DNA from: Acidobacteriota bacterium
GTDB lineage: Bacteria > Acidobacteriota > Terriglobia > Terriglobales > Acidobacteriaceae
Reading direction: 5' to 3'
DNA: 64,000 bases
NCBI GenBank assembly: GCA_021792795.1
Contig: JAJYUB010000002.1
Span: 62,001-126,000 of the forward strand
The notes under the pieces are model-generated. The model was not told the origin of the DNA, did no database searches, and saw nothing but the letters and a program-made list of their open reading frames with translations. The position numbers and the translations under genes are program-made. Shown here one piece after another: positions 1 through 64,000 of the stretch (positions are counted from its first letter, which is position 1; each line of letters opens with the position of its first letter).

Positions 1-359
1 TCAATGAAATTGCCGATGTTGGAACGCGCCTGTTCCCGGCTGCTTCTGTATGGTGAAATCGCCGCAACCAAAACGATCTTCCCATGGTAGGTTAACATTT
101 GCGCGACCTGGGCAATTCGCCGGATATTTTCTTTCCTGTCGGCTTCCGAGAATCCAAGGTCCTTGCAAAGATGTGTCCGGACAACATCGCCGTCCAGCAC
201 TTCCACTTCTATGTCACGCGCCGCCAATTCCACCTGCAGATATCGACAGATGGTGGTCTTGCCAGAGCCGCTCAGTCCGGTAAACCAGACAGTCAGGCCA
301 GGTTGATGCTTTCCATGCGAGTTCGCACGCTCGCTATCCACACGTTTTACTTTGCTCAT
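1..359 (-). CDS. cysC: Adenylyl-sulfate kinase (APS kinase), partial at window edge
   Basis: The N-terminal ~119 residues of an APS kinase, which phosphorylates adenosine 5'-phosphosulfate to PAPS in sulfate assimilation. The start is the ATG at 359-357; the gene runs off the left edge, so the C-terminus is not visible. A P-loop GLSGSGKTT lies at residues 28-36 after the strand LTVWFT. It is followed by the family's VEVLDGDVVRTHLCKDLGFS (substrate loop) and RKENIRRIAQVA segments, all colinear with CysC. About 16 extra residues precede the conserved core. It could also be the C-terminal kinase domain of a CysNC fusion in other genomes, but here it has its own start. No neighbour in view explains its regulation. 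Confidence 0.9.
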   Translation of the reverse strand, partial: MSKVKRVDSERANSHGKHQPGLTVWFTGLSGSGKTTICRYLQVELAARDIEVEVLDGDVVRTHLCKDLGFSEADRKENIRRIAQVAQMLTYHGKIVLVAAISPYRSSREQARSNIGNFI

Positions 360-888
360 AGAGTAGGTTTCCAACACTGCTCCCGATTCGTACGGCTCAT
401 CTGAAGATTGTCGTGGTACGACTGGCGGCCGTTCGATTTTCCTGTGAGAGGCAGCAGGACGATTGAGTGTTTCCACCCGCCAGCAGGCATCTTTACGGTC
501 CGTTCTCGGCGGAAACATGATTTGTTTTTGACAAGCGTCAAACCGGTCCGATGCAATTCAAATATAAATCCATTCTTGACGAAACTGAAATTGCATTTTT
601 TTAACCGTTTTCGACGACCGCGCCCTCAAGCGATCTCGGCTGCTTCGAGTGATGCAGGCAACTCCAAAACCGCAGCCTGGAAACTCCAAATTCCACGGAA
701 TCGACAATGAGACCAGTTCGCCGCAAGGCGACAATGTACACAGCGTTGGCGCGCTCCCATCCGTGGGCCCGCTTCAACACTGGCAAATTGCATTGCCAGA
801 CAATCGCACAAGAGCGATTCAAAAAGAACGGTCGACAGGCCTCGGCATGACGACGTATCGTCGCAGGGTAACAGTTGGCCCATTGGAA
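360..888. other. Gene-poor stretch upstream of the decayed gene
   Basis: No credible intact gene is seen here. Short open frames on both strands have no recognisable motif. A plus-strand frame at about 709-905 reads like coding sequence for about 45 residues and then hits several stops, so it may be another decayed fragment. The promoter of the leftward cysC gene should lie within the first ~150 bases. Confidence 0.4.
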
Positions 889-1367
889 TGAACAAAAGCC
901 GCGAAAGTAAAGACGCTGGTCACGGCGCGCATGGCCGACAATGTGGACCTGAACACAATTTCGCCGGAGTTGCTCGGCAACAACATTGCGGTGGAAACGC
1001 CGTCGGTGCGCATTCCCGATCGACATCAATTTGTATGGGGAGTTCGCGCTATGGCTCCGGGAAACGGCAAGCTATCGTTCAATCTTCCGGGAAGCGACGC
1101 AGTTGCGAATGCCGAGAAAAAAAGCGCGGACGTCGGGGCCGGGTTTCCCATTCTGTCCGATCGGCGAGTAACGTCATTGTGGGATTGACTGCACTATCCC
1201 GGAGAAAAACTGTTGCCGCGCAACGGCTACTTTCGCTGGATTGAGTTCAATATCCAGATGCGATGGCGAACATCCTCGGATTCGGCATTTCCTGGATCGT
1301 ATGGTTTATCCTCGTCAGATAGATCACGGCGTTTGCATTGCGAAAGCCCTTTGGCGTAATCATCTAA
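889..1367 (+). pseudogene. Decayed gene for a membrane-anchored hypothetical protein
   Basis: Three plus-strand segments join into one protein-like reading if two stops and one frameshift are repaired. The first segment (892-1185) ends in VTSLWD at a TGA (1186-1188) where Trp would fit. The same frame continues LHYPGEKLLPRNGYFRWIEF to about 1250, where a shift moves the reading to the frame beginning at 1263. That last part reads ILGFGISWIVWFILVR, a TAG at 1320-1322, then ITAFALRKPFGVII and a TAA at 1365-1367. The C-terminus therefore looks like one transmembrane helix plus a short basic tail after a periplasmic domain. The family is not named from memory. The reconstruction is inference from reading, not from alignment. 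Confidence 0.5.
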
Positions 1368-1624
1368 CCCAGCCGGCCATACCCGAACCGGAGACATATC
1401 CAAATGCAACTCGGCAGCCGCGCCGACAACCGAATCGCACAAGAAACTCTATATCGAAAAATCAACATGGGATGGTCGGTTCCGCGCCCAAAGATGCTGG
1501 ACCGGAGTTCGGCCGCGCAAAAACGGCTCTGCTATGCATGGGAAACGGACCCTCGTGACGTTTTGGAATAATTTCCTATATGAAATATACTCTGGTAGCC
1601 GGATGGCTCTGCCAAGGATGGTCC
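1368..1624. other. Intergenic region before the GH78 gene
   Basis: There is no supported gene. A 56-residue open frame (about 1404-1571) has no recognisable features. The ribosome-binding site of the following gene (AAGGATGG) lies just before 1625. Confidence 0.4.
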
Positions 1625-4078
1625 ATGAAGTCTACATGCCGATTTATCTTTCTTGCCCTCGCTTCTGTGTTTTTCTTTCCGCTGGCGCTCACCGCTCAAA
1701 ACAACTTTCAGCCCGGCCAGCTTGACCCTACCCGAAACATTGTTTTTCCACAGCCCGCGGACCAAGGGCACGCCGCGTTACCGGAGCAGTACGTCTGGAG
1801 CGCCAATCGTCGCTCCAAAGACCAGATCGAAAAAGATGCCCCAATCTATTTTCGCGCCACCTTCCAGGTTAAGAGCGTTCCGCAACATGCAACCTTATAT
1901 GTCGCAGGGCCAGAAGCTTCGAGCGCTTACCTGGATGGAAAGCTGGCGGACAAAGTCCAGGACAACCCTGCGTCGCCACTGAAAATGCCGGTGTTCACCA
2001 CCGATGTCAGCGGCAAACTGCATACAGGCGAAAATGTTTTGGCGCTCAAAATCACTCCGCGCAGGGACGACGATCGGTTGGTCGTAAAGATCGTGCCTGC
2101 AACCGCCGGCATCGATGCCCCAGCTTTGTTGATCAGCGGGACGTTGTGGAAGTCCAGTCTGTCTGCCGACACGGGCTGGCAAAACGCAGGGTTCGATGAC
2201 AAGTCCTGGTCGCAGGTGGATGCCATGGGCCCCATTGAAAGTTCCATCAATTTTCTTCAGGCGAATGACGATGCCGGCCTCTATCGTTGGCCCGGCTATC
2301 TTGGCGTCTCGAAGTTTATGGACCACACCACTCTGCCGGTGCGGAGCGTCGAGCAAGTATTTACCGGCCGCAGCAGCTACCAGAATCTTGACGCCCTCAC
2401 GCATCCGTCGGCTGCGGCAGGCGCAAATGAATTCACGGTCCAACTTCCCTCGACAAACGTTCCTGAACAGCAGGCACCCAGTCTTTTGTTGGATTTTGGC
2501 AAGGAAGTCAGCGGGCGCGCGATGTTCGTCTCTGGCTCCGACCATCCCATGCAAATCACCGTGCAATATGGCGAGTCGCGAGGAGAAGCTCTGAATGGCC
2601 CGTATTTAGGGGTTGATCCGCTCACCATTTTGCCGCACGCCACTGCCTACGGCCCCAAATCTGCCTTCCGCTATGCAAAGGTCCGATTTGTCGGCGGAGG
2701 CCCCACGCTACGCTTTCAATCGATCGCGCTCGACGACATCTACTATCCGGTGAAATATCAGGGCAGCTTCGAGTCGTCGGATCCGCTGCTCAATCAAATT
2801 TGGGAAGTGGGCGCCTACACCGAACATCTCTGCATGCAGGACGACATCTGGGATGCGACCAAGCGCGACCGCGCGCGTTGGGCGGGCGATCTCGACGTCA
2901 GCGGGCGCGGGATCGAAGACATCTTCGACGATCGTTTCCTGATGCAGGAGACGATCACAGACCTGCTGCCCGCCGCGCCCGTCAAGGAACACGTGAATTA
3001 CATCTCCGGCTATTCCGCGTGGTGGATCAACGTTCTTACCCAGTATTATCTGCACACCGGCTCCAAGGAATATCTGCAAACTGTGCATGAACGCCTGGTA
3101 CAGTTGCTGAACTATATGGACACCGATGTCGATGCCAAAAACCTGTTTGCCGACTCGACCCACACATGGGATTTTGTCGATTGGTCGCCGGACCTGAATG
3201 GCAATACGCCCGAAGCCAGACGCGGCACACAGTTTGAGTTTTATCTTGCCTATCGCGATGCGGCGTTTTTGCTGCGGCAACTCGGCGACACGGCGAACGC
3301 CGACCACTTCGACCAGCGCGCCGAGCGGCTCAAGGAAGCTTCGCAGAGATATTTGCTGGATCCATCCACGGATACTTTCGGGGCCCGGTGGCAAACGAAT
3401 GCTGCCGCTGTTTTCTCCGGAGTTGCAGACCAGTCCCAGTACGCGCCCATCTGGGACCACGTACTTTCCAGCGTCGCCAATACAAAATATACGGCCCTGG
3501 TCATGACGCCGTACTACAACTACTACATCATCTCCGCCATGGCTCAGACCGGCCATCGCGCTGAGGCGCTCGCCTGGATTCGCCAATACTGGGGCGGCAT
3601 GATTGCGGAAGGAGCGACCAGTTTTTGGGAAGGCTATTATCCCAGCTGGCCTAAAAATAATTTCCACGCTTCACTGCAGGCCGACGATGGCACGGGATAT
3701 TACGTGAGCCTGGCACATGGATGGTCGTCCGGACCAACTCCGTTTCTTATGGAGCAGATTCTTGGCATTCAGCCGACAGCGGGCGGATTTGCTCAAGTGA
3801 CCATTCGGCCGGACCTTGCCGGGCTCGCATGGGCCAAGGGCGCGGAGCCGACGCCGCACGGTTTGCTGAAGGTCGATCTGCACGCCAGTCCGACGATGCG
3901 GACCGTCATCGATCTTCCTGCCGATGAAGAAGCCACCGTGCTGATCCCGGTGGAACGCGCCGGACAAGGCGTGCTGGTGAATGGCACAGCCGCGACGGAT
4001 GTGAAGCCAGCGGAAGGCGGCACGCGCGCATCTGTTGTCTTGCGGTCGCCAGGACATTACACACTCGAAGCAAAATAG
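1625..4078 (+). CDS. Secreted alpha-L-rhamnosidase-like glycoside hydrolase (GH78)
   Basis: An 817-residue exported enzyme expected to remove alpha-L-rhamnose from plant or microbial polysaccharides and glycosides. The start at 1625 is preferred over an in-frame ATG at 1580 because AAGGATGG precedes it and it begins a clean signal peptide (basic start, hydrophobic core, cut near LTAQ). The N-terminal half is beta-sandwich-like, typical of the carbohydrate-binding domains of GH78. The (alpha/alpha)6 domain starts near residue 375 and carries the diagnostic acidic segment DDIWDATKRDRARWAGDLD, then FLMQETITDL and the ATSFWEGYYPSW segment, where the Glu fits the second catalytic acid. The C-terminus ends in a small beta domain, as in GH78. 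It stands alone, convergent with dnaE. Substrate is inferred. Confidence 0.85.
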   Translation: MKSTCRFIFLALASVFFFPLALTAQNNFQPGQLDPTRNIVFPQPADQGHAALPEQYVWSANRRSKDQIEKDAPIYFRATFQVKSVPQHATLYVAGPEASSAYLDGKLADKVQDNPASPLKMPVFTTDVSGKLHTGENVLALKITPRRDDDRLVVKIVPATAGIDAPALLISGTLWKSSLSADTGWQNAGFDDKSWSQVDAMGPIESSINFLQANDDAGLYRWPGYLGVSKFMDHTTLPVRSVEQVFTGRSSYQNLDALTHPSAAAGANEFTVQLPSTNVPEQQAPSLLLDFGKEVSGRAMFVSGSDHPMQITVQYGESRGEALNGPYLGVDPLTILPHATAYGPKSAFRYAKVRFVGGGPTLRFQSIALDDIYYPVKYQGSFESSDPLLNQIWEVGAYTEHLCMQDDIWDATKRDRARWAGDLDVSGRGIEDIFDDRFLMQETITDLLPAAPVKEHVNYISGYSAWWINVLTQYYLHTGSKEYLQTVHERLVQLLNYMDTDVDAKNLFADSTHTWDFVDWSPDLNGNTPEARRGTQFEFYLAYRDAAFLLRQLGDTANADHFDQRAERLKEASQRYLLDPSTDTFGARWQTNAAAVFSGVADQSQYAPIWDHVLSSVANTKYTALVMTPYYNYYIISAMAQTGHRAEALAWIRQYWGGMIAEGATSFWEGYYPSWPKNNFHASLQADDGTGYYVSLAHGWSSGPTPFLMEQILGIQPTAGGFAQVTIRPDLAGLAWAKGAEPTPHGLLKVDLHASPTMRTVIDLPADEEATVLIPVERAGQGVLVNGTAATDVKPAEGGTRASVVLRSPGHYTLEAK

Positions 4079-4100
4079 CGATCACGAGAACATCGGGTGC

Positions 4101-4126
4101 CCCGCGTCTCGCTTCTGAGACGTGGG
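4101..4126. terminator. Hairpin between convergent GH78 and dnaE genes
   Basis: A 10-bp stem (CCCGCGTCTC pairing with GAGACGTGGG, one G-T pair) encloses a 6-base loop in the short gap between two convergent genes. No T-run follows on either side, so it may be a factor-assisted or bidirectional terminator. A near-copy of its right half occurs at 24767-24788. Confidence 0.5.
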
Positions 4127-4138
4127 TTCGCGGGCCCG

Positions 4139-7100
4139 CTATTCGACGATCCGTACCGCGCCGGCCCCGACCAGTTCTTCAACGCGTTCGATGAAGTTCT
4201 TATCGGCGGCCACGCACAGGCCCGCGGGTTCCAGCACGACAAGATACTCATCCTTCTGCTCAAAGTCCAGCAGGACCTTCCCTGCTCCCGGAGTGGCCAG
4301 CATCATGGCGTGCATCTCGGTCAGCGCAGGCTCACTCACACGGTCCAACGCAATCCGAATGCGCATGCTGCTCGGCAACTTCAACTTCACGTCTTCCAAC
4401 GCTGTAATGTTGGATATGGCCAGCTTGGGGGCCGCATCTTCCTCGCCACGCAGCACGCCGCGCACCAGCACCGGCACATCGATCTTCAGATTTTCAGCCA
4501 TGCGCTTGTATGCTTCAGGAAAGCAGATCAGGTCGATCTTGCCTGTAAGGTCCTCCAGCGATCCCTGTGCATAGAGGTCGCCCTTGCGCGACTTGGCCAC
4601 GCGCACCCCGGTCAAGATCCCCGCGACTGAGATTTCATTTTCATCCTGCGCGTCGCGTCGCCCGGTGTTCGGCGCGGGCGTCATTTCCAATGCAGTCTGG
4701 GTATCGACCACGCCTTTTAGATTGCGCAATTTCTCGGCGTACTTCCCCAGCGGATGTCCGGAGACATAAAAACCAAGCACATCTTTTTCGTGTTGCAGGC
4801 GCTGCACCTCATCCCAATCGGGAATGTTCGGCAATTCATCTTGCTGCCGGGACCTGCCACCCGCGGGCGCGTCGTTGAACAACCCGAACAAGCCATGCTG
4901 TCCCGCGGCGGTATCGCGCTGCGCTTTCTGCGCGCGTTCAATGGCCTTATCGATGGCGGCCATCAACGCAGCGCGGGGCCCAAAGCAATCGAGCGCGCCG
5001 CTCTTGATCAGCGATTCCAAAACGCGCTTGTTCATCACGCGGAGATCGATGCGCTCGCAAAAACCCCAGAATGAACTGAACGTCTTGCCTTCCTGGACCA
5101 GCTCGCGACGAACTTGCAGGATGGAGGCAATCGCATTCTGCCCCACATTCTTTACACCGGCCAGGCCGAAGCGAATCGCCTCGCCATGCGGCGTGAAATC
5201 GGCATCGCTGGTGCGCACGTCGGGCGGCTCGACGGAAATACCCATCTCGCGGCACTCTTTGATGTACTTGACCACGTTGTCCGGCTTGCTGACTTCCGAG
5301 GTCAGCAGCGCGGCCATGAATTCCTTCGCATAATGCGTCTTCAAATATGCAGTGTGATACGCCAGCAGCGCATAGGCTGCGGAGTGCGACTTATTAAATC
5401 CATAGCCGGCGAAGCGCTCCATCAGCTCGAAAATGTGCTCGATCGTCTTTAGCGGAAATTTTTTATCGAGCGCGCCCTGCACAAACCGGTTCCGCTGCCG
5501 CGCCATTTCTGCCGGATCTTTCTTGCCCATGGCGCGGCGCAGCAGGTCGGCCTCGCCCAGCGAATAGCCGGCAAGCACGTTCGAAATCTGCATCACCTGT
5601 TCCTGGTAGACAATCACGCCGAGCGTTTCTTTCAGTATCGCTTCCAGTTCCGGCAGTTCGTACTCGACCTGTTTTCGTCCCCACTTGCGCTCGACAAAGT
5701 CATCGATCATCTGCATCGGCCCGGGGCGATACAGAGCATTCAACGCCGTCAGGTCGGCGACGGAATCCGGCTTATAGCGCCGTAGCACATCGCGCATCCC
5801 CGGGGACTCAAACTGAAACACGCCAGAGGTCAGGGCGCGATGAAAAACCTGCTCGTAGGTTTGCTTATCATCGAGCGGAATCGTTTCCATGTCGATCTCA
5901 ATACCAAGATTGACGCGAACCAGCCGCAGCGCCTCGTGAATTACAGTAAGGGCGGTCAGGCCAAGGAAATCCATCTTCAGCAGGCCAATTTTTTCAATGG
6001 CCTTCATGTCGTAAGCGGTAACAATTTCGCCGTTTTTGCCGCGACTTAATGGAACCAGATTCGTCAGCGGCTCAGGAGCAATCACCACGCCGGCGGCATG
6101 AATGCCCGCCCCGCGCGCCAACCCTTCCAGCCTGCGCGCAATGTCGATCAACTCGCGTACCTGCGGATCGTTCTCATATATCTGCTGTAGCGGCTCCGAT
6201 TCTTTCAGCGCCTCGTCGATCGTCATGCCGATGGTGGCCGGAATCAGTTTGGCAATTTTATCCACTTCGCCGTACGGCATGGCCAGCGCGCGACCCACAT
6301 CTTTAATGGACGCTTTCGCCGCCATGGTGTTGAATGTGATGATCTGCGCCACCTGCTCGCGCCCGTACTTGCGGGTCACGTAGTCGATCACTTCTCCGCG
6401 GCGGTTCATGCAGAAATCGATGTCGATGTCCGGCATCGACACGCGCTCGGGATTTAAAAAGCGTTCAAACAGAAGCTCGCTCTGCAGCGGATCGACGTCC
6501 GTGATGCCCATGGCGTAGGAGATCAGCGAACCGGTGGCTGAGCCGCGGCCTGGACCGACAGGAATGTCCTGTTCTTTCGCATAGCGGATGAAGTCCCAAA
6601 CGATCAGAAAATATCCGGAGAACTTCATCTGCTGGATGCAGGCGATTTCTCGTTCGAGACGCTGCTCATACTCGTCCGTGGTGTGGCGCAGGTGTCCACT
6701 ATCACGTAAGAATCGAATCGATGTATCCAGGCGGCGGCGAAATCCTTCTCGGCAAATCTTCGCGAAATAACTGTCGATGGTGAATTCCGGGGGCACATCG
6801 AACTGCGGAAACGAATTGGAGATTTTGTCGATCTTGACATTGCAGCGCTCGCCAAACTGCATGGTGCGGGCCACTACTTCCGGCGTTTGCGAGAAGACGC
6901 TCAACATTTCCTCGGCAGACTTGACGTAGAACTGGTCGCCGTCGAAACGGAAACGCTTCTCTTCGTGGATGGTGCTGCCGGTTTGCACGCACAGCAGAAC
7001 ATCGTGGGCATGATGGTCGTCGTGGCCGATGTAGTGGCTATCGTTGGTGGCGATCAGCGGGATGTCGAGTTCTTTTTCCAGGCGAAACAGATCGGCGTGG

Positions 7101-7654
7101 ATCTTTTTCTCCAGCTCCAGGCCCTGGTCCTGAATTTCCAAAAAGAAATTGCCGCGGCCAAAAATGTCTTCATACTGCTTGGCCGTCGAACGCGCACCGT
7201 CATAGTTGTTCTTCGTCAATTGCTCGCAAAGTTCTCCGGCGAGACAGCCGGAAAATCCGATCAGCCCTTTCGCGTGCTCCGCCAAAAATTTCTTGCCGAT
7301 GCGCGGCTTGCGATAGAAACCATGCAACGACGCTTCCGACGTGATGCGGACCAGGTTGCGATATCCCTCGTCGTTTTCCGCGATCACCAGCAAATGGTGG
7401 TATTGGTCGCCCTGCGGATCGGCGCGATGATCTTCCTTCTGGCAGATGTAAAGTTCGCAGCCTAAAATAGGATTGATATTGTATTTTTGTGCCGCATCGA
7501 AGAAATGGACCGCGCCATAAATGTTGCCGTGGTCTGTCATGGCAACGGCCTTCTGGCCCATGCCCTCGACATGCTTCAGCAGCTTGTCCACGTCGCAGGC
7601 GCCATCCAGCAGCGAGTAGTCCGTATGAAGATGGAGATGAGTGAATTCTGCCAT
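4139..7654 (-). CDS. dnaE: DNA polymerase III subunit alpha
   Basis: The 1171-residue replicative polymerase catalytic subunit. The start at 7654 is chosen because GGAGGT sits at the right distance upstream and the protein then begins MAEFTHLHLHTDYSLLDG, the usual PHP-domain start; an upstream in-frame ATG would add 22 unlikely residues. The palm motif PDIDIDF near residue 405 and KMDFLGL near residue 563 supply the three catalytic aspartates. GRGSATGSLISY, the helix-hairpin-helix segment GAGIHAAGV and GYGFNKSHSAAYALLAYHTA follow in order. An OB-fold domain starts near residue 1010. Length and order match DnaE1. No DnaQ-like exonuclease insertion is present, so this is not PolC. It is divergent from the MFS gene. 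Confidence 0.97.
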   Translation of the reverse strand: MAEFTHLHLHTDYSLLDGACDVDKLLKHVEGMGQKAVAMTDHGNIYGAVHFFDAAQKYNINPILGCELYICQKEDHRADPQGDQYHHLLVIAENDEGYRNLVRITSEASLHGFYRKPRIGKKFLAEHAKGLIGFSGCLAGELCEQLTKNNYDGARSTAKQYEDIFGRGNFFLEIQDQGLELEKKIHADLFRLEKELDIPLIATNDSHYIGHDDHHAHDVLLCVQTGSTIHEEKRFRFDGDQFYVKSAEEMLSVFSQTPEVVARTMQFGERCNVKIDKISNSFPQFDVPPEFTIDSYFAKICREGFRRRLDTSIRFLRDSGHLRHTTDEYEQRLEREIACIQQMKFSGYFLIVWDFIRYAKEQDIPVGPGRGSATGSLISYAMGITDVDPLQSELLFERFLNPERVSMPDIDIDFCMNRRGEVIDYVTRKYGREQVAQIITFNTMAAKASIKDVGRALAMPYGEVDKIAKLIPATIGMTIDEALKESEPLQQIYENDPQVRELIDIARRLEGLARGAGIHAAGVVIAPEPLTNLVPLSRGKNGEIVTAYDMKAIEKIGLLKMDFLGLTALTVIHEALRLVRVNLGIEIDMETIPLDDKQTYEQVFHRALTSGVFQFESPGMRDVLRRYKPDSVADLTALNALYRPGPMQMIDDFVERKWGRKQVEYELPELEAILKETLGVIVYQEQVMQISNVLAGYSLGEADLLRRAMGKKDPAEMARQRNRFVQGALDKKFPLKTIEHIFELMERFAGYGFNKSHSAAYALLAYHTAYLKTHYAKEFMAALLTSEVSKPDNVVKYIKECREMGISVEPPDVRTSDADFTPHGEAIRFGLAGVKNVGQNAIASILQVRRELVQEGKTFSSFWGFCERIDLRVMNKRVLESLIKSGALDCFGPRAALMAAIDKAIERAQKAQRDTAAGQHGLFGLFNDAPAGGRSRQQDELPNIPDWDEVQRLQHEKDVLGFYVSGHPLGKYAEKLRNLKGVVDTQTALEMTPAPNTGRRDAQDENEISVAGILTGVRVAKSRKGDLYAQGSLEDLTGKIDLICFPEAYKRMAENLKIDVPVLVRGVLRGEEDAAPKLAISNITALEDVKLKLPSSMRIRIALDRVSEPALTEMHAMMLATPGAGKVLLDFEQKDEYLVVLEPAGLCVAADKNFIERVEELVGAGAVRIVE

Positions 7655-7897
7655 GCCGATACCTCCAATTCTAGTCGGCGCGACGGCCTGAATGTAGCGC
7701 TCGTTCAGTGGACAACGCACTTGGATGAGGAAATCGCGGACGAAACCTGGTCCCGGACTCGCTCATCGTATTGTCTTGGCTGGATCGTACTCCGCTTGCC
7801 CAGAGGCGCATCGAATCCTGTAGAGACGCCGAACCATCTTTATCGAATGGATCGAATGGCGGCCTGAACCCCGCAATCGACCGGGGGCCTGCCGACG

Positions 7898-9229
7898 ATG
7901 CAAAGACCAACCGCAAAGGACACGAACGCAACCAACGGGGCCGTGCTTCCGCGGGGCGGCATTTCGCTCGCCTGGCGCGCCTTGCGGCATCGCAATTTTC
8001 GATTGTTCTTCGGCGGCCAAAGCATCTCCCTGATCGGGACATGGATGACGCGGATTGCGACCGCGTGGCTGGTGTACAGGCTCACCGGCTCCGCATGGCT
8101 GCTGGGAATCGTCGGCTTCGCCGGGCAAATTCCAACGTTTCTGCTGGCGCCGTTCGCTGGCGTCTGGGTGGACCGTCTCAATCGCCGTCATGTGCTGGTC
8201 GTGACCCAGGCCCTCGCCATGCTGCAATCTCTGGCGCTGGCCGCGCTCACGTTGGGCCATCGCATCACCATCGCGGAGATTCTCTGGCTCAGCATCATTC
8301 AAGGGATGATTAACGCCTTCGACATGCCCGGCCGGCAGGCCTTTATGGTGCAGATGATTGAAGGCCGCGAGGACCTTGGCAACGCGATCGCCATCAACTC
8401 TTCCATGGTGAATATGGCGCGGCTGGTGGGCCCGTCGCTGGCCGGTCTGGTGATTGCGGGCTTTGGCGAAGGGTATTGCTTTCTGATCGACGGCATCAGT
8501 TACATTGCAGTGATCGTATCGTTGCTGACGATGCGACTGCCGAAGTTTGTGTCCGCGTTGCAGGTCGTGCCCATGCTGGAGCAACTGAAGGAGGGCTGGG
8601 CGTATGTCTCTCAGTTCACTCCGGTGCGGACCATTCTTCTATTGTTTGCGGTCGTCAGCCTGATGGGAATGCCCTTTACCGTGTTGATGCCGATTTTCGC
8701 AGCCAAGGTCCTGCACGGCGGCCCGCATACGCTCGGGTTTCTAATGGGCGCCGTCGGAACCGGCGCGCTAGGTGCCGCAATGTCTCTGGCCTTCCGGAAA
8801 TCCGTGCTTGGACTTGGGCGCGTTATTGCCGTCTCCGCCGCCGTGTTTGGCGCGGCACTCGTGGCATTCGGAATGTCGCGGCTGTTGTGGCTCTCGTTGC
8901 TCCTGATGGTCGTCACCGGCTTCGGCATGATGCTGGGAATGGCGGCCAGCAACACCATCATTCAGACCATCGTTCCAGAGGACAAGCGCGGCCGCGTGAT
9001 GAGCTACTACACCATGGCGTTCGTCGGCATGGCGCCCTTTGGCAGTTTGCTGGCCGGCGGCCTGGCCCACCTGGTGGGCGCTCCCGCGACGCTGATGGTG
9101 ACCGGGGCGTTCTGCATTCTCGGGGCGGGATGGTTTACCGCTCAATTGCCGAACATCCGCCTGCATATTCGCCCGATCTATCGGGATATGGGCATTCTTC
9201 CGACGGAAGCGGCGATTAGAGCGGATTGA
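7898..9229 (+). CDS. MFS transporter (DHA3/EntS-like exporter)
   Basis: A 443-residue integral membrane protein with 12 predicted helices. It opens RNFRLFFGGQSISLIGTWM and has the loop FAGVWVDRLNRRHVLV between helices 2 and 3, which is the MFS signature region of the EntS/macrolide-efflux (MFS_3) group. A central cytoplasmic loop near residue 225 and a second repeat of the DKRGRVMSYYTMAF type support a complete transporter. The ~20 residues before the first helix are variable and an internal start is possible. It is expected to export small molecules by proton antiport; the substrate cannot be read from sequence. It is transcribed alone, divergent from dnaE. Confidence 0.85.
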   Translation: MQRPTAKDTNATNGAVLPRGGISLAWRALRHRNFRLFFGGQSISLIGTWMTRIATAWLVYRLTGSAWLLGIVGFAGQIPTFLLAPFAGVWVDRLNRRHVLVVTQALAMLQSLALAALTLGHRITIAEILWLSIIQGMINAFDMPGRQAFMVQMIEGREDLGNAIAINSSMVNMARLVGPSLAGLVIAGFGEGYCFLIDGISYIAVIVSLLTMRLPKFVSALQVVPMLEQLKEGWAYVSQFTPVRTILLLFAVVSLMGMPFTVLMPIFAAKVLHGGPHTLGFLMGAVGTGALGAAMSLAFRKSVLGLGRVIAVSAAVFGAALVAFGMSRLLWLSLLLMVVTGFGMMLGMAASNTIIQTIVPEDKRGRVMSYYTMAFVGMAPFGSLLAGGLAHLVGAPATLMVTGAFCILGAGWFTAQLPNIRLHIRPIYRDMGILPTEAAIRAD

Positions 9230-9262
9230 CGGTCAGTGGAGCCAGATTGCAAATGGAGTCCT

Positions 9263-9295
9263 TCTGAATGGCGGTCGCCGCAGCGACCTCAGAAT
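9263..9295 (+). repeat. Small REP-like palindrome after MFS gene
   Basis: TTCTGA (9263) pairs with TCAGAA (9290), and inside it GGTCGC pairs with GCGACC. The flanks (GAGTC before, GACTC after) resemble the ends of the larger element at 54516-54641. It could also act as the transcription terminator of the MFS gene. Confidence 0.45.
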
Positions 9296-9341
9296 GACTC
9301 ATCCCCGAAATGATTGCACCAACTGCAAATCCGCATTAAAA

Positions 9342-9386
9342 GAAAGGCTTCACAAGCCGGATGAGTCCGGCGCTGCGAAGCCTTTC
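9342..9386 (-). terminator. Nested hairpin terminator of the CCA-transferase gene
   Basis: GAAAGGCTTC (9342) pairs perfectly with GAAGCCTTTC (9377), and the loop contains a second hairpin GCCGGA/TCCGGC. On the minus strand it lies 23 bases after the stop codon and is followed by TTTT, which fits a rho-independent terminator. Confidence 0.7.
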
Positions 9387-9408
9387 GCGGGCCGCCGACA
9401 GGGTCCCG

Positions 9409-11379
9409 CTACTTGCCGGATTTTTTCTTTGGTTTTGACTTCGTCTTCGCCGTGGATTTCCCCGATGTCGCTTTCGACGCGGGACGACTGACCGTTTTAG
9501 CTGCTGGCTTCTTCGCGATCGGACGATGCGCCGTCGTGGCGGAGGCCTTGGCCTTGCCGCGAGCGCTTGCGGGCGGATGGACGGACTTCTTCGCAACCGG
9601 CTGCGGTCCCACGCGGGCCGCCTTGCCTGCCTTGCCGTGGGCCTTGGCGACAATCGCCGCCTTCTGGGCTTTTCCCTTCACCGGTACGGCCTTGCCGCCA
9701 GGCTTGGGGCTGGTTTTCGTCGCGACCTTCCCTGTGGTCTTCGTCTTTTCCGGCTTCGCTTTTGCAGTCGGCTTTCCTGAAGCCTTCGCAGCCGGCAATG
9801 CCTTGGCAACCTTCTCAGGTTTCTTCGCGGATTCAGGCTTGACGGCTGACTTCCCTGCCGCCTGTGTTGCCGATGTTTTCTCTGCTCCTGCCTTCGCCGC
9901 AGCAGGCTTGCCTGCGGTCCCCTTGCCCACGCTCGCCTTCTCAGCAACTTCCGCTGGAGAGACCGCTTCGCCTGCGGCCGCCAGACTCAAATCTCCGTTC
10001 TGAGACGGCGCCGCGTTTTTCGCGGTTTTTCTGCCTTTCGGCTTCTTCGGCTCGGTCACGCGCTTCACGGTGCGGCTGCGGCGCACAATCACCGGCGGCG
10101 GCGGCGCCGGCGGTGAATATGGCTCCGCGAACTTACGGATCGTCTCGTCCGTTGGCAGCTCCCCATCCATAAACGCGAAGGTCAGCTTGTCCAGCAATTC
10201 GTCATAGCCTTCCACATCGGGCAGAATCCGCATGTCCTGCAAAATCGCATTGGGGATTTTCTGGCGCGCCTCCGGCCACTTGGCGAAGAAATTCTCGAAC
10301 TTGTTTTGCACGGCAGCCGCCTTATTGCTAAAGAACAGCCACAGCACCGCCTCCGGTTTCGCGCTGTGCAGCAATTTCCATAACTGCGAAGGTTTGGCGG
10401 CATCCTTCGCCGTCATTTTCTGCAGCAGGTGCTTGGCTTCGGCGTCCAGCGCGTTCGATTCCGCAATCAGGTCGCCGCGCACAAATGTCTTTTTCAGCGC
10501 GGACAACTGACTGGGCGAAAGTTTCGCCGTCAGCAGCCGAAACTGCGCCGCGGAGGGATCGGGATGCAGTCCGGCCATCAATAGCTGCACATATCGCTCA
10601 TGCAGGCGCTCGAGTCCCTGCACATCGGCGGAGCGGACCGTCCAGACGGGCGACAAATGTTGTAGCCACCCTTCCGACTCCAGCGCCTTCAATACCTGCA
10701 GCGGCTCTTCTTCGTACCCAATCTCTTCCAGTTCATACCCGCGCTGCACTGCCGTAATGGCGCCAATCGCACCCTCCTCCTTGGCATTGTCGTAGCGCGC
10801 CTTGGTGCGCTCTTCCATCTCCCAACCAGTACGCGACATCAGGCGGACGGCGCGCACCAGCCGAATCGGATCTTCGAGAAAGCCGTAATTGCTGACCAGC
10901 CGCAGGTGTCGCGTCAAAATGTCCGCAGTCCCGTTGAGAGGGTCGAGTAGCAGTCCCCAGGAGCCTTCGTTCAGCGACAGCGCCATGGCATTCGCGGTAA
11001 AGTCGCGTCGCCGCAGATCGTCCAAAATGCCCGCCGGAGCGTATTCCGGACGGGCGGGTTTGGGAAAGGTCTCCGTTCGAGCGGCGGAAATCTCCATCCG
11101 CGCCTGCTTGCCGAATCGCAGATACAGCGTCTTCGAGGGTTCATGCTCCCCGGTGATGGTGAAACCGGCGCGCTCCAGGTCTTTTTTGAATTTCAACGGG
11201 TTCGCCTGGACCGTGATGTCCAGATCGCGAACAGATGCGCCGCTGACAATGTCCCGGACCGCGCCGCCGGTCAGAAATACCGTGATTTGCCGGGCGCGGG
11301 CCACGTCGGTCATGGCGTTGAGTGCTTGTTTTTCGTTCGGAGAAAGCTTGGATTCAAGCAATTGGATATAATCGGGCAT
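9409..11379 (-). CDS. CCA-adding/poly(A) polymerase-family nucleotidyltransferase with Lys/Ala/Pro-rich tail
   Basis: A 656-residue protein whose first ~415 residues are a class II tRNA nucleotidyltransferase, which maintains the 3' CCA end of tRNA. Motifs in order are FLTGGAVRD, the metal-binding pair in RDLDITVQ, LRRRDFTANAMA and EDPIRLVRAVRL, then a helical neck/body region. From about residue 420 the protein turns into ~235 residues of low-complexity Pro-, then Lys/Ala-rich sequence (repeats of the KPAAKA, GKPTAKAK and AKTKSKPKKK type), like histone H1 or AlgP tails. Such a tail is not part of the core enzyme. It may bind nucleic acid or ribosomes; this is inference. The gene is monocistronic with its own terminator. 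Whether it adds CC, A or CCA cannot be told. Confidence 0.85.
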   Translation of the reverse strand: MPDYIQLLESKLSPNEKQALNAMTDVARARQITVFLTGGAVRDIVSGASVRDLDITVQANPLKFKKDLERAGFTITGEHEPSKTLYLRFGKQARMEISAARTETFPKPARPEYAPAGILDDLRRRDFTANAMALSLNEGSWGLLLDPLNGTADILTRHLRLVSNYGFLEDPIRLVRAVRLMSRTGWEMEERTKARYDNAKEEGAIGAITAVQRGYELEEIGYEEEPLQVLKALESEGWLQHLSPVWTVRSADVQGLERLHERYVQLLMAGLHPDPSAAQFRLLTAKLSPSQLSALKKTFVRGDLIAESNALDAEAKHLLQKMTAKDAAKPSQLWKLLHSAKPEAVLWLFFSNKAAAVQNKFENFFAKWPEARQKIPNAILQDMRILPDVEGYDELLDKLTFAFMDGELPTDETIRKFAEPYSPPAPPPPVIVRRSRTVKRVTEPKKPKGRKTAKNAAPSQNGDLSLAAAGEAVSPAEVAEKASVGKGTAGKPAAAKAGAEKTSATQAAGKSAVKPESAKKPEKVAKALPAAKASGKPTAKAKPEKTKTTGKVATKTSPKPGGKAVPVKGKAQKAAIVAKAHGKAGKAARVGPQPVAKKSVHPPASARGKAKASATTAHRPIAKKPAAKTVSRPASKATSGKSTAKTKSKPKKKSGK

Positions 11380-11739
11380 GCCCAGTTTTGCGCCTCGGCC
11401 AGCAGCCTCTTCGTCGCGCCACTAAAGCCAGTCTTTTCAATTAGATGCAGGCGACAGCGTCGCGCGCACAATGGTCTATATTACCATATCGAAAGCTGTT
11501 TATCCAGCCCATTGCACAATAAGCGCTGCGTCCATTGCGCTTCATGCGACAATCCTGGCTAGAGGTGGTCCCACGGTAGGCGTGCCCAGCGGAATTGGAC
11601 CTTCGCGCAGCGTCTCCGTTCCGAAAAGCCGCATCGCTGGATCGTTGTTCGGGTGCAGGAGAACCTTGGAAACCCGCTCTAAGTCGAGATCATGCAGTTG
11701 CACGCCTTGCCTTTTGCACGTTGTCTTGGAGAGCACGCA
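11380..11739. other. Divergent intergenic region
   Basis: About 360 bases between two divergent genes. No coding potential with recognisable features is seen. Promoters for both neighbours should lie here, but none matches a consensus closely enough to call. Confidence 0.5.
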
Positions 11740-12240
11740 GTGGCAGTTTCAGGATCAAGTCGAAAAAAAGTGATTGTACGGAAATTCAGCCGCGAATGGC
11801 ATTCCGGCTACATCGATCCCCAGGGCTTTGCCCACGACGGCCGATTGGAATTGCTGGACATGACCGGCAAAGTGCTCGCCATGACGCTGCTGGATGTAAA
11901 AATGATGTGCTTCGTGCGCGAATTTCCCAATGGCGACACGACCGATCCGGAACGGCTGGTCCGACGGAATTTTACCTCGCGTCCACGCACCCCCGGCCTG
12001 TGGATTCGCATGAGGATGAAAGATGGCGACGAACTGGAAGGCCTGGCCAGCAACGACCTTTCGCTGCTGGAGCCGGAAGGCATCCAGTTCACTCCGCCCG
12101 ACATGCGGTCGAATACGCAGCGGATTTTCGTTCCCCGCTCCGCCTTGCAGTCGGTCGAAATTGTGGCCGTCATCCATGCCCATGCCGGCAACCGGCGCAA
12201 GCAGGACTTGACGGAGCAAGAGCGGCTGTTCGCAAGTTGA
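11740..12240 (+). CDS. Conserved hypothetical protein (DUF6982-like)
   Basis: A protein of ~166 residues if it starts at the GTG at 11740, which has GGAGAG upstream; an ATG at 11692 would add 16 unconvincing residues. The sequence is a soluble, beta-rich protein with RKFSREWHSGYIDPQGF, a stretch of short strands (LELLDMTGKVLAMTLLDVKM), a central RPRTPGLWIRMRMKDGDELE and a C-terminal NTQRIFVPRSALQSVEIVAV. From memory this pattern matches a small uncharacterised family common in Acidobacteria (DUF6982); the name is not verified. No function is known. It precedes the acyltransferase gene by 11 bases, so they may be cotranscribed. Confidence 0.75.
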   Translation: MAVSGSSRKKVIVRKFSREWHSGYIDPQGFAHDGRLELLDMTGKVLAMTLLDVKMMCFVREFPNGDTTDPERLVRRNFTSRPRTPGLWIRMRMKDGDELEGLASNDLSLLEPEGIQFTPPDMRSNTQRIFVPRSALQSVEIVAVIHAHAGNRRKQDLTEQERLFAS

Positions 12241-12251
12241 CACGGCTTTGA

Positions 12252-13508
12252 ATGCAAGACGGAACCATCGCTACCGGTAGCATTTCTATGGCCGCCCATC
12301 CCGCACCAGCGCCGCGCGAACTCATTGCTGCTCCAGTGGGCAAAATTGACATCGTCCAGGGACTTCGCGCCGTCGCTGTCCTGTTGGTGGTTTGGACCCA
12401 CTCGATTGTCGCGGCTGGCTACCATTCAAGCCCGAAACAAGCCACGTTTTTCCATTTGAAGAGCTTCGGCGCCTGCGGCCTCGATATTTTTTTCGTCATC
12501 AGCGGTTGTATCGTTTCGTTGGTCGCCACTCGCGCCGTTGCAGGCAATCGACCCTCCGCGCGGACATTTCTTTCGCGCCGTTTTACGCGAATTTTTCCCC
12601 TCTATTGGATTTTGACCCTGGTCATTGTCCTGGAAGCGCAGCTCGGCAGATATCCGGTCCTGTGGCGTCAGGTGCCGTGGCTGCCGACACTGTTCCTGCT
12701 ACCGGGATGGCATTATCCCGTGCCGCCCCTGGTCCTTTCACTGGGATGGAGTCTTCTGTTTGAAATTTATTTCTACCTTGTGCTGGCCGTGTGGATGCGC
12801 GTTTCGCCGCGCCAACTGGTCCGCAACACCGTGGTGTTTTTGGCAGCCATGGTAGCGCTGGGCGCAATCGTCGGCATTCACCGTCCACTATTGGCGATTT
12901 GGGCGAATCCAGTTGCATTGGAGTTCCTCTTTGGCTGCGTCATCGCGCACATGGTCACACGGACCGCCGCCCATGCCGCGGAAAACCGTTCCAACTCCCC
13001 TCTCTTCGCGGCGCATCGCGCGCGCTCCATGGGGCCTAGGCTGGCTGGTCTCGCGGCCATTGCGCTGGCTGCGACAATCTTTACCGGCTACGGCAATGCC
13101 AGCGAGGCGAGCTCCATTCTGGCCGGTCTGGACGGCTGGTTGCGCGTGGGCGTCTGGGGCGTGCCATCCGGCCTGCTCGTGCTGGGAGCGGTCCTTTGGC
13201 GTCCGCCCATGGAATCCATGCCGGCCCGGTTGCTCGTGTTCCTCGGAGACGCCTCATATTCCATCTATCTGTGTACGAACCCGGCGCGCAGCATGGTCGA
13301 ACACTTCTGGCGCTTTTTCGGCCATTGGGGCGGCGATGTGGGAGTCTTGCTCTGCCTGCTTGTATGTATTGCCGTTGGCGTCCTATGCTATCTTGCGGTG
13401 GAGCGGCCCTTGATGCGCCTCTTCCATAACTGGTATAAGCAGCTTCCCTTCTCGACAAATCGTGGACCCATAGCTTCTATTGAAGCCACATCGTCAATTC
13501 CGCGATAG
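12252..13508 (+). CDS. Acyltransferase 3 family membrane protein (OafA/YrhL-like)
   Basis: A 418-residue polytopic membrane protein with about ten helices. It opens, after ~33 variable residues, with IDIVQGLRAVAVLLVVWTH, the standard start of the family, whose conserved His is in this first helix. SFGACGLDIFFVISGCIVS and FLSRRFTRIFPLYWILT follow, as in OafA-type O-acetyltransferases. The C-terminal helix is followed by a short basic tail. These enzymes move acyl groups from cytoplasmic acyl-CoA to extracytoplasmic sugars such as LPS or exopolysaccharide; the acceptor here is unknown. An in-frame start at 12288 is an alternative. Confidence 0.88.
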   Translation: MQDGTIATGSISMAAHPAPAPRELIAAPVGKIDIVQGLRAVAVLLVVWTHSIVAAGYHSSPKQATFFHLKSFGACGLDIFFVISGCIVSLVATRAVAGNRPSARTFLSRRFTRIFPLYWILTLVIVLEAQLGRYPVLWRQVPWLPTLFLLPGWHYPVPPLVLSLGWSLLFEIYFYLVLAVWMRVSPRQLVRNTVVFLAAMVALGAIVGIHRPLLAIWANPVALEFLFGCVIAHMVTRTAAHAAENRSNSPLFAAHRARSMGPRLAGLAAIALAATIFTGYGNASEASSILAGLDGWLRVGVWGVPSGLLVLGAVLWRPPMESMPARLLVFLGDASYSIYLCTNPARSMVEHFWRFFGHWGGDVGVLLCLLVCIAVGVLCYLAVERPLMRLFHNWYKQLPFSTNRGPIASIEATSSIPR

Positions 13509-13613
13509 AAATGTTCGCCATCCGAAACTTGTTGCCATAGTTCTGAAAATAGTGAGACAAATATCTAGCTGCTTCTGTCTAATAATGGCGAACTGCAGGA
13601 AGGGAGCGACCCC

Positions 13614-14585
13614 ATGCCGATACGTAAACCGTCCGATATTCCGTCGTCCGAGATCACGACAAAGTCCGACTACATGGACCGTCGCAAGTTCATGGCTGCG
13701 GCCGCTGCTGTTGGCGTGGCTGCGCTCGGCGCGGACCGCCTGGAAAACATTGCGTCTCCCCGCGAAGCTGTCCATGCCACCGAAAAGCTGGCGACGGTTC
13801 CCAGCAAGTATTCGACCACGGGAGTGACGCCAACCTCCTTTGAAGACATCACCACCTACAACAATTTTTATGAATTCGGCACCGGCAAGGCGGACCCCTC
13901 CCGCAACGCATGGCGCCTCAAGACCAGTCCGTGGAGCGTAAAGGTTGAAGGCGAGGTGAAAAGTAAGAAGGAATTCGACATCGACGCATTGATGAAGATG
14001 CATCCCCTGGAGGAGCGCGTCTATCGCCATCGCTGTGTCGAGGCGTGGAGCATGGTGATTCCCTGGATCGGCTACTCGTTTTCGGAGTTCATCAAGCAAT
14101 GCGAGCCGCTCTCCTCCGCGCGGTATGTGCAGTTCATATCGCTCGAAAATATGAAAGAGGAGCCATGGATCGCTTCTGTCAATCTTGACTGGCCCTATTC
14201 CGAGGGCCTGCGCATGGATGAGGCCATGAACCCGCTGACGCTGTTCACCTTCGGACTCTATGGGCAGACCTTGCCGAACCAGGACGGCGCTCCCGTGCGC
14301 ATTGTGTTGCCGTGGAAATACGGCTTCAAGTCGGCCAAGTCCCTGGTCAAGATTCGCTTCGTAAAAAGACAGCCGCGCACCACCTGGAATGAGTCCGCGC
14401 CCAACGAGTATGGCTTCTATTCCAACGTCAATCCAAACGTCGACCATCCGCGATGGAGCCAGAAATATGAGCGCGTCATCGGCGCGCCCTTCTGGAAAGC
14501 CCGCCAGCCCACGCTGATGTTCAACGGCTACGGCGACCAGGTCGCGTCCATGTATACAGGAATGAACCTACGCAAAAACTTCTGA
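13614..14585 (+). CDS. msrP: Protein-methionine-sulfoxide reductase catalytic subunit MsrP
   Basis: A 323-residue periplasmic molybdopterin enzyme (YedY family) that reduces methionine sulfoxide in envelope proteins. A Tat signal with [16 protein letters not shown] lies at residues 20-35. The molybdenum-ligand Cys is in [15 protein letters not shown] near residue 140. Downstream [18 protein letters not shown] and [15 protein letters not shown] are typical of the family. AGGAAGGGAG precedes the ATG. It is followed after 12 bases by its membrane partner msrQ, the usual operon. Length is normal. Confidence 0.96.
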
Positions 14586-14597
14586 ACTCGCCCGCCC

Positions 14598-15221
14598 ATG
14601 TCCAGACGTCTCCTGGTTGCGCTCAAATTCGTAGTGTTTCCAGCTTGCATGGTTCCGCTGGGAGTACTGGTCTACCAGGGATTCACCAACACGCTGGGCC
14701 CGGACCCGGTGGCTACCATTACCCACGCCACCGGATTCTGGACGCTCTACTTTCTGCTCATCTCGCTGGCCATCACACCGGTGCGCCGACTGAGCAGTCG
14801 CCTTGTCTGGCTCATTCGCTTTCGCCGCATGTTGGGGCTGTTTGCCTTCTTCTACGCCACGCTGCACCTGACGACCTATGTGTGGCTCTTTTCCGGCTTC
14901 GACGCGCATGAAATGGCGCATGACATCGGGAAGCGGCCCTTCATCACCATGGGGATGCTGGGATACGCCTGCCTGTTCGCGCTGGCCGCCACCTCCACCG
15001 CATGGTCGATTCGCAAACTGGGCGGCAGGCGCTGGACGATGCTGCATCGCCTGGCCTACGTTGCCGCCGCTGCCGGCGTCATCCACTACTGGTGGATTGT
15101 AAAAACCGGCGTCCGAACTCCCTGGAAGGTGACGGTGGTTCTTGCCGTGCTGCTGCTGGCGCGCGCGGTATGGTCGGCAAAAGAAACTCTGCGCAAACGA
15201 AAAGTCGCCGTCGCCGCTTAG
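14598..15221 (+). CDS. msrQ: Heme-binding membrane subunit MsrQ
   Basis: A 207-residue, six-helix cytochrome (YedZ family) that passes electrons from the quinone pool or flavin donors to MsrP. The segment LISLAITPVRRLSSRLVWL and the helices FAFFYATLHLTTYVWLF and MLHRLAYVAAAAGVIHYWW carry the expected heme-ligand histidines. It sits immediately downstream of msrP. Length fits the family. The end of this gene marks the left boundary of the AT-richer restriction island. Confidence 0.95.
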   Translation: MSRRLLVALKFVVFPACMVPLGVLVYQGFTNTLGPDPVATITHATGFWTLYFLLISLAITPVRRLSSRLVWLIRFRRMLGLFAFFYATLHLTTYVWLFSGFDAHEMAHDIGKRPFITMGMLGYACLFALAATSTAWSIRKLGGRRWTMLHRLAYVAAAAGVIHYWWIVKTGVRTPWKVTVVLAVLLLARAVWSAKETLRKRKVAVAA

Positions 15222-15253
15222 CTGTTTCTTCCTGAATGAAGTTTAAAAACAAT

Positions 15254-15549
15254 TCAGACCGTAGGTCTGATCCAATCTAAATTGCGCGCAACAAGCAGTT
15301 CGGTCATTTCCGCGTGGTGAGTGTTCTTCATGTTAACGACATACGTGTCGAAATTGTGCCATTTTGCAAGCGTTTCGACGCCAACTGCATTGTCGTACGT
15401 CATCAGAAAATCTCCTCTTAATGTCGCGGCAATGGCGAACAATGCCTCATGATCGAGCTCAGTGTGAGCGTAGAGGCGTTTGCCCGCTTTCTTGCCTGCC
15501 GCCGTATTTGTGTCGCGTTTCGTTAGCTGCGTAGCGGCCCAATCAATTC
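15254..15549 (-). pseudogene. C-terminal remnant of a D12-class N6-adenine DNA methyltransferase
   Basis: Reading on the minus strand gives TAAGKKAGKRLYAHTELDHEALF, split here for length as TAAGKKAGKRLY then AHTELDHEALF, followed by LRGDFLMTYDNAV and MKNTHHAEMTELLVARNLDW. These are the last ~90 residues of Dam/D12-type methylases. The catalytic DPPY motif normally lies just before TAAG, but here the residues are RDTN, and no S-adenosylmethionine-binding N-terminal part exists upstream; instead the preceding endonuclease gene ends at 15554. The remnant is in frame with that gene, after its TGA. It has no good start codon. It is read as a methylase that lost its N-terminal two-thirds by deletion. 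Confidence 0.75.
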
Positions 15550-15553
15550 GTCG

Positions 15554-16036
15554 TCAGCCGATACGGCTGGTATACTCTCTGCGAAATTCTTCGTAGATAA
15601 TTCGCAAGACCTTTTGCCGATCCTCCGTCTCATCAAAGTTCGCAGCCATCTTGAGTATCTCGCCTTTATTAATCGACTGGATCTTCATGTCGATGAGATA
15701 CTGCTTCACGGCCTTCGAGACGTCGTCTATGATAAGGATCACATTTCCGTCCTGCAATCGTTGCTCGTCGAAATTCATCTTCAGCTCCGCGTACACTTGT
15801 GCGGCCTCGACTTGCGTATGAATTCTCAGTTTCTTGACTTGGTAGACCACGCCAAAATTTGTGGAGAGGTCCACTCCCTTGTCGTGGGCAGATGTACGGG
15901 TGTCACGGTAGATCTTACAGGCGAATTTTTCCAAATGTGCCTTGATAACCGCAAAGCTAAAAATTTCAAAGTTCGCAGGAGTTTTGGCGATGTGCTCCTC
16001 AATCAATCTTACGAAACGCTCCCTTGACTCAGCCAT
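15554..16036 (-). CDS. Probable type II restriction endonuclease (HaeIII-like, tentative)
   Basis: A 160-residue soluble protein. The core KFACKIYRDTRTS, GVDLSTNFGVVYQVKKLRI and a following helix then strand VILIIDDVSK resemble a PD-(D/E)xK nuclease fold, with D in GVDLS and Q-x-K in YQVKK as candidate active-site residues. From memory the pattern recalls the HaeIII endonuclease family, but this is not certain. The start ATG follows directly after the TAG of the upstream gene and in the same frame. Codon use and base composition are AT-richer than the flanks, suggesting transfer. The adjacent methylase is only a fragment, so this enzyme lacks an obvious protecting partner in the window. Confidence 0.6.
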   Translation of the reverse strand: MAESRERFVRLIEEHIAKTPANFEIFSFAVIKAHLEKFACKIYRDTRTSAHDKGVDLSTNFGVVYQVKKLRIHTQVEAAQVYAELKMNFDEQRLQDGNVILIIDDVSKAVKQYLIDMKIQSINKGEILKMAANFDETEDRQKVLRIIYEEFRREYTSRIG

Positions 16037-16450
16037 CTAAGCACGTGTAGCCGATCCCTGCAAAAGGGGCACTATCCCTAAATGCTGATTGATGTGACGC
16101 TGGATTTGTCCAGGGATCCACTCGCACAACACATCTGCGTCGTCGGTGTAAGGAGGCAATAATCTATATTTAAGGTGTCCAACTTGCTCCAACACTCCGT
16201 AGCGAGACATACGTGAGCCATATGCATCGTAGTACTTTGCCCCAATATGCATATCGTGCCCGAGGAAATCCTTCATTAGTTTGACCGCCGTGCCGTACGC
16301 CTTCTGTAAATCTGAATCTGAAAATACTGCATTCTTTGTGGCGGAATATGTACGAACAAGGCCCAAAGTGACAAGAGGCGCTATCACCTTGGTCTGCGAA
16401 TTTCTCAGCATTCTCTCGATCTCTGTTTTGGAGGCTATCCCCGAATTCAT
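16037..16450 (-). CDS. Uncharacterised protein of the restriction island (winged-helix-like)
   Basis: A 137-residue protein not recognised as any named family. The first half (SKTEIERMLRNSQTKVIAPL, then LGLVRTYSATK) looks like a winged-helix DNA-binding unit; the middle SRMSRYGVLEQVGHLKYRLLP is compatible with a second small beta-helix unit. AAGG lies just before the ATG. It sits 9 bases after the NotI-like gene and abuts the next gene (TAG then ATG). All three are in one continuous frame, so this and the next gene could be the N- and C-terminal halves of one ~298-residue endonuclease split by an amber codon. A DNA-recognition role is inference. Confidence 0.6.
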   Translation of the reverse strand: MNSGIASKTEIERMLRNSQTKVIAPLVTLGLVRTYSATKNAVFSDSDLQKAYGTAVKLMKDFLGHDMHIGAKYYDAYGSRMSRYGVLEQVGHLKYRLLPPYTDDADVLCEWIPGQIQRHINQHLGIVPLLQGSATRA

Positions 16451-16459
16451 CTATGCCCT

Positions 16460-17341
16460 TCACACTACGACTTTCTCGAATTCAGACTCAAGCTGGGACA
16501 GCACTTCTTCCTCTGATAGATCCTGAAATAGTTCCGGCTCGTGAAAGTTATCTGGTCGGCAAGTATAGACCGTTCGGCCGTACTCCAAGTGGAGTTCCGC
16601 TTCAGTATTCCCCGATGGTTCCAAGCCATAAATCAGCCACGCAATTTCAGCTTGTTCCTTTGGAACTTCGGCGGGGATACGGAGGGTATCGAAAAAGCAT
16701 TGATCAATTGCAACAGCCGACTTTTTCCTCAATTTGTCCAGAATGCTCCCTTTGAAAATAAGCTGTGGAGCAAGTCGCTTGCGCGATGAAGACAAGTAAT
16801 CGGGCGCGGGATTTTTCTTTCGGCTGTGCTCCCAATCAACACTTAGATATTCCTCCCGATTTTGCATCAGAGGATTAAAAAATGCCCGGCGCAAATTTCC
16901 GCTGATATAAACCGTCTGTACTTCGAGTGACCCGAAGTCGGTAACTGTGCCGCTCTCGTCATAAGCTACAAGCACAACATCGATATTTCCAGCAGATTTT
17001 CCGTTCTTATCTTTCAGTCGTACCTCAACAAGTGTGGTCCATTGTGTTCCCACTGGAAAAAAGAATTCTGCGGCCTGGTCGGCGATAATCCATTCCTGAC
17101 GAAGACGCACGGGACAAATAACGGCCAGATTGTTGCCATGATTGATGCTGCAAACTCCAAGCGGATCTATGACGCTATCTTTCGTGCAATTGGGAACTTT
17201 GTTGTTGTATGGACATAGCCGATTCCGACGATACCTCTGTGCCTCCTCAGTGTTGCTGCCAGGAGGGAAACCAAAAAGTTCAGCAATGGGCTGTATCGAC
17301 ACTTTATTCAACCTCGCTAATGGCATCGTACGTCGTTTCAT
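16460..17341 (-). CDS. NotI-family type II restriction endonuclease
   Basis: A 293-residue protein matching the NotI family, whose founding member cuts GCGGCCGC and holds an iron atom on four cysteines. Four cysteines with NotI-like spacing occur at residues 43, 52, 64 and 76 (RLCPYNNKVPNCTKD, PLGVCSI, VICPVRLRQEW). The active-site segment is GSLEVQTVYISGN, where Glu and Gln correspond to the catalytic LEIQ of NotI, with an upstream Asp in NIDVVLVAYD. It is shorter than NotI. The start is uncertain: 17341 or 17326, either way overlapping the end of rnhB. Base composition is AT-richer than the neighbours. No intact methylase is present beside it. Specificity is unknown. Confidence 0.8.
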   Translation of the reverse strand: MKRRTMPLARLNKVSIQPIAELFGFPPGSNTEEAQRYRRNRLCPYNNKVPNCTKDSVIDPLGVCSINHGNNLAVICPVRLRQEWIIADQAAEFFFPVGTQWTTLVEVRLKDKNGKSAGNIDVVLVAYDESGTVTDFGSLEVQTVYISGNLRRAFFNPLMQNREEYLSVDWEHSRKKNPAPDYLSSSRKRLAPQLIFKGSILDKLRKKSAVAIDQCFFDTLRIPAEVPKEQAEIAWLIYGLEPSGNTEAELHLEYGRTVYTCRPDNFHEPELFQDLSEEEVLSQLESEFEKVVV

Positions 17342-18041
17342 TCACACCGCGCAGTTCGATCACTCTTCGCACCGGCTCGAATGTGGTCCGGTGCAGCGGA
17401 CATGGGCCATGTTCGGCCAGCGCGCGCAAATGTTCCTCGGTGCCATACCCCTTGTGCGAGGCCAGACCGTACTGCGGATATTCCTCGTGGTAGCGGCACA
17501 TCCACGCGTCGCGATAGACCTTCGCGACAATCGACGCGGCAGCAATGGAGATGCTGATGGAGTCTCCATGGATGATCGCCTGCTGCCTGCACGGCGTGTC
17601 CAGCCGCTCGGCGTCGATCAACAGAAAATCCGGCTGCGGAATCAGTTGCGCGATGGCCGCCAGCATGGCCTGGTGCGAAGCGCGCCGGACATTGATGGCA
17701 TCGATGGTGGCCGCATCCGCAAACCCAATGGCTACCGCGATCGCTCGACTGCGGATAATGACGTCCAGGCGCTCGCGTTCCTCCGGCAACAACTGCTTGG
17801 AGTCGCGCGCGCCGCGAATGCGCGTTTTCTCTGGAAGAATCACCGCCGCCGCAACCACCGGCCCGAACAAGGCTCCCCGGCCAACTTCATCCACGCCGGC
17901 GATCGCCGTAGCTCCCAGTTGCCGCGCCGCCCGTTCGTGCTTCCCGCCACAGACCAGCGCGCGCAGGTAGCGCATCTTCTCCGCTTGCTTCGATTGCGGC
18001 GTCTCCGGTCCAGCGGAGCGGGTCTGACTTTTCACTGGCAT
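17304..18041 (-). CDS. rnhB: Ribonuclease HII
   Basis: A 245-residue enzyme that removes misincorporated ribonucleotides and RNA from RNA-DNA hybrids. AIAGVDEVGRGALFGPVVAAAV supplies the diagnostic DE pair (quoted here as AGVDEVGRG), followed by DSKQLLPEERE, LLIDAERLD, SISIAAASIVAKVYRD and HKGYGTEEHL, all in the family order. The N-terminus has ~45 extra residues and the C-terminus ~20 beyond the usual end. Its tail overlaps the NotI-like gene start. It is separated from the upstream rplS gene by a terminator, so it probably has its own promoter in 18042-18277. Confidence 0.95.
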   Translation of the reverse strand: MPVKSQTRSAGPETPQSKQAEKMRYLRALVCGGKHERAARQLGATAIAGVDEVGRGALFGPVVAAAVILPEKTRIRGARDSKQLLPEERERLDVIIRSRAIAVAIGFADAATIDAINVRRASHQAMLAAIAQLIPQPDFLLIDAERLDTPCRQQAIIHGDSISISIAAASIVAKVYRDAWMCRYHEEYPQYGLASHKGYGTEEHLRALAEHGPCPLHRTTFEPVRRVIELRGVNETTYDAISEVE

Positions 18042-18337
18042 CTGCAGTGAGTGTAGCGCCAGGGTCGCATGTGGAGAACGCGAAACAATTCTGCGCTTTT
18101 GCGCCGAAATCGCGCCCCGGCGGGCGCAATCGGCGATATCGATCGCCCATTTCAGGGGGGCGGCCCATGTCAGTCCCTACGCATGTCAACGAGCACGGGA
18201 AGCCATGCCGCAACCGTATTCCGCCAGAATTTAGGTTGAAACAGGATCCGTCTGCAGCGGACGCCGGCAAGACCGACAAAAGCCGCATCCCTCAGCAGGA
18301 GTGCGGCCCTTGAATTCTTCTGGAACCGATCGAAGTC
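18042..18337. other. Intergenic region between rplS and rnhB
   Basis: About 300 bases holding the rplS terminator (18278-18307) and presumably the rnhB promoter. A short plus-strand open frame (18047-18313) has no recognisable features and is antisense to this untranslated region, so it is not called. Confidence 0.5.
18278..18307 (-). terminator. Rho-independent terminator of rplS
   Basis: On the minus strand GCCGCA pairs with TGCGGC across a 14-base loop that can pair further (TCC with GGG/A), followed directly by TTTTG. It lies about 30 bases after the rplS stop codon. Confidence 0.7.
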
Positions 18338-18700
18338 TTACTTCGCGTGAATGGAATCCGCTTCGCGCAGGCGCGCAGCCTTGCCGCGCAGGGCCCGCAG
18401 ATAGAACAGCTTGGAACGCCGCACGCGCGCCGAGCGCACTTTTTCCACCTTCTCGACCACCTTGCAATGCAAGGGGAAAATACGCTCGACGCCCTGGCCG
18501 AAGCTCATCTTGCGGACAGTGAAACTGCCTTCCGCGCCGTTCTTGCGCGCAATCACGATGCCTTCAAAGGCCTGCACGCGCTCTTTGTCGCCTTCTTTGA
18601 TCTTTACCTGGACGCGGACCGTATCGCCCGGACCAAAATTCGGAAGATCGGTGCGCTGAAGCTTGGCGGCAAGACGCTGCATCACGGGATGAATCGACAT
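18338..18700 (-). CDS. rplS: Ribosomal protein bL19
   Basis: A 120-residue large-subunit protein at the 30S-50S interface. The sequence has [50 protein letters not shown] and [18 protein letters not shown], which is bL19 throughout and of normal length. In most bacteria rplS directly follows trmD; here a sensor kinase gene lies between them. A terminator follows. Confidence 0.98.
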
Positions 18701-18794
18701 AAAATAGTTCCTGCTCTAAATAGAAAATTGGGTTATAGCGCAAAACACCAGTGTACATGGAATCGGCGATTTCGTCTTGTGTTGAAGGCGCAAT

Positions 18795-21338
18795 TCACTC
18801 GACCAGGGCTGCGTCCGCGTCTCGAACCGGCGGTCCGGAATACGGAAGAATCACCGTAAATGTTGTCCCGCTTTTTCCCGGCTGCATTCGGCTGCGAACA
18901 TGCACGCTGCCTCGATGCTTCTCCACGATGCCGGCCGACACCCACAGTCCCAGGCCAGTCCCGATCTCGCCCTTGGTGGTGAAAAATGGCTCATAGATGT
19001 GCCGCCGGGTCTCCGCGGACATGCCATGACCCGTGTCGGAAATCGTGAGTCTCACACCTGGTTCACGGTGCCGCCAGTCTGTTACAGGGCGCACACGCAG
19101 CCTCAGTGTTCCTCCGTTTGGCATCGCATCGGCCGCATTGCCCACAACATTTGCCAGTACCTGGCGAATCTCTCCCGCGTAGCAGACCAGGGGTGGACAG
19201 TCCTCTGCCTCCAGGATCACGTGAATCTTGTTTCTCGAAAGCTTTCCCCGATACAGCGTCAGGACTGAATCCAGTAATTCCGCCACATCGGTGGTCACCG
19301 CCGAAGATTGCTGCTTATGAAAGCGCAACGCCTGGTTGGCGATCTGAGAGGCCCGCCCAAGTTCCTCCTCTGCCGACGCCAGATATCCCAGCGTCTCCGG
19401 GTTCACGGCGGTCTGCCGCGCCAGGAAAATCAGGTTCATCACTGCTTCCAGCGGATTGTTGATCTCATGGGCGATGGAAGCGGCCAGCCGACCAACCACG
19501 GCCAGCTTTTCCGCCTGCCGCAGGCCTGTCTCCGACTTGCGTTGCGCTTCTATATCGGTATTCGTGCCAAACCAGCGGACGATTGTCCCGGCTTGATTGC
19601 GCACCGGCAACGCACGGGACAAAAACAATCGGAAATCGCCGTCCGCTCCGCGCAGCGGAAACTCCATGTCGAACGGCTCTCCAGTTTCAATCGAATGCAC
19701 ATATCGGGACATCACCTTTGGCAGCAGTTCCGGCTCATGTACAGATTGCCAGCCCCAGCCCTCCATCTGCTCCAGAGCTGTGCCGGTGTACTCATACCAG
19801 CGGCGGTTGTACCAGAAGATGCTTCCATCGGGGTTGGCCATCCACGCCAATTGTGGAATCGAGTCCGCCAGCACGCGGAATTGCTGCTCGCGCGTTTCGA
19901 TTTCCTGGCGGGCACGCACCTGGCCGGTGATCTCGAAAGTATGAATCAGGATTCCATCTGTGCGCCCATCCGCGCTGCGATGCGGCTGATAAACAAAGTT
20001 GAAATAGGCTTCCTCTTCCGTGCCGGATGGACCACGCCGCAGCCGCGCCATGACCTCGTTTCCAATAAAAGGAACTCCCGTGCGGTAGACCTCGTCCATC
20101 CATCCAAAAAACGGTTGCATTTCCAGCTCTGGGATGGCTTCGCGAATTGGTTTTCCGACGATTTCCGCCTCCGAGGATCGGCCAATCAGTTCGACATATT
20201 GCCGATTTGCCAGTGTAATTTGGTGCTGCGGGCCCATCGTCACCAGGATGCCCGCCGGAGCATTCAAGAAAAGCTCGCGAATCTGGCTTCGCTCCGATTC
20301 CGCCGCTGCCCGCAACTCTCGTTCCCGAGCGACGGCTTCCGCCTCCCAGAGTGTGCTGGCCATCTGGTCCGCGACCTGCGCGAAGAACGCGCGGTAGTGT
20401 TCATCCAGGCGCTTGCGAACGCTGACGCCGGCCAGCAGAAATCCAATGGGTCCGGTCGCATTGGCTGACACGATCGGTACGGCAATGGCTTCCGCGGGCG
20501 CCTGTCCCCACGGCGCTTGCGGCAGCGGGTCGAGCTTCACTGTGCTCAAGTCCAGCAAGCGGCTCGCCCCATCCGCGACCGTCCGCAACGTTTGCCAGCT
20601 TTCCGATCGAAGATCGATTCCTCTCGGATAATTCGGCGGGCCTGTGTGCGCCGCCAAATTGGCATCCGTCCGGTTCGCTTCAAACAGATAAACGGCAGCG
20701 ATAGGAAGATCGTAACGGTTCCCGGAAAGTACCTTGGCGGCGGCGATGCATGCCTCGGCGACATTCCTGGTTTGAGTCCCGGAAACTGCGGCCAGATCGC
20801 GCAAGGTGCGCAGACGCCGCTCGCCAATTACCCGGTCTGTCGTCTCTGCCACCGGAGTGAAGACCCCGCCGACATGGCCCGATTCATCCCGTATCGGGCT
20901 ATAGGAGAAACTGAAGTAGCATTCTTCCCGGTACCCATCGCGCTCCAGCAACAGCAGCAGGTCTTCCGATACGGTCGCTTCCCCACGCTCCATCACTTGG
21001 CGCAACATCGGGCCGATGACATCCCATATCTCCGGCCAGACTTCGCGGCCGGGACTTCCCAGCGCCCATGGATGCTTGCTCCCGATCAGCAGGCGATAGG
21101 CATCGTTGTAGATCTTGACCAACTCCGGCCCCCACCAGATCAGCATGGGAAAACGGGAGTTCAAGCAGGTGCTGACAGAAGTCTTCAGGCTCTGCGGCCA
21201 TTGCGCGATTGGGCCCAGCGCAGTCTTCGACCAGTCCAGGGCTCGCACACGCGCACCCAACTCACCGCCGCCGGCGAGAAAGTCGTGCTCCACCGGCGTC
21301 TGTTCTGCCGGGGTCTTGCCAAAAATGTCATTTCCCAT
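18795..21338 (-). CDS. PAS/GAF sensor histidine kinase
   Basis: An 847-residue soluble-type kinase without clear transmembrane helices. It has a PAS-like domain at about 40-150 ([20 protein letters not shown]), a GAF-like domain at about 185-345, PAS/PAC domains at about 360-480 and 490-615, HisKA with [16 protein letters not shown] near residue 624 (phospho-accepting His), and a HATPase with [15 protein letters not shown] and GTGLGLW ending near 835. No receiver domain or response-regulator gene is nearby, so the partner is unknown. The stimulus is probably cytoplasmic (light, redox or ligand); this is inference. The start overlaps the trmD stop by 11 bases, implying translational coupling to trmD. 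Confidence 0.9.
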
Positions 21339-22182
21339 GACGCATCTCTTCCAACACAGCGCGGTCTTCCTCCGTCAAGGAAGCGTCAGCCAATAAGTCC
21401 GGGCGATTCTGTAGCGTCTTCGCCAGAGCTTGCCGGCGTCGCCAGCGGCGAATGTCTTCATGGTTGCCGGAACTCAGCACGGCTGGGACCTCGGCTCCGC
21501 GAAACTGCGGCGGTCGCGTGTAGTGCGGGTAATCGAGCAGCCCTCCGGAATCGCAGGTCGATTGTGGCGACGGCCTGTCGACCGCAATTTCTCCCGCGGG
21601 CGTAATGGAAAGATCAGCCGACGCGGCGGCCTCGGCGGCGAAGCTTTCATAGCGCGAGGAATCCTCGTTCCCCAGCACGCCCGGCAACAATCGACTGACC
21701 GCATCGACAATCACCGCAGCGGCCAGCTCCCCGCCGGAGATCACATAATCGCCGATCGAAAGCTCCGTGTCAGCCAGCAGGTCGTTGACCCGTTCGTCCA
21801 CCCCCTCGTAGCGTCCGCACAAGAAGACGATGCGATCCACCCTGGCCAACACCCGCGCAGTCGCCTGAGTAAAGGGCTTTCCCTGCGCGGACAACAGCAC
21901 CACCCGCTCCCGAGTCGTGTCACGCGCGCTCTTTGCTGTGCCCCCCAGCGACTCGACAGCGCGAAACATCGGCTCCGGCTTCAGCACCATCCCCTCGCCG
22001 CCGCCAAATGGCCGGTCGTCGACCGTCTTGTGCCGGTCTGTCGTAAAGTCGCGCAAATTATGAATACTGACGCGGACCCTCCCCTCATCGATGGCGCGAC
22101 CCAGCACTCCGAAACCGAATGGCCCCTCAAAGAACTGCGGAAACACTGTAACGATGTCGAATTGGATCGTCTTCGCCGTCAT
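21328..22182 (-). CDS. trmD: tRNA (guanine-N1-)-methyltransferase TrmD
   Basis: A 284-residue enzyme making m1G37 in tRNA, which prevents frameshifting. The start at 22182 gives [20 protein letters not shown], the usual TrmD start; the frame is open further upstream but that part overlaps the thioredoxin-fold gene and is not TrmD-like. The trefoil-knot segments [13 protein letters not shown] and [14 protein letters not shown] are present, then [10 protein letters not shown]. About 35 residues of Ala/Ser-rich sequence (residues ~170-205) are inserted between the knot and that segment, explaining the extra length. It lies 25 bases after the upstream gene and overlaps the kinase gene. Confidence 0.96.
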
Positions 22183-22207
22183 CTTCCTCGTCTGCGCATT
22201 GCGTGCG

Positions 22208-22771
22208 CTAGTTGCCGTTCTTCCACTTGATTCCGCACCCGACGCTGGGCCGCTGTTCCGCCGCAACCGGCTTGCCCGCCAAGACGCTCTCCATCGCCGC
22301 GCGCAGATCGCGGCCATCGACCGCGGTTCCATTTCCCGGACGGCTGCCATCGAGTTGCCCCCGATAGGACAGTCCCTTCTCCGCATCGAACAAGAAAAAG
22401 TCCGGCGTGCAGGCCGCCTGAAAGGCCCGCGCAACCTGCTGCGTCTCGTCGTACAGATAAGGAAACGGGAGGCCTTGTTCGATGGCCTGGGCCCGCAGCC
22501 CCGCCGGTGCGTCGTCGGGATAGGTATCCGCATCGTTGCTGCCGATCGCGACCATGCCGAGGCCGCGACCTGCGTAGTCGCGTCCCAGCCGCGCCAGTTC
22601 ATGGTTGACGTGTTGCACGAACGGGCAGTGCGCGCACAGAAACATCACCAGCAATCCGCGCGTTCCCGCAACCTGGTCGCGCGTCACCGTCTTGCCGGAA
22701 ATCACGTCCGGCAGCGAGAAATCCGGCGCTCTTGTTCCCAACGCGAGCATGGTAGAAGCCGTACGAGCCAT
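22208..22771 (-). CDS. Thioredoxin-fold AhpC/TSA-like protein
   Basis: A 187-residue peroxiredoxin-like redox protein. It opens [13 protein letters not shown], and a C-x-x-C motif lies in [16 protein letters not shown], followed by [28 protein letters not shown] and [10 protein letters not shown], the pattern of the TlpA/AhpC group found as single-domain cytoplasmic proteins. The start at 22771 has GAAGGAG at the right distance; an ATG seven codons upstream overlaps that site. It probably reduces disulfides or peroxides; the substrate is unknown. It is the first gene of a likely operon with trmD and the sensor kinase. Confidence 0.88.
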
Positions 22772-23041
22772 CCCATTCTCCTTCAACTGCATAGATAAGA
22801 TGCGGCCTTTTTCCTGGGGCCGATCTTTTTATCCTACCCCGGAACTTTGCGCGGAATGTCCCCAGGAATCGCGGGCCCGTGGAACTGGATTTCAACCGTC
22901 AATTGCTGCAATACAAACGAAATACAGACGCGACGCCGAATCATTGTAGATCGACCCAAGGCCGCGTGGTTCTCAGTAAATCGTACCCAACATCTATACT
23001 GGCAATGAATCCAGCGACCTTGCTTCAAAAGGGAAAATTGC

Positions 23042-24709
23042 GTGTACGAATCGGAATTTGAACAAAGCGTCTTCGATCTTCGCCGGGAAAAGCTGCGGCA
23101 GATCGAGGCCCTGGGCCATCCTGCGTATCCCAACAGCTTCGCGCCGGAAAATCTTAAGGTTCTTACCCTGGCGGCCATTCGCGGCGAATACGATGCTTTC
23201 ACCGGAGAAGCGCTGGAAAAAGATCGCGTCAACGTCGCCGCGGCTGGACGCATCATGGCCATCCGCGCGCAAGGCAAGGCCGGGTTCGCCGTGCTGCAAC
23301 AAAATGGCGAGCGCCTGCAGATTTACGCGCGCATGGATGCTGTTGGCGAGAACGCATTCCAGCTCTACAAGCTGCTCGACATGGGCGACCACATTGGCGT
23401 CAGCGGCTATCTGTTCCGCACCCGCACCGGCGAGCTGACCATCCACGTGGACACGCTGACTTTTCTTTCAAAGGCCATGCTGCCGTTGCCGGAAAAATAC
23501 CATGGCCTGGCGGATGTCGAACTGCGCTATCGCCAGCGCTACGTCGATCTATTTATGAACGCCGATGTGCGCGAGGTCTTCGTCAAGCGCGCGGCCATCC
23601 TCCGCGCCATGCGCAAATTTTTCGATGCGCGCGGATTTCTTGAAGTGGAAACGCCGATGATGCAGCCGATCGCCGGCGGAGCGGCAGCGAAGCCCTTCAC
23701 GACGCATCACAATGCGCTCGACATCGACCTGTACCTTCGCATCGCGCCGGAACTGTATTTGAAGCGACTGGTGGTCGGCGGGATGGACCGCGTGTATGAG
23801 ATCAACCGCAATTTTCGCAATGAGGGCATCTCGACGCAGCACAATCCCGAGTTCACCATGCTGGAGTTCTACCAGGCCTACGCGAATTACAAAGACCTGA
23901 TGGACCTGACGGAAGAACTGATCCAGTTCGTCGCCATGGAGGTGAACGGCACTACCAAGACCACCTTCAATGATGTCGAGATCGACCTGAGCCAGTGGCA
24001 GCGCTTCACCATGCGCGAAGCAATCATCAAGTTCTGGCCGACAGAAGCGGAACCAAGGCCGATGCTCACGGATTTCGAGTCGGTTGAGTCGCTCCTGGGG
24101 TGGATCGACCGGACTTTGGAAGGAAATCTGGAGGTTAGGGCGGGGTTCGTTCCGAAAATACTTGGGGAGCCTCTGATTCATTTGAAATCTTCGAGCTCGT
24201 ACAGTCCCCTATACGTTGCCCTGAACTTCGCGCGAAATTCCCTCGAACTCGAACAAGCACCGTTGGGCAAAGCCATCGCAGAAGTTTTCGAAGCCGTCGC
24301 AGAACCCCAGCTCATCCAGCCCACGATCATCTACGACTTCCCGCTTGCAGTTTCTCCACTATCGAAGCAGAAACCGGACGAGCCGGACTGGGTCGAACGC
24401 TTTGAGTTCTACATTGGCGGCTTCGAGCTAGGCAATGCCTTCAGCGAATTGAATGACCCTGTCGAGCAGCGCAATCGATTCCTGCAACAACTCGGCGAGC
24501 GTGAACGTGGCGACGCGGAAGCCCACGCCATGGACGAAGATTATGTCCGCGCCCTCAGCTTCGGTCTGCCTCCCACCGGCGGCGAAGGCATCGGCATCGA
24601 CCGGCTGACCATGGTGCTGACCGGCTCGCGCTCCATCCGCGACGTCATTCTGTTCCCGCTGATGCGGCCTCAGGCCAAGCAGTCCGATGCCGACGCGATT
24701 TCCGAGTAA
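23042..24709 (+). CDS. lysS: Lysyl-tRNA synthetase, class II
   Basis: A 555-residue enzyme charging tRNA-Lys. The GTG start gives [20 protein letters not shown]. The OB-fold anticodon domain ([19 protein letters not shown]) is followed by motif 1 ([15 protein letters not shown]), motif 2 ([20 protein letters not shown]) and motif 3 ([21 protein letters not shown]), so it is complete. Between residues ~334 and 406 it appears ~30 residues longer than usual, with the segment around [20 protein letters not shown]. It is divergent from the redox-trmD operon. Confidence 0.96.
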
Positions 24710-24766
24710 CTGCAAACCTGCATGCACCATAGCCTGCCCTGAGCGAGCCGCGGGCGAGTCGAACGG

Positions 24767-24788
24767 GTCTCGCTTTGAGACATGGGTT
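24767..24788. repeat. Second copy of the GTCTC-GAGAC hairpin motif
   Basis: GTCTC pairs with GAGAC over a short loop, followed by ATGGGTT. The unit matches 4106-4128 except for one substitution and one missing base. It lies after lysS and may help end its transcription. Confidence 0.4.
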
Positions 24789-24897
24789 TGCCTGGCCTCA
24801 GAAGACGTACAATCGTAGATGCACCGTGAGCCGATTTCAGCCATGGATGCAGACAAGCCCGGCGTACAACGCCACACCAGGTAAAGCAGGTACCCGT

Positions 24898-26364
24898 ATG
24901 GGATTTGACTTGGATTCGAGCCAGCGCCGGCAACTCGGCTATCGGCTCATCGACCGCATCGACGAATATTTTTCCAGCCTGAAGGACCGGCCTGTTCAGC
25001 GGGCGGCCGAGCAGCGCAGTTTCCTTCCCATCCATGAGGATTTGCCCGAAATCGGCGAGGATGCCGCCGCTGTCCTCGACGACATTTGCTCGCAGATGGT
25101 CGATCGGGGATTTCATGTTCCCAGCGCCAACTACTTTGGCCTGATGAATCCCACGCCAACCTACATGGCCGTGCTGGCCGAGGCTCTGGTGGCCGCGCTG
25201 AACCCGCAACTGGCGACCCTGGCGCGCTCGCAACTGGCCTCCAAGATTGAGCATGAGACGGTGCGCTGGATCGCAGAGCGTGTCGGGTGGACGGGCGACA
25301 CCTATGGCGGCACCTTTACGACGGGCGGCAATGAAGCCAACCTGAGCGCGCTCGCCATTGCCCTGACCCATCGCTATCCCCAGGTCGCCGACAACGGCTT
25401 GGTTGGATTGGGCAAGCAGCCCATCGTGTATGCCTCGGCGGAATCGCATCACTCCCTTGAGAAATCGCTGGGCATGCTCGGCCTGGGACGCAAAGCGCTG
25501 CGGCGCATTCCCGTAAATAAGGCCGCCGAAATAGATTTACGCGCGCTTGAAACCGCTATCGCAACGGACCGTCTCGCGGGCCTGGGACCGCTGGCCATCG
25601 TCGGCACGGCTGGAACGACAAGTTCCGGCGCCATCGATCCCCTGCCCGCATTGGCGGAGATTTCTCGTCAACAGAATCTCTGGTTCCACGTCGATGGCGC
25701 GTACGGCGCGGCGGTCGTTTTTTCCAATCAGCATCGCGGACTGGTTGCAGGCATCGAACTGGCGGACTCCATCACGATGGACCCCCATAAATGGCTGGCC
25801 ATGCCCTTTGCCGCCGGCGTGTTCCTGACACGCCATCCCGAACTGCTGGAGCCGACTTTCAGCCTGGAAACCAGCTACCTTCCCCGCGCAATGGGCAACC
25901 CCATGCCCGACAATTTTAGAATTTCCGCGCAATGGTCGCGCCGCATGAACTCATTGAAATTCTGGCTCACCCTGCGCGTCCACGGCCGCCAGGCGTATGA
26001 AGAGCTGATCGATTCCCAGCTTCGCCTGGCGGCATATATGGAATCGCGCGTCCTCGATACCGGGGCGTTCGAGCTGGCCACTCCGCGCCGCCTGACCATT
26101 TTGAATTTTCGCGCCAGGGCCGCAAGGGAACTGTCCCTGTCCGAAGAAGACATCGCGCGCCTGCATCATGAGATCGCTGCCGAAATTACGCAGGACGGAC
26201 AGCAGTGGATCTCCACCACACGCGTTCGCGGCCGCAGTGTGCTGCGCATGATGGTGATCAGCTACCTGACCGAGCGGCGCCACATCGACACGCTTGCGGC
26301 CAGGCTGCAACGGGCTGCAAAGACGGTGTTGGAACGCTCCTTTGGCGCTGCGCACGCTCTCTAG
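24898..26364 (+). CDS. PLP-dependent group II decarboxylase (aromatic amino acid/glutamate-like)
   Basis: An enzyme of 488 residues from the preferred ATG at 24898; in-frame ATGs at 24775 and 24844 would add sequence with no family likeness. The fold-type I motifs are GGTFTTGGNEANLSAL, SAESHHSLEKS (His stacking on the cofactor), VGTAGTTSSGAIDPL, WFHVDGAYGAAVV and SITMDPHKWLAMPF with the Schiff-base Lys. The order is that of the pyridoxal-dependent decarboxylase family covering aromatic-L-amino-acid, tyrosine and glutamate decarboxylases. Which amino acid is used cannot be told. It stands between lysS and a small secreted protein gene. Confidence 0.88.
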   Translation: MGFDLDSSQRRQLGYRLIDRIDEYFSSLKDRPVQRAAEQRSFLPIHEDLPEIGEDAAAVLDDICSQMVDRGFHVPSANYFGLMNPTPTYMAVLAEALVAALNPQLATLARSQLASKIEHETVRWIAERVGWTGDTYGGTFTTGGNEANLSALAIALTHRYPQVADNGLVGLGKQPIVYASAESHHSLEKSLGMLGLGRKALRRIPVNKAAEIDLRALETAIATDRLAGLGPLAIVGTAGTTSSGAIDPLPALAEISRQQNLWFHVDGAYGAAVVFSNQHRGLVAGIELADSITMDPHKWLAMPFAAGVFLTRHPELLEPTFSLETSYLPRAMGNPMPDNFRISAQWSRRMNSLKFWLTLRVHGRQAYEELIDSQLRLAAYMESRVLDTGAFELATPRRLTILNFRARAARELSLSEEDIARLHHEIAAEITQDGQQWISTTRVRGRSVLRMMVISYLTERRHIDTLAARLQRAAKTVLERSFGAAHAL

Positions 26365-26471
26365 AGTTGGCGCACCGCCAAAGCTTCGCGCATTTCCGCT
26401 GGAAAACGTCTCTCAATCGGCTCATAATGGATGCAACTCAAATTGCTTCTGCTACACCGAAAGACGTCCCC

Positions 26472-26966
26472 ATGCGTACGCCGATCTTGCTGAGTGTGCC
26501 CATCGCTTTTCTGCTGTTCTCCTCTGCCGCGCTGGCAAAACCTGCCTGCATTCCCGCCGACCAGGCCCTGCGGCATCTCCACAAAAATGTCTGCGTGGAG
26601 GCCCATGTCTACCGCGTGGTGGACGGAGGCGATGAAATCGAATTTCTCGACGTATGCAGTCCTGAAACCTCCGACGCCGATTGCCATTTCTTCATCGTCA
26701 GTTCCACTGAGGACAAGAAAGCCGTCGGCGATCTCGAAAGCCTCGTGGGTCGAACCATCCAGATTCGCGGCAAGATTCGGCCCATCCAGGGTCGCGCCGA
26801 CATGGTGTTCAGCACGAAAGATCAGTTGCATGGAGGCAAGCCAAAATTCCACCCCAACCCGCAGTTAGTCGCTGCATTTTCGGCGGAAAATGGCGGGCAG
26901 GGATTCAGCGCAAGCAACGGCGTCGGCGGCCAGCACGGCGTCCATTTCCATCATCGCGGCAATTAG
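26472..26966 (+). CDS. Small secreted protein, uncharacterised (possible OB-fold)
   Basis: A protein of 164 residues from the ATG at 26472, which begins a clear signal peptide (MRTPILLSVPIAFLLFSSAA, cut near ALAKP); an ATG at 26427 would add 15 residues. The mature part has three cysteines (PACIP, KNVCVEAHVYRV, LDVCSP) plus one in DADCHF, which could form disulfides, and strands (VCVEAHVYRVVDG, RTIQIRGKIRPIQGRADMVF) that resemble a small OB-fold. The tail is Gly/His-rich (HGVHFHHRGN) and may bind metal. Family and function are not recognised. Confidence 0.75.
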   Translation: MRTPILLSVPIAFLLFSSAALAKPACIPADQALRHLHKNVCVEAHVYRVVDGGDEIEFLDVCSPETSDADCHFFIVSSTEDKKAVGDLESLVGRTIQIRGKIRPIQGRADMVFSTKDQLHGGKPKFHPNPQLVAAFSAENGGQGFSASNGVGGQHGVHFHHRGN

Positions 26967-26973
26967 AGCGCCT

Positions 26974-28194
26974 TCACCACAACGGCCCCGCCTGGCGGCG
27001 CAGTTCCTTCAGCGGATACAGCGTTCCCCGCCATAACACTCCGCCGCGCCATAGAACCAGAATCATCGAACGCAGCAGCGTTCCGACAAACAGCAATGTC
27101 GCAATCGGAAACAGCGCCAGATATGCAGGCGAAATATCCGTCAGCCGCCAATAGCGAAGATTTAGCAGGACCAGCGCGACCAGCGTGACGGTCCCGGCCC
27201 ATTGCGCCGGCCCAGGAAAAAGCAGCGCAAGAAACGGCGTCAGACACAGGACGAGCATGCCTGCGCAAGCGGCCAGCAGCAACCAAGTACGAAAGCGAAA
27301 TGTGGAATAAAGATTTTTTGTGAGGTTGTTCAAAATCCCCCACGCGCTCTCCGCCCAGCGAATGCGCACCAGATCTTTGCCAAACGCAACCCGCTGCGCA
27401 TACCCTTCCCGCTTGGCTCGAAACCCAAGACGCATGTCTTCCAGCACCTCCATGCGCAGCTCTGTGTACCCTCCCAGGGCCTCATATACAGGGCGGCGAA
27501 TCAGGTTGAACGCGCCCACGCCAATGTAATCCTTCTGGGCCTTGGGGTCGGCAATCTTCCACGGACGACCGGCCAACGCAGAGACGCTTTGAAAAAAACC
27601 GATCAACATTTTTTCGGCAACGCCGCGCAAAATCAGCGTTGGGTACAGCACCAGGTGGTCGCCTTGGCTGCGCGTTGCGTACTCGATCGCGAGCCGAATC
27701 GCGCGCGGATCGAAGATGACATCGGCATCGGTAAACAGCAGCCAGTCCGAGGTCGCTCCGGTTGCGGCAAGCGCCATGGCGTGCGGTTTGCCGAGCCATC
27801 CCTCCGGCAGATCCTTCACGTGGAGTATGCGCAAGCGACCGTGCGCCTCGGGCAAAACTGCAAGCTCATCCATCAGCGTGCCAGTCGCATCGGTGGAGCG
27901 ATCATCGACGGCAACGATCTGCAGGCTGGGATAATCGCAGGCCAGCAGGCTGCATAAAGAATGCGCGATGGCGGCGGCTTCGTCTTTGGCTGGAACAATG
28001 ACCGTAACAGACGGCCACGGGGTCGCGTTGTTCGACGCATTTGTCGGCGCACAGGTTTGCTGCAAGAGATTCGGAACTCGCGGCAGCATCCATAAGGCCG
28101 GAACAACACGCCAAAGCCAGGCCGCCGCAATCAGCCACGCGAAACCAGCAACAAGAAATCGCCCATGAAGAAACAGCAATGTCAGCGAAGGCAT
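26974..28194 (-). CDS. Membrane glycosyltransferase family 2 (HpnB-like)
   Basis: A 406-residue enzyme with one N-terminal helix, a cytoplasmic GT-A domain and about three C-terminal helices. Motifs are SVTVIVPAKDEAAAI, VDDRSTDATG, LPEGWLGKPHAMA, the metal-binding LLFTDADVIFDP near residue 155 and VLEDMRLGFRAKREG. The overall plan resembles the hopene-associated glycosyltransferase HpnB and carotenoid glycosyltransferases, but the middle third differs, so HpnB is not asserted. It may glycosylate a lipid, possibly a hopanoid or carotenoid given the cluster 10 kb away; this is inference. It follows the MFS gene on the same strand after about 50 bases. Confidence 0.8.
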   Translation of the reverse strand: MPSLTLLFLHGRFLVAGFAWLIAAAWLWRVVPALWMLPRVPNLLQQTCAPTNASNNATPWPSVTVIVPAKDEAAAIAHSLCSLLACDYPSLQIVAVDDRSTDATGTLMDELAVLPEAHGRLRILHVKDLPEGWLGKPHAMALAATGATSDWLLFTDADVIFDPRAIRLAIEYATRSQGDHLVLYPTLILRGVAEKMLIGFFQSVSALAGRPWKIADPKAQKDYIGVGAFNLIRRPVYEALGGYTELRMEVLEDMRLGFRAKREGYAQRVAFGKDLVRIRWAESAWGILNNLTKNLYSTFRFRTWLLLAACAGMLVLCLTPFLALLFPGPAQWAGTVTLVALVLLNLRYWRLTDISPAYLALFPIATLLFVGTLLRSMILVLWRGGVLWRGTLYPLKELRRQAGPLW

Positions 28195-28243
28195 GTTCCT
28201 CTAGTATGCCGATTCTCTGCCGGAAGCGCACACTGAAAGAAAT

Positions 28244-29491
28244 CTACACCGCGGCCGCGTCGATATCCGGAGCGTATTTCGCCCCCGCAAAAATGAGAAT
28301 CGCAGAGAGCAGCAGCGTGATCAGCGTAACGGCCAACCCTTCGCGCAGCGTGGAATGGTCGGATACCCATCCGATGACGCGCGGCGAAGGAGCGTCGCCG
28401 AGCGCATGAATCATAAACAGCTCAATCGCAATCGCCGTCGAGCGAATCGGCGCGTCAACCGCGTTCACAATCGCTGCGTTCAACGGGCCAGTATTCAGAA
28501 ACAGAAGAAACTCCGCCAGTGCCAGGCACGGCACCATGGTGCTGCGCGGCCCGTAGAAAACGAGCAGCGCAAACGGCGCGGCCAGCAGGACGCTCCACGC
28601 GGAGAGCAGATAAAGCGCGGCCTTGTTGCGCCGCAGCCACCGCTGCGCCAGCCATCCGCCCAGCCATGTTCCCACGATGCCGTCCACCACGGTAATCGCG
28701 CCCAAGACCTGGCTCGCAGCGGCGAGAGAATAATGTCCGTAGCGATACAGAAACGTCGGCATCCAGATGGAAATTCCGCCCAGGGTAAAGACCATCATCG
28801 CCATGCCGAGTGTCGCCGTCCAATACGCGGCGTTGTGCGTCAGTCCGGCGAGCGTGGCGCGATCCGGCTTGATTGCCAGCGGCTCGGAAGCGCCCCGCGC
28901 CGGCTCCCGCAGAAAAATCCAGACCAGCAATGCCACCATCAGGCCAGGAGCTGCCGCGACGTAAAATGGCATTTTCCATCCGCAGGCCTGCCCCAGCGTT
29001 CCGCCCAGAATGTATCCCAGCGCCGCGCCGATCGGCAGCGCCAGATAGAACAAAGTCAAGATGCGATTGCGTTGCTCTGGCGGCCAATAGTCCGACAACA
29101 GCGCGGGGGCAAAGATGCCGAAGCTCGCCTCGCCAATGCCGACCAGCGCGTGCCGCAGATACAACTCGCCAAAGGTATGCACCATCGCCGTTGAGAACGT
29201 CAGCAGCGACCAGAGCAGCGCACCGGCAAGAATCAGCGGCTTGCGCGGAAAGCGATCGCCAAGCCATCCCGTCAACGGCGCCGCGAACATGTACGCGATG
29301 AAGAACGCAAACGTCAGGCTGCCGATGCGTTCATCGCGCACATGGAAGGCCCGCTGTACCAGCGGCTGCACTCCCGCCAGCACGTAGCGGTCGGTGTAGT
29401 TCAGCAGGTTCAGCGCCGTCAGCAGGGCAAGCGCTGTCCACGCAGCCGAGGCTGGGAGTCGAGTCGAGGAATGGGCTGGCTTCACCGCCAT
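28244..29491 (-). CDS. MFS transporter (Spinster-like)
   Basis: A 415-residue, 12-helix transporter. Helix 1 has LLTALNLLNYTDRYVLAGV and the helix 2-3 loop is TGWLGDRFPRKPLILAG, which together are typical of the Spinster/hexuronate-type MFS group. The central cytoplasmic loop follows FLREPARGASEP, and the second half begins near TLAGLTHNAAYW. The substrate is not readable; relatives move sphingolipid-type lipids, sugars acids or are uncharacterised. It lies upstream of the membrane glycosyltransferase on the same strand. Confidence 0.85.
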   Translation of the reverse strand: MAVKPAHSSTRLPASAAWTALALLTALNLLNYTDRYVLAGVQPLVQRAFHVRDERIGSLTFAFFIAYMFAAPLTGWLGDRFPRKPLILAGALLWSLLTFSTAMVHTFGELYLRHALVGIGEASFGIFAPALLSDYWPPEQRNRILTLFYLALPIGAALGYILGGTLGQACGWKMPFYVAAAPGLMVALLVWIFLREPARGASEPLAIKPDRATLAGLTHNAAYWTATLGMAMMVFTLGGISIWMPTFLYRYGHYSLAAASQVLGAITVVDGIVGTWLGGWLAQRWLRRNKAALYLLSAWSVLLAAPFALLVFYGPRSTMVPCLALAEFLLFLNTGPLNAAIVNAVDAPIRSTAIAIELFMIHALGDAPSPRVIGWVSDHSTLREGLAVTLITLLLSAILIFAGAKYAPDIDAAAV

Positions 29492-29548
29492 GAGCCGCCA
29501 GCATATCAGGCCGGGAACTGCGCCAGAATGGCGGCTTACGTTTTCCGC

Positions 29549-29959
29549 CTATTTTTGGCGTGGCCAGCGCGCTTCGACGATGGTCGAGATGCCGCCACGC
29601 GGGCGGAACTCGCCGCGGACCGTGGCCCACACCGGGTTGCAGGCCTTCACGACATCCTTCAATACCTGGTTGACGACATTCTCTTGAAAGATTCCTAGGT
29701 TGCGATATGAAAAGAGATATTCCTTGTACGACTTCAGCTCCAGGCAGTCCTTCAGCGGCTCGTAACGCAAAAGAATGACGCCAAAGTCCGGCAGGCCCGT
29801 CTTTGGGCACACGGAGGTGAACTCCGGATCGTCGATGACAATCTCATATCCGGGAAACTGGTTCGGCCACGTCTCGATTTCTGGAAAGCTGTAATCGAGA
29901 CCCGCCCGTGCGTGGTCTTCGGTATATCGCGGTGCGCTTCGTTTCCCGATGGATGCCAT
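29549..29959 (-). CDS. queF: NADPH-dependent 7-cyano-7-deazaguanine reductase
   Basis: A 136-residue type I QueF that reduces preQ0 to preQ1 in queuosine biosynthesis. The start at 29959 gives MASIGKRSAPRYTE; an upstream in-frame ATG would add 25 residues without family likeness. The thioimide-forming Cys lies in FTSVCPKTGLPDFG, and the NADPH-binding QueF motif is LELKSYKEYLFSYRN. FQENVVNQVLKDVVKACNP follows. Length is normal for the short form. It is divergent from the HlyD-type gene. Confidence 0.95.
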   Translation of the reverse strand: MASIGKRSAPRYTEDHARAGLDYSFPEIETWPNQFPGYEIVIDDPEFTSVCPKTGLPDFGVILLRYEPLKDCLELKSYKEYLFSYRNLGIFQENVVNQVLKDVVKACNPVWATVRGEFRPRGGISTIVEARWPRQK

Positions 29960-30157
29960 ATAGCTTGATTGTACGAAAATCGCTGGCCGACTCGATGTCC
30001 GACGACGGCCGCGTTCCTGACGCAGCGTCTCCAAATACAGCCTCGCTCTTGCGCCCCTCGAACGGTACCGCTGGAATACCCATTATCTCTTTGAATCCCA
30101 AGACTCCCGACCGGCGTCTTATATACTGATTCTTCTAAGAGATACCAAAATCTCACT

Positions 30158-31405
30158 ATGGCCGCTCCGTCTCCACAAGAAGCTTCGCAAAAAAAACGTA
30201 AGATTTGGCTCCTGATCGCTTTGGCTCTGCTGGTTGCGACCATCTTGCTGCACCACTTTACCCGCAGCGCGACTTCGGTCCGAATGGGAACGGCACAAAT
30301 GGGTCATTTGATCACGACCCTGCCGACCAACGGCGTAGTCCAGCCAGTGCACAATTTTGCGGCGTACAGCCCTCTGCCTGGGACGGTGAAAGCCGTCTAT
30401 GTGCATGAGGGCGAAAAGGTTGCCCAAGGCCAGCTTCTCATCGCGCTCGACGATTCTGAAGCTCGTTCCCAGGTTGCCGCGGCACTGGCGGCGGTGCGCG
30501 GAGCCCAGGCACAGTTGCAGGCCTTGCGCCAGGGCGGCACGCGGCACGAACAGATCGCGTTGATGGGCGATATCGACAAGGCCAAAGCCGCCAGAAATCA
30601 ACAGGCCGTCACCCTGGCAACGCTGGAAAAATTGCACCGGCAAGGGGCGGCATCCAGTAGCGAAGTGGATGCCGCGCGCAGCTCCCTAGCGGCCCAGGAT
30701 GCGGCTTTAAAGGTCCTCGAACAGCAGCAGACGCAGGGTTTTTCTTCCATCGATCTTGAACATGCCACGGCGAATCTTGAGAATGCGCAGGCAGCCTACG
30801 CATCGGCGCTCGACACGCTGCGGAAGGAAAACGTGCGCGCCCCTTTCGCCGGAACTGTCTATTCGGTCTCCGCGCGAACCAGCGACTTTGTCCCTGGCGG
30901 CTCCCAGTTGTTGCAGATGGCGGACCTGAAACAGATTCAGGTGGAGGCGTATTTCGATGAGCCGGAGATCGGGAAACTCGCAGTCGGCGAGCCGGTAACG
31001 ATTGTCTGGGCGGCCCTCCCCAATCGGGTCTGGCATGGCCACGTCATCCGCACGCCCTCCACCATCATTACCTATGGCACTCGCAACGTCGGCGAAGCAC
31101 TTGTCTCAGTTGACGACGCGGACGAGACTCTGTTGCCGAACACCAACGTCACCATCACAGTGGTGTTGAAAGACCTGAAGAATGTCCTGCTGGTCCCGCG
31201 CGAGGCCCTGCGAATCGACGATAGCGGGGATTATGTATTCGGGGTTGACGACGGCCACCTCAAGCGGATTCCCGTCACCATTGGCGCCCTGAATCTGATG
31301 AAGGTTCAGATCGTTTCCGGACTCCACCCCGGCGATACCCTGGCACTATCCGCGGTCGATGGCTCCACCTTGTATAACGGCCAGGCTGTGAGCCGCGCGG
31401 AATAG
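30158..31405 (+). CDS. HlyD/RND-type periplasmic adaptor protein
   Basis: A 415-residue membrane-fusion protein with one N-terminal helix (IWLLIALALLVATILLHHF), the lipoyl half-motif GTVKAVYVHEGEKVAQGQLL, a long alpha-hairpin (residues ~90-210, rich in Ala, Gln and Leu), the second lipoyl half VRAPFAGTVYSVSAR, and beta-barrel and membrane-proximal domains ending LHPGDTLALSAVDGS. It would link an inner-membrane pump to a TolC-type channel. The channel gene lies two genes downstream, but no pump gene is in between. The three genes are tightly spaced and look like one operon. Confidence 0.9.
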   Translation: MAAPSPQEASQKKRKIWLLIALALLVATILLHHFTRSATSVRMGTAQMGHLITTLPTNGVVQPVHNFAAYSPLPGTVKAVYVHEGEKVAQGQLLIALDDSEARSQVAAALAAVRGAQAQLQALRQGGTRHEQIALMGDIDKAKAARNQQAVTLATLEKLHRQGAASSSEVDAARSSLAAQDAALKVLEQQQTQGFSSIDLEHATANLENAQAAYASALDTLRKENVRAPFAGTVYSVSARTSDFVPGGSQLLQMADLKQIQVEAYFDEPEIGKLAVGEPVTIVWAALPNRVWHGHVIRTPSTIITYGTRNVGEALVSVDDADETLLPNTNVTITVVLKDLKNVLLVPREALRIDDSGDYVFGVDDGHLKRIPVTIGALNLMKVQIVSGLHPGDTLALSAVDGSTLYNGQAVSRAE

Positions 31406-31408
31406 CGT

Positions 31409-32434
31409 ATGGAATGTATCGTTGCATCGAAGCTTCCGCGCCGCTCCCTTTTGGTCGCCACTTTCTTGGTTTGCAACGCGATCTTCAGTCATGCAATCGA
31501 GCCGGAACGCGTGGTTTCTCAGGTCGCTGCCAGTCCCGGAGTCGATCGGTCCGTTCGTAGGGACCTGAACGCTGGGCGTGCGGATGACGCCATTTTTCTG
31601 CTGCGACACCAGTTGTCCAAAGACCCCGCCAATGCGGCCGCCCATCACCTGCTGTGCCGCGTGTACCTTCAGGAAGAACGATGGCCTGAAGCCGAGAACG
31701 AATGCGCGCGAGCGGTAGGACTTGCCCCGAGTAACAGTACCTATCATCAGTGGCTGGGACGCGCGTATGGCGGCGCGGCCGCGCATGCATCGCTTGCAAG
31801 CGCGTACATCCTGGCGAAGAAGGTCCACGCGGAATTTGAAACGGCGGTCCGGCTCGATCCGGAAAATGTGTCGGCGCTGTCGGACCTTGGAGAATACCTG
31901 ATTGACGTCCCGCGAATCTTGGGCGGCGGAGCGGCCCCTGCCGAGCAGATTGCCCAGCAACTCGCGCCCCTGAGCGCATCCCGGTACCACGAACTGCAGG
32001 CGAAGATCGACGAAAAGAAATCCGATTTTTCCGGCGCGGAACGGCAGTGGAAGCTGGCCATTCAGGGCTCGCACTATCCGGCTGACCAGTGGATGAACCT
32101 GGCTGGGTTCTATGCCGATCGAAAAAACTTTCCCGCCATGCAACAGGCAATTCAAAACGGGATCGCCGCGGACCCAGGCAAAGGCCCAGCGCTGGTGCAA
32201 GGCGCCACGCTGCTGATCGAGAAGCATCAGGATCCAGCGCAGGCGGAGCAAATGCTGCGACAGTATCTTGCTTCCCATCGGCAATCGGTAGATGCGCCCG
32301 CATTTCAGGTGTATGTCCAGCTCGGCAATTTGCTGGCATCTCAGGGTGACGCGGCGGATGCGCAACAGGAGTACGCGGCGGCGCACGCCCTGGCCAACGA
32401 TTATGCGCCGGCGCAGCAGGCGCCACGCGGATGA
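31409..32434 (+). CDS. Secreted TPR-repeat protein
   Basis: A 341-residue protein with an N-terminal hydrophobic signal (RSLLVATFLVCNAIFSHA) and several tetratricopeptide-like helical pairs, e.g. AGRADDAIFLLRHQLSKDP, AHHLLCRVYLQEERWPEA, SALSDLGEYLIDVPRI and NFPAMQQAIQNGIAADPGK. TPR units mediate protein contacts; a role as a periplasmic scaffold for the adaptor and channel encoded on either side is inference. It starts 3 bases after the adaptor stop, and its end overlaps the open frame of the channel gene. No catalytic motif is seen. Confidence 0.8.
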   Translation: MECIVASKLPRRSLLVATFLVCNAIFSHAIEPERVVSQVAASPGVDRSVRRDLNAGRADDAIFLLRHQLSKDPANAAAHHLLCRVYLQEERWPEAENECARAVGLAPSNSTYHQWLGRAYGGAAAHASLASAYILAKKVHAEFETAVRLDPENVSALSDLGEYLIDVPRILGGGAAPAEQIAQQLAPLSASRYHELQAKIDEKKSDFSGAERQWKLAIQGSHYPADQWMNLAGFYADRKNFPAMQQAIQNGIAADPGKGPALVQGATLLIEKHQDPAQAEQMLRQYLASHRQSVDAPAFQVYVQLGNLLASQGDAADAQQEYAAAHALANDYAPAQQAPRG

Positions 32435-32511
32435 TGCCGCGCCTGCATTCCGCGCGTGAAACTGCCATCGACAGGAATGGCTGCCGCTTGCTCCATTTAA
32501 AATCGGACGAG

Positions 32512-34020
32512 ATGGGCAAGGTCCAACCGAATGCGAAACGAATTCTCGCTGTATTGGCAGCCGGGGTATTCCTCACTCTGGCAGGCCATGCCCAGCGGAC
32601 AGATGCTGCGCTGCCGAATGCCCCCGCGCCAACGGCAGTGCATTTCCCTTCATCCCAGGCTGGACCTGCTGCGCCGGTGTTAACCGCAAGCCTGCGCCGG
32701 CTTCACACTCCGGATGCCGCCGCCGTCCCTACAACCGGCGACGTCTCGCTCTACACCGTGGTCGATCTGGCGTTGCGCAACAGCAGGACCGTTCGCATGG
32801 CAGAAGCGAAGAAACAGCGCGCGCAAGCTATGGTGATGGAGTTGCACAATGCCTACATTCCGAACCTTGCCGTTGGTTCCGGGATTGGCCCACCCAACAT
32901 AGGCTTTCCCTTGGGGACGCCAAACATATTCAACGCCAGCTCTCAATCCTTGATCTTCAGTTTTTCGCAATCGGACTACATTCGCTCGGCGCGCGCGGCG
33001 TTGAAAGCGGCCGACTTCTCACTGCAGGATGCTCGGCGGCAAGTCATTTTGGACACCGCGTCTTCGTTTCTAGAGCTGAATACGACGGACCTTCAATTGG
33101 CAGCCCTCCAGCAGGCAATGGATGCAGCAGATCGGCTCGTTTCCATTGTCCAGGAACGAGTTGCCGCCGGCATCGACAGTCGCGTGGCGGAAACACGCGC
33201 CCGCCTGACGCGCGCGGAAATGAAGGTCCAGCAAATTCAACTGCAAGACCGTGCAGGCGAGCTCCGCAACCACATCTCGAACCTGATGGGTTTGCCGGCC
33301 GACTCGATCGTCATCGATTCCAACAGCATTCCAGCGATGCCGAATTTGGATATTTCAACAGCCAGCCCCCCCTCCGCCCAAACCCCGGCGGTACAAGCAG
33401 CCTTTGCCACTGCGGACTCGCGCAGCTTTATGGCGCATGGGGATGAGCTCCAAAATTATCGGCCGAACATCCAACAGTTGGCACAGTACAGCCTGTTTTC
33501 AACATTTGAGAACTATCAGCAGTATTACAACGGCTATCAGGCCAATAATTTTGGGTTTGAAATCCAGGTGGTTTGGCCCCTATTTGATCCCGTGCGCCGG
33601 GCAAAAGCCGCTGAGTCCAGCGCCGCGGCAGCAAGCGCCCGAAGCCAAGCCGATCAAACCAAAATCCAATTTACTGAAAAAAATCTTGCACTGTGGCATC
33701 ATCTGGACGAATTGAAGGCCCAGCAACAAGTTGCCGAATTGAAACAGGAGCTGGCCAAGGACACGCTGGACAGCCTTCTGACCCAAATGAAAAGCGGGAG
33801 CCGCTCCCCAAACGACCCTGCGATTACACCGGAACAAGCGCAGCAATCCCGGATTGACGAACGGACAAGCTATATCGACATGCTGAATGCGGACTTTGAC
33901 ACGGAACATGTCCAGTTGGAGCTACTGAGCGCCGCAGGCGGACTGGAAGACTGGGCCAAACAGAGCGTGCAACCGCAGGGCGCTCCCGGAGCGGCGCTCA
34001 CCCCGGCGTCGCCTCATTAG
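32512..34020 (+). CDS. TolC-family outer membrane efflux protein
   Basis: A protein of 502 residues from the ATG at 32512, which has GGACGAG upstream and starts a signal peptide (RILAVLAAGVFLTLAGHA); the open frame reaches back to 32431. Two OEP repeats are visible: SLYTVVDLALRNSRTVRMAE followed by a coiled-coil region with LQLAALQQAMDAADRLVSIV, and a second set near FGFEIQVVWPLFDP with long helices rich in Gln, Ala and Leu. It would form a trimeric outer-membrane tunnel. It completes an adaptor-TPR-channel set lacking an inner-membrane pump in view. hpnJ follows after 129 bases. Confidence 0.88.
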   Translation: MGKVQPNAKRILAVLAAGVFLTLAGHAQRTDAALPNAPAPTAVHFPSSQAGPAAPVLTASLRRLHTPDAAAVPTTGDVSLYTVVDLALRNSRTVRMAEAKKQRAQAMVMELHNAYIPNLAVGSGIGPPNIGFPLGTPNIFNASSQSLIFSFSQSDYIRSARAALKAADFSLQDARRQVILDTASSFLELNTTDLQLAALQQAMDAADRLVSIVQERVAAGIDSRVAETRARLTRAEMKVQQIQLQDRAGELRNHISNLMGLPADSIVIDSNSIPAMPNLDISTASPPSAQTPAVQAAFATADSRSFMAHGDELQNYRPNIQQLAQYSLFSTFENYQQYYNGYQANNFGFEIQVVWPLFDPVRRAKAAESSAAAASARSQADQTKIQFTEKNLALWHHLDELKAQQQVAELKQELAKDTLDSLLTQMKSGSRSPNDPAITPEQAQQSRIDERTSYIDMLNADFDTEHVQLELLSAAGGLEDWAKQSVQPQGAPGAALTPASPH

Positions 34021-34149
34021 GAAGCGCGCCCGCACCGCTCTGGCCGCATTCCCTGGCAAGCCTGAAAAACGCCCCAAAGGGACCCTTTCAGACAGACGCA
34101 GGCGACAAACATCCAGACCCGTTCAAGTGGTAAAATCAAGGTTGATCTT

Positions 34150-35625
34150 ATGCCCCTAAAGACAATCTTTCTTAACCCGCCCTCGTTTGAAAACTTTGAT
34201 GGTGGCGCCAGTTCGCGCTGGCCCGCCACCCGCGAAATAGAATCCTACTGGTACCCGGTCTGGCTGGCGTACCCGGCAGGCATGCTGGAAGGGTCGCGCC
34301 TTCTCGACGCGCCTCCGCATCATGTCACCGCGCCGGAGACCATCGAGATATGCAAACAGTATGAGTTTCTGGTCCTGTTCACCAGTACTCCTGGCTGGCA
34401 GGGCGATCAGAAGCTGGCGGAGGCCATCAAGGCGGCCAATCCGTCGATTCGCATTGCCTTTGTCGGACCTCCGGTCACCACGTCGCCGGACCGCGCCCTG
34501 AACGAGTGCCCGGCGATCGACTTCGTTTGCCGTCGCGAATTTGATTTCTCCACAGTGGAATTTGCCAACGGCAAGCCGCTGAACGAAATTCTTGGCATTA
34601 GCTATCGCAACAACGGCCAGATCGTTCACAATCCAGATCGGCCACAGGTCGAGGATTTGGACGCGATGCCCTGGGTAACGGACGTCTACGCCGCCAACAT
34701 GGACGTGACGAAATATAACGTTCCCTTCCTGCTGCATCCGTATGTCTCGCTCTACTCCACGCGCGGCTGCCCGGCGCAGTGTACCTTCTGTCTATGGCCG
34801 CAGACCCTCAGCGGACACGCCTGGCGCAAGCGTTCCACCGATGATGTTGCCGCGGAAATGGCGCACGCTAAAGAACTTTTCCCGCATGTCAAAGAGTTTT
34901 TCTTCGACGACGACACATTTAACATCCAAAAGGCACGCACCATCGAGTTGTGCGAAAAACTGAAGCCGCTTGGACTTACCTGGTCCTGCACATCGCGCGT
35001 CACAACGGACCGCGAAACGCTGAAAGCCATGCGCGAAGCCGGTTGTCGCCTGCTGATCGTCGGTTTTGAATCCGGCGACCCGCAAATCCTGAAGAACATC
35101 AAGAAGGGCGCCACCGTCGAGCGAGCGCGCGACTTCACCCGCGACTGCCACGATTTTGGCCTCACCATCCACGGCGATTTCATTCTTGGACTTCCCGGCG
35201 AAACCAAGGAATCCATTCGCAACACCATCAATTTCGCCAAGTCTCTCGATGTGGAAACCATCCAGGTTTCCATTGCCCACGCCTATCCGGGCACGGAATT
35301 CTACGACTTCGCCAAGAGCAACGGCTTCATCATCAACAACGGCGCCATGGTCGATGAAGAAGGCCATCAACTCGCCCACGTGGAATATCCCGGCCTGCCA
35401 ACGGAATACGTTCTGGAGATGGTGCATCGTTTCTATGACGAATATTATTTCCGCCCCAAGGCAGCATGGCGCGTGGTCAGCAAAGCGATCGCAAACCGGG
35501 ACTTGCCGCGCTTATATGTCGAAGCCAGGGCATTCCTGAAACTTCGCGCGCAACGCAACCGCGTGGTTGCAAAGAGCAAGCGGGACAAGGCCGCGCTGGC
35601 GGAAACGCAACACGCAGGGGCCTGA
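34150..35625 (+). CDS. hpnJ: Hopanoid-associated radical SAM protein HpnJ
   Basis: A 491-residue B12-binding-type radical SAM enzyme. The N-terminal ~150 residues form a cobalamin-binding-like domain (TIFLNPPSFENFDGG). The 4Fe-4S motif C-x3-C-x2-C lies in STRGCPAQCTFCLWPQTLSG near residue 206, and the extended match through GHAWRKRS is typical of HpnJ. FFFDDDTFNIQKAR and FILGLPGETKESI follow. HpnJ has been linked to making the cyclitol-ether head group of bacteriohopanetetrol from the glucosamine form. HpnI and HpnK, which normally supply that substrate, are not in this window. AAGG precedes the ATG. A strong terminator follows. Confidence 0.9.
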   Translation: MPLKTIFLNPPSFENFDGGASSRWPATREIESYWYPVWLAYPAGMLEGSRLLDAPPHHVTAPETIEICKQYEFLVLFTSTPGWQGDQKLAEAIKAANPSIRIAFVGPPVTTSPDRALNECPAIDFVCRREFDFSTVEFANGKPLNEILGISYRNNGQIVHNPDRPQVEDLDAMPWVTDVYAANMDVTKYNVPFLLHPYVSLYSTRGCPAQCTFCLWPQTLSGHAWRKRSTDDVAAEMAHAKELFPHVKEFFFDDDTFNIQKARTIELCEKLKPLGLTWSCTSRVTTDRETLKAMREAGCRLLIVGFESGDPQILKNIKKGATVERARDFTRDCHDFGLTIHGDFILGLPGETKESIRNTINFAKSLDVETIQVSIAHAYPGTEFYDFAKSNGFIINNGAMVDEEGHQLAHVEYPGLPTEYVLEMVHRFYDEYYFRPKAAWRVVSKAIANRDLPRLYVEARAFLKLRAQRNRVVAKSKRDKAALAETQHAGA

Positions 35626-35656
35626 AGGCGCTGCCGGTCGGGCTCGATTTTATTCG

Positions 35657-35688
35657 CGCGGTCAGCCCCGAAGTAGCTGACCGCGTTT
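35657..35688 (+). terminator. Rho-independent terminator of hpnJ
   Basis: CGCGGTCAGC (35657) pairs perfectly with GCTGACCGCG (35676) over a 9-base loop, followed by TTTC. It lies about 30 bases after the hpnJ stop, so the DMT pair downstream may be expressed partly by read-through or from its own promoter. Confidence 0.75.
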
Positions 35689-35770
35689 CTCTTGAGCGCG
35701 CCAACAAGCACCGACTGAAACCTGCGACGCAGGCTGAGGGATCTTCGCCATCGCATTCTCGCAATCCACC

Positions 35771-36226
35771 ATGACGTTTCGCCGCTACCTGATCCTCGGT
35801 GCTGTCATGGTCGGCGCATCGGTGGGCGACACATTCCTGAGCAAGGGCATGAAGCAGGTTGGCCCCGTATCGTTGCATCATCTCGCCGGCTTATTGATCG
35901 CGCTGAAAAATCCTTGGGTTCTTAGCGGCATTGTTTTTCTAATTTTGTTTTTTGCTTCCTACTTAACGGCCCTCTCCTGGGCAGACCTGACGTTTGTTCT
36001 TCCCGCAACCGGCTTTGGCTATGTCATCATCGCGCTGCTGTCGAAGTTTTGGTTGCAGGAAACCATCTCGCCGGGGCGTTGGTTTGGAATTGCACTCATC
36101 ACACTTGGCGTGGGCTTCGTGACGCGCGGCCCTTCGTACACGAATCACAATCACCACGGCTCCGAGGAAGCGGTCACGGTTCCTGCCAATCCAGGCAAAC
36201 CGGCGAAAGAAGACCAGTCCGCATGA
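35771..36226 (+). CDS. Small DMT/EamA-type membrane protein, first of an overlapping pair
   Basis: A 151-residue protein with four hydrophobic helices (about 5-25, 40-65, 70-95, 100-118) and a hydrophilic tail of ~30 residues with a His cluster (TNHNHHGSEE). FVLPATGFGYVIIALLSKFWLQETIS, quoted here in part as LPATGFGYVIIALLSKF, is the EamA/SMR-type end-of-repeat motif. Its length, about half an EamA protein, matches SMR or ArnE/ArnF proteins, which work as dimers or heterodimers. The stop overlaps the start of the next, related gene (ATGA). A flippase or small exporter role for a lipid is inferred from context. Confidence 0.78.
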   Translation: MTFRRYLILGAVMVGASVGDTFLSKGMKQVGPVSLHHLAGLLIALKNPWVLSGIVFLILFFASYLTALSWADLTFVLPATGFGYVIIALLSKFWLQETISPGRWFGIALITLGVGFVTRGPSYTNHNHHGSEEAVTVPANPGKPAKEDQSA

Positions 36227-36612
36227 ATCTCTCCAGGGAGGCTTCCGTCTGGGCGATGATTGGCGTCATAGTCCTGCTGGCCACGATGGGCGATGTCCTG
36301 ATTGCCGGGGCCATGCGCGAAATCGGGGATTTCGACGTGATCCGCAGCCATGCCGGACTGAAAGGGGCCATCCTGGCAGTGCTGCGGAACGGGCGTTTTT
36401 TTTCCGGCCTGCTCTGCATGGCCCTCAGCTTTTTCTCGCTGCTGTTCGCGCTCAGTTGGGCAGACGTCAGTTTGGTCGCTCCGGCTTGCGCGGCCCTCAC
36501 GTTTGTGACGGATGCATTTGCGGCGAAGTGGATATTGAAAGAGAATGTGGACCGCCGCCGCTGGATCGCCGCCGTGTGTGTTTGTACCGGCGTATTTTTT
36601 CTAAGCCGTTAA
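36223..36612 (+). CDS. Small DMT/EamA-type membrane protein, second of the pair
   Basis: A 129-residue, four-helix protein related to its upstream neighbour: both share the LSWADxxxVxPA motif (here FALSWADVSLVAPACAAL) and an end segment WILKENVDRRRWIAAVCV. The start is set by the ATGA overlap with the first gene. Two overlapping, similar but non-identical half-size transporters suggest an obligate heterodimer, as in ArnE/ArnF or paired SMR proteins. It converges with hpnE, which lies 115 bases away on the other strand. Confidence 0.78.
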   Translation: MNLSREASVWAMIGVIVLLATMGDVLIAGAMREIGDFDVIRSHAGLKGAILAVLRNGRFFSGLLCMALSFFSLLFALSWADVSLVAPACAALTFVTDAFAAKWILKENVDRRRWIAAVCVCTGVFFLSR

Positions 36613-36726
36613 TAATGCATCCTTAACTGCAACTGAAATTTGCCCCGTCCTTCGCGTCTTTGCGAGGAGTGGGACGCGAGCATTACGGTCGCCGTAAAAA
36701 TGCGCTGCCGAGAGGGCCAGAATTCC

Positions 36727-38160
36727 CTACTGAAACAGGCGCATCAGCCCTTGCGCGGGCAAATCGGGACGAAGATATTTGCGCGGATTTCCATCGGCTT
36801 CCGTCAACGCTTCCGCCGCAAGGTACCCGCTGCGAACAGCGCCTTCCATCGTCGACGGCCAGCCGGTCGCGGTCCAGTCTCCCGCCAGAAAAATCCCCCG
36901 CCACGCCGTGACCGGTCCGGGTCGATAGGCGTCCAGTCCCGGCGAAACGGAAAACGTGGCCCGCACTTCTTTCACCACCGCGGCCTTCAACAGCTTCGCT
37001 TCCCGCACCACTGGAAAGAATTCCGCCAGCTCCCGCAAAGCCAAATCGAGGATTTCCTGACGGGACAAGGGCACCAGCGATTTTGACGCGCTCACAACTA
37101 ACTCCAGATAGCTTCCTGCGTCGTCGGACCGCCGCTGCGGCTGTAGCAAGGTCTTGTTGTACATCCATTGGATCGTGGTATCGAGCAGGACTGCGTGTTC
37201 CAGGTCGGTGATACGCCGATCGAACCAGAGGTGAATGCCTGTGATGGGCGAGTGTTGAAAATGTCCCAGCTTCTCCGCGAGCGACGCAGACGCGGGACCG
37301 GGCGAGGCCGGTAACAGCGGCAACAGCTTCTGCATCGATTCAAACGGGACCGCCAGCACCACAGCATCCGCCTCCACGCTGCCGTCTTCATCCCCGATTC
37401 GCCAGCGGCGACTGCCCTCGTCATACTGGAAGCTGTCCACGCTTTTGCGCAGGCCCACTTCCCCGCCGTGCGACTGAATGAATCCGACCGCGTGCGAATA
37501 CAGTTCGCTCAACGGAATCGTGGGAACTCCCATCCAACCCGCCTGCGCAGACTGCATGAACGAAGTTCGAAACACCATCGCCGCATAATGGACGGAAACG
37601 CGGTCCAGGTCTTCGTTCAGCGCGCTCGCCAGCACTGGATTCCAGAACCGGTCGATGGCGCGCCGCGTTTGTCCGTGGCGGGCCAGCCAGGCTGCAAAGT
37701 TTTCTCCGCCATCCGCGGGAACGCCTCGCAGAAAACTCATCATGCCCCGGCTGATCGCAAACTTGTCCGTCAGCGACAGCGTGGAGGAACGAAGAAATGA
37801 AAATGCATTGTGCAGCGGCGCAGGCAAACTTCCCGGCCGCAGCAGACTCTTCCGTCCGCCTGGTTCAAGAAAGGCAATGCGATCGAACCAGCGAATCCGA
37901 TCGGCCACGCCGAGCTGCTTGTAGAAGGCGATGAGGTTGGTACAGCAGCCCAAAAGAACATGCTGGCAATTGTCGACGACTTCGCCCGTGCCGGGATGTT
38001 CATACGAGGATGCCCGCCCGCCGACATACGGACGCCGCTCGACCAAGTGAACGCGATAGCCGGATTCCACCAGCGCACAGGCCGCGGACAGACCGGCCAG
38101 GCCGCCCCCGACAACAGCGACATCGCGAATACCGTGCGTGTCAGTTGGCTTGTTCGCCAT
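36727..38160 (-). CDS. hpnE: Hydroxysqualene dehydroxylase HpnE (squalene-associated FAD-dependent desaturase)
   Basis: A 477-residue flavoenzyme that completes squalene synthesis by removing the hydroxyl of hydroxysqualene. The FAD-binding motif is DVAVVGGGLAGLSAACAL followed by LVERRPYVGGRASSY, and the C-terminal flavin segment GIFLAGDWTATGWPSTMEG is present. The start is placed at MANKPTDT (38160); an ATG six codons upstream (38178) is also possible and would leave 7 bases to the hpnD stop. It is the last gene of the long leftward hopanoid operon and follows hpnC and hpnD as in other hopanoid producers. Confidence 0.95.
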   Translation of the reverse strand: MANKPTDTHGIRDVAVVGGGLAGLSAACALVESGYRVHLVERRPYVGGRASSYEHPGTGEVVDNCQHVLLGCCTNLIAFYKQLGVADRIRWFDRIAFLEPGGRKSLLRPGSLPAPLHNAFSFLRSSTLSLTDKFAISRGMMSFLRGVPADGGENFAAWLARHGQTRRAIDRFWNPVLASALNEDLDRVSVHYAAMVFRTSFMQSAQAGWMGVPTIPLSELYSHAVGFIQSHGGEVGLRKSVDSFQYDEGSRRWRIGDEDGSVEADAVVLAVPFESMQKLLPLLPASPGPASASLAEKLGHFQHSPITGIHLWFDRRITDLEHAVLLDTTIQWMYNKTLLQPQRRSDDAGSYLELVVSASKSLVPLSRQEILDLALRELAEFFPVVREAKLLKAAVVKEVRATFSVSPGLDAYRPGPVTAWRGIFLAGDWTATGWPSTMEGAVRSGYLAAEALTEADGNPRKYLRPDLPAQGLMRLFQ

Positions 38161-38185
38161 GGGTTCCGCCAGAGTCATCGCGAAT

Positions 38186-39115
38186 TTAAATCTCTCTCGA
38201 ATCGTCCCTGCCTGCAAGCCGCAGGCGGAACGCCATCCACAGCCCGCGCGCCAGAATCCACAGCTTCTCTCCCGTGGGCACCCTCACTCGCTCGGCGAAC
38301 ACTTCGTAGTGCGCATTTTCAATCCGCTGCAACAGCCGTCGATAAATCGCCGCCAGCACCCACAACGCCGCCCGGCTGTCCGGCGAAATCAACGGCAAAA
38401 GACTGTCCACCGCCCGGTAATACTGGCGCGCGCGCGCGGCTTCCATTTCCAGCAACGCGCGTTCCTCCGGCGTCAGTTTTCGATCGCCCCGATTTGAAGC
38501 GAACTGCTCCGCCGTCAAGCGATAGCGATTCAGGTCGTCGAGCGGAAGATACATCCGCCCGCGCTCTGCGTCCTCGCGAACATCGCGCAAAATATTTGTC
38601 AGCTGGAACGCGATGCCTGTTTGTTCCGCCAACTTTTCTGCGCGAGGATCGGTGTAACCGAAAATGCGAATGCAAACCAAACCCACGACCGAGGCGACAA
38701 AGTAACAGTACCGATATAAATCGTCGAAGGTCGGATACGTCGTCATCTCCGTGGCAACCGTCGGCCCTGCAATGTCCAGCATGGTCCCCTGCACCAGATG
38801 GTCGAGCAGTTCCGTCGAAATTCCAAACCGCTGTTGCGCATCTAGCAACGCGACAAATACGGGATTGTTCGTGGACTCGCCGGCCGCCGCCCGATGCCAT
38901 TCGTTCAACCACTGTTGCGATTGAAGCAGCCGCTGTTCACGCGGCAGGCCTTCGTCATCCGCCAGGTCGTCCGCATGACGCATGAAGGCGTACACGGCAC
39001 AGACGGCTGCGCGTTTGTGCTTCGGCAATGCGAGAAATGCGTAGTAAAAGTTCTTTGCTTCATGGCGGGCGATCGCTTCGCAGGCGGCATAAGCTCGCGC
39101 AACAGATTCGCTCAC
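38186..39115 (-). CDS. hpnD: Presqualene diphosphate synthase HpnD
   Basis: A 309-residue trans-isoprenyl-diphosphate synthase joining two farnesyl diphosphates into presqualene diphosphate. The start is the GTG at 39115, whose GTGA overlaps the hpnC stop; the frame is open much further upstream but that part lies inside hpnC. The two Asp-rich motifs are FMRHADDLADDE and NILRDVREDAERGR, with YCYFVASVVGLVCIRIFGY between them. All match the squalene/phytoene synthase fold and HpnD in particular. It is co-translated with hpnC. Confidence 0.95.
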   Translation of the reverse strand: MSESVARAYAACEAIARHEAKNFYYAFLALPKHKRAAVCAVYAFMRHADDLADDEGLPREQRLLQSQQWLNEWHRAAAGESTNNPVFVALLDAQQRFGISTELLDHLVQGTMLDIAGPTVATEMTTYPTFDDLYRYCYFVASVVGLVCIRIFGYTDPRAEKLAEQTGIAFQLTNILRDVREDAERGRMYLPLDDLNRYRLTAEQFASNRGDRKLTPEERALLEMEAARARQYYRAVDSLLPLISPDSRAALWVLAAIYRRLLQRIENAHYEVFAERVRVPTGEKLWILARGLWMAFRLRLAGRDDSREI

Positions 39116-40077
39116 GGCGCCTGCCTTGCGGTGAGCCGCGCGGCAAAAGCGCGCAGCAACAACGCAGCTTTGCGCGGCTTGGAAATGACAGGGCGAGAAC
39201 GCAACACGTCGTAGTCCTGTTTTGCGATGGCGCGCAGAATCTCCTGCCCGCCGCGGCTGAACAATGCAAGGTCGACAGCCAGCTCTTTGTCGACGCGACC
39301 GAGCAGCGCCATTCCCGAGGCAAATAATTCCTGCGTGTACGCGACCTCGTGTTCCATCAGCCTGCGAAATTCCGGAGTAAAACACCGGTCCCGAATTTGC
39401 TCTTCACGGACGCCAAAACGCTCCATGTCCGCCAGCGGAAGATAGATCCGGTCCCGCAGATAATCCTCATGGACATCCTGCCAGAAGTTCGCCAGTTGCA
39501 ATGCGGTGCAGGTGAAGTCCGAAAGCCTAAACAACTCCGGCTCGCGATGGCCGCAGGCATAAAGAACCAGGCGCCCAACCGGATTGGCGGAATTGCGGCA
39601 ATAGCCGAACACGTCCTGCATGGTGCGATACCGCGTGACCGTCTGGTCCTGGCGAAATGCAACCAGCAAGTCCGCAAACGGACCTTTTGGAATGTTGCAC
39701 GCCCGGACCGTTTCCGCCAGAGCAACAAAAACAGGGTGACGCGTGACGCCGCGATAGCAGGCGTCCAATTCGCCATTCCAGAAATCCAAGAGCGCCAGCG
39801 ACTGCTGCGCGTCCCCCACCTCGTCTCCCAAATCGTCGGAGATGCGGCAGTAGGCGTAGATGCTCTGAAAGTGCGGCCGTAGGCGCTTGGGCAAAAACCA
39901 TGTGGCAACGTGAAAATTCTCGTAGTGCGATTCAGCCAACTTGCGGCAGTACGCCTGCGCTTCGGCCAGGGTTGGCACATGCTCTGGCAAGCGATATTCC
40001 GCCGGAAGTTTTTTCCACGCTGCCTCCAGCGCCTGTTCGGAATTTCTGTCCGTTTGTTGCAGTCCGCTAGCCATCAT
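39112..40077 (-). CDS. hpnC: Hydroxysqualene synthase HpnC
   Basis: A 321-residue squalene/phytoene-synthase-fold enzyme converting presqualene diphosphate to hydroxysqualene. YCRISDDLGDEVGD and FWQDVHEDYLRDRIYLPL are the two Asp-rich motifs, and SHYENFHVATWFLPKRLRPH is the HpnC-type start (quoted as NFHVATWFLPK). The start is at 40077, where GAGGG precedes tandem ATG codons; it overlaps the end of the upstream dehydrogenase gene by 11 bases. The stop overlaps the GTG of hpnD. Confidence 0.95.
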   Translation of the reverse strand: MMASGLQQTDRNSEQALEAAWKKLPAEYRLPEHVPTLAEAQAYCRKLAESHYENFHVATWFLPKRLRPHFQSIYAYCRISDDLGDEVGDAQQSLALLDFWNGELDACYRGVTRHPVFVALAETVRACNIPKGPFADLLVAFRQDQTVTRYRTMQDVFGYCRNSANPVGRLVLYACGHREPELFRLSDFTCTALQLANFWQDVHEDYLRDRIYLPLADMERFGVREEQIRDRCFTPEFRRLMEHEVAYTQELFASGMALLGRVDKELAVDLALFSRGGQEILRAIAKQDYDVLRSRPVISKPRKAALLLRAFAARLTARQAP

Positions 40078-41185
40078 ACGGTCCCTCGCCGGGATGGATC
40101 GCAATTTTGATGTCGTTGCTTCGATGCAGAAACCGCCGGAAAACAGGGACCAGTTCCTCCAGGGGAGCGCTTCCGGTCAGGAACCTGCCGCTTTCGAAAC
40201 CGCCGCTCGCAATCCAATCGAATGCCCGGCGGCATACGGACGGACGATGATGGAAGCTGGCGCGCAGCGTAAGGTCGTTATAATGCAGGCGATTGGTATC
40301 GAGCGCCACTTGGGTGCCCGCCGCGCATCCGCCAAAGAAATTGACCACTCCGCCTTTGCGCGCCATGTCCACGGCCCACTGCCAGGTCTCGGGCAACGCA
40401 ACCGCTTCCACCACCGAGTCGGCGCCGCGGCCCTGCGGAGTCAGCGCGCGAACGGATGCGATCACGTCGTCGGTCTTGGTGGTCTGCACAATGTGGCGAG
40501 CTCCAAACGAACGCGCCAGTTCCACCTGCTCCGGGTGCTTCACCACCGCAATCACGTCGGTGCCGTTGAGGGCGGCTGCGTGAATGAACATCAGTCCAAT
40601 GGGCCCGGCGCCGATCACAACCATCTGGTCCCCCGGCTGGATGCCGGTCTCATCCATGCCGTGCAATACGCAGGCTAGCGGTTCTGTCAGCGCCGCATGC
40701 TCCAGCCGAATGGAGTCGGGAACGCGAAACGTATTTATCGCGACGATGCGCGCGGGAATTCGAAAATATTCGGCGTACGCGCCGTTGTTGAATATCAGGT
40801 CGTCACACAGATTTTCCTGTTGCCGCCGGCAGAAATAGCATTCGCCGCAGGGCGCGGAATTCACCGCGACCACGCGGTCCCCTTCTCGAAACTTTGCAAC
40901 TCCAGCTCCGACCTGTGAAACGACCCCCGCCATCTCATGGCCAAAGGGAGCGGGCGGCCGCAGCATTTTTTTGTGGTACCCTCGGCGAAATACTTTCAGG
41001 TCGGTCCCGCAAGTCAGGGCGGCGGCCACGCGGACAACGATCTCCCCTGCTCCTGCTTCGGGTACTGGCAGCCTCTCAATCCGGACATCTTCTTTGCCGT
41101 ACAAAACGGCGGCGTTCATTTCAGCGGCCATATCGATAGTTTCGCAGAATGCATCGTGGGTCGATCGACTTGTGGTTTCTTTCAT
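40067..41185 (-). CDS. Zinc-dependent medium-chain alcohol dehydrogenase, second copy
   Basis: A 372-residue MDR-family oxidoreductase. The catalytic zinc ligands fit TCGTDLKVF (Cys) and PFGHEMAGVV (His/Glu); the structural zinc loop is CGECYFCRRQQENLC. The NAD(P)-binding turn is MVVIGAGPIGLMFIHAA. It resembles threonine/sorbitol-dehydrogenase-like enzymes. It lies between a related dehydrogenase and hpnC, overlapping hpnC, so it belongs to the hopanoid operon. A role in reducing the ribosyl aldehyde of hopanoid side chains is inference. The start at 41185 has a weak ribosome-binding site; ATGs at 41131 and 41119 are alternatives. Confidence 0.88.
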   Translation of the reverse strand: MKETTSRSTHDAFCETIDMAAEMNAAVLYGKEDVRIERLPVPEAGAGEIVVRVAAALTCGTDLKVFRRGYHKKMLRPPAPFGHEMAGVVSQVGAGVAKFREGDRVVAVNSAPCGECYFCRRQQENLCDDLIFNNGAYAEYFRIPARIVAINTFRVPDSIRLEHAALTEPLACVLHGMDETGIQPGDQMVVIGAGPIGLMFIHAAALNGTDVIAVVKHPEQVELARSFGARHIVQTTKTDDVIASVRALTPQGRGADSVVEAVALPETWQWAVDMARKGGVVNFFGGCAAGTQVALDTNRLHYNDLTLRASFHHRPSVCRRAFDWIASGGFESGRFLTGSAPLEELVPVFRRFLHRSNDIKIAIHPGEGPYDG

Positions 41186-41213
41186 CTTTAGACATCAGGG
41201 AACGTGGAGACGA

Positions 41214-42317
41214 TTACGGTTGAATCACAACTTTCATCGAATCCGGTTTCGGTTCCGATGCGAACGCAATGGCCTCCGCCGCCTGTTCCAGCGGAAAGGT
41301 GTGGGAGATCAAACGGGTCAAATCGAAGCGATCTGGATAACCGTCCAGGACCAATTGCGAAGCTTGCTGCAAAACGTCCGCGGAAGAACTGTAAGACCCG
41401 ATCAGAGATTTTTCGTCCATGCATATCGCGGCCGGATCGATCACAACTTCGCTGTGCTGCGTGGCGGCAAACAACAGCACGCGGCCGCCAAAACGGACCG
41501 CGTCCATCGCGGGGCGGATCAGCGCATTGCCGCCCACCGCGACAATCGCAACATCCGCGCCGCGCCCTTCCGTGTGTTCCTTCACGATGGCGCTGGGGTC
41601 CTGCTTGTCGGCATAGATCGGGTGGTGCAGATCGAATTGCGCCGCAGCTTCGTGGCGCGAAGCATACAGGTCGGAAGTCAGCACTGTCGCGCCCGTCTGC
41701 CGGGCCAGTGCGGCCAGTAAAATCCCGATCGGTCCTTGTCCGATCACCAGCACGGTCTCATCGGCTGCAAGACGCAGGTTGTGGATCGCCTTATAGCAGG
41801 TATTCACGGGCTCAATCCACAGCGCCTGTTCAAACGGAACATGGTCCGGAATGCGCACCAGGCCGCGTTCCACAATCCAGTCCATCACGCGGATGTATTC
41901 CGCGAAGCCGCCGCCCGCGGGTTCAAATCCAGCCGTGCATCCCACGCGTTTATAGCTCTCGCATTGGGAGAAAGTTTTTTTCCTACAGTAATAACAGCCC
42001 TTCCCGCATGGAATGTGATGAAAAGCCATGACCCGGTCGCCGACCCTCCAGCCGCTCACCTTATCGCCGACGGCTGCAATCGTTCCCGCCATTTCGTGGC
42101 CGAAAATCCTTGGAGCGGAGTGCGAACCGCTATGGATCTTTTTCAGGTCAGTGCCGCAAATCCCGCAGCTATGAATCCGGACCAGAACTTCGCCCGGACC
42201 AATGGTTGGAACAGGTACGCTTTCCACGCGAACGTCGTTGACGCCGCGATAGATGGCAGCCCGCATGGTTGCGGGCACGACATGACTTGAAGAATTGTAT
42301 GGTTTCACTCTTTCCAT
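41214..42317 (-). CDS. Zinc-dependent medium-chain alcohol dehydrogenase, first copy
   Basis: A 367-residue MDR-family enzyme. Catalytic zinc ligands lie in SCGICGTDLKKIH and IFGHEMAGTI. The structural-zinc loop CGKGCYYCRKKTFSQC differs from its downstream paralogue. The nucleotide turn is VLVIGQGPIGILLAAL. The start is put at MERVKPYN (42317), just after the hpnG stop. The pair shares only the general family pattern, so it is an old duplication or two separate recruitments. Position directly after hpnG suggests action on the product of HpnG; the substrate is not proven. Confidence 0.88.
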   Translation of the reverse strand: MERVKPYNSSSHVVPATMRAAIYRGVNDVRVESVPVPTIGPGEVLVRIHSCGICGTDLKKIHSGSHSAPRIFGHEMAGTIAAVGDKVSGWRVGDRVMAFHHIPCGKGCYYCRKKTFSQCESYKRVGCTAGFEPAGGGFAEYIRVMDWIVERGLVRIPDHVPFEQALWIEPVNTCYKAIHNLRLAADETVLVIGQGPIGILLAALARQTGATVLTSDLYASRHEAAAQFDLHHPIYADKQDPSAIVKEHTEGRGADVAIVAVGGNALIRPAMDAVRFGGRVLLFAATQHSEVVIDPAAICMDEKSLIGSYSSSADVLQQASQLVLDGYPDRFDLTRLISHTFPLEQAAEAIAFASEPKPDSMKVVIQP

Positions 42318-42318
42318 T

Positions 42319-42996
42319 TTATTCCGCTTGCTCGATAATCTGGCGCAAGGCTCGCGCAATCAGCCGCGATGCCTGCGCAGACTGTTTTCCCAGCCTGAAC
42401 GTGGTCGGAATCAGCCATGGGTGCAATGCTACATAAATCGCAAACGAGCTGCCGCGAAATCCGCCCTGCTCGTCGGTAAAACGACCAAAATCCGGCAGAT
42501 TGTCGTCGACCCGGTCGCTGATGGCGCGAAGCGCGCGAAATGGCAGATGGCGCATTTTCGCCAGCCGCGCAACCGTGGCCGTCTCCATATCGGCCAGGTC
42601 CGCATTCCAACGGGCAGCCAGCGCCAGCTTTTCATCGCGCCCAACCGCATGGTCCGTCGTCACCAAGGTCCCATCTCCATCGCTGCATTCAAATCGCTCT
42701 CCGGTCCGATCGTCGATGATCGTCGCCGGCCAATGGACCCTGTCGACGGCCATCCCAGCGCGCAATGCCCCAGCATATCCTACGGAAATGATCGAGTCGA
42801 TTCGTCCTCTGGACGACGCCAACTCCAGCGCGCGCGCCGCCCGCTTGCCGCCCATGCCCGCGCACGCCACAATCGCGCCATCGCACTCCCAGACGCTCGT
42901 GCCTTCACGGCGCGAGACGTTGCTTACAGGCCAGTCACGCACCAGCGGCGCTACTTCGCGCGGCAGCGCGGCAAGGATTGCGACCCGTGGGTTCAT
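42319..42996 (-). CDS. hpnG: Adenosylhopane nucleosidase/phosphorylase HpnG
   Basis: A 225-residue nucleoside-phosphorylase-fold enzyme that removes adenine from adenosylhopane, giving the (phospho)ribosyl hopane. The core is ACAGMGGKRAARALEL, IISVGYAGALRAGM and DLADMETATVARLA (the Glu of the Met-Glu pair binds the ribose), then RAISDRVDDNLPDF. The start at 42996 overlaps the hpnA stop as ATGA; a longer frame upstream is inside hpnA. It sits between hpnA and the two dehydrogenases. Confidence 0.93.
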   Translation of the reverse strand: MNPRVAILAALPREVAPLVRDWPVSNVSRREGTSVWECDGAIVACAGMGGKRAARALELASSRGRIDSIISVGYAGALRAGMAVDRVHWPATIIDDRTGERFECSDGDGTLVTTDHAVGRDEKLALAARWNADLADMETATVARLAKMRHLPFRALRAISDRVDDNLPDFGRFTDEQGGFRGSSFAIYVALHPWLIPTTFRLGKQSAQASRLIARALRQIIEQAE

Positions 42997-43988
42997 GACT
43001 TGGGCGCGTACCCGTGGACGCGAAACCAATCGATGGCGGCGCGCAACGCAGAGTCCACCGGAAGCGCCTGATGGCCCAAATCCCGCTCCGCCTTCGCGGA
43101 ACTGGCAAACATTTTCTTCTTTCCCATTCGCACCGCTTCCACCGTGGCACGCGGTTCACGCCCGAGAATGCGGCCGGTGATCCATTCATCGAAGAATGCA
43201 AACGTCATGGCGACAAAATGCGGCACCCGCATGGTCGGCGACGGCAGCCCTGTCATCGCCGCCATGCGGTCCAGAATCTGTTTCAGGGTAAGATTCTCTC
43301 CGCCCAGAATGTACCGTTCTCCCGGCGTCCCACGCTCCAGTGCGGCCACGTGCATGTCCGCGATCCGCTCAACGTCCACCAGATTCAGGCCCGTGTCCAC
43401 ATACGCCGGAAATTTCCGATTGAGAAAATCCACGACGATGCGACCCGTGGGAGTGGGTTTCGCGTCATTCGCCCCAATCGGCGTGGTTGGGTTCAGAATC
43501 ACGACATGCTGGCCGAGACGGGCGGCCTCGATCGCCTCGAGTTCGGCAAGAAACTTAGACCGCTTGTAGGGGCCGATCATGTTCTCGATCGATACCGGCG
43601 TTTCCTCATCGACGACGCTGCCGTCGGAGCGAAATCCCATGGTCGCTACGCTGGAGGTGTAAACGACGCGACCGACGCCTGTTTCCCGCGCCAGCCGCAG
43701 CAACGCCCGCGTCCCCTCAACGTTGGCCGCATACATCGTCTTTGGATCGGGCACCCACAGCCGGTAATCCGCCGCAACATGGACCAGCGCATCGCAACCG
43801 GAAATCGCGCCGCGCAGGTCCTCAGGCTGAAGCAGGTCGCCTGTCACCAACTCCGCATTCAGTCCTTCCAGATGTTCCGTGCGGCTGTTTTTTCGCGCCA
43901 GCAGACGCAACTCCGCGCCTGCTGCGTACAGCGACTGGGCAACATGGCTCCCGACAAATCCAGTGGCTCCGGTGAGGAAGATGCGCAT
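42993..43988 (-). CDS. hpnA: Hopanoid-associated sugar epimerase HpnA
   Basis: A 331-residue extended short-chain dehydrogenase. It opens FLTGATGFVGSHVAQSL, the NAD-binding turn, and has YTSSVATMGF and the catalytic GPYKRSKFLAE (Y-x3-K). VHVAADYRLWVPDP and NPTTPIGANDAKPTPTG are typical of HpnA. Its precise reaction in hopanoid synthesis is still unclear. The stop overlaps hpnG, and the start lies 42 bases after the small unknown gene. Confidence 0.93.
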   Translation of the reverse strand: MRIFLTGATGFVGSHVAQSLYAAGAELRLLARKNSRTEHLEGLNAELVTGDLLQPEDLRGAISGCDALVHVAADYRLWVPDPKTMYAANVEGTRALLRLARETGVGRVVYTSSVATMGFRSDGSVVDEETPVSIENMIGPYKRSKFLAELEAIEAARLGQHVVILNPTTPIGANDAKPTPTGRIVVDFLNRKFPAYVDTGLNLVDVERIADMHVAALERGTPGERYILGGENLTLKQILDRMAAMTGLPSPTMRVPHFVAMTFAFFDEWITGRILGREPRATVEAVRMGKKKMFASSAKAERDLGHQALPVDSALRAAIDWFRVHGYAPKS

Positions 43989-44030
43989 ACGAAGGGGACA
44001 ACAAGGTTGGATGAATCTGATGCGGCTGGT

Positions 44031-44456
44031 CTAGTCCAGCGCTTCCGCCTGGATGCCGATGTTTTTCTCCCCGGCGGCCTTCTTTTCCCAATATCGCTGC
44101 ACCCACGCTTCCCAGCTCTTGCCCGCCGCGGAATCGCGTCCGGTAAAGGCCAGACCGGCAATTTCAGAGTACGGGACTGACACACGCTCCGAAGTATCTT
44201 TCGGCATGATGCGAACAATCGCGCGGTGCAGCACGGGGGCGGGCCGTCGATCGAAGATGTACCCCTCGATGCGCACCCCGGTCTTCAGCGTAATGGTCAC
44301 ATCGCCGCGATAGTCGAAGGCCTGCTCCAGCGCTTCCCGAGTTTCTTCCTCGGTGGCCATGGGTGGAATCCATCCTTCCAGCACTTCGTGTTCCGTCCCC
44401 GGCGCAACTTCCATCGTGTCCGGACTGGAAAGCGGCCCGGCCGCAGGTTGGGTCAT
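44031..44456 (-). CDS. Small uncharacterised protein of the hopanoid operon
   Basis: A 141-residue soluble protein with no signal peptide or helix anchor. The middle, YRGDVTITLKTGVRIEGYIF then AIVRIMPKD and RVSVPYSEIAGLAF, alternates short strands in a way that resembles an Sm-like or small beta-barrel fold; the ends are helical (ETREALEQAFD and SWEAWVQRYWEKKA). Its ATG overlaps the hpnH stop as ATGA, so it is made with HpnH. No known hopanoid gene name applies. It might be a regulator or an assembly partner for HpnH or Shc; this is inference only. Confidence 0.85.
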   Translation of the reverse strand: MTQPAAGPLSSPDTMEVAPGTEHEVLEGWIPPMATEEETREALEQAFDYRGDVTITLKTGVRIEGYIFDRRPAPVLHRAIVRIMPKDTSERVSVPYSEIAGLAFTGRDSAAGKSWEAWVQRYWEKKAAGEKNIGIQAEALD

Positions 44457-45577
44457 ACGCGCGTTTCCTCCAGCGAAGTCTGCGGCACATCAATTTTCAC
44501 CAAAGGGTTCTTCGCGTGGACCGGCTTCACCGGCTGGTTCAGCAGGTCGAGCGCTCCGCGATCCGGATATAACGTCATGGTCGCCTTTGCTGTCGCCCAC
44601 AGACCTTTCAGGGAGCCGAAGGTAAAGTTCACGCCGGAGGCTTCATAGCCGGAGTGAACCATGCAATTCGCGCACTTGGGATTGCCGGACTCAGTCCCGT
44701 AATGCGCCCACTCCGTCGCTTCCATCAACTCGGCGAAACTGTCCGCATAGCCGTCCTGCAACAGATAACACGGTTTTTGCCAGCCAAAGATGTTGTAAGT
44801 CGGCATGCCCCATGGAGTGCAGGTAAAATCGCGCTTGCCCATCAGGAATTCCATGTACATGGGCGACGCGTTGAAACGCCAGCTCTTCTTGCGGTTCGCA
44901 AGGATGGCGCGAAACAGCCGCCGGGAACGCGCCCTGCCCAGAAAATGCTTTTGGTCCGGGGCCTTATCGTAGGTGTATCCGGGCGCCACCATCATGGATT
45001 CGACGCCAACCTGCATCATCTCGTCGAAGAAGGCGCGCACGCTGTTAGGATCGGCCCCGTCAAACAAAGTTGTATTGGTCGTCACGCGAAAACCCTTGGA
45101 AACCGCCTCGCGAATTCCCTCGATCGCCTTGTCGTATCCGCCTTCCAGGCAAACGGAAAAGTCATGATGCTCGCGCTGCCCATCCATATGCACAGAGAAA
45201 GAGAGGTATTTACTTGGCTTGAACAAGTGCAGCTTCTCTTTCAGCAGCAGCGCATTGGTGCATAGATAGATATATTTCTTTCTTGCAACCAGACCTTCAA
45301 CAATCTCCCCTATATGCGGATGGAGAAGAGGTTCTCCGCCAGGGATAGAGACCATTGGGGCCCCGCATTCCTCCGCCGCGCGAAAGCATTCTTCCGGCGT
45401 CAATTGCTTTTTCAGGATGTGCGCGGGATATTGAATTTTCCCGCAGCCGGCGCAGGCCAGGTTGCAGCGAAACAGCGGCTCCAGCATCAGGACCAACGGA
45501 TAGCGTTTGCGGCCACTCCAGCGCTGGCGCAACACATAGGTTGCCACCGTCCACATTTGTGAGATTGGCACAGCCAT
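44453..45577 (-). CDS. hpnH: Adenosyl-hopene transferase HpnH (radical SAM)
   Basis: A 374-residue radical SAM enzyme that attaches the 5'-deoxyadenosyl group to hopene, giving adenosylhopane. The cluster motif is FRCNLACAGCGKIQYP with Cys 38, 42 and 45. EECGAPMVSIPGGEPLLHP is the SAM-binding GGE region, and a C-terminal cysteine set lies in GNPKCANCMVHSGYEAS. The whole sequence reads as HpnH. It lies 83 bases downstream of shc and overlaps the small unknown gene. Confidence 0.96.
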   Translation of the reverse strand: MAVPISQMWTVATYVLRQRWSGRKRYPLVLMLEPLFRCNLACAGCGKIQYPAHILKKQLTPEECFRAAEECGAPMVSIPGGEPLLHPHIGEIVEGLVARKKYIYLCTNALLLKEKLHLFKPSKYLSFSVHMDGQREHHDFSVCLEGGYDKAIEGIREAVSKGFRVTTNTTLFDGADPNSVRAFFDEMMQVGVESMMVAPGYTYDKAPDQKHFLGRARSRRLFRAILANRKKSWRFNASPMYMEFLMGKRDFTCTPWGMPTYNIFGWQKPCYLLQDGYADSFAELMEATEWAHYGTESGNPKCANCMVHSGYEASGVNFTFGSLKGLWATAKATMTLYPDRGALDLLNQPVKPVHAKNPLVKIDVPQTSLEETRV

Positions 45578-45660
45578 TCAGGTTCTCCTTCTTGCTTCGG
45601 TTCTATTCTGTTCCAGCGTCCGATGCGACCGTCACGATAGGCAATACAATAAGCGTTCCG

Positions 45661-47652
45661 TCAGATTTTGGTTCCCATGCTCTCCGCTTGCTTGGCTCTG
45701 CGATACGTCGTAAGCGCAAGCAGCGGAAAATAGTTGCGGTACATGTGGTACGACAAATAAAAAACCCGCGGAAATCCGGTGCCGGTGTACTGGTCCTCTA
45801 CCCAGGAACCATCCGCTTGCTGGCGCTGCAGCAACCAGCGGATTCCCTTTGCGACCGAATCGCTGCGGATATCTCCGGCGGCCAATAACCCCAGAATCGC
45901 CCACGCGGTTTGCGAAGCGGTGCTGACGCCGATGCCGCGCACGGTCGGGTCATCGTAGCTGGCGCAGCTTTCACCCCAACCCCCATCGGCATTCTGCACC
46001 ATGCGAATCCATTCGGCCGCCTGCTGAATCTGCGGTTCGTGGTTCCATACGCCCATCGCCTCCAACCCGCGCAACGCCAGGAACGTGCCGTACAAATAAT
46101 TGACGCCCCAACGCCCGAACCAGCTTCCGTCCGGCTCCTGCTCGCGATATATAAACTGGATTGCCTTCCGCACCCGCGGGTCCTGTGGCGCGACACCGTA
46201 GCTGGCGAGCATTTCCAGAATGCGCCCGGTAATGTCGACCGTCGGCGGATCCAGCATGGCATTATGGTCCGCGAAAGGAATGCTCTGGAAAATCATCTTG
46301 GTATTGTCTTTGTCGAAGCTGGCCCAGCCGCCGCTCTTGCACTGCATCGCCCATATCCATTGGATGGCCCGCTGGGTCACCTCGTACTGATATCGTTCGC
46401 GAGGATTTTCCACCTTGCTCAACGCCAGCAGCACCTGCGCGGAATCGTCGATGTCCGGGTAGAACTCGTTGTTGAACTCAAAATACCAGCCGCCGGGCTC
46501 GACATGGGGCGCCTTCACCGACCAGTCCCCCTTGTGTCGGACCTCCTTCGACAACATCCAGTCGGCCGCCTGCAACAGGCGAGGGTCGCTGCTGGCAACG
46601 CCGGCTTCTCCCAGAGCGAACATCGCGTACGCTGTGTCCCATACCGGCGACTTGCAGGGCTGCATGCGAAAAGCAGGCTCGCTCGCTCCCGGAACACCAG
46701 GCTCTTCGATCCCTAGCTTTTCAAACTCATCCAGCGCCCGAATCACCTGCGGGTCGTCAAGCGAATACCCTTGGCAACGCAGAGCGATGGCGCTGTTCAA
46801 AATTCCTGGATAGATCGCTCCCAGGCCATCGGACATTTCCATGCGTTCAAGAATCCACCTCTCTGCCTTCTTCAGTGCAATCGCGCGCAAGGGTCGCACA
46901 TGGATGCGTTCCAGCCAATGTGTCAACCGGTCGCAAATAAGAAAGAAGTTGCGCCAACCGAAAATCTGTTTGTCCCAGCGCAGGTGCAGATTGGCATGCT
47001 CGCGCCCGCCCACAAACAACTCGTCGATTCCATGCTCCGCCGGGATCTTCTTGAACGGCTTCTTCGCATACGCAATCGACAACGGCACCAGAATGGCCCG
47101 CGACCAGGAGGAAATCTCGTACAAATTGAAGTAAAACCACCGGGGGAACAGGACGATCTCCGGCGGAATTGCCGGGACAGCGTTGTAGTCGTACTGGCCG
47201 AAGAAGCACAAATACAGCTTTGTATACGTGTTGACCTCGGTCGCGCCGCCGTTGGCCAGGATCCAGTCGCGCACCTTCATCAGCAGCGGATCGCTCGCCG
47301 ACCATCCCATCAACTTCAGCGCAAAATATGCCTTGACCGAAGCGCTGATGTTGGACGGACCTCCTGTATACGTGCTCCATCCGCCATCTTCGTTCTGATG
47401 CCGCAAAATCTCCGTGATGGCTCGCCGCATCCGGCCCTCATCGCCGGTGCCAAGCAGCGTGTGCAACATGATGTAGTCGGACTCCAGGGTCGTGTCCGCT
47501 TCCAGCTCGCCGCACCAGTAGCCGTCTGGATGCTGCTGCGAAAGAAGCAGTCCGCGCGAGGAATCGATCGCTTGCTCGACCTCATCCAGCCCGGCATCGA
47601 GCCTTCCGAATCGGACCGTGGCGACCTGTTTCCCCTGGTGAACTGTGGTCAT
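45661..47652 (-). CDS. shc: Squalene-hopene cyclase
   Basis: A 663-residue, monotopic membrane enzyme that cyclises squalene to hopene and hopanol. The start at MTTVHQGKQ (47652) gives normal length; the frame is open upstream but reads as non-coding. The catalytic acid motif is YPDIDDSAQVLLAL near residue 400 (DxDD followed by Ser where Thr is usual). Several QW repeats are visible, e.g. QQHPDGYWCGELE, QNEDGGWSTY, CKSGGWASFDKD, REQEPDGSWFGRWG and QNADGGWGESC. It begins the hopanoid part of the operon, 103 bases after ispH. Confidence 0.97.
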   Translation of the reverse strand: MTTVHQGKQVATVRFGRLDAGLDEVEQAIDSSRGLLLSQQHPDGYWCGELEADTTLESDYIMLHTLLGTGDEGRMRRAITEILRHQNEDGGWSTYTGGPSNISASVKAYFALKLMGWSASDPLLMKVRDWILANGGATEVNTYTKLYLCFFGQYDYNAVPAIPPEIVLFPRWFYFNLYEISSWSRAILVPLSIAYAKKPFKKIPAEHGIDELFVGGREHANLHLRWDKQIFGWRNFFLICDRLTHWLERIHVRPLRAIALKKAERWILERMEMSDGLGAIYPGILNSAIALRCQGYSLDDPQVIRALDEFEKLGIEEPGVPGASEPAFRMQPCKSPVWDTAYAMFALGEAGVASSDPRLLQAADWMLSKEVRHKGDWSVKAPHVEPGGWYFEFNNEFYPDIDDSAQVLLALSKVENPRERYQYEVTQRAIQWIWAMQCKSGGWASFDKDNTKMIFQSIPFADHNAMLDPPTVDITGRILEMLASYGVAPQDPRVRKAIQFIYREQEPDGSWFGRWGVNYLYGTFLALRGLEAMGVWNHEPQIQQAAEWIRMVQNADGGWGESCASYDDPTVRGIGVSTASQTAWAILGLLAAGDIRSDSVAKGIRWLLQRQQADGSWVEDQYTGTGFPRVFYLSYHMYRNYFPLLALTTYRRAKQAESMGTKI

Positions 47653-47755
47653 AAGTGTCGACAAAAGAATTTCTTTCGTTCGCTGGGTGCAATTCGCTCG
47701 AAAATAAACATTCGGGCCACCGGCCCGAAAACAATTGCAAACCTGCTCCGGTTGT

Positions 47756-48775
47756 TTATGGAGCGACGGCGACCGGCTGCGCTGGCGCGGCTGCAATGGC
47801 GCGAATAATCTCCGGCGGCAAGCCAAAGCGGACATTCTCCGGCATCACCTCGACCTCTTCCACCTCGCCGAAGCCGTGCCGCTGCAAGTAATTGATCACA
47901 TCCTGCACCAGGACCTCCGGTGCCGACGCGCCCGCGGTCACTGCAACGGTCTTCGCATTCTGCAGCCACTCCGAGCGGATCTTGTCGGAATCGTCAATCA
48001 GGTAAGCGATCGTGTCCAGGTTGCGCGAAACCTCAACCAGCCGGTTCGAGTTCGAGCTGTTGTTCGAACCCACCACCAGCACCAGGTCCGCCTGGTGCGC
48101 CACATTCTTCACCGCCACCTGACGATTTTCCGTCGCATAGCAGATGTCCTGCGAATGCGGCCCAACAATCTTTGGGAACTTCGCCTTCAGCGCGTGAATA
48201 ATGTCCCGCGCTTCATCCAGACTGAGCGTCGTCTGGGTCAGATACGCCACACGTTCCGGATTGGGCACTTCCAGCTCCGCCACTTCTTCCACCGTGGAGA
48301 CCACCTGCGTCTCCTCCGGCGCTTCGCCCAGCGTGCCTTCAATCTCGTCGTGGTCGCGATGGCCGATCAGCACCAGGGAATATCCTTGCCGCGCAAATTT
48401 CACCGCCTCCACATGCACCTTGGTTACCAACGGGCATGTCGCGTCAATCACCTTCAGCTTGCGCTGCTTGCTGATTTCTCGCACTGCGGGCGAAACACCG
48501 TGGGCGCTATAAATAACCCGCGCTCCTTCCGGAACTTCATCGATGTCGTGGACAAAAATTGCGCCCTTCGCGGCTAAATCGTTTACGACGAAGCGATTAT
48601 GGACGATCTCACGGCGCACATAAATGGGCGCCCCAAAGGTTTCGAGTGCGATCTGCACCACGTCAATGGCGCGCACCACGCCCGCGCAAAATCCGCGTGG
48701 CTTTAGCAATAGGATGCGGCGATCGGCATCGTGGGTATCGTGGGCAGCAGTAGATCCATTAGCAATCACGGTCAC
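47756..48775 (-). CDS. ispH: 4-hydroxy-3-methylbut-2-enyl diphosphate reductase
   Basis: A 339-residue 4Fe-4S enzyme of the MEP pathway giving isopentenyl and dimethylallyl diphosphate. The three cluster cysteines are in KPRGFCAGVVRAI, VIDATCPLVTKVH and QDICYATENRQVAV. YSAHGVSPAVRE and the substrate-binding GSNNSSNSNRLVEV are present. The N-terminus has ~20 extra residues, the C-terminus an Ala/Pro-rich tail. Its place directly upstream of shc ties precursor supply to hopanoid synthesis. Confidence 0.97.
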   Translation of the reverse strand: MTVIANGSTAAHDTHDADRRILLLKPRGFCAGVVRAIDVVQIALETFGAPIYVRREIVHNRFVVNDLAAKGAIFVHDIDEVPEGARVIYSAHGVSPAVREISKQRKLKVIDATCPLVTKVHVEAVKFARQGYSLVLIGHRDHDEIEGTLGEAPEETQVVSTVEEVAELEVPNPERVAYLTQTTLSLDEARDIIHALKAKFPKIVGPHSQDICYATENRQVAVKNVAHQADLVLVVGSNNSSNSNRLVEVSRNLDTIAYLIDDSDKIRSEWLQNAKTVAVTAGASAPEVLVQDVINYLQRHGFGEVEEVEVMPENVRFGLPPEIIRAIAAAPAQPVAVAP

Positions 48776-48850
48776 ACCTAAGTATACCGTTCTAAAACGG
48801 GATCGCCTAGCGGAAATCGATCAATTCCGCACCAGATTTGTAGCAAATGT

Positions 48851-50473
48851 TTACGGTGCTGCAACCGTGGGCCCCGCCGCTTTCCAATGCGCCTTTGGCC
48901 GGGCCACGGCATACATTTGCCGGGCAATCTCATCGAACAAGCCCGCCCTGTCTTTCCCCATCAGGTACAGGTCAAAATGCGTGCGGCCTGGGATGAATGT
49001 AAAGTGTTCGTCCGCGTGCAGTCCCTGAAAGACCGCATCCAGTTTGTGCGCCGCGCCATCCAGATAAAACGTGTCCGCTGTGCCCACGTAGAGATGCACC
49101 TTGCCCCGCAGGTCCTTTCCAATCGACGGCCACTGCTGCGCCACGCGATACGCGATGTCGTAATGCTGCTGCCAATACGCAACCACCGCCGGATCGACAT
49201 CTCCGGTAAAGTGATTGAACATCGTCTCCGGCCGTCCTCCTGGTCCCCGTGGCGAAAATACCCAATCGAACGAACGGATCTGGCCCCCGTAGGGTCCCAG
49301 CACGTCTTCCAGTTGAGTCAGTTGCTGAAACGTCGCCATCACTTGACCCTTGTCGCGAATGATCGGATAAGGGGCGCCATCCGGCTTGCGATACACGTTT
49401 GCGTGCGCTGCATACAGATCGATTCCGGTGAAGTCATGAAAATCGCTTGGATCGGGGGAGGTGGACCACGTACCGCCAAAAATCTTCGGATAGGTCACCT
49501 GCAGCCACAGGGTCGCCCAGCCGCCGGAAGAATGCCCATTCAAGAATCGCCCGCTCGGCTTCGCGTCCATGCGATACTGGCGTTCGAGCGCGGGGACCGC
49601 CTCCTGCGTCAGCGCCTCGCCCCACGGCCCATTGTTGACGGAGTCCGCAAACTCATGCGTGCCTCGCGGGCTGGACTCATCCAGAAATACCCAGATCATG
49701 GGAGGCATTTTGCCTTCTGCCATGCGCTGGTAAATCATCGCTGCGGTGAAGCGGTTGTACTCCAGCGTCCCGCCAAAACCATGGGTGAAATACACCGTGG
49801 GATAGCGCTGCTTCGGATGATCTCGATATCCCGGCGGCAACAGCACCCAGGCGCGAAGATTCATGGGTCGCCCCCAGAACTGCGTCAGTACCGGGCTGGG
49901 AAAATCCAACAGCTTTGTCGAGTCGATCGCGCCCTGCTTTTCGGCTGCGCTCATCTTCGGCGGCAACCAATCGCGCGTCGTCGGCTGAATCGGCTTCACC
50001 AGCGTAAGCCGGGGTTCATCGCCCTGGCCCGCGCTCCAATCGGAGAGCGGCATGGGAGCGCTTTCAATGTCTCCCGGCAACCGGCCGTAGTACGCAAACC
50101 GATTGGCCGTGTCCAGCACGGCCTGCACGACATAATCTCCTTGCGGCAACTTCGAAAAGCCCGCCGGAAACGCAATGTTGTCGGTGTCGACATCGACCGA
50201 CTCACCCGGCTTCCATCCGCTCACGTCCTTGGCCGCAATCGAGACGCTGGACGGATGAAATTCATTCACCTCGACATCTTCCAGCTTGGTTCCCGGCTTG
50301 ATCAGCAGAATCAGCCGCCCTGAAACGGGCGTGGTCTGCTGCGCGCCCAGCGTGACGCGAAAGAAAAGATGTTGTGGCGATTGGCTCGATACCGCCTGTG
50401 CAATACAGGCGAGCGAAAATCCGCAGAGAACCAGCGGCAGAAATTTGAGTGGGCTTCGGCGAAAATTCTTCAT
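48851..50473 (-). CDS. Secreted esterase (alpha/beta-hydrolase, Fes/esterase-D type)
   Basis: A 540-residue exported hydrolase with a signal peptide (FLPLVLCGFSLACIAQA). Residues ~25-210 form a beta-rich N-terminal region; the catalytic domain follows with WVLLPPGYRDHPKQRYPTVY, the nucleophile elbow FLNGHSSGGWATLW and a late FIPGRTHFDLY supplying the His. The pattern matches the putative-esterase family covering enterochelin and feruloyl esterases. The natural substrate is unknown; plant-polymer esters are a guess. It lies 75 bases downstream of recN on the same strand. Confidence 0.85.
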   Translation of the reverse strand: MKNFRRSPLKFLPLVLCGFSLACIAQAVSSQSPQHLFFRVTLGAQQTTPVSGRLILLIKPGTKLEDVEVNEFHPSSVSIAAKDVSGWKPGESVDVDTDNIAFPAGFSKLPQGDYVVQAVLDTANRFAYYGRLPGDIESAPMPLSDWSAGQGDEPRLTLVKPIQPTTRDWLPPKMSAAEKQGAIDSTKLLDFPSPVLTQFWGRPMNLRAWVLLPPGYRDHPKQRYPTVYFTHGFGGTLEYNRFTAAMIYQRMAEGKMPPMIWVFLDESSPRGTHEFADSVNNGPWGEALTQEAVPALERQYRMDAKPSGRFLNGHSSGGWATLWLQVTYPKIFGGTWSTSPDPSDFHDFTGIDLYAAHANVYRKPDGAPYPIIRDKGQVMATFQQLTQLEDVLGPYGGQIRSFDWVFSPRGPGGRPETMFNHFTGDVDPAVVAYWQQHYDIAYRVAQQWPSIGKDLRGKVHLYVGTADTFYLDGAAHKLDAVFQGLHADEHFTFIPGRTHFDLYLMGKDRAGLFDEIARQMYAVARPKAHWKAAGPTVAAP

Positions 50474-50548
50474 CGTGCGCGAGTGTATCAGACCAAGGAC
50501 AAATCACAGGCGCCTGTTTTTCAGTTTCAAAGCAATTTTTCCGACGAT

Positions 50549-52243
50549 TCACTTTGCGCTGGTCTTCAACATCTGCTCGGCGTGCTTCAGAGACGTATCA
50601 GTCACCTGCGCGCCGCTCAACATGCGGGCGATTTCCTGCCGCCGCTGGTCGTTGGAGAGATGCCGGACACCGGTCTTCGTGCGGCCGCCGTGCTCCTGTT
50701 TTTCGATCAGGAAATGCTGGTCGGCGAAGGCGGCAATCTGCGGCAGATGTGTAATGCAGAGCACTTGCTGGCCCCGCGCCAGGGTCTTCAATTTCTGGCC
50801 GACGGCCTCGGCCGCGCTGCCGCCAATGCCAATGTCGATTTCATCGAAGACCAGCGTGCGCGGCAACTGCGTTTTATGCTTCCCTTTCGCCGTGGAGTTC
50901 GCGCTCTCTTCCACGCTCACCTTCAACGCCAGCAGCACGCGCGACATCTCTCCGCCGGAGGCAATCTTGTCGAGCGGTTTCAACGGCTCTCCAGGATTGG
51001 TCGCGATGCGATACTCCACCGTGTCCCAGCCATGCGCGCTCCAGGCCGTCTCTTCCCGCTCGGCAGTCACGGCAATTTGAAACTGCGCCTTCATCGCAAG
51101 CTGGTTGATCTCGCCTTCCGCGCGTTTTGTCAGCCGTTTCGCAGCGGCACTGCGCTGCGCGGTCAGCGCTTCCGCCGCGGCAACATAGCCATTCGCGGCT
51201 TTCGTCAACTCCGCCGCCAGATCGGCCAGCAGTTGATCGCGATTTTCAATTTCATCCAGCTTGTCCCGCACCTGCTCCCCGTACGCGATCACCTCCGCCA
51301 CGCTGGCTCCGTACTTGCGCTTCAGACGATCAATCAACGCCAGCCGGTCCTCAATTTCCTCCAGCCGCTCCGGCGACGCCTGAATCTTCTCCGCGAATTC
51401 CCTTGCCTGCTCCGCCAGATCGCCGACAGTCGCGCGCGCCGCCACCAACTGCTGCACCGCCTCTTCCCAGCGCATGTCGTAGCGCAGCAGCTCTTCCATC
51501 TGCTTCAGTCCGGCACGCAGCGCCACTTCCGCAGACGTGGCCGACTCATACAGAACATCGTGCGCGCCCAGCGCGGCGGCATACAATTTTTCCGCATTCG
51601 CCAGCACGCGTTTCTCCGCGACCAGCGATTCTTCTTCGCCCGCTTCCAGTTGCGCCTGATCGATTTCTTTCGCCTGAAAACGCCACAGGTCCGCCATCCG
51701 TAAGCGGTCCTGCTCGTCGGTTTGCATGACCGCCAGCTTGTCGCGAAGTTGCGACCACCGCGAAAATACCTCGCTGACGGACTCCTCTGAAATACCCGCG
51801 CTGCGATCCAACAGGCTACGCTGCTGCAACTGGTCGAACGCTCCCAGAGAATCGCTCTGCGCGTGGACCAGCGCCAGTTCCGGCGCTAAAGCCTTCAGTA
51901 CGGAAACAGTTGCGGGTTGATTGTTCACAAAAACTCGCGCTTTGCCGCTGCTCGTCACTTCCCGCCGCAGAATGATTTCCTCTCCGGCGGCATCTAAGCC
52001 ATTGGCCTCAAGAATTTCGAGCGCCCAAGGGGTTGCCTCAAACACGCAGGCGACCAGGGCGCGTTCCGCTCCATGGCGAACAATTTCCGCGGAAGCTTTT
52101 TCTCCCAACAGCAGCCCCAGCGCATCTATAAGAATAGACTTGCCCGCGCCGGTTTCCCCGGTCAGCAGATTCAGGCCGGGACCAAACGCAACGGTCACGT
52201 TGTCAACGACGATGTAGTTTTCCGCGCGCAGTTCGAGCAGCAT
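50549..52243 (-). CDS. recN: DNA repair protein RecN
   Basis: A 564-residue SMC-like ATPase in double-strand-break repair. The start at 52243 gives MLLELRAENYIVVDNVTVAF, the usual RecN start; an upstream extension of 33 residues has no family likeness. Walker A is LTGETGAGKSILIDALG; a long coiled-coil region spans ~150-400; the ABC signature is KIASGGEMSRVLLALK and Walker B is PRTLVFDEIDIGIGG. The order and length are typical. It is divergent from tolQ. Confidence 0.96.
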   Translation of the reverse strand: MLLELRAENYIVVDNVTVAFGPGLNLLTGETGAGKSILIDALGLLLGEKASAEIVRHGAERALVACVFEATPWALEILEANGLDAAGEEIILRREVTSSGKARVFVNNQPATVSVLKALAPELALVHAQSDSLGAFDQLQQRSLLDRSAGISEESVSEVFSRWSQLRDKLAVMQTDEQDRLRMADLWRFQAKEIDQAQLEAGEEESLVAEKRVLANAEKLYAAALGAHDVLYESATSAEVALRAGLKQMEELLRYDMRWEEAVQQLVAARATVGDLAEQAREFAEKIQASPERLEEIEDRLALIDRLKRKYGASVAEVIAYGEQVRDKLDEIENRDQLLADLAAELTKAANGYVAAAEALTAQRSAAAKRLTKRAEGEINQLAMKAQFQIAVTAEREETAWSAHGWDTVEYRIATNPGEPLKPLDKIASGGEMSRVLLALKVSVEESANSTAKGKHKTQLPRTLVFDEIDIGIGGSAAEAVGQKLKTLARGQQVLCITHLPQIAAFADQHFLIEKQEHGGRTKTGVRHLSNDQRRQEIARMLSGAQVTDTSLKHAEQMLKTSAK

Positions 52244-52349
52244 GGCACTCCGGTGGACGAGCGCAGCATACCATGAATCGACAGAACGACCCACGAACCC
52301 AGATCGCAACTTGGAGCAATCGGAAAGCGCCGGTACACTCAAACTAGCT

Positions 52350-53147
52350 ATGAACGCATTGTCCGCTCTACTTATTTTCTTCTTTCAGACCGCCGACGCG
52401 ACCGATGCCACCCAGGCCGCGCCGGCGATCAGCGGCAGCGCACTGACCGACATGTGGCACAACCTGGGCCCGGTCGCCATTGCAGTGTTGGTCATCCTGC
52501 TGATCGCCAGTCTGCAGTCGTGGAGCATCATCCTGGGCAAATGGGCCTCGTTCCGCAGGGCGGGCACGCAGAGCAAGCGGTTTTTGCGCGCCTTTCAAAA
52601 GGCCGATCGCTTGCAGGATGTCGCCGCCGTCAGCGAACAGTTCAGGCCCAGCCCACTGGTCCAGGTGTTTGAGGACACCTATGAGGAGTACCGCCATCAG
52701 TTGGAAGCCACCGGGGAGGTGCGCAGTATAAAGGCGCTGGAGCGCACCGCGCAGACCGCTGCCAGCGAAGCCCTGACGGTGATGGAAAGCCGTATGACCT
52801 GGCTGGCGACCATCGGCAACGTGGCCACCTTCGTCGGCCTGTTCGGGACCATCATGGGAATCGTCGATGCTTTCCACGGCCTGGGGACCTCTGGCGGGGC
52901 CACCTTGCGTGCCGTCGCGCCCGGAATTTCAGAGGCGCTGGTTACCACCGCTGCGGGTATTTTTGTCGCCGTGCCCGCTGTGATGGGATACAACCAGCTC
53001 ACCAGCCGCTTGCGAGAGCTGGGCGCGCGCCTCGACGACTTTGGCCGCGAGCTGCTGAATACGATCGAAGAGCTTCAAGCCATGCCGACGCCTTCGGCGG
53101 AGGAATTCGCGCGTCAGCGGGAGGTACCGCGTGGCCTACACCGCTAA
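52350..53147 (+). CDS. tolQ: TolQ/ExbB-type proton channel protein
   Basis: A 265-residue inner-membrane protein with three helices: residues ~38-58, then the paired helices near 160-185 and 200-225. VGLFGTIMGIVDAFHGL and ISEALVTTAAGIFVAVPAV are the MotA/TolQ/ExbB core. The start at 52350 is the first ATG of the gene proper. The end overlaps the GTG start of tolR by 17 bases. The symbol follows from the tolB-pal neighbours; ExbB is the alternative name. Confidence 0.9.
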   Translation: MNALSALLIFFFQTADATDATQAAPAISGSALTDMWHNLGPVAIAVLVILLIASLQSWSIILGKWASFRRAGTQSKRFLRAFQKADRLQDVAAVSEQFRPSPLVQVFEDTYEEYRHQLEATGEVRSIKALERTAQTAASEALTVMESRMTWLATIGNVATFVGLFGTIMGIVDAFHGLGTSGGATLRAVAPGISEALVTTAAGIFVAVPAVMGYNQLTSRLRELGARLDDFGRELLNTIEELQAMPTPSAEEFARQREVPRGLHR

Positions 53148-53565
53148 GAACGGCGCGACGCACACGGCGCTGTCCGACATCAACATTACCCCGTTGGTGG
53201 ATGTGGTGCTGGTGCTGTTGGTCATCTTTATGATCACCGCGCCGGTGCTCCAGTCCGGCATCCAGGTCGCCGTTCCTCGAACCAGGACCGTCAAGCAGAT
53301 TACGCAGCAGCGCACCGTGGTGACCATCGATAGCGAGCAGCGCGTCTATCTGGATGACAAGCCGGTCAACGTGAACGACCTGCCGCAATTGCTGTTACAA
53401 AAAGACGGCCACACCGCCCCGGCGAACCGGGTGATTTATCTGCGCGCCGATCAGAAAGTTCCATTCGGCGCCTTCGCCTCCGTCATGGACGCAGTCAAGC
53501 AGGCGGGCATCACCAATATCAGTATTGTGACCCGCCCCCTTGAATCCTCTCCCTCTGGGCAATAA
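53131..53565 (+). CDS. tolR: TolR/ExbD-type protein
   Basis: A 144-residue partner of TolQ with one helix (INITPLVDVVLVLLVIFMI), which contains the proton-carrying Asp, and a periplasmic domain ending AVKQAGITNISIVTRP. The start is the GTG inside the end of tolQ, implying coupled translation. Confidence 0.93.
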   Translation: MAYTAKNGATHTALSDINITPLVDVVLVLLVIFMITAPVLQSGIQVAVPRTRTVKQITQQRTVVTIDSEQRVYLDDKPVNVNDLPQLLLQKDGHTAPANRVIYLRADQKVPFGAFASVMDAVKQAGITNISIVTRPLESSPSGQ

Positions 53566-53570
53566 AGACG

Positions 53571-54374
53571 ATGCCATATATTCACGAGACATGGGACCAA
53601 CACGAACCGATCGTCGGCTCATGGTTTGGCTCGTTCGCCCTCCACATCATGCTGGCGGTCGCCATCGTTTCGTCCGCGCTCTACCTGCGCGCCCTGCATG
53701 ACAGCCGCTGGGGTCAAATCAGCTCCGGCGAGACCATCAGCGCCACCCTCGTGTCCGCCGCGCCAACGCTGCCGCTGCCCAGTCCGCAACTCAACACGGA
53801 TTCGGTATTGGCTACGCAGACGCCCAGTCCGGCTCCGCTCATTCCAGAAAAGAAAGCGGCGGCGGCGCCCGACCTGACCGCGATTCCCATTCCGGCCAAA
53901 CCGAAACACATCAAGACCATTGCTCCCAAGGCTGCGCCCGCGCCGCCAAAATATGTGCAGCCCAAGCAACAGCAGTACCGCGCGAACTATGGCGAGGCCG
54001 CGCCGTCCAGCATTCCCACGTCCATTCCTACCTCCGCCGACAAAAGCGTGGTGGTGCAGAACGGCGACTTTGGTTCGCGGTTCGGCTGGTATGTCGACGT
54101 GATTAAGCGGACAGTCTCGCAAAACTGGTACAGCCAGTTGGCCGACCCGCATGCGTCCATGGGCCACTCGGTGGTCGTCACCTTTACCGTGCATCGAGAC
54201 GGTTCCGTCAGCGACCCCCGCATTGCTCAATCCAGCGGCGTGCCCTCGCTCGATCTATCGGCGATTCAGGCCGTCGAGCGGGTCGGCGCCTTCGGCCCTC
54301 TACCGGCCGGGTATGCGGGCAGCTCAGTTTCGGTCGCCTATACCTTTACGTATGACCAGAGCACGCGCCCATGA
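53571..54374 (+). CDS. TonB/TolA-like energy transducer
   Basis: A 267-residue protein with one N-terminal helix (FALHIMLAVAIVSSALYL), a Pro/Ala/Lys-rich periplasmic linker (residues ~60-150) and a C-terminal TonB-type domain: WYVDVIKRTVSQNWYS, VVVTFTVHRDGSVSDPRI and SSGVPSLDLSAIQAVERV. It lacks the long helical TolA domain II and so looks like TonB, but it stands where tolA normally is. It would couple TolQR to Pal/TolB. It is 5 bases after tolR. Confidence 0.85.
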   Translation: MPYIHETWDQHEPIVGSWFGSFALHIMLAVAIVSSALYLRALHDSRWGQISSGETISATLVSAAPTLPLPSPQLNTDSVLATQTPSPAPLIPEKKAAAAPDLTAIPIPAKPKHIKTIAPKAAPAPPKYVQPKQQQYRANYGEAAPSSIPTSIPTSADKSVVVQNGDFGSRFGWYVDVIKRTVSQNWYSQLADPHASMGHSVVVTFTVHRDGSVSDPRIAQSSGVPSLDLSAIQAVERVGAFGPLPAGYAGSSVSVAYTFTYDQSTRP

Positions 54375-54515
54375 TTTTCTTAGAAATTGCTATACAGAAC
54401 ATGGATAATCGACGCAAATGAAACAATTTGGAGATTTCCGCGATTTCCGAGATTGAATTTTTTCGCAAGCAAAATGGGAGCGGATTCACAGTTGGCGTAG
54501 TTGTTTACGCGAGAG

Positions 54516-54641
54516 GAGTCATTCTGAACCCTTCGGCTACGCTCAGGGCAAGCTCCGCGCAGCAGAGTGAAGAATCCAGACGATCCAGGCGTGGTAAACG
54601 CTGCCATCATCCTCTGGATTCTTCGCTTCGCTCAGAATGAC
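54516..54641. repeat. REP-like intergenic inverted repeat
   Basis: GTCATTCTGA at 54518 pairs with TCAGAATGAC ending at 54641, and GAAGAATCCAGA (54569) pairs perfectly with TCTGGATTCTTC (54613). The left arm has an extra segment between its two parts. A smaller element with similar ends lies at 9263-9295. It sits between the TonB-like gene and tolB, inside what would otherwise be one operon. Confidence 0.75.
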
Positions 54642-54710
54642 CCGCATCGTTTTCAAATTACAGTATCTGTAAATCCGCATCTTGATCCAATACGTCCAAC
54701 GGAGTGCACA

Positions 54711-56063
54711 ATGGAAGCTTCCCCGAGTTTTGCCAGGAAACAAGCCGTCCGTCTTCTTATTACCTTCCTATTCGTGGCCACGACCCTGGCTTCGGCGCAA
54801 GATTGGGTGCGTACTGGGACCAATCTCGGCGCGCAAAAAATCCGCCTGGCAGCCGCCGACTTCAAAATGGTCGGCAACGACGCCGCGCTCAGCAATGCCC
54901 AGCTTACCTTCAATCAGGTGCTGTTTTCCGACCTCACCAACGCCGGCATCTTCGACATGGTGTCCAAGAGCATGGCTCCGACGGTGATGCCCGGTTCTCC
55001 GCAGGAGATCGATCTTGCGCAGTGGAACGCCCCTCCCGCCAACGCCGCCATGGTGGCCTTCGGCTCGATCAGCGTGCAGAACGGGCGCGTGATTGTCTTT
55101 GGCTGGCTTTTCGACGCGAAAAATGCCCAGTCGGCCCAGGTCTTGGGCCTGCAGTACAACGAGGCGTTGACACCCGACACGGCGCGCCACATCGCACATG
55201 AATTTGCCGACGCCATCATCGCGCGCCTCGGCGGCGGCATCAACGGAATCGCCGAAAGCAAGATCTTTTACATCTCCGACCGCAGCGGAAACAAAGAAGT
55301 TTGGGAGATGGACTATGACGGCGCCAACCAGCAGCAGATCACCCATATCAGCTCCATTTGTTTGTCTCCGCGCATTTCCCCGGACGGACAGCGCCTGGCC
55401 TTCGATGAGTTGAATTCCCGTGGCGGCAACATCCGTATCTATTCGATGGGCCTGCGCCGCCTGGTCAGTTTTCCCATCCACGATGGGACCGACTACTCGC
55501 CGGCGTGGTCGCCCGATGGCAACAGCCTGGCCTTCTCCTCCTCGCGCAGCGGCGACCCGGAAATCTGGATCTCCTCCGTCGCCGGCTTCGGTCTGCGCCG
55601 TATCACTGCCTATCGCGGGCCCGATGTATCGCCCGTGTTCAACCCCAAAACCGGAGATCAGATCGCCTGGATCAGCGGCCGCACCGGCTTGCCCCAAGTC
55701 TACATAATGAGTTCCGACGGGACCAACGTGCAGCGCATGACCGACGGCGGGTACGCAACCTCTGTCTCGTGGTCGCCAAACGGACAATTTCTGGCCTTCG
55801 CGTGGTCGCGCAATTATGGGCCGGGCGCCCCTGGCGGCCAGGACATTTACGTGATGGATATCGCCAGCCACCGCTGGGAACAACTGACGCATGACATTGG
55901 CCGCACCGACTTTCCGTCCTGGTCGCCCGATGGCCGCCACATTGTTTTCCAGAGAACCGTGCATGGTCACAGCGAGATCTGGACCATGTTGGCAGACGGC
56001 ACTGGACAGCAGGCATTGACCACCGTTGGAAATGGCCGTATGCCGAACTGGAGTTGGAAGTAG
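54711..56063 (+). CDS. tolB: Tol-Pal system protein TolB
   Basis: A 450-residue periplasmic protein that binds Pal. The start at 54711 has GGAG upstream and begins a signal peptide (LLITFLFVATTLASA). Residues ~20-165 are the TolB N-terminal domain; the rest is a six-bladed propeller with repeats such as SDRSGNKEVWEMDYDGANQQ, ISPDGQRLAFDELNSRGGNI, SPAWSPDGNSLAFSSSRSGD-type blades (shown in part as YSPAWSPDGNSLAF) and FPSWSPDGRHIVFQR. It is complete. Confidence 0.93.
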   Translation: MEASPSFARKQAVRLLITFLFVATTLASAQDWVRTGTNLGAQKIRLAAADFKMVGNDAALSNAQLTFNQVLFSDLTNAGIFDMVSKSMAPTVMPGSPQEIDLAQWNAPPANAAMVAFGSISVQNGRVIVFGWLFDAKNAQSAQVLGLQYNEALTPDTARHIAHEFADAIIARLGGGINGIAESKIFYISDRSGNKEVWEMDYDGANQQQITHISSICLSPRISPDGQRLAFDELNSRGGNIRIYSMGLRRLVSFPIHDGTDYSPAWSPDGNSLAFSSSRSGDPEIWISSVAGFGLRRITAYRGPDVSPVFNPKTGDQIAWISGRTGLPQVYIMSSDGTNVQRMTDGGYATSVSWSPNGQFLAFAWSRNYGPGAPGGQDIYVMDIASHRWEQLTHDIGRTDFPSWSPDGRHIVFQRTVHGHSEIWTMLADGTGQQALTTVGNGRMPNWSWK

Positions 56064-56145
56064 CTGTATTTTGTGACAACTGGCACATGAGTACGCGCTT
56101 TTTCGTTCTACACTACTAAACGAAGGTAAGTTTTGAGGAGAATCC

Positions 56146-56892
56146 ATGAAGACCTATCGAAAGAATTCTGCATTGGCTATCGCAGCGCTCGCTGCTTTCT
56201 TGATCACCACGGGCTGCCATCACAAGCAGGCCCCCGCGCCGGAAGCCCCTGCGCCTCCGGCTGCAACCGCGCCCGCTCCAACCGCCAGCATTACCGTCAC
56301 TCCGGACACGATCAATTCCGGCCAGAGCGCGGCCCTCAACTGGACCTCAACCAATGCGACGGATGTCTCGATCGACGGCATCGGCGCAGTCGAAACCAGC
56401 GGCACCAAGACGGTCAGCCCCGCCGAAACCACGACATATCATCTGGTTGCGCGCGGCGATGGCGGATCGACGGATGCGACGGCGACCCTGACAGTTAGCG
56501 CGCCACCGCCACCACCGCCGCCAGCCGCCCCCGAAGCGTTGACAGAATCGGAGTTCGAACAGAATGTCAAGCCGATCTTCTTCGACTTCGACGCCTACAC
56601 CATCCGCTCGGACGCGCAATCCGTCATCGCCCAGGACGCGTCCTTCCTGCAGTCGCATCCGAATGCAAAGATCCTGATCGCCGGCTATTGCGATGAGCGC
56701 GGTTCGGAGGAATACAACCTGGCGTTGGGCCAGAACCGCGCCAATTCCGCCAAAACTGCTTTGACGCAGGCCGGCGTCGATGCCAGCCGCATTCGTACCA
56801 TCAGCTACGGCAAAGAAAAGCAGTTCTGCACCGAGCACAACGAGTCTTGCTGGCAGCAAAACCGCCGCGCCCAGTTCAGTCTGGACCAGTAG
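56146..56892 (+). CDS. pal: Peptidoglycan-associated lipoprotein Pal with an extra Ig-like domain
   Basis: A 248-residue outer-membrane lipoprotein. The lipobox LITTGC places the lipidated Cys at residue 24. A Pro/Ala spacer leads to an Ig-like beta-sandwich at ~48-120 (SITVTPDTINSGQSAALNW, ending STDATATLTVS), a Pro run (PPPPPPPAAP), and the OmpA domain from ~135: VKPIFFDFDAYTIRSDA, ILIAGYCDERGSEEYNLALG and QNRRAQFSL, which binds peptidoglycan. Most Pal proteins lack the Ig-like part. GAGGAG-type sequence precedes the ATG. Confidence 0.93.
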   Translation: MKTYRKNSALAIAALAAFLITTGCHHKQAPAPEAPAPPAATAPAPTASITVTPDTINSGQSAALNWTSTNATDVSIDGIGAVETSGTKTVSPAETTTYHLVARGDGGSTDATATLTVSAPPPPPPPAAPEALTESEFEQNVKPIFFDFDAYTIRSDAQSVIAQDASFLQSHPNAKILIAGYCDERGSEEYNLALGQNRANSAKTALTQAGVDASRIRTISYGKEKQFCTEHNESCWQQNRRAQFSLDQ

Positions 56893-57072
56893 CGGCCAGC
56901 AATTCCCGCGAAGGGACCTGCGCTTGGCCCCTCGCGAACAACCGGCGGCAGCACTTGCATGGATCGCCATCCTACCTGTGCTGCCGTGGATTTTGAAACA
57001 CTCAACGTATTTGCCGTACACTTTTCTTAGAAGCAGAAATCAGGCGCGATTTGCGTCTAGAGCGGGTGTCGC

Positions 57073-57996
57073 ATGCGTACTCTTTTACGAGCTTCCGCAC
57101 TTTCGATCAGCGTTCTTTTGCTGGCTGCCGCGCCCAACGCGTTTGCCGTCAACAAAGACATCATTGCCCTGCAGGCCCAGGTGCAGCAGATGCAGGACAT
57201 GATGATGAGCATGCAGCAGGCGAACGACGAACGCTACGCCACCATGCACACCCTGCTGCAGCAGACATCCGATAGCGTCGCCAAGGTCGCTGCCCAGGTC
57301 GACTCCATGCAAAAGACCGCTCAGGCCGTGCAGGGATCGGAAGGAACTTCCCTGCAACAGCTTTCCGGACAAATGCAATCCATGAACGATTCGCTGGATG
57401 AATTGCGCGCCCGCCTCGACAAACTCGACAAAGAAATCGCGGGCATTCAGCAACAGCAGCAGTCCCTCGCCGCCGGACAGTCCTCGCCGTCGGGACAACC
57501 GGGGCAGCCACCGCCAACCGCCGGTCAGCCCGGCACAGACCAGGCGCAGGGCGCGCCCGCGAGCCAGCCTCCCGCGCCGCAGGCGCCTCCGCTCGATCAG
57601 CTCTATCAGTCCGCGGCCACCGATTACAACGCCGCCAAATATAACCTCTCCAGCCAGGAATTCGCCGACGTCGTCAAGTTCTACCCGCAAAGCACGCAAG
57701 CCGGCAACGCACAATTTTACATGGGCGAGATCGACTATCGCTCCGGAAACTATAAAAGCGCGATCGACAATTACTCGGCGGTACTTTCACAGTACCCGGG
57801 CAGTTCCAAAGCTCCCACGGCCCAATTGCGGAAAGCACAATCTGAACTGGCCCTGGGGCAGAAGGAATCGGGCATTCGCGATATGCGCTCTCTGATCCAA
57901 CGATATCCGCAAACACCCGAAGCGATGCAGGCGCGCAGCAAGCTGAACGGCATGGGCGTCCACATCTACGCGAAACCTGCCGCGAGCCATCCGTAG
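57073..57996 (+). CDS. cpoB: Tol-Pal associated TPR protein CpoB (YbgF)
   Basis: A 307-residue periplasmic protein with a signal peptide (SALSISVLLLAAAPNAFA), an N-terminal coiled coil (residues ~25-130, rich in Gln, Met, Ser; forms trimers in relatives), a Pro/Gln-rich linker and a C-terminal TPR domain: YNAAKYNLSSQEFADVVKFY, AQFYMGEIDYRSGNYKSAID, and KAPTAQLRKAQSELALGQKE. CpoB coordinates Tol-Pal with peptidoglycan synthesis at division. It follows pal after 180 bases. Confidence 0.92.
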   Translation: MRTLLRASALSISVLLLAAAPNAFAVNKDIIALQAQVQQMQDMMMSMQQANDERYATMHTLLQQTSDSVAKVAAQVDSMQKTAQAVQGSEGTSLQQLSGQMQSMNDSLDELRARLDKLDKEIAGIQQQQQSLAAGQSSPSGQPGQPPPTAGQPGTDQAQGAPASQPPAPQAPPLDQLYQSAATDYNAAKYNLSSQEFADVVKFYPQSTQAGNAQFYMGEIDYRSGNYKSAIDNYSAVLSQYPGSSKAPTAQLRKAQSELALGQKESGIRDMRSLIQRYPQTPEAMQARSKLNGMGVHIYAKPAASHP

Positions 57997-58050
57997 GGGT
58001 CTCAGCGACTGCATTCCAGGCAACAGCCTCCCCAGGACTTGACACTCTAT

Positions 58051-58269
58051 ATGACCGACACAAGCACTCCTCCCGTCCAACCGGACGCCGACAAAGCCAA
58101 GGGTGTCGTGGAAGACGACTCTCCGCGCCAGCCTGGCCAGGCGCGCGCTTCGCAGGAATCGATGGCCGGACAATTGGGCCATCGCAACACGGACGATTTG
58201 ACCAGCGGCAACGACACCGATTTTCCCGAGCCCGGCTCCAGCCCGGAACACAGCGGGGAACACAAGTAG
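58051..58269 (+). CDS. Small hydrophilic hypothetical protein
   Basis: A 72-residue, acidic, probably disordered protein rich in Ser, Pro, Gly, Asp and Glu. There is no helix anchor or motif. It lies in the gap between cpoB and the permease on the same strand, and the start could also be the TTG at 58039. It may be real because it is open over the whole gap and has sensible codon use, but this is weak support. Confidence 0.5.
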   Translation: MTDTSTPPVQPDADKAKGVVEDDSPRQPGQARASQESMAGQLGHRNTDDLTSGNDTDFPEPGSSPEHSGEHK

Positions 58270-58307
58270 CGTGACCCGTCGCCTGTCGTCGCCCCTGTGA
58301 TCGCCCG

Positions 58308-59045
58308 ATGAATGCGGTGGTCCTGCACGTTCTCGTCGTCCTGTTTCTGGCCACGACAATTCGATCGACATTTGGCTTCGGCGAAGCGCTCTTTGCCGTC
58401 CCATTGCTCGCGCTCCGCATTCCGCTCGCGGTCGCAACTCCTCTCGCCGTACTCGTTTCCATTACCATCGCCCTTGTCGTTGTGGCGCAGGACTGGCGGC
58501 ATATTCAGGTGCGCAGCGTCGGCGGGCTGCTGGGATCGACCGTCCTCGGAATTCCAGTGGGCTTGATGCTGCTGACGATCGGCAAACCGCAACCGATGAA
58601 AGCTGCCCTCGCCGTCCTTCTTATCGCCTTCTCCGTCTATTGTCTCCGCAGGCGGACCCTGTTTACGCTGCAACACGACAGCAAGCGTTGGCTCCTGGCC
58701 TGCGGATTTTGTGCCGGCGTCCTCGGCGGCGCCTATGGAATGAACGGACCTCCCCTGGTGCTCTACGGCGCCATGCGCCGTTGGTCGGCACAGCAGTTCC
58801 GGGCCACCCTGCAAGGATATTTTCTGCCGGCCAGCATCGTCGGCATGACGGGCTACTGGCTTGCAGGCCTGTGGACTCCCGTAGTGACGCATGATTATTT
58901 GTTGTCGTTGCCTGTCGTCCTGCCTGCCATTTGGCTGGGCAGAATTCTCAACCGCCGTATGCGCGGAGATCGATTTCTCAAGTACGTCTACTTTGGCCTG
59001 GCAACGGTCGGATGCGCCCTGCTGATTCAAGCCATCCATCCATAA
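58308..59045 (+). CDS. TauE/SafE-family membrane permease
   Basis: A 245-residue, seven- to eight-helix protein with the two family repeats: TFGFGEALFAVPLLALRIP in the first half and CGFCAGVLGGAYGMNGPPLV in the second. These proteins are thought to export sulfite or organosulfur anions or to handle related compounds. The substrate here is unknown. The first helix starts at residue 1, as usual. Confidence 0.88.
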   Translation: MNAVVLHVLVVLFLATTIRSTFGFGEALFAVPLLALRIPLAVATPLAVLVSITIALVVVAQDWRHIQVRSVGGLLGSTVLGIPVGLMLLTIGKPQPMKAALAVLLIAFSVYCLRRRTLFTLQHDSKRWLLACGFCAGVLGGAYGMNGPPLVLYGAMRRWSAQQFRATLQGYFLPASIVGMTGYWLAGLWTPVVTHDYLLSLPVVLPAIWLGRILNRRMRGDRFLKYVYFGLATVGCALLIQAIHP

Positions 59046-59074
59046 AATCGACTGGCCGCGAGTGATAATAGTGC

Positions 59075-59728
59075 ATGGCCATCTACCAGCCCAATGCACG
59101 TACGCAAGTTGCTCGGCTCCCCAAGCGCGCCGTCTATGACAAAACGCAGGTCCACGCCATCCTCGACGAAGGGTTTCTCTGCCATGTCGGCTTCAACGTC
59201 GAGCAACAGCCCTACGTCATTCCCACCGGCTATGTTCGCGCCGGCGAGAAACTCTATATCCATGGCTCCGCCGCAAGCCGCATGATGCGCCAATTGGATC
59301 GAGGGATTCAAGTCTGCGTCACGGTAACACTGGTCGATGGGTTCGTGCTCGCCCGCTCGGCGTTTCATCATTCTGTCAACTACCGCTCCGTGGTAATGCT
59401 GGGGACAGCGCGGCTGGTCGTCGATCGCGACGAAAAAATCGATGCGCTCCGCCGCTTTACCAATCACATTGTCCCTGGCCGGTGGGACGAGGCAAGACAG
59501 CCCACGGACCAGGAGCTGAAGGCGACCAGCGTGCTGGTGTTGCCGCTGGAAGAGGTCTCCGCCAAAGTGCGCACCGGCCCGCCCATCGACGACGAAGAAG
59601 ATTATGCATTGCCCATCTGGGCGGGCGTGGTCCCCATTCGCATGGGTGTTGGCGATCCCGTTCCTGACGATCGCATCTCACCCGCAGTCGAGGCCTTCGA
59701 CACAAGGAGGCTGACAAGGTTCTTCTAG
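59075..59728 (+). CDS. FMN-binding pyridoxamine 5'-phosphate oxidase-like protein
   Basis: A 217-residue split-barrel flavoprotein of the NimA/PNPOx-like group. RLPKRAVYDKTQVHAILDEG is the family start, followed by CHVGFNVEQQPYVIPTGYVR, YIHGSAASRMMRQL and AFHHSVNYRSVVMLGTARLV, which are the FMN-contacting strands and loops in relatives. The reaction is unknown; relatives reduce small molecules or bind heme. It stands 29 bases after the permease gene. Confidence 0.88.
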   Translation: MAIYQPNARTQVARLPKRAVYDKTQVHAILDEGFLCHVGFNVEQQPYVIPTGYVRAGEKLYIHGSAASRMMRQLDRGIQVCVTVTLVDGFVLARSAFHHSVNYRSVVMLGTARLVVDRDEKIDALRRFTNHIVPGRWDEARQPTDQELKATSVLVLPLEEVSAKVRTGPPIDDEEDYALPIWAGVVPIRMGVGDPVPDDRISPAVEAFDTRRLTRFF

Positions 59729-59737
59729 TGCGTGTTA

Positions 59738-59826
59738 ACCCTCCAGTAGACCCCGGACTTTAGTCCGGAGGATGAGAAACTGCGGGAGTACGCCTTCAGG
59801 CGCTAAGGCTCGCAACCGCGGCCGCC
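59738..59826. repeat. Intergenic hairpin element
   Basis: CCGGACT (59753) pairs perfectly with AGTCCGG (59762) over a 2-base loop, and a second short palindrome GCCT-TC-AGGC lies downstream near 59794. The combination resembles REP-like elements seen in Acidobacteria, by memory only. It may also end transcription of the FMN-protein gene. Confidence 0.4.
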
Positions 59827-59848
59827 TTCGCATGCTAGAGTCGATTTT

Positions 59849-60886
59849 GTGGCCAGAACACCTGAAGAACTGCATCGCTCCAACAAGAACCCAAGCGCCG
59901 CGAGCGGCCAACAAACCCGCAACACGCCGACACGCGACGATTTGTCGCATCAACTCGATCGCGCCGAAGTCGTCAGCGGGCGCTGGCTGGTGAAGGCAAT
60001 CCTAGGGGTGCTTGCGATTGCAGGAGTCGCGCTCTATCTCACCGTCTGTCTGCTCTTCTATCAAGGACAATGGCAGTTCACATTTTTCCCGCCCAGACGG
60101 ACGCCGCCCACCGCCGCAACGATCACAGCGAAAACCGGACTTCCCATTGCGGATGTTCGCTTCGATACCACCGAAGAAGGCGTGGAGCGATTGGATGGAT
60201 GGTGGATTCCCGCCGCCAAGAGCCAAGCCCCCAATCGTGCGGCCGCACTTTCGCACATGGTGGTGCTGTTCTGCCCCAATGGCCGCACAGATTTGGCCGG
60301 GAATGTCGATGCATTCAAGGCTTTGCACGCGTTGGGCGTCGATGTGTTTGCATTCGACTATCAAGGGTTCGGCGCCAGCCAGACTGGTCATCCCTCCCAG
60401 CAGAAAGCCTATGCAAACGGCGTCGCCGCCATGAATTATCTGACCGGAATGCGCCACGTCCCTCCAGACCGCGTGATCGTCTATGGCGCGCGTCTCGGTG
60501 CCGCCGTCGCCGCGCGCGTCGCCCAGCAGTCGCCGAAAATCGCGGGGCTCATTATTGAAGACCCGCAGCCATCGCTCACGGAAGAGGTCAAGCTGGAGCA
60601 GCACATTCATCTGCTGCCGATATGGCTGGTTTTTCAGGATCGATTTCAAATTTCAACGATGATGCCCTCGCTCAAAATGCCGAAACTGGTCCTCTCCACC
60701 CCCGCCATGCGCGAGTACGCCTCCGGCGTGGCCAGGGTGTATGACGAAGCCCATCCTCCCAAGCAAAAAATCGCCCTGGAAAACGAGCCCGTATATGTGC
60801 AGCCGGAATGGCGCGCAGCCGTGGGCAACTTCCTGAACGGCGTGGCGGCCGAACCTGCCAGTCCAACCCCGTCGCGAATACCCTAA
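59849..60886 (+). CDS. Membrane-anchored alpha/beta-hydrolase-fold protein, nucleophile missing
   Basis: A 345-residue protein with a hydrophilic N-terminus, one helix (residues ~50-70, ILGVLAIAGVALYLTVCLLF) and an alpha/beta-hydrolase domain of the BEM46/YqkD type: VVLFCPNGRTDLAGN, VFAFDYQGFGASQTGHPSQQ and VIVYGARLGAAVAARVAQ. The elbow, normally G-x-S-x-G, reads GARLG, with Arg for the Ser, and the late His segment is not recognisable. It is therefore probably not an active serine hydrolase. The start is the GTG at 59849. It lies 22 bases upstream of the epimerase-like gene. Confidence 0.82.
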   Translation: MARTPEELHRSNKNPSAASGQQTRNTPTRDDLSHQLDRAEVVSGRWLVKAILGVLAIAGVALYLTVCLLFYQGQWQFTFFPPRRTPPTAATITAKTGLPIADVRFDTTEEGVERLDGWWIPAAKSQAPNRAAALSHMVVLFCPNGRTDLAGNVDAFKALHALGVDVFAFDYQGFGASQTGHPSQQKAYANGVAAMNYLTGMRHVPPDRVIVYGARLGAAVAARVAQQSPKIAGLIIEDPQPSLTEEVKLEQHIHLLPIWLVFQDRFQISTMMPSLKMPKLVLSTPAMREYASGVARVYDEAHPPKQKIALENEPVYVQPEWRAAVGNFLNGVAAEPASPTPSRIP

Positions 60887-60908
60887 AATAGTTCGAGGCC
60901 CCATCTCG

Positions 60909-61931
60909 ATGCCGATCGATACAGAAGAGCAGTTGGAAGAAAAGCTGTCACAGCCGTCGCCCGACGATATTGCAGCCATGCGGGCACTCCAGGGCGACAT
61001 TGTTGTTCTGGGTGTGGGCGGAAAAATGGGACCCAGCCTCGTCCGCCTCATGCGGCGCTCCGTGACCGAAGCCGGCGTTCAGAAAAGAATCATCGCGGTC
61101 GCGCGTTTTACCGACCCAACCCTGCCCCCTGCGCTCCAGGCGGAAGGAATCGAGACCATCGCCTGCGACCTGCTGGAGGACGGCGCGCTCGACCGTCTGC
61201 CGGAGGCCCCGAATATCATTTTTATGGCTGCGCGAAAATTCGGCACCACCGGGGCCGAATACCTGAGCTGGGCGATGAATACACAACTTCCCGCCCTCGT
61301 CGCCAGTCGCTATCGCAATTCTCGAATTGTGTGCTTTTCCAGCGGCAACGTCTATCCTCTCCGTCCGCTTCAACTGGGCGGGGCCAGTGAAGAGACTCCA
61401 GTCGATCCTCGCGGAGAATATGCGCAATCCGTGCTTGGTCGCGAGCGGCTGTTTGAGTATGCATCTCATCGCTGGGGAACGCCGGTCGCGCTGCTCCGCC
61501 TCAACTATGCCGTTGACCTGCGCTATGGCGTCCTGTCCGATATCGGGACGGCCGTGTTTCAACGCCAGCCGCTCGACATCCGCACGCCGATGCTGAATGC
61601 AATCTGGCAGCGCGACGCCAATTCTGTTTGCTTTCGCGCATTCGAGTATTGCCAGTCGCCGCCGTTTGTCCTGAATTTGACCGGCCCCGAAACTCTCAGC
61701 ATCCGCTGGATTGCGGAAGAGTTCGGCAAGCATTTTGCCTGCCAGCCAATTTTTGCCGGCGAAGAAACTTCCTCCGCGCTCCTTAGCAATGCGGCAAAAC
61801 AGCATCGCCTCTTCGGCTACCCCACCGTAACTCCCAACGAGATGATCGCATGGACGGCCCATTGGATCGCCGGCGGCAAGAAATCTTTGAACAAACCGAC
61901 ACATTTTCAAACACGAGACGGAAAGTTCTAA
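60909..61931 (+). CDS. NAD-dependent epimerase/dehydratase-like protein
   Basis: A 340-residue protein of the extended SDR fold. The nucleotide turn is VVLGVGGKMGPSLVRLM. The segment CFSSGNVYPLRP fits the catalytic Ser strand, but the active-site motif Y-x3-K reads YAQSV (in GEYAQSVLGRERLFEY), so the Lys is absent. The protein may bind nucleotide sugars without classical catalysis or use another mechanism. The stop TAA overlaps the ATG of the next gene by one base, so it is coupled to the DapA-like enzyme. Confidence 0.82.
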   Translation: MPIDTEEQLEEKLSQPSPDDIAAMRALQGDIVVLGVGGKMGPSLVRLMRRSVTEAGVQKRIIAVARFTDPTLPPALQAEGIETIACDLLEDGALDRLPEAPNIIFMAARKFGTTGAEYLSWAMNTQLPALVASRYRNSRIVCFSSGNVYPLRPLQLGGASEETPVDPRGEYAQSVLGRERLFEYASHRWGTPVALLRLNYAVDLRYGVLSDIGTAVFQRQPLDIRTPMLNAIWQRDANSVCFRAFEYCQSPPFVLNLTGPETLSIRWIAEEFGKHFACQPIFAGEETSSALLSNAAKQHRLFGYPTVTPNEMIAWTAHWIAGGKKSLNKPTHFQTRDGKF

Positions 61932-62938
61932 TGACCTTGCGAGAAAAGTTGAAGAATGGCCTTGTCATCCCCGCGCATCCCCTCGCGCTCACCAGCGCCA
62001 AACAGTTGGATGAGCGCCGCCAGCGCGCCTTGACGCGATACTATCGGGCCGCTGGGGCGGGAGGAGTTGCCGTCGGCGTGCATACCACCCAATTTGCAAT
62101 TCGCAGCGTAGGACTGCTTCGCCCCGTCCTCGAACTGGCGGCGGAAGAGGTGCATGGCTCGAACATGGTGAAGATCGCCGGTGTTTGCGGCCCTTTCGCC
62201 GCCGCGGTTGCAGAGGCGGAACTGGCCTGCTCGTTGGGTTACGACGCTGTACTCCTCAGCATGGGCGGACTGCAATCTCTCACCCTCGACGAGCAGCTCG
62301 CGCGCGCTAGCACCATCGCTTCCATCATGCCCGTCGTCGGGTTCTATCTGCAGCCTCTCGCCGGCGGCCAGATTTTTCCCTATCGCTTCTGGAGAAAATT
62401 TGTCGAGATCGAAAACCTGGTCGCCATCAAAATGGCGCCCTTCAATCGCTATCAGACCCTGGAAGTTGTCCGCGCCGTGCTGCACGCTGGCCGCGAAAAC
62501 GACATCGCGCTGTACACAGGCAACGACGACAATATCCTGATCGACCTGCTGACGGAATTCAATTTTGGCGGCAATAGCGCGCGGATTGTCGGCGGACTGC
62601 TCGGCCATTGGGCCGTATGGACAAAAACAGCGCTCGCGCATCTCAACTTGGCAAAGCAATCGCGCAGCCCAGTTGCCGGCGATCTGCTCACGCTCGCCCA
62701 GCAGATTACAGACGCAAACGCCGCCTTCTTCGACGCCGCCAACTCGTTCGCCGGCTGCATCTCAGGCATTCACGAGGTGCTCCGCCGCCAGGGCTTGCTC
62801 GATGGCATCTGGTGCCTCGATCCGAAAGATGCTCTGTCCCCAGGACAAAGCGAGGAAATCGACCGCGTCTATTGCGCCTATCCGCATTTGAACGACGATG
62901 CATTTGTGCAACAGCATCTCGATGAGTGGCTCCGATGA
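61931..62938 (+). CDS. DapA-family lyase/aldolase
   Basis: A 335-residue TIM-barrel enzyme of the dihydrodipicolinate synthase/N-acetylneuraminate lyase superfamily. VAVGVHTTQFAIR matches the substrate-binding loop, and the Schiff-base Lys fits LVAIKMAPFNRYQ. IALYTGNDDNILIDLL follows. The rest differs enough that the substrate is likely a keto-acid sugar derivative rather than aspartate semialdehyde. The start is the ATG at 61931; the frame is open upstream within the epimerase gene. It precedes the Gfo/Idh/MocA gene by 31 bases. Confidence 0.85.
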   Translation: MTLREKLKNGLVIPAHPLALTSAKQLDERRQRALTRYYRAAGAGGVAVGVHTTQFAIRSVGLLRPVLELAAEEVHGSNMVKIAGVCGPFAAAVAEAELACSLGYDAVLLSMGGLQSLTLDEQLARASTIASIMPVVGFYLQPLAGGQIFPYRFWRKFVEIENLVAIKMAPFNRYQTLEVVRAVLHAGRENDIALYTGNDDNILIDLLTEFNFGGNSARIVGGLLGHWAVWTKTALAHLNLAKQSRSPVAGDLLTLAQQITDANAAFFDAANSFAGCISGIHEVLRRQGLLDGIWCLDPKDALSPGQSEEIDRVYCAYPHLNDDAFVQQHLDEWLR

Positions 62939-62969
62939 ACATGGGCGCCGACCGCGAAAGGAGACTCCG

Positions 62970-64000
62970 TTGCGAGTAGGCATCGTCGGAACTGGCGCAA
63001 TGTCGCACAAGCATGCGCAAGCCTGTCGCAACATTGGCTACGAAATCACGGTCTGCGCCAACACCCATCCTCCCAAGGGACGTGCCTTCGCCGAGGCCAC
63101 GGGCGCGGAATTTGTCCCAAGCTTCGAGGAGCTATGCCGTCATCCCCGCGTCGATTACGTGGATGTGTGTACCCTTCCAAATTTTCGCTTTCCTGTCGTG
63201 GAACTGTGCGCGGAAACGAAGAAGCATGTCCTGGTCGAGAAACCCATCGCCACGAATCTGGAAACGGCTCGGTCGATGATGGACACAGCGCGCAACGCTG
63301 GCATCCAGCTCGGCGTCGTCAGCCAGCACCGCTTTGACGGTTCCACCCAATTCCTGAAGCAAGCCATTGCCGATGGACGCCTCGGCAGGATCATTCAGGC
63401 CGATGCGTACGTCAAATGGTATCGCTCCGCGGAATATTACAGCCGCCCCATCAAGGGCAGTTGGTCGGGCGAAGGCGGCGGCGCGCTGATCAATCAGGCC
63501 ATCCACCAGCTCGACGTGCTTTTATTTTTGATTGGCCCCGTCGATCGAGTATCGGCCGCCTGGCAATTGGGCGCCGCGCACAGCATCGAATCGGAAGACG
63601 TGGTGAATGCACTGCTCTCGTTTTCCTGCGGCGCCACCGGCGTCATCCAGGCCACCACCGCGCTCTGGCCCGGATATCCGGAGCGAATCGAGATCCACGG
63701 GACCAAAGGGTCTGCCATCGTCACCGGCGACAAGTTGACCCGTTGGGACGTTCAGGATGACGTTGGCGGTCCCGCTCCAATCGACCGCGCCATTGCCTCG
63801 GGCGCTTCCGACCCCATGGCCATCTCGACTCTCACGCTGGAGCGCCAGTTTCTCGATTTCGGCGACGCCTGCAAGACCGGCCGGCTGCCGTTGGTCTCCG
63901 CCCTCGATGGATACCGCGCGCTGCAAGTCGTCACCGGCATTTACGATTCTTGCCGTCAAGGCCGCACAATCGCCATCGATCGCGAGGCGAGGACCCCATG
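62970..64000 (+). CDS. Gfo/Idh/MocA-family oxidoreductase, end just beyond the window
   Basis: At least 343 residues of an NAD(P)-dependent sugar or polyol dehydrogenase. The start is a TTG at 62970, preceded by AAAGGAGA, giving RVGIVGTGAMSHKHAQACRN (quoted as VGIVGTGAMSHKHA). The diagnostic HVLVEKPIATNLE is near residue 90, and WSGEGGGALINQAIHQLDVL carries the catalytic His/Asp region. The last codons read ARTP then TG, so a TGA just past 64000 would end it. It is the third gene of a tight set with the epimerase-like and DapA-like genes, suggesting one sugar or inositol-type pathway. Confidence 0.88.
   Translation, partial: MRVGIVGTGAMSHKHAQACRNIGYEITVCANTHPPKGRAFAEATGAEFVPSFEELCRHPRVDYVDVCTLPNFRFPVVELCAETKKHVLVEKPIATNLETARSMMDTARNAGIQLGVVSQHRFDGSTQFLKQAIADGRLGRIIQADAYVKWYRSAEYYSRPIKGSWSGEGGGALINQAIHQLDVLLFLIGPVDRVSAAWQLGAAHSIESEDVVNALLSFSCGATGVIQATTALWPGYPERIEIHGTKGSAIVTGDKLTRWDVQDDVGGPAPIDRAIASGASDPMAISTLTLERQFLDFGDACKTGRLPLVSALDGYRALQVVTGIYDSCRQGRTIAIDREARTP

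Follow-up and report, generated by a model that had tools for sequence, protein, structure and literature searches.

A probably dead, recombinant restriction-modification locus in an acidobacterial genome and a solitary nuclease gene abutting truncated restriction-modification genes

Restriction-modification (R-M) systems are generally regarded as hard to lose, since a cell dies if the methylase goes first. In the NotI-family type II systems closest to the locus described here, an intact D12 adenine methylase gene lies directly downstream of the restriction gene (L017, L018, L021 and L009, the last on a Thermus brockianus plasmid; L and G numbers are our handles for loci and genomes). Two other settings of nuclease genes bear comparison. 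Free-standing homing endonucleases of T4-like phages, which belong to the GIY-YIG and HNH families, lie between intact genes, as an excerpt of PMC2988022 describes them. In the PcaRCI/PcaRCII conflict, an R-M system silences a nuclease by promoter methylation (PMC8989522, likewise in excerpt).

Here, we analysed a window of 64,000 nucleotides from an Acidobacteriota bacterium (assembly GCA_021792795.1, contig JAJYUB010000002.1, positions 62,001 to 126,000). An island at 15254-17341, read on the minus strand, is flanked by msrQ and rnhB (Table 1). Its GC content is 47-49% compared to about 58-60% in the flanks, in line with the AT-richer block described in an earlier note on this DNA, and profile matches (NF003831, NF000594) confirm the flanking genes named there. 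The stretch 15272-17342 recurs at 89.5% identity in locus L025, the closest copy, in other surroundings; identity starts at 17342, at the rnhB side, and the island is all that L025 and the compared window region have in common. Given this recurrence and a NotI score far above its cut-off, the island genes are not products of chance. In G626, a genome of the same genus, the gap between msrQ and rnhB spans 1,903 bp and holds R-M-like genes of another kind, named by sequence reading rather than profile search; they encode an HTH protein, a 197-aa protein and, on the opposite strand, a 250-aa DPPF methylase. L074, L078 and L085 have a short gap of 84-182 bp. Together, these gaps suggest a hotspot that has acquired R-M genes more than once.

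Table 1 Features of the island and its flanks in window coordinates.
Feature	Position	Strand	Basis
msrQ, left flank	14598..15221	+	NF003831
D12 adenine methylase remnant, without DPPY	15254..15505	-	tblastn, 74% identity to the intact L017 D12 (residues 212-291)
48-base spacer, H298 stop to D12 homology	15506..15553	-	weak, conflicting D12 matches
H298 C-terminal half, predicted PD-(D/E)XK-type nuclease domain, starts with ATG	15554..16036	-	RE_HaeII 25.9 bits (cut-off 25); predicted fold
H298 N-terminal half, predicted winged-helix domain, ended by TAG 16037-16039	16037..16450	-	same frame as C-terminal half; L025; predicted fold
NotI residues 186-293, part that arrived with H298	16460..16786	-	dS 0.086 to L025; informative sites
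NotI-family restriction endonuclease gene, 293 aa, chimeric	16460..17341	-	PF12183, 178.8 bits; mosaic, break near residue 186-195
rnhB, right flank, 3' end overlaps island edge	17304..18041	-	NF000594

The NotI gene product matches its family at 1.5e-52 (PF12183, cut-off 22 bits) and aligns weakly to 3bvq. In a 15-row alignment C43, C52, C64, C76, E140 and Q142 are invariant and D121 is nearly so; we take D...ExQ and the four cysteines to be the catalytic and metal residues of NotI. The earlier note had recognised a NotI-like endonuclease by its four-Cys set and LEVQ motif, and both are kept in the window. Active-site residues are lost in some relatives, in L036 (NID to NIG) and L040 (LEVQ to LEIL). 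A viral scan with NotI and a PDB sequence search with NotI alone yielded no useful lead.

Where the earlier note counted two more genes, we find one restriction-type nuclease of 298 residues, here termed H298, cut by an in-frame stop. Its two frames are in one register and parted only by a TAG codon followed by ATG; L025 has a single uninterrupted frame of 298 codons, with GCT GAG CTG in place of the window's GCT TAG ATG, and most relatives likewise form one frame of about 298 aa. Two separate genes were thus rejected. The alignment of H298 covers 29 of the 35 loci found, because six (L027, L035, L039, L051, L054 and L056) are broken or partial and were left out of alignment and tree. D194, Q204, K206 and other residues are invariant in all 29; we assume that this D...QxK arrangement resembles MspJI- and Mrr-like sites. 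RE_HaeII (PF09554) matches all 29 aligned sequences; the score lies just above the cut-off of 25 for the window C-terminal half (25.9) and just below it for the intact L025 protein (24.8, with only about 42 positions matched).

Structural models point in a similar direction. The model of the L025 protein (mean pLDDT 82.5, weak loop at 186-200) has EcoT38I as its best full-length fold match (Z 11.8, rmsd 6.8, 261 aligned). Predicted residues 1-121 match the winged helices of CDC6/ORC (Z 11.5) and, at a lower score, the sulfur-binding domain of SprMcrA (Z 8.9). Modelled alone, the C-terminal half again finds EcoT38I first (Z 8.8, rmsd 3.9, 141 aligned), followed by AF1548, AspBHI, LlaBIII and MspJI among matches at Z 5.9-7.2, a range that the tool calls common. 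Foldseek places MspJI and AspBHI at the top, yet with E above 0.05, and for neither model did it return a match at E 0.001; a PDB sequence search with the H298 profile gave no useful lead. A PD-(D/E)XK restriction-type nuclease is a reasonable reading of these models.

Behind the spacer lies the C-terminal piece of a D12 methylase, as the earlier note had proposed. DPPY occupies residues 208-211 of the intact 300-aa L017 enzyme, and the remnant starts just past it. It has no Pfam match (PF02086) and only weak PADLOC matches (MTase_II 0.0014, PD-Lambda-5_B 9.1e-05). The possibility that an overlooked D12 methylase is encoded at another place in the genome (98.2% complete) was rejected, as the intact L017-type query finds the remnant only and a PF02086 search finds no match. 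The complete cognate methylase that a type II system requires is absent beside the restriction gene, and the earlier claim of restriction genes without a working cognate methylase, which a complete enzyme elsewhere would contradict, stands as far as D12 is concerned. The genome does hold eight C5 methylase matches (PF00145), and the plasmid-borne NotI relatives L010, L011 and L013 have neighbours annotated as C5 methylases. Both facts would suit the earlier note's option of protection from elsewhere, with the enzymes active and the host shielded, for instance, by a C5 methylase or a lack of sites. We consider this highly improbable: the nearer NotI relatives (L017, L018, L021, L009) pair with D12, for which reason the C5 enzymes are taken as non-cognate, no D12 was found elsewhere in the genome, and H298 is split.

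The window locus is also a mosaic. Over NotI residues 1-90, 91-185, 186-240 and 241-293, identity to L017 is 79, 75, 60 and 17%, while identity to the H298-bearing locus L029 is 51, 57, 65 and 36%. Informative sites favour L017 over L029 by 45:7 before residue 186 and by 5:17 after it (Fisher 2e-7); the best breakpoint is 195, and none of 2000 permutations reached the observed value. Other H298-bearing references gave the same picture (L036, p = 0.00015; L026, p = 0.0004; L037, p = 0.0013), while p was weak with the H298-free references L018 (0.096) and L009 (0.17), which is what a donor carrying H298 would predict. Synonymous divergence from L025 follows the same division, with dS of 1.17 for NotI 1-185 and 1.24 for the D12 remnant compared to 0.086 for NotI 186-293 and 0.18 for H298. 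At the level of sequence, these comparisons show the locus as a chimera, with its nearest match in an L017-like NotI-D12 system for NotI 1-185 and the D12 remnant, and in H298-bearing loci for the 3' third of NotI and H298.

Could such a locus still be at work? Between the window and L025, NotI 186-293 has 10 nonsynonymous and 6 synonymous changes, compared to 34 and 75 in NotI 1-185 (Fisher 0.023) and 10 and 31 in H298 (Fisher 0.012), a contrast that rests on few sites and on breakpoints chosen after seeing the data. Judged by the majority of relatives, eight sense changes in H298 are derived in the window and two in L025; two changes in the window NotI, G199S and P221R, affect sites that are the same in most relatives. 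The pattern fits decay in the window lineage. Owing to the split of H298 and the 10:6 ratio in the 3' third of NotI, inactive nucleases appear to be the best supported of the three options of the earlier note (inactivity, protection from elsewhere, changed specificity). The window NotI has probably lost its activity or its expression, and the apparent lethality would then disappear. What looked like a paradox is probably the sign of a dead system. We thus read the locus, on sequence grounds, as a broken recombinant R-M locus and not as a live methylase-free restriction system. The earlier note was right about the NotI gene, the D12 remnant, the flanks and the missing methylase; what it did not see was the single split nuclease, the recombinant nature of the locus and a loss of D12 that tracks H298 across loci.

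NotI and H298 might instead be partners in a functional two-nuclease defence that does without a methylase, with D12 as a relic. NotI reads through with intact motifs beside H298 in nine loci (window, L025, L026, L029, L037, L046, L047, L048, L058), dN/dS between window and L025 is as low as 0.08 for H298 and 0.07 for NotI 1-185, and little or no D12 is left in L029, L036 and L058. That several NotI genes beside H298 look intact is also at odds with a dead enzyme everywhere. Nevertheless, we hold a working unit to be quite unlikely, since many H298 loci have no NotI, NotI is broken or altered in L019, L028 (by a frameshift), L036 and L040, and in the window itself H298 is split and the 3' third of NotI relaxed, while NotI 1-185 would have been shaped when its lineage still had D12.

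H298 reaches far beyond the window. A scan of genome contigs from 84,980 species found 35 loci, whose record titles name Acidobacteria, Verrucomicrobia, Nitrospira, Bacteroidetes, Planctomycetes, a cyanobacterium, an archaeal bin and others. Close to home it is rare: among 399 genomes of its class only the window's own carries it, and the C-terminal half occurs in 2 of 297 genomes of the phylum. No phage or plasmid carriage was found in the collections searched, one of these searches using two peptide patterns only. Homology searches detected NotI, D12 or N6_N4 genes or pieces, mostly truncated, in the flanks of 26 of the 35 loci, an uncontrolled raw frequency. NotI is cut short upstream of H298 on the same strand in L027, L032, L034, L041 and L042 (the R-M traces of L034 and L042 being weak, E 0.002), N6_N4 methylase genes are truncated ahead of H298 in L044, L045, L052, L053 and L054, and D12 in L055, which also holds a HaeIII-type gene with profile positions 1-74 missing from its frame. 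The flanks of the other nine loci (L030, L031, L038, L039, L043, L049, L050, L057, L059) show no R-M trace, and Pfam scans of ten ORFs, mostly beside these loci, returned unrelated families, nothing, H298 itself (L039) or the HaeIII-type gene of L055.

Among NotI loci, the state of D12 follows the presence of H298. D12 is whole in all eight examined D12-paired loci without H298 and in none of 13 with it (Fisher 4.9e-6, a test that treats the loci as independent, which they are only partly). The eight exclude the C5-paired plasmid loci L010, L011 and L013 and nine of the 14 NotI plasmid matches, and include L024, in which the exact string DPPY does not occur. The loci with H298 comprise the window, L025, L026, L028, L029, L036, L037, L040, L046, L047, L048, L058 and the pair L019 and L020, two G291 contigs that were counted as a single locus. 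The remnants begin close behind the H298 stop at differing residues from 25 to 255: 25 in L046, 134 in L040, 135 in L028, 212 in the window and L025, 228 in L048, 236 in L047, 243 in L037, 247 in L020 and 255 in L026. L058 retains a trace of D12, L029 and L036 none. Outside this set, remnants start at 188 in L056 and 184 in L033. These numbers follow the best-matching of five D12 queries, and on closer inspection some starts are preceded by a few more residues in a shifted frame, e.g. in L026 and L040. The window remnant has a dN/dS of 0.078 to L025, so that it may be a live small protein, which would speak against the reading proposed below, or the low ratio may stem from constraint predating the truncation.

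Why should a nuclease gene lie beside wrecked R-M genes in so many phyla? We propose that a NotI-D12 type II R-M system was entered through recombination by H298, a solitary restriction-type nuclease gene that would repeatedly settle in R-M loci, as a rule on the strand of a restriction or methylase gene and downstream of it, and replace part of its neighbours. We lean, with modest confidence, towards the joint claim that H298 recurrently invades R-M loci and that the window locus is dead. Further observations run against this reading: the nine loci without R-M trace, a near-complete D12 on the other strand beside H298 in L032 and L041, trees compatible with a single origin of H298 beside NotI, and truncated neighbours, which the intergenic homing genes of T4 do not have. 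In the NotI tree (17 rows), the presence of H298 needs three changes, and a single origin is compatible with the starred branches; in the H298 tree, association with NotI needs five changes, at least three of them forced. Both trees are weakly resolved.

As a mechanism, we tentatively prefer a homing-like step, in which H298 would cut an H298-free R-M locus and the break would be copied from an H298-bearing allele together with NotI flank; having lost the 5' part of D12, the invaded allele would be immune. Taken alone, this route is possible rather than probable, and passive turnover is about as likely. Such ordinary turnover of defence islands would shuffle H298 by NotI homology and illegitimate joining, with R-M genes decaying around it and no targeted mobility. 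The msrQ-rnhB hotspot and the nine trace-free loci agree with it, and exchange of the left flank needs NotI homology only. Less easily explained by turnover is that H298 is adjoined by pieces of several unrelated R-M families (two NotI subgroups, D12, N6_N4), most of them no more than about 100 bases away and most of them on its strand; plain decay would also be expected to spare the 5' and the 3' end of D12 equally often. The strongest form of the homing-like reading, in which H298 is a restriction-enzyme-derived free-standing homing endonuclease that targets R-M genes across phyla, deletes the part it cuts, is self-immune and dismantles the R-M systems of its hosts, appears rather doubtful to us.

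Selection without targeting might also produce these associations, if H298 were modification-dependent and survived only where the adjoining methylase is broken. An excerpt of PMC2614495 describes how a methyl-specific nuclease kills cells when a methylase gene arrives, most H298 genes have no whole methylase beside them, and the modification-dependent enzymes MspJI and AspBHI are among the fold matches, with middling scores. On the other hand, 25 of 36 H298 genomes have PF02086 matches, 23 of them over the cut-off, so that H298 does not exclude adenine methylation at large (the specificities of those enzymes may differ), and the genome of L047 carries elsewhere a D12 45% identical to the L017 enzyme, through which some hosts may still be protected. 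The near-complete D12 genes in L032 and L041 and a type II enzyme, EcoT38I, as best fold match also oppose such a conflict, which moreover leaves the retention of NotI without a methylase unexplained; we judge it unlikely.

H298, abutting wrecked R-M genes in many phyla, is in our view a more interesting object than the window locus. By repeatedly occurring where a methylase or restriction gene has been cut away, it offers a natural set of survivors of methylase-first loss, and it hints at how restriction enzymes may turn into solitary mobile genes. The question is testable, since both empty alleles (L017, L018, L009) and occupied ones (L025, L026, L029) exist. If the homing-like reading is true, H298 spreads through defence islands with no phage or plasmid vehicle seen so far; if it merely drifts through them, the locus is an instructive but ordinary ruin. 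In titles and abstract beginnings of the open-access papers searched, we found no description of H298 or of a restriction-type nuclease gene invading methylase genes.

How does H298 compare with known systems? The profile match in all aligned sequences and the best full-length fold match point to the HaeII family and EcoT38I, but the profile match spans about 42 positions near the cut-off, the rmsd to EcoT38I is 6.8, and most H298 genes have no whole methylase adjoining. As with MspJI/AspBHI- and McrBC-type nucleases and PcaRCI/PcaRCII (excerpt of PMC8989522), a solitary nuclease and R-M genes occur in one genome and may conflict, but the H298 gene sits inside wrecked R-M loci. It resembles the homing genes of T4-like phages (excerpt of PMC2988022) as a naked nuclease gene in some alleles only, NotI-D12 loci existing with and without it, and in flank co-conversion, although the NotI mosaic is also compatible with plain recombination. 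It differs from them in residing in bacterial chromosomes, in a cutting activity that is only predicted, and in its neighbours, which are truncated at many loci rather than left intact. Closest to the window are the NotI-D12 type II systems of L017 and L009, with the same NotI motifs and D12 next downstream; there, D12 is whole and H298 absent, whereas the window has a D12 remnant with H298 in between.

The gap between msrQ and rnhB looks like a hotspot for insertion of restriction-modification (R-M) genes, since in G626, a genome of the same genus as the window's host, it holds a different R-M-like gene set (locus L071), and in three other loci (L074, L078 and L085) it measures 84-182 bp. Identity to L025, the closest copy of the island, begins at window position 17342, and the alignment to G626 ends at 17347. 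By these sequence comparisons, the edge of the island lies at the 3' end of rnhB, and the last rnhB codons therefore seem to be island-derived.

Coordinates of the features discussed
Feature	Sequence	Coordinates
msrQ-rnhB gap	window	15222-17347
rnhB 3' end	window	17304-17347
D12 remnant, dN/dS comparison	window	15266-15505
D12 remnant, dN/dS comparison	L025	5275-5517
H298 between N-terminal D12 methylase fragment and HaeIII-type restriction gene	L055	4991-7540
NotI-like protein adjoining H298, active site NID changed to NIG	L036	4727-5566
NotI-like protein adjoining H298, active site LEVQ changed to LEIL	L040	3557-4351

Between window and L025, the C-terminal remnant of the D12 adenine methylase yielded a dN/dS of 0.078 over 85 codons, even with the catalytic part absent.

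Damaged R-M genes were also found beside the restriction-type nuclease gene H298 in other genomes; the HaeIII-type gene of L055 lacks the first 74 profile positions from its frame. A conserved gene of about 100 residues, mostly on the opposite strand and without a Pfam match, adjoins H298 in ten loci (L027, L030-L035, L038, L041 and L042), and a second one of about 108 residues, without a convincing Pfam match, follows immediately 3' on the same strand in L044, L045, L050, L051 and L053.

For residues 1-121 of H298 (L025 copy), the predicted structure is a winged helix with CDC6/ORC as nearest match and, ranked lower, a phosphorothioate-DNA-binding domain of SprMcrA.
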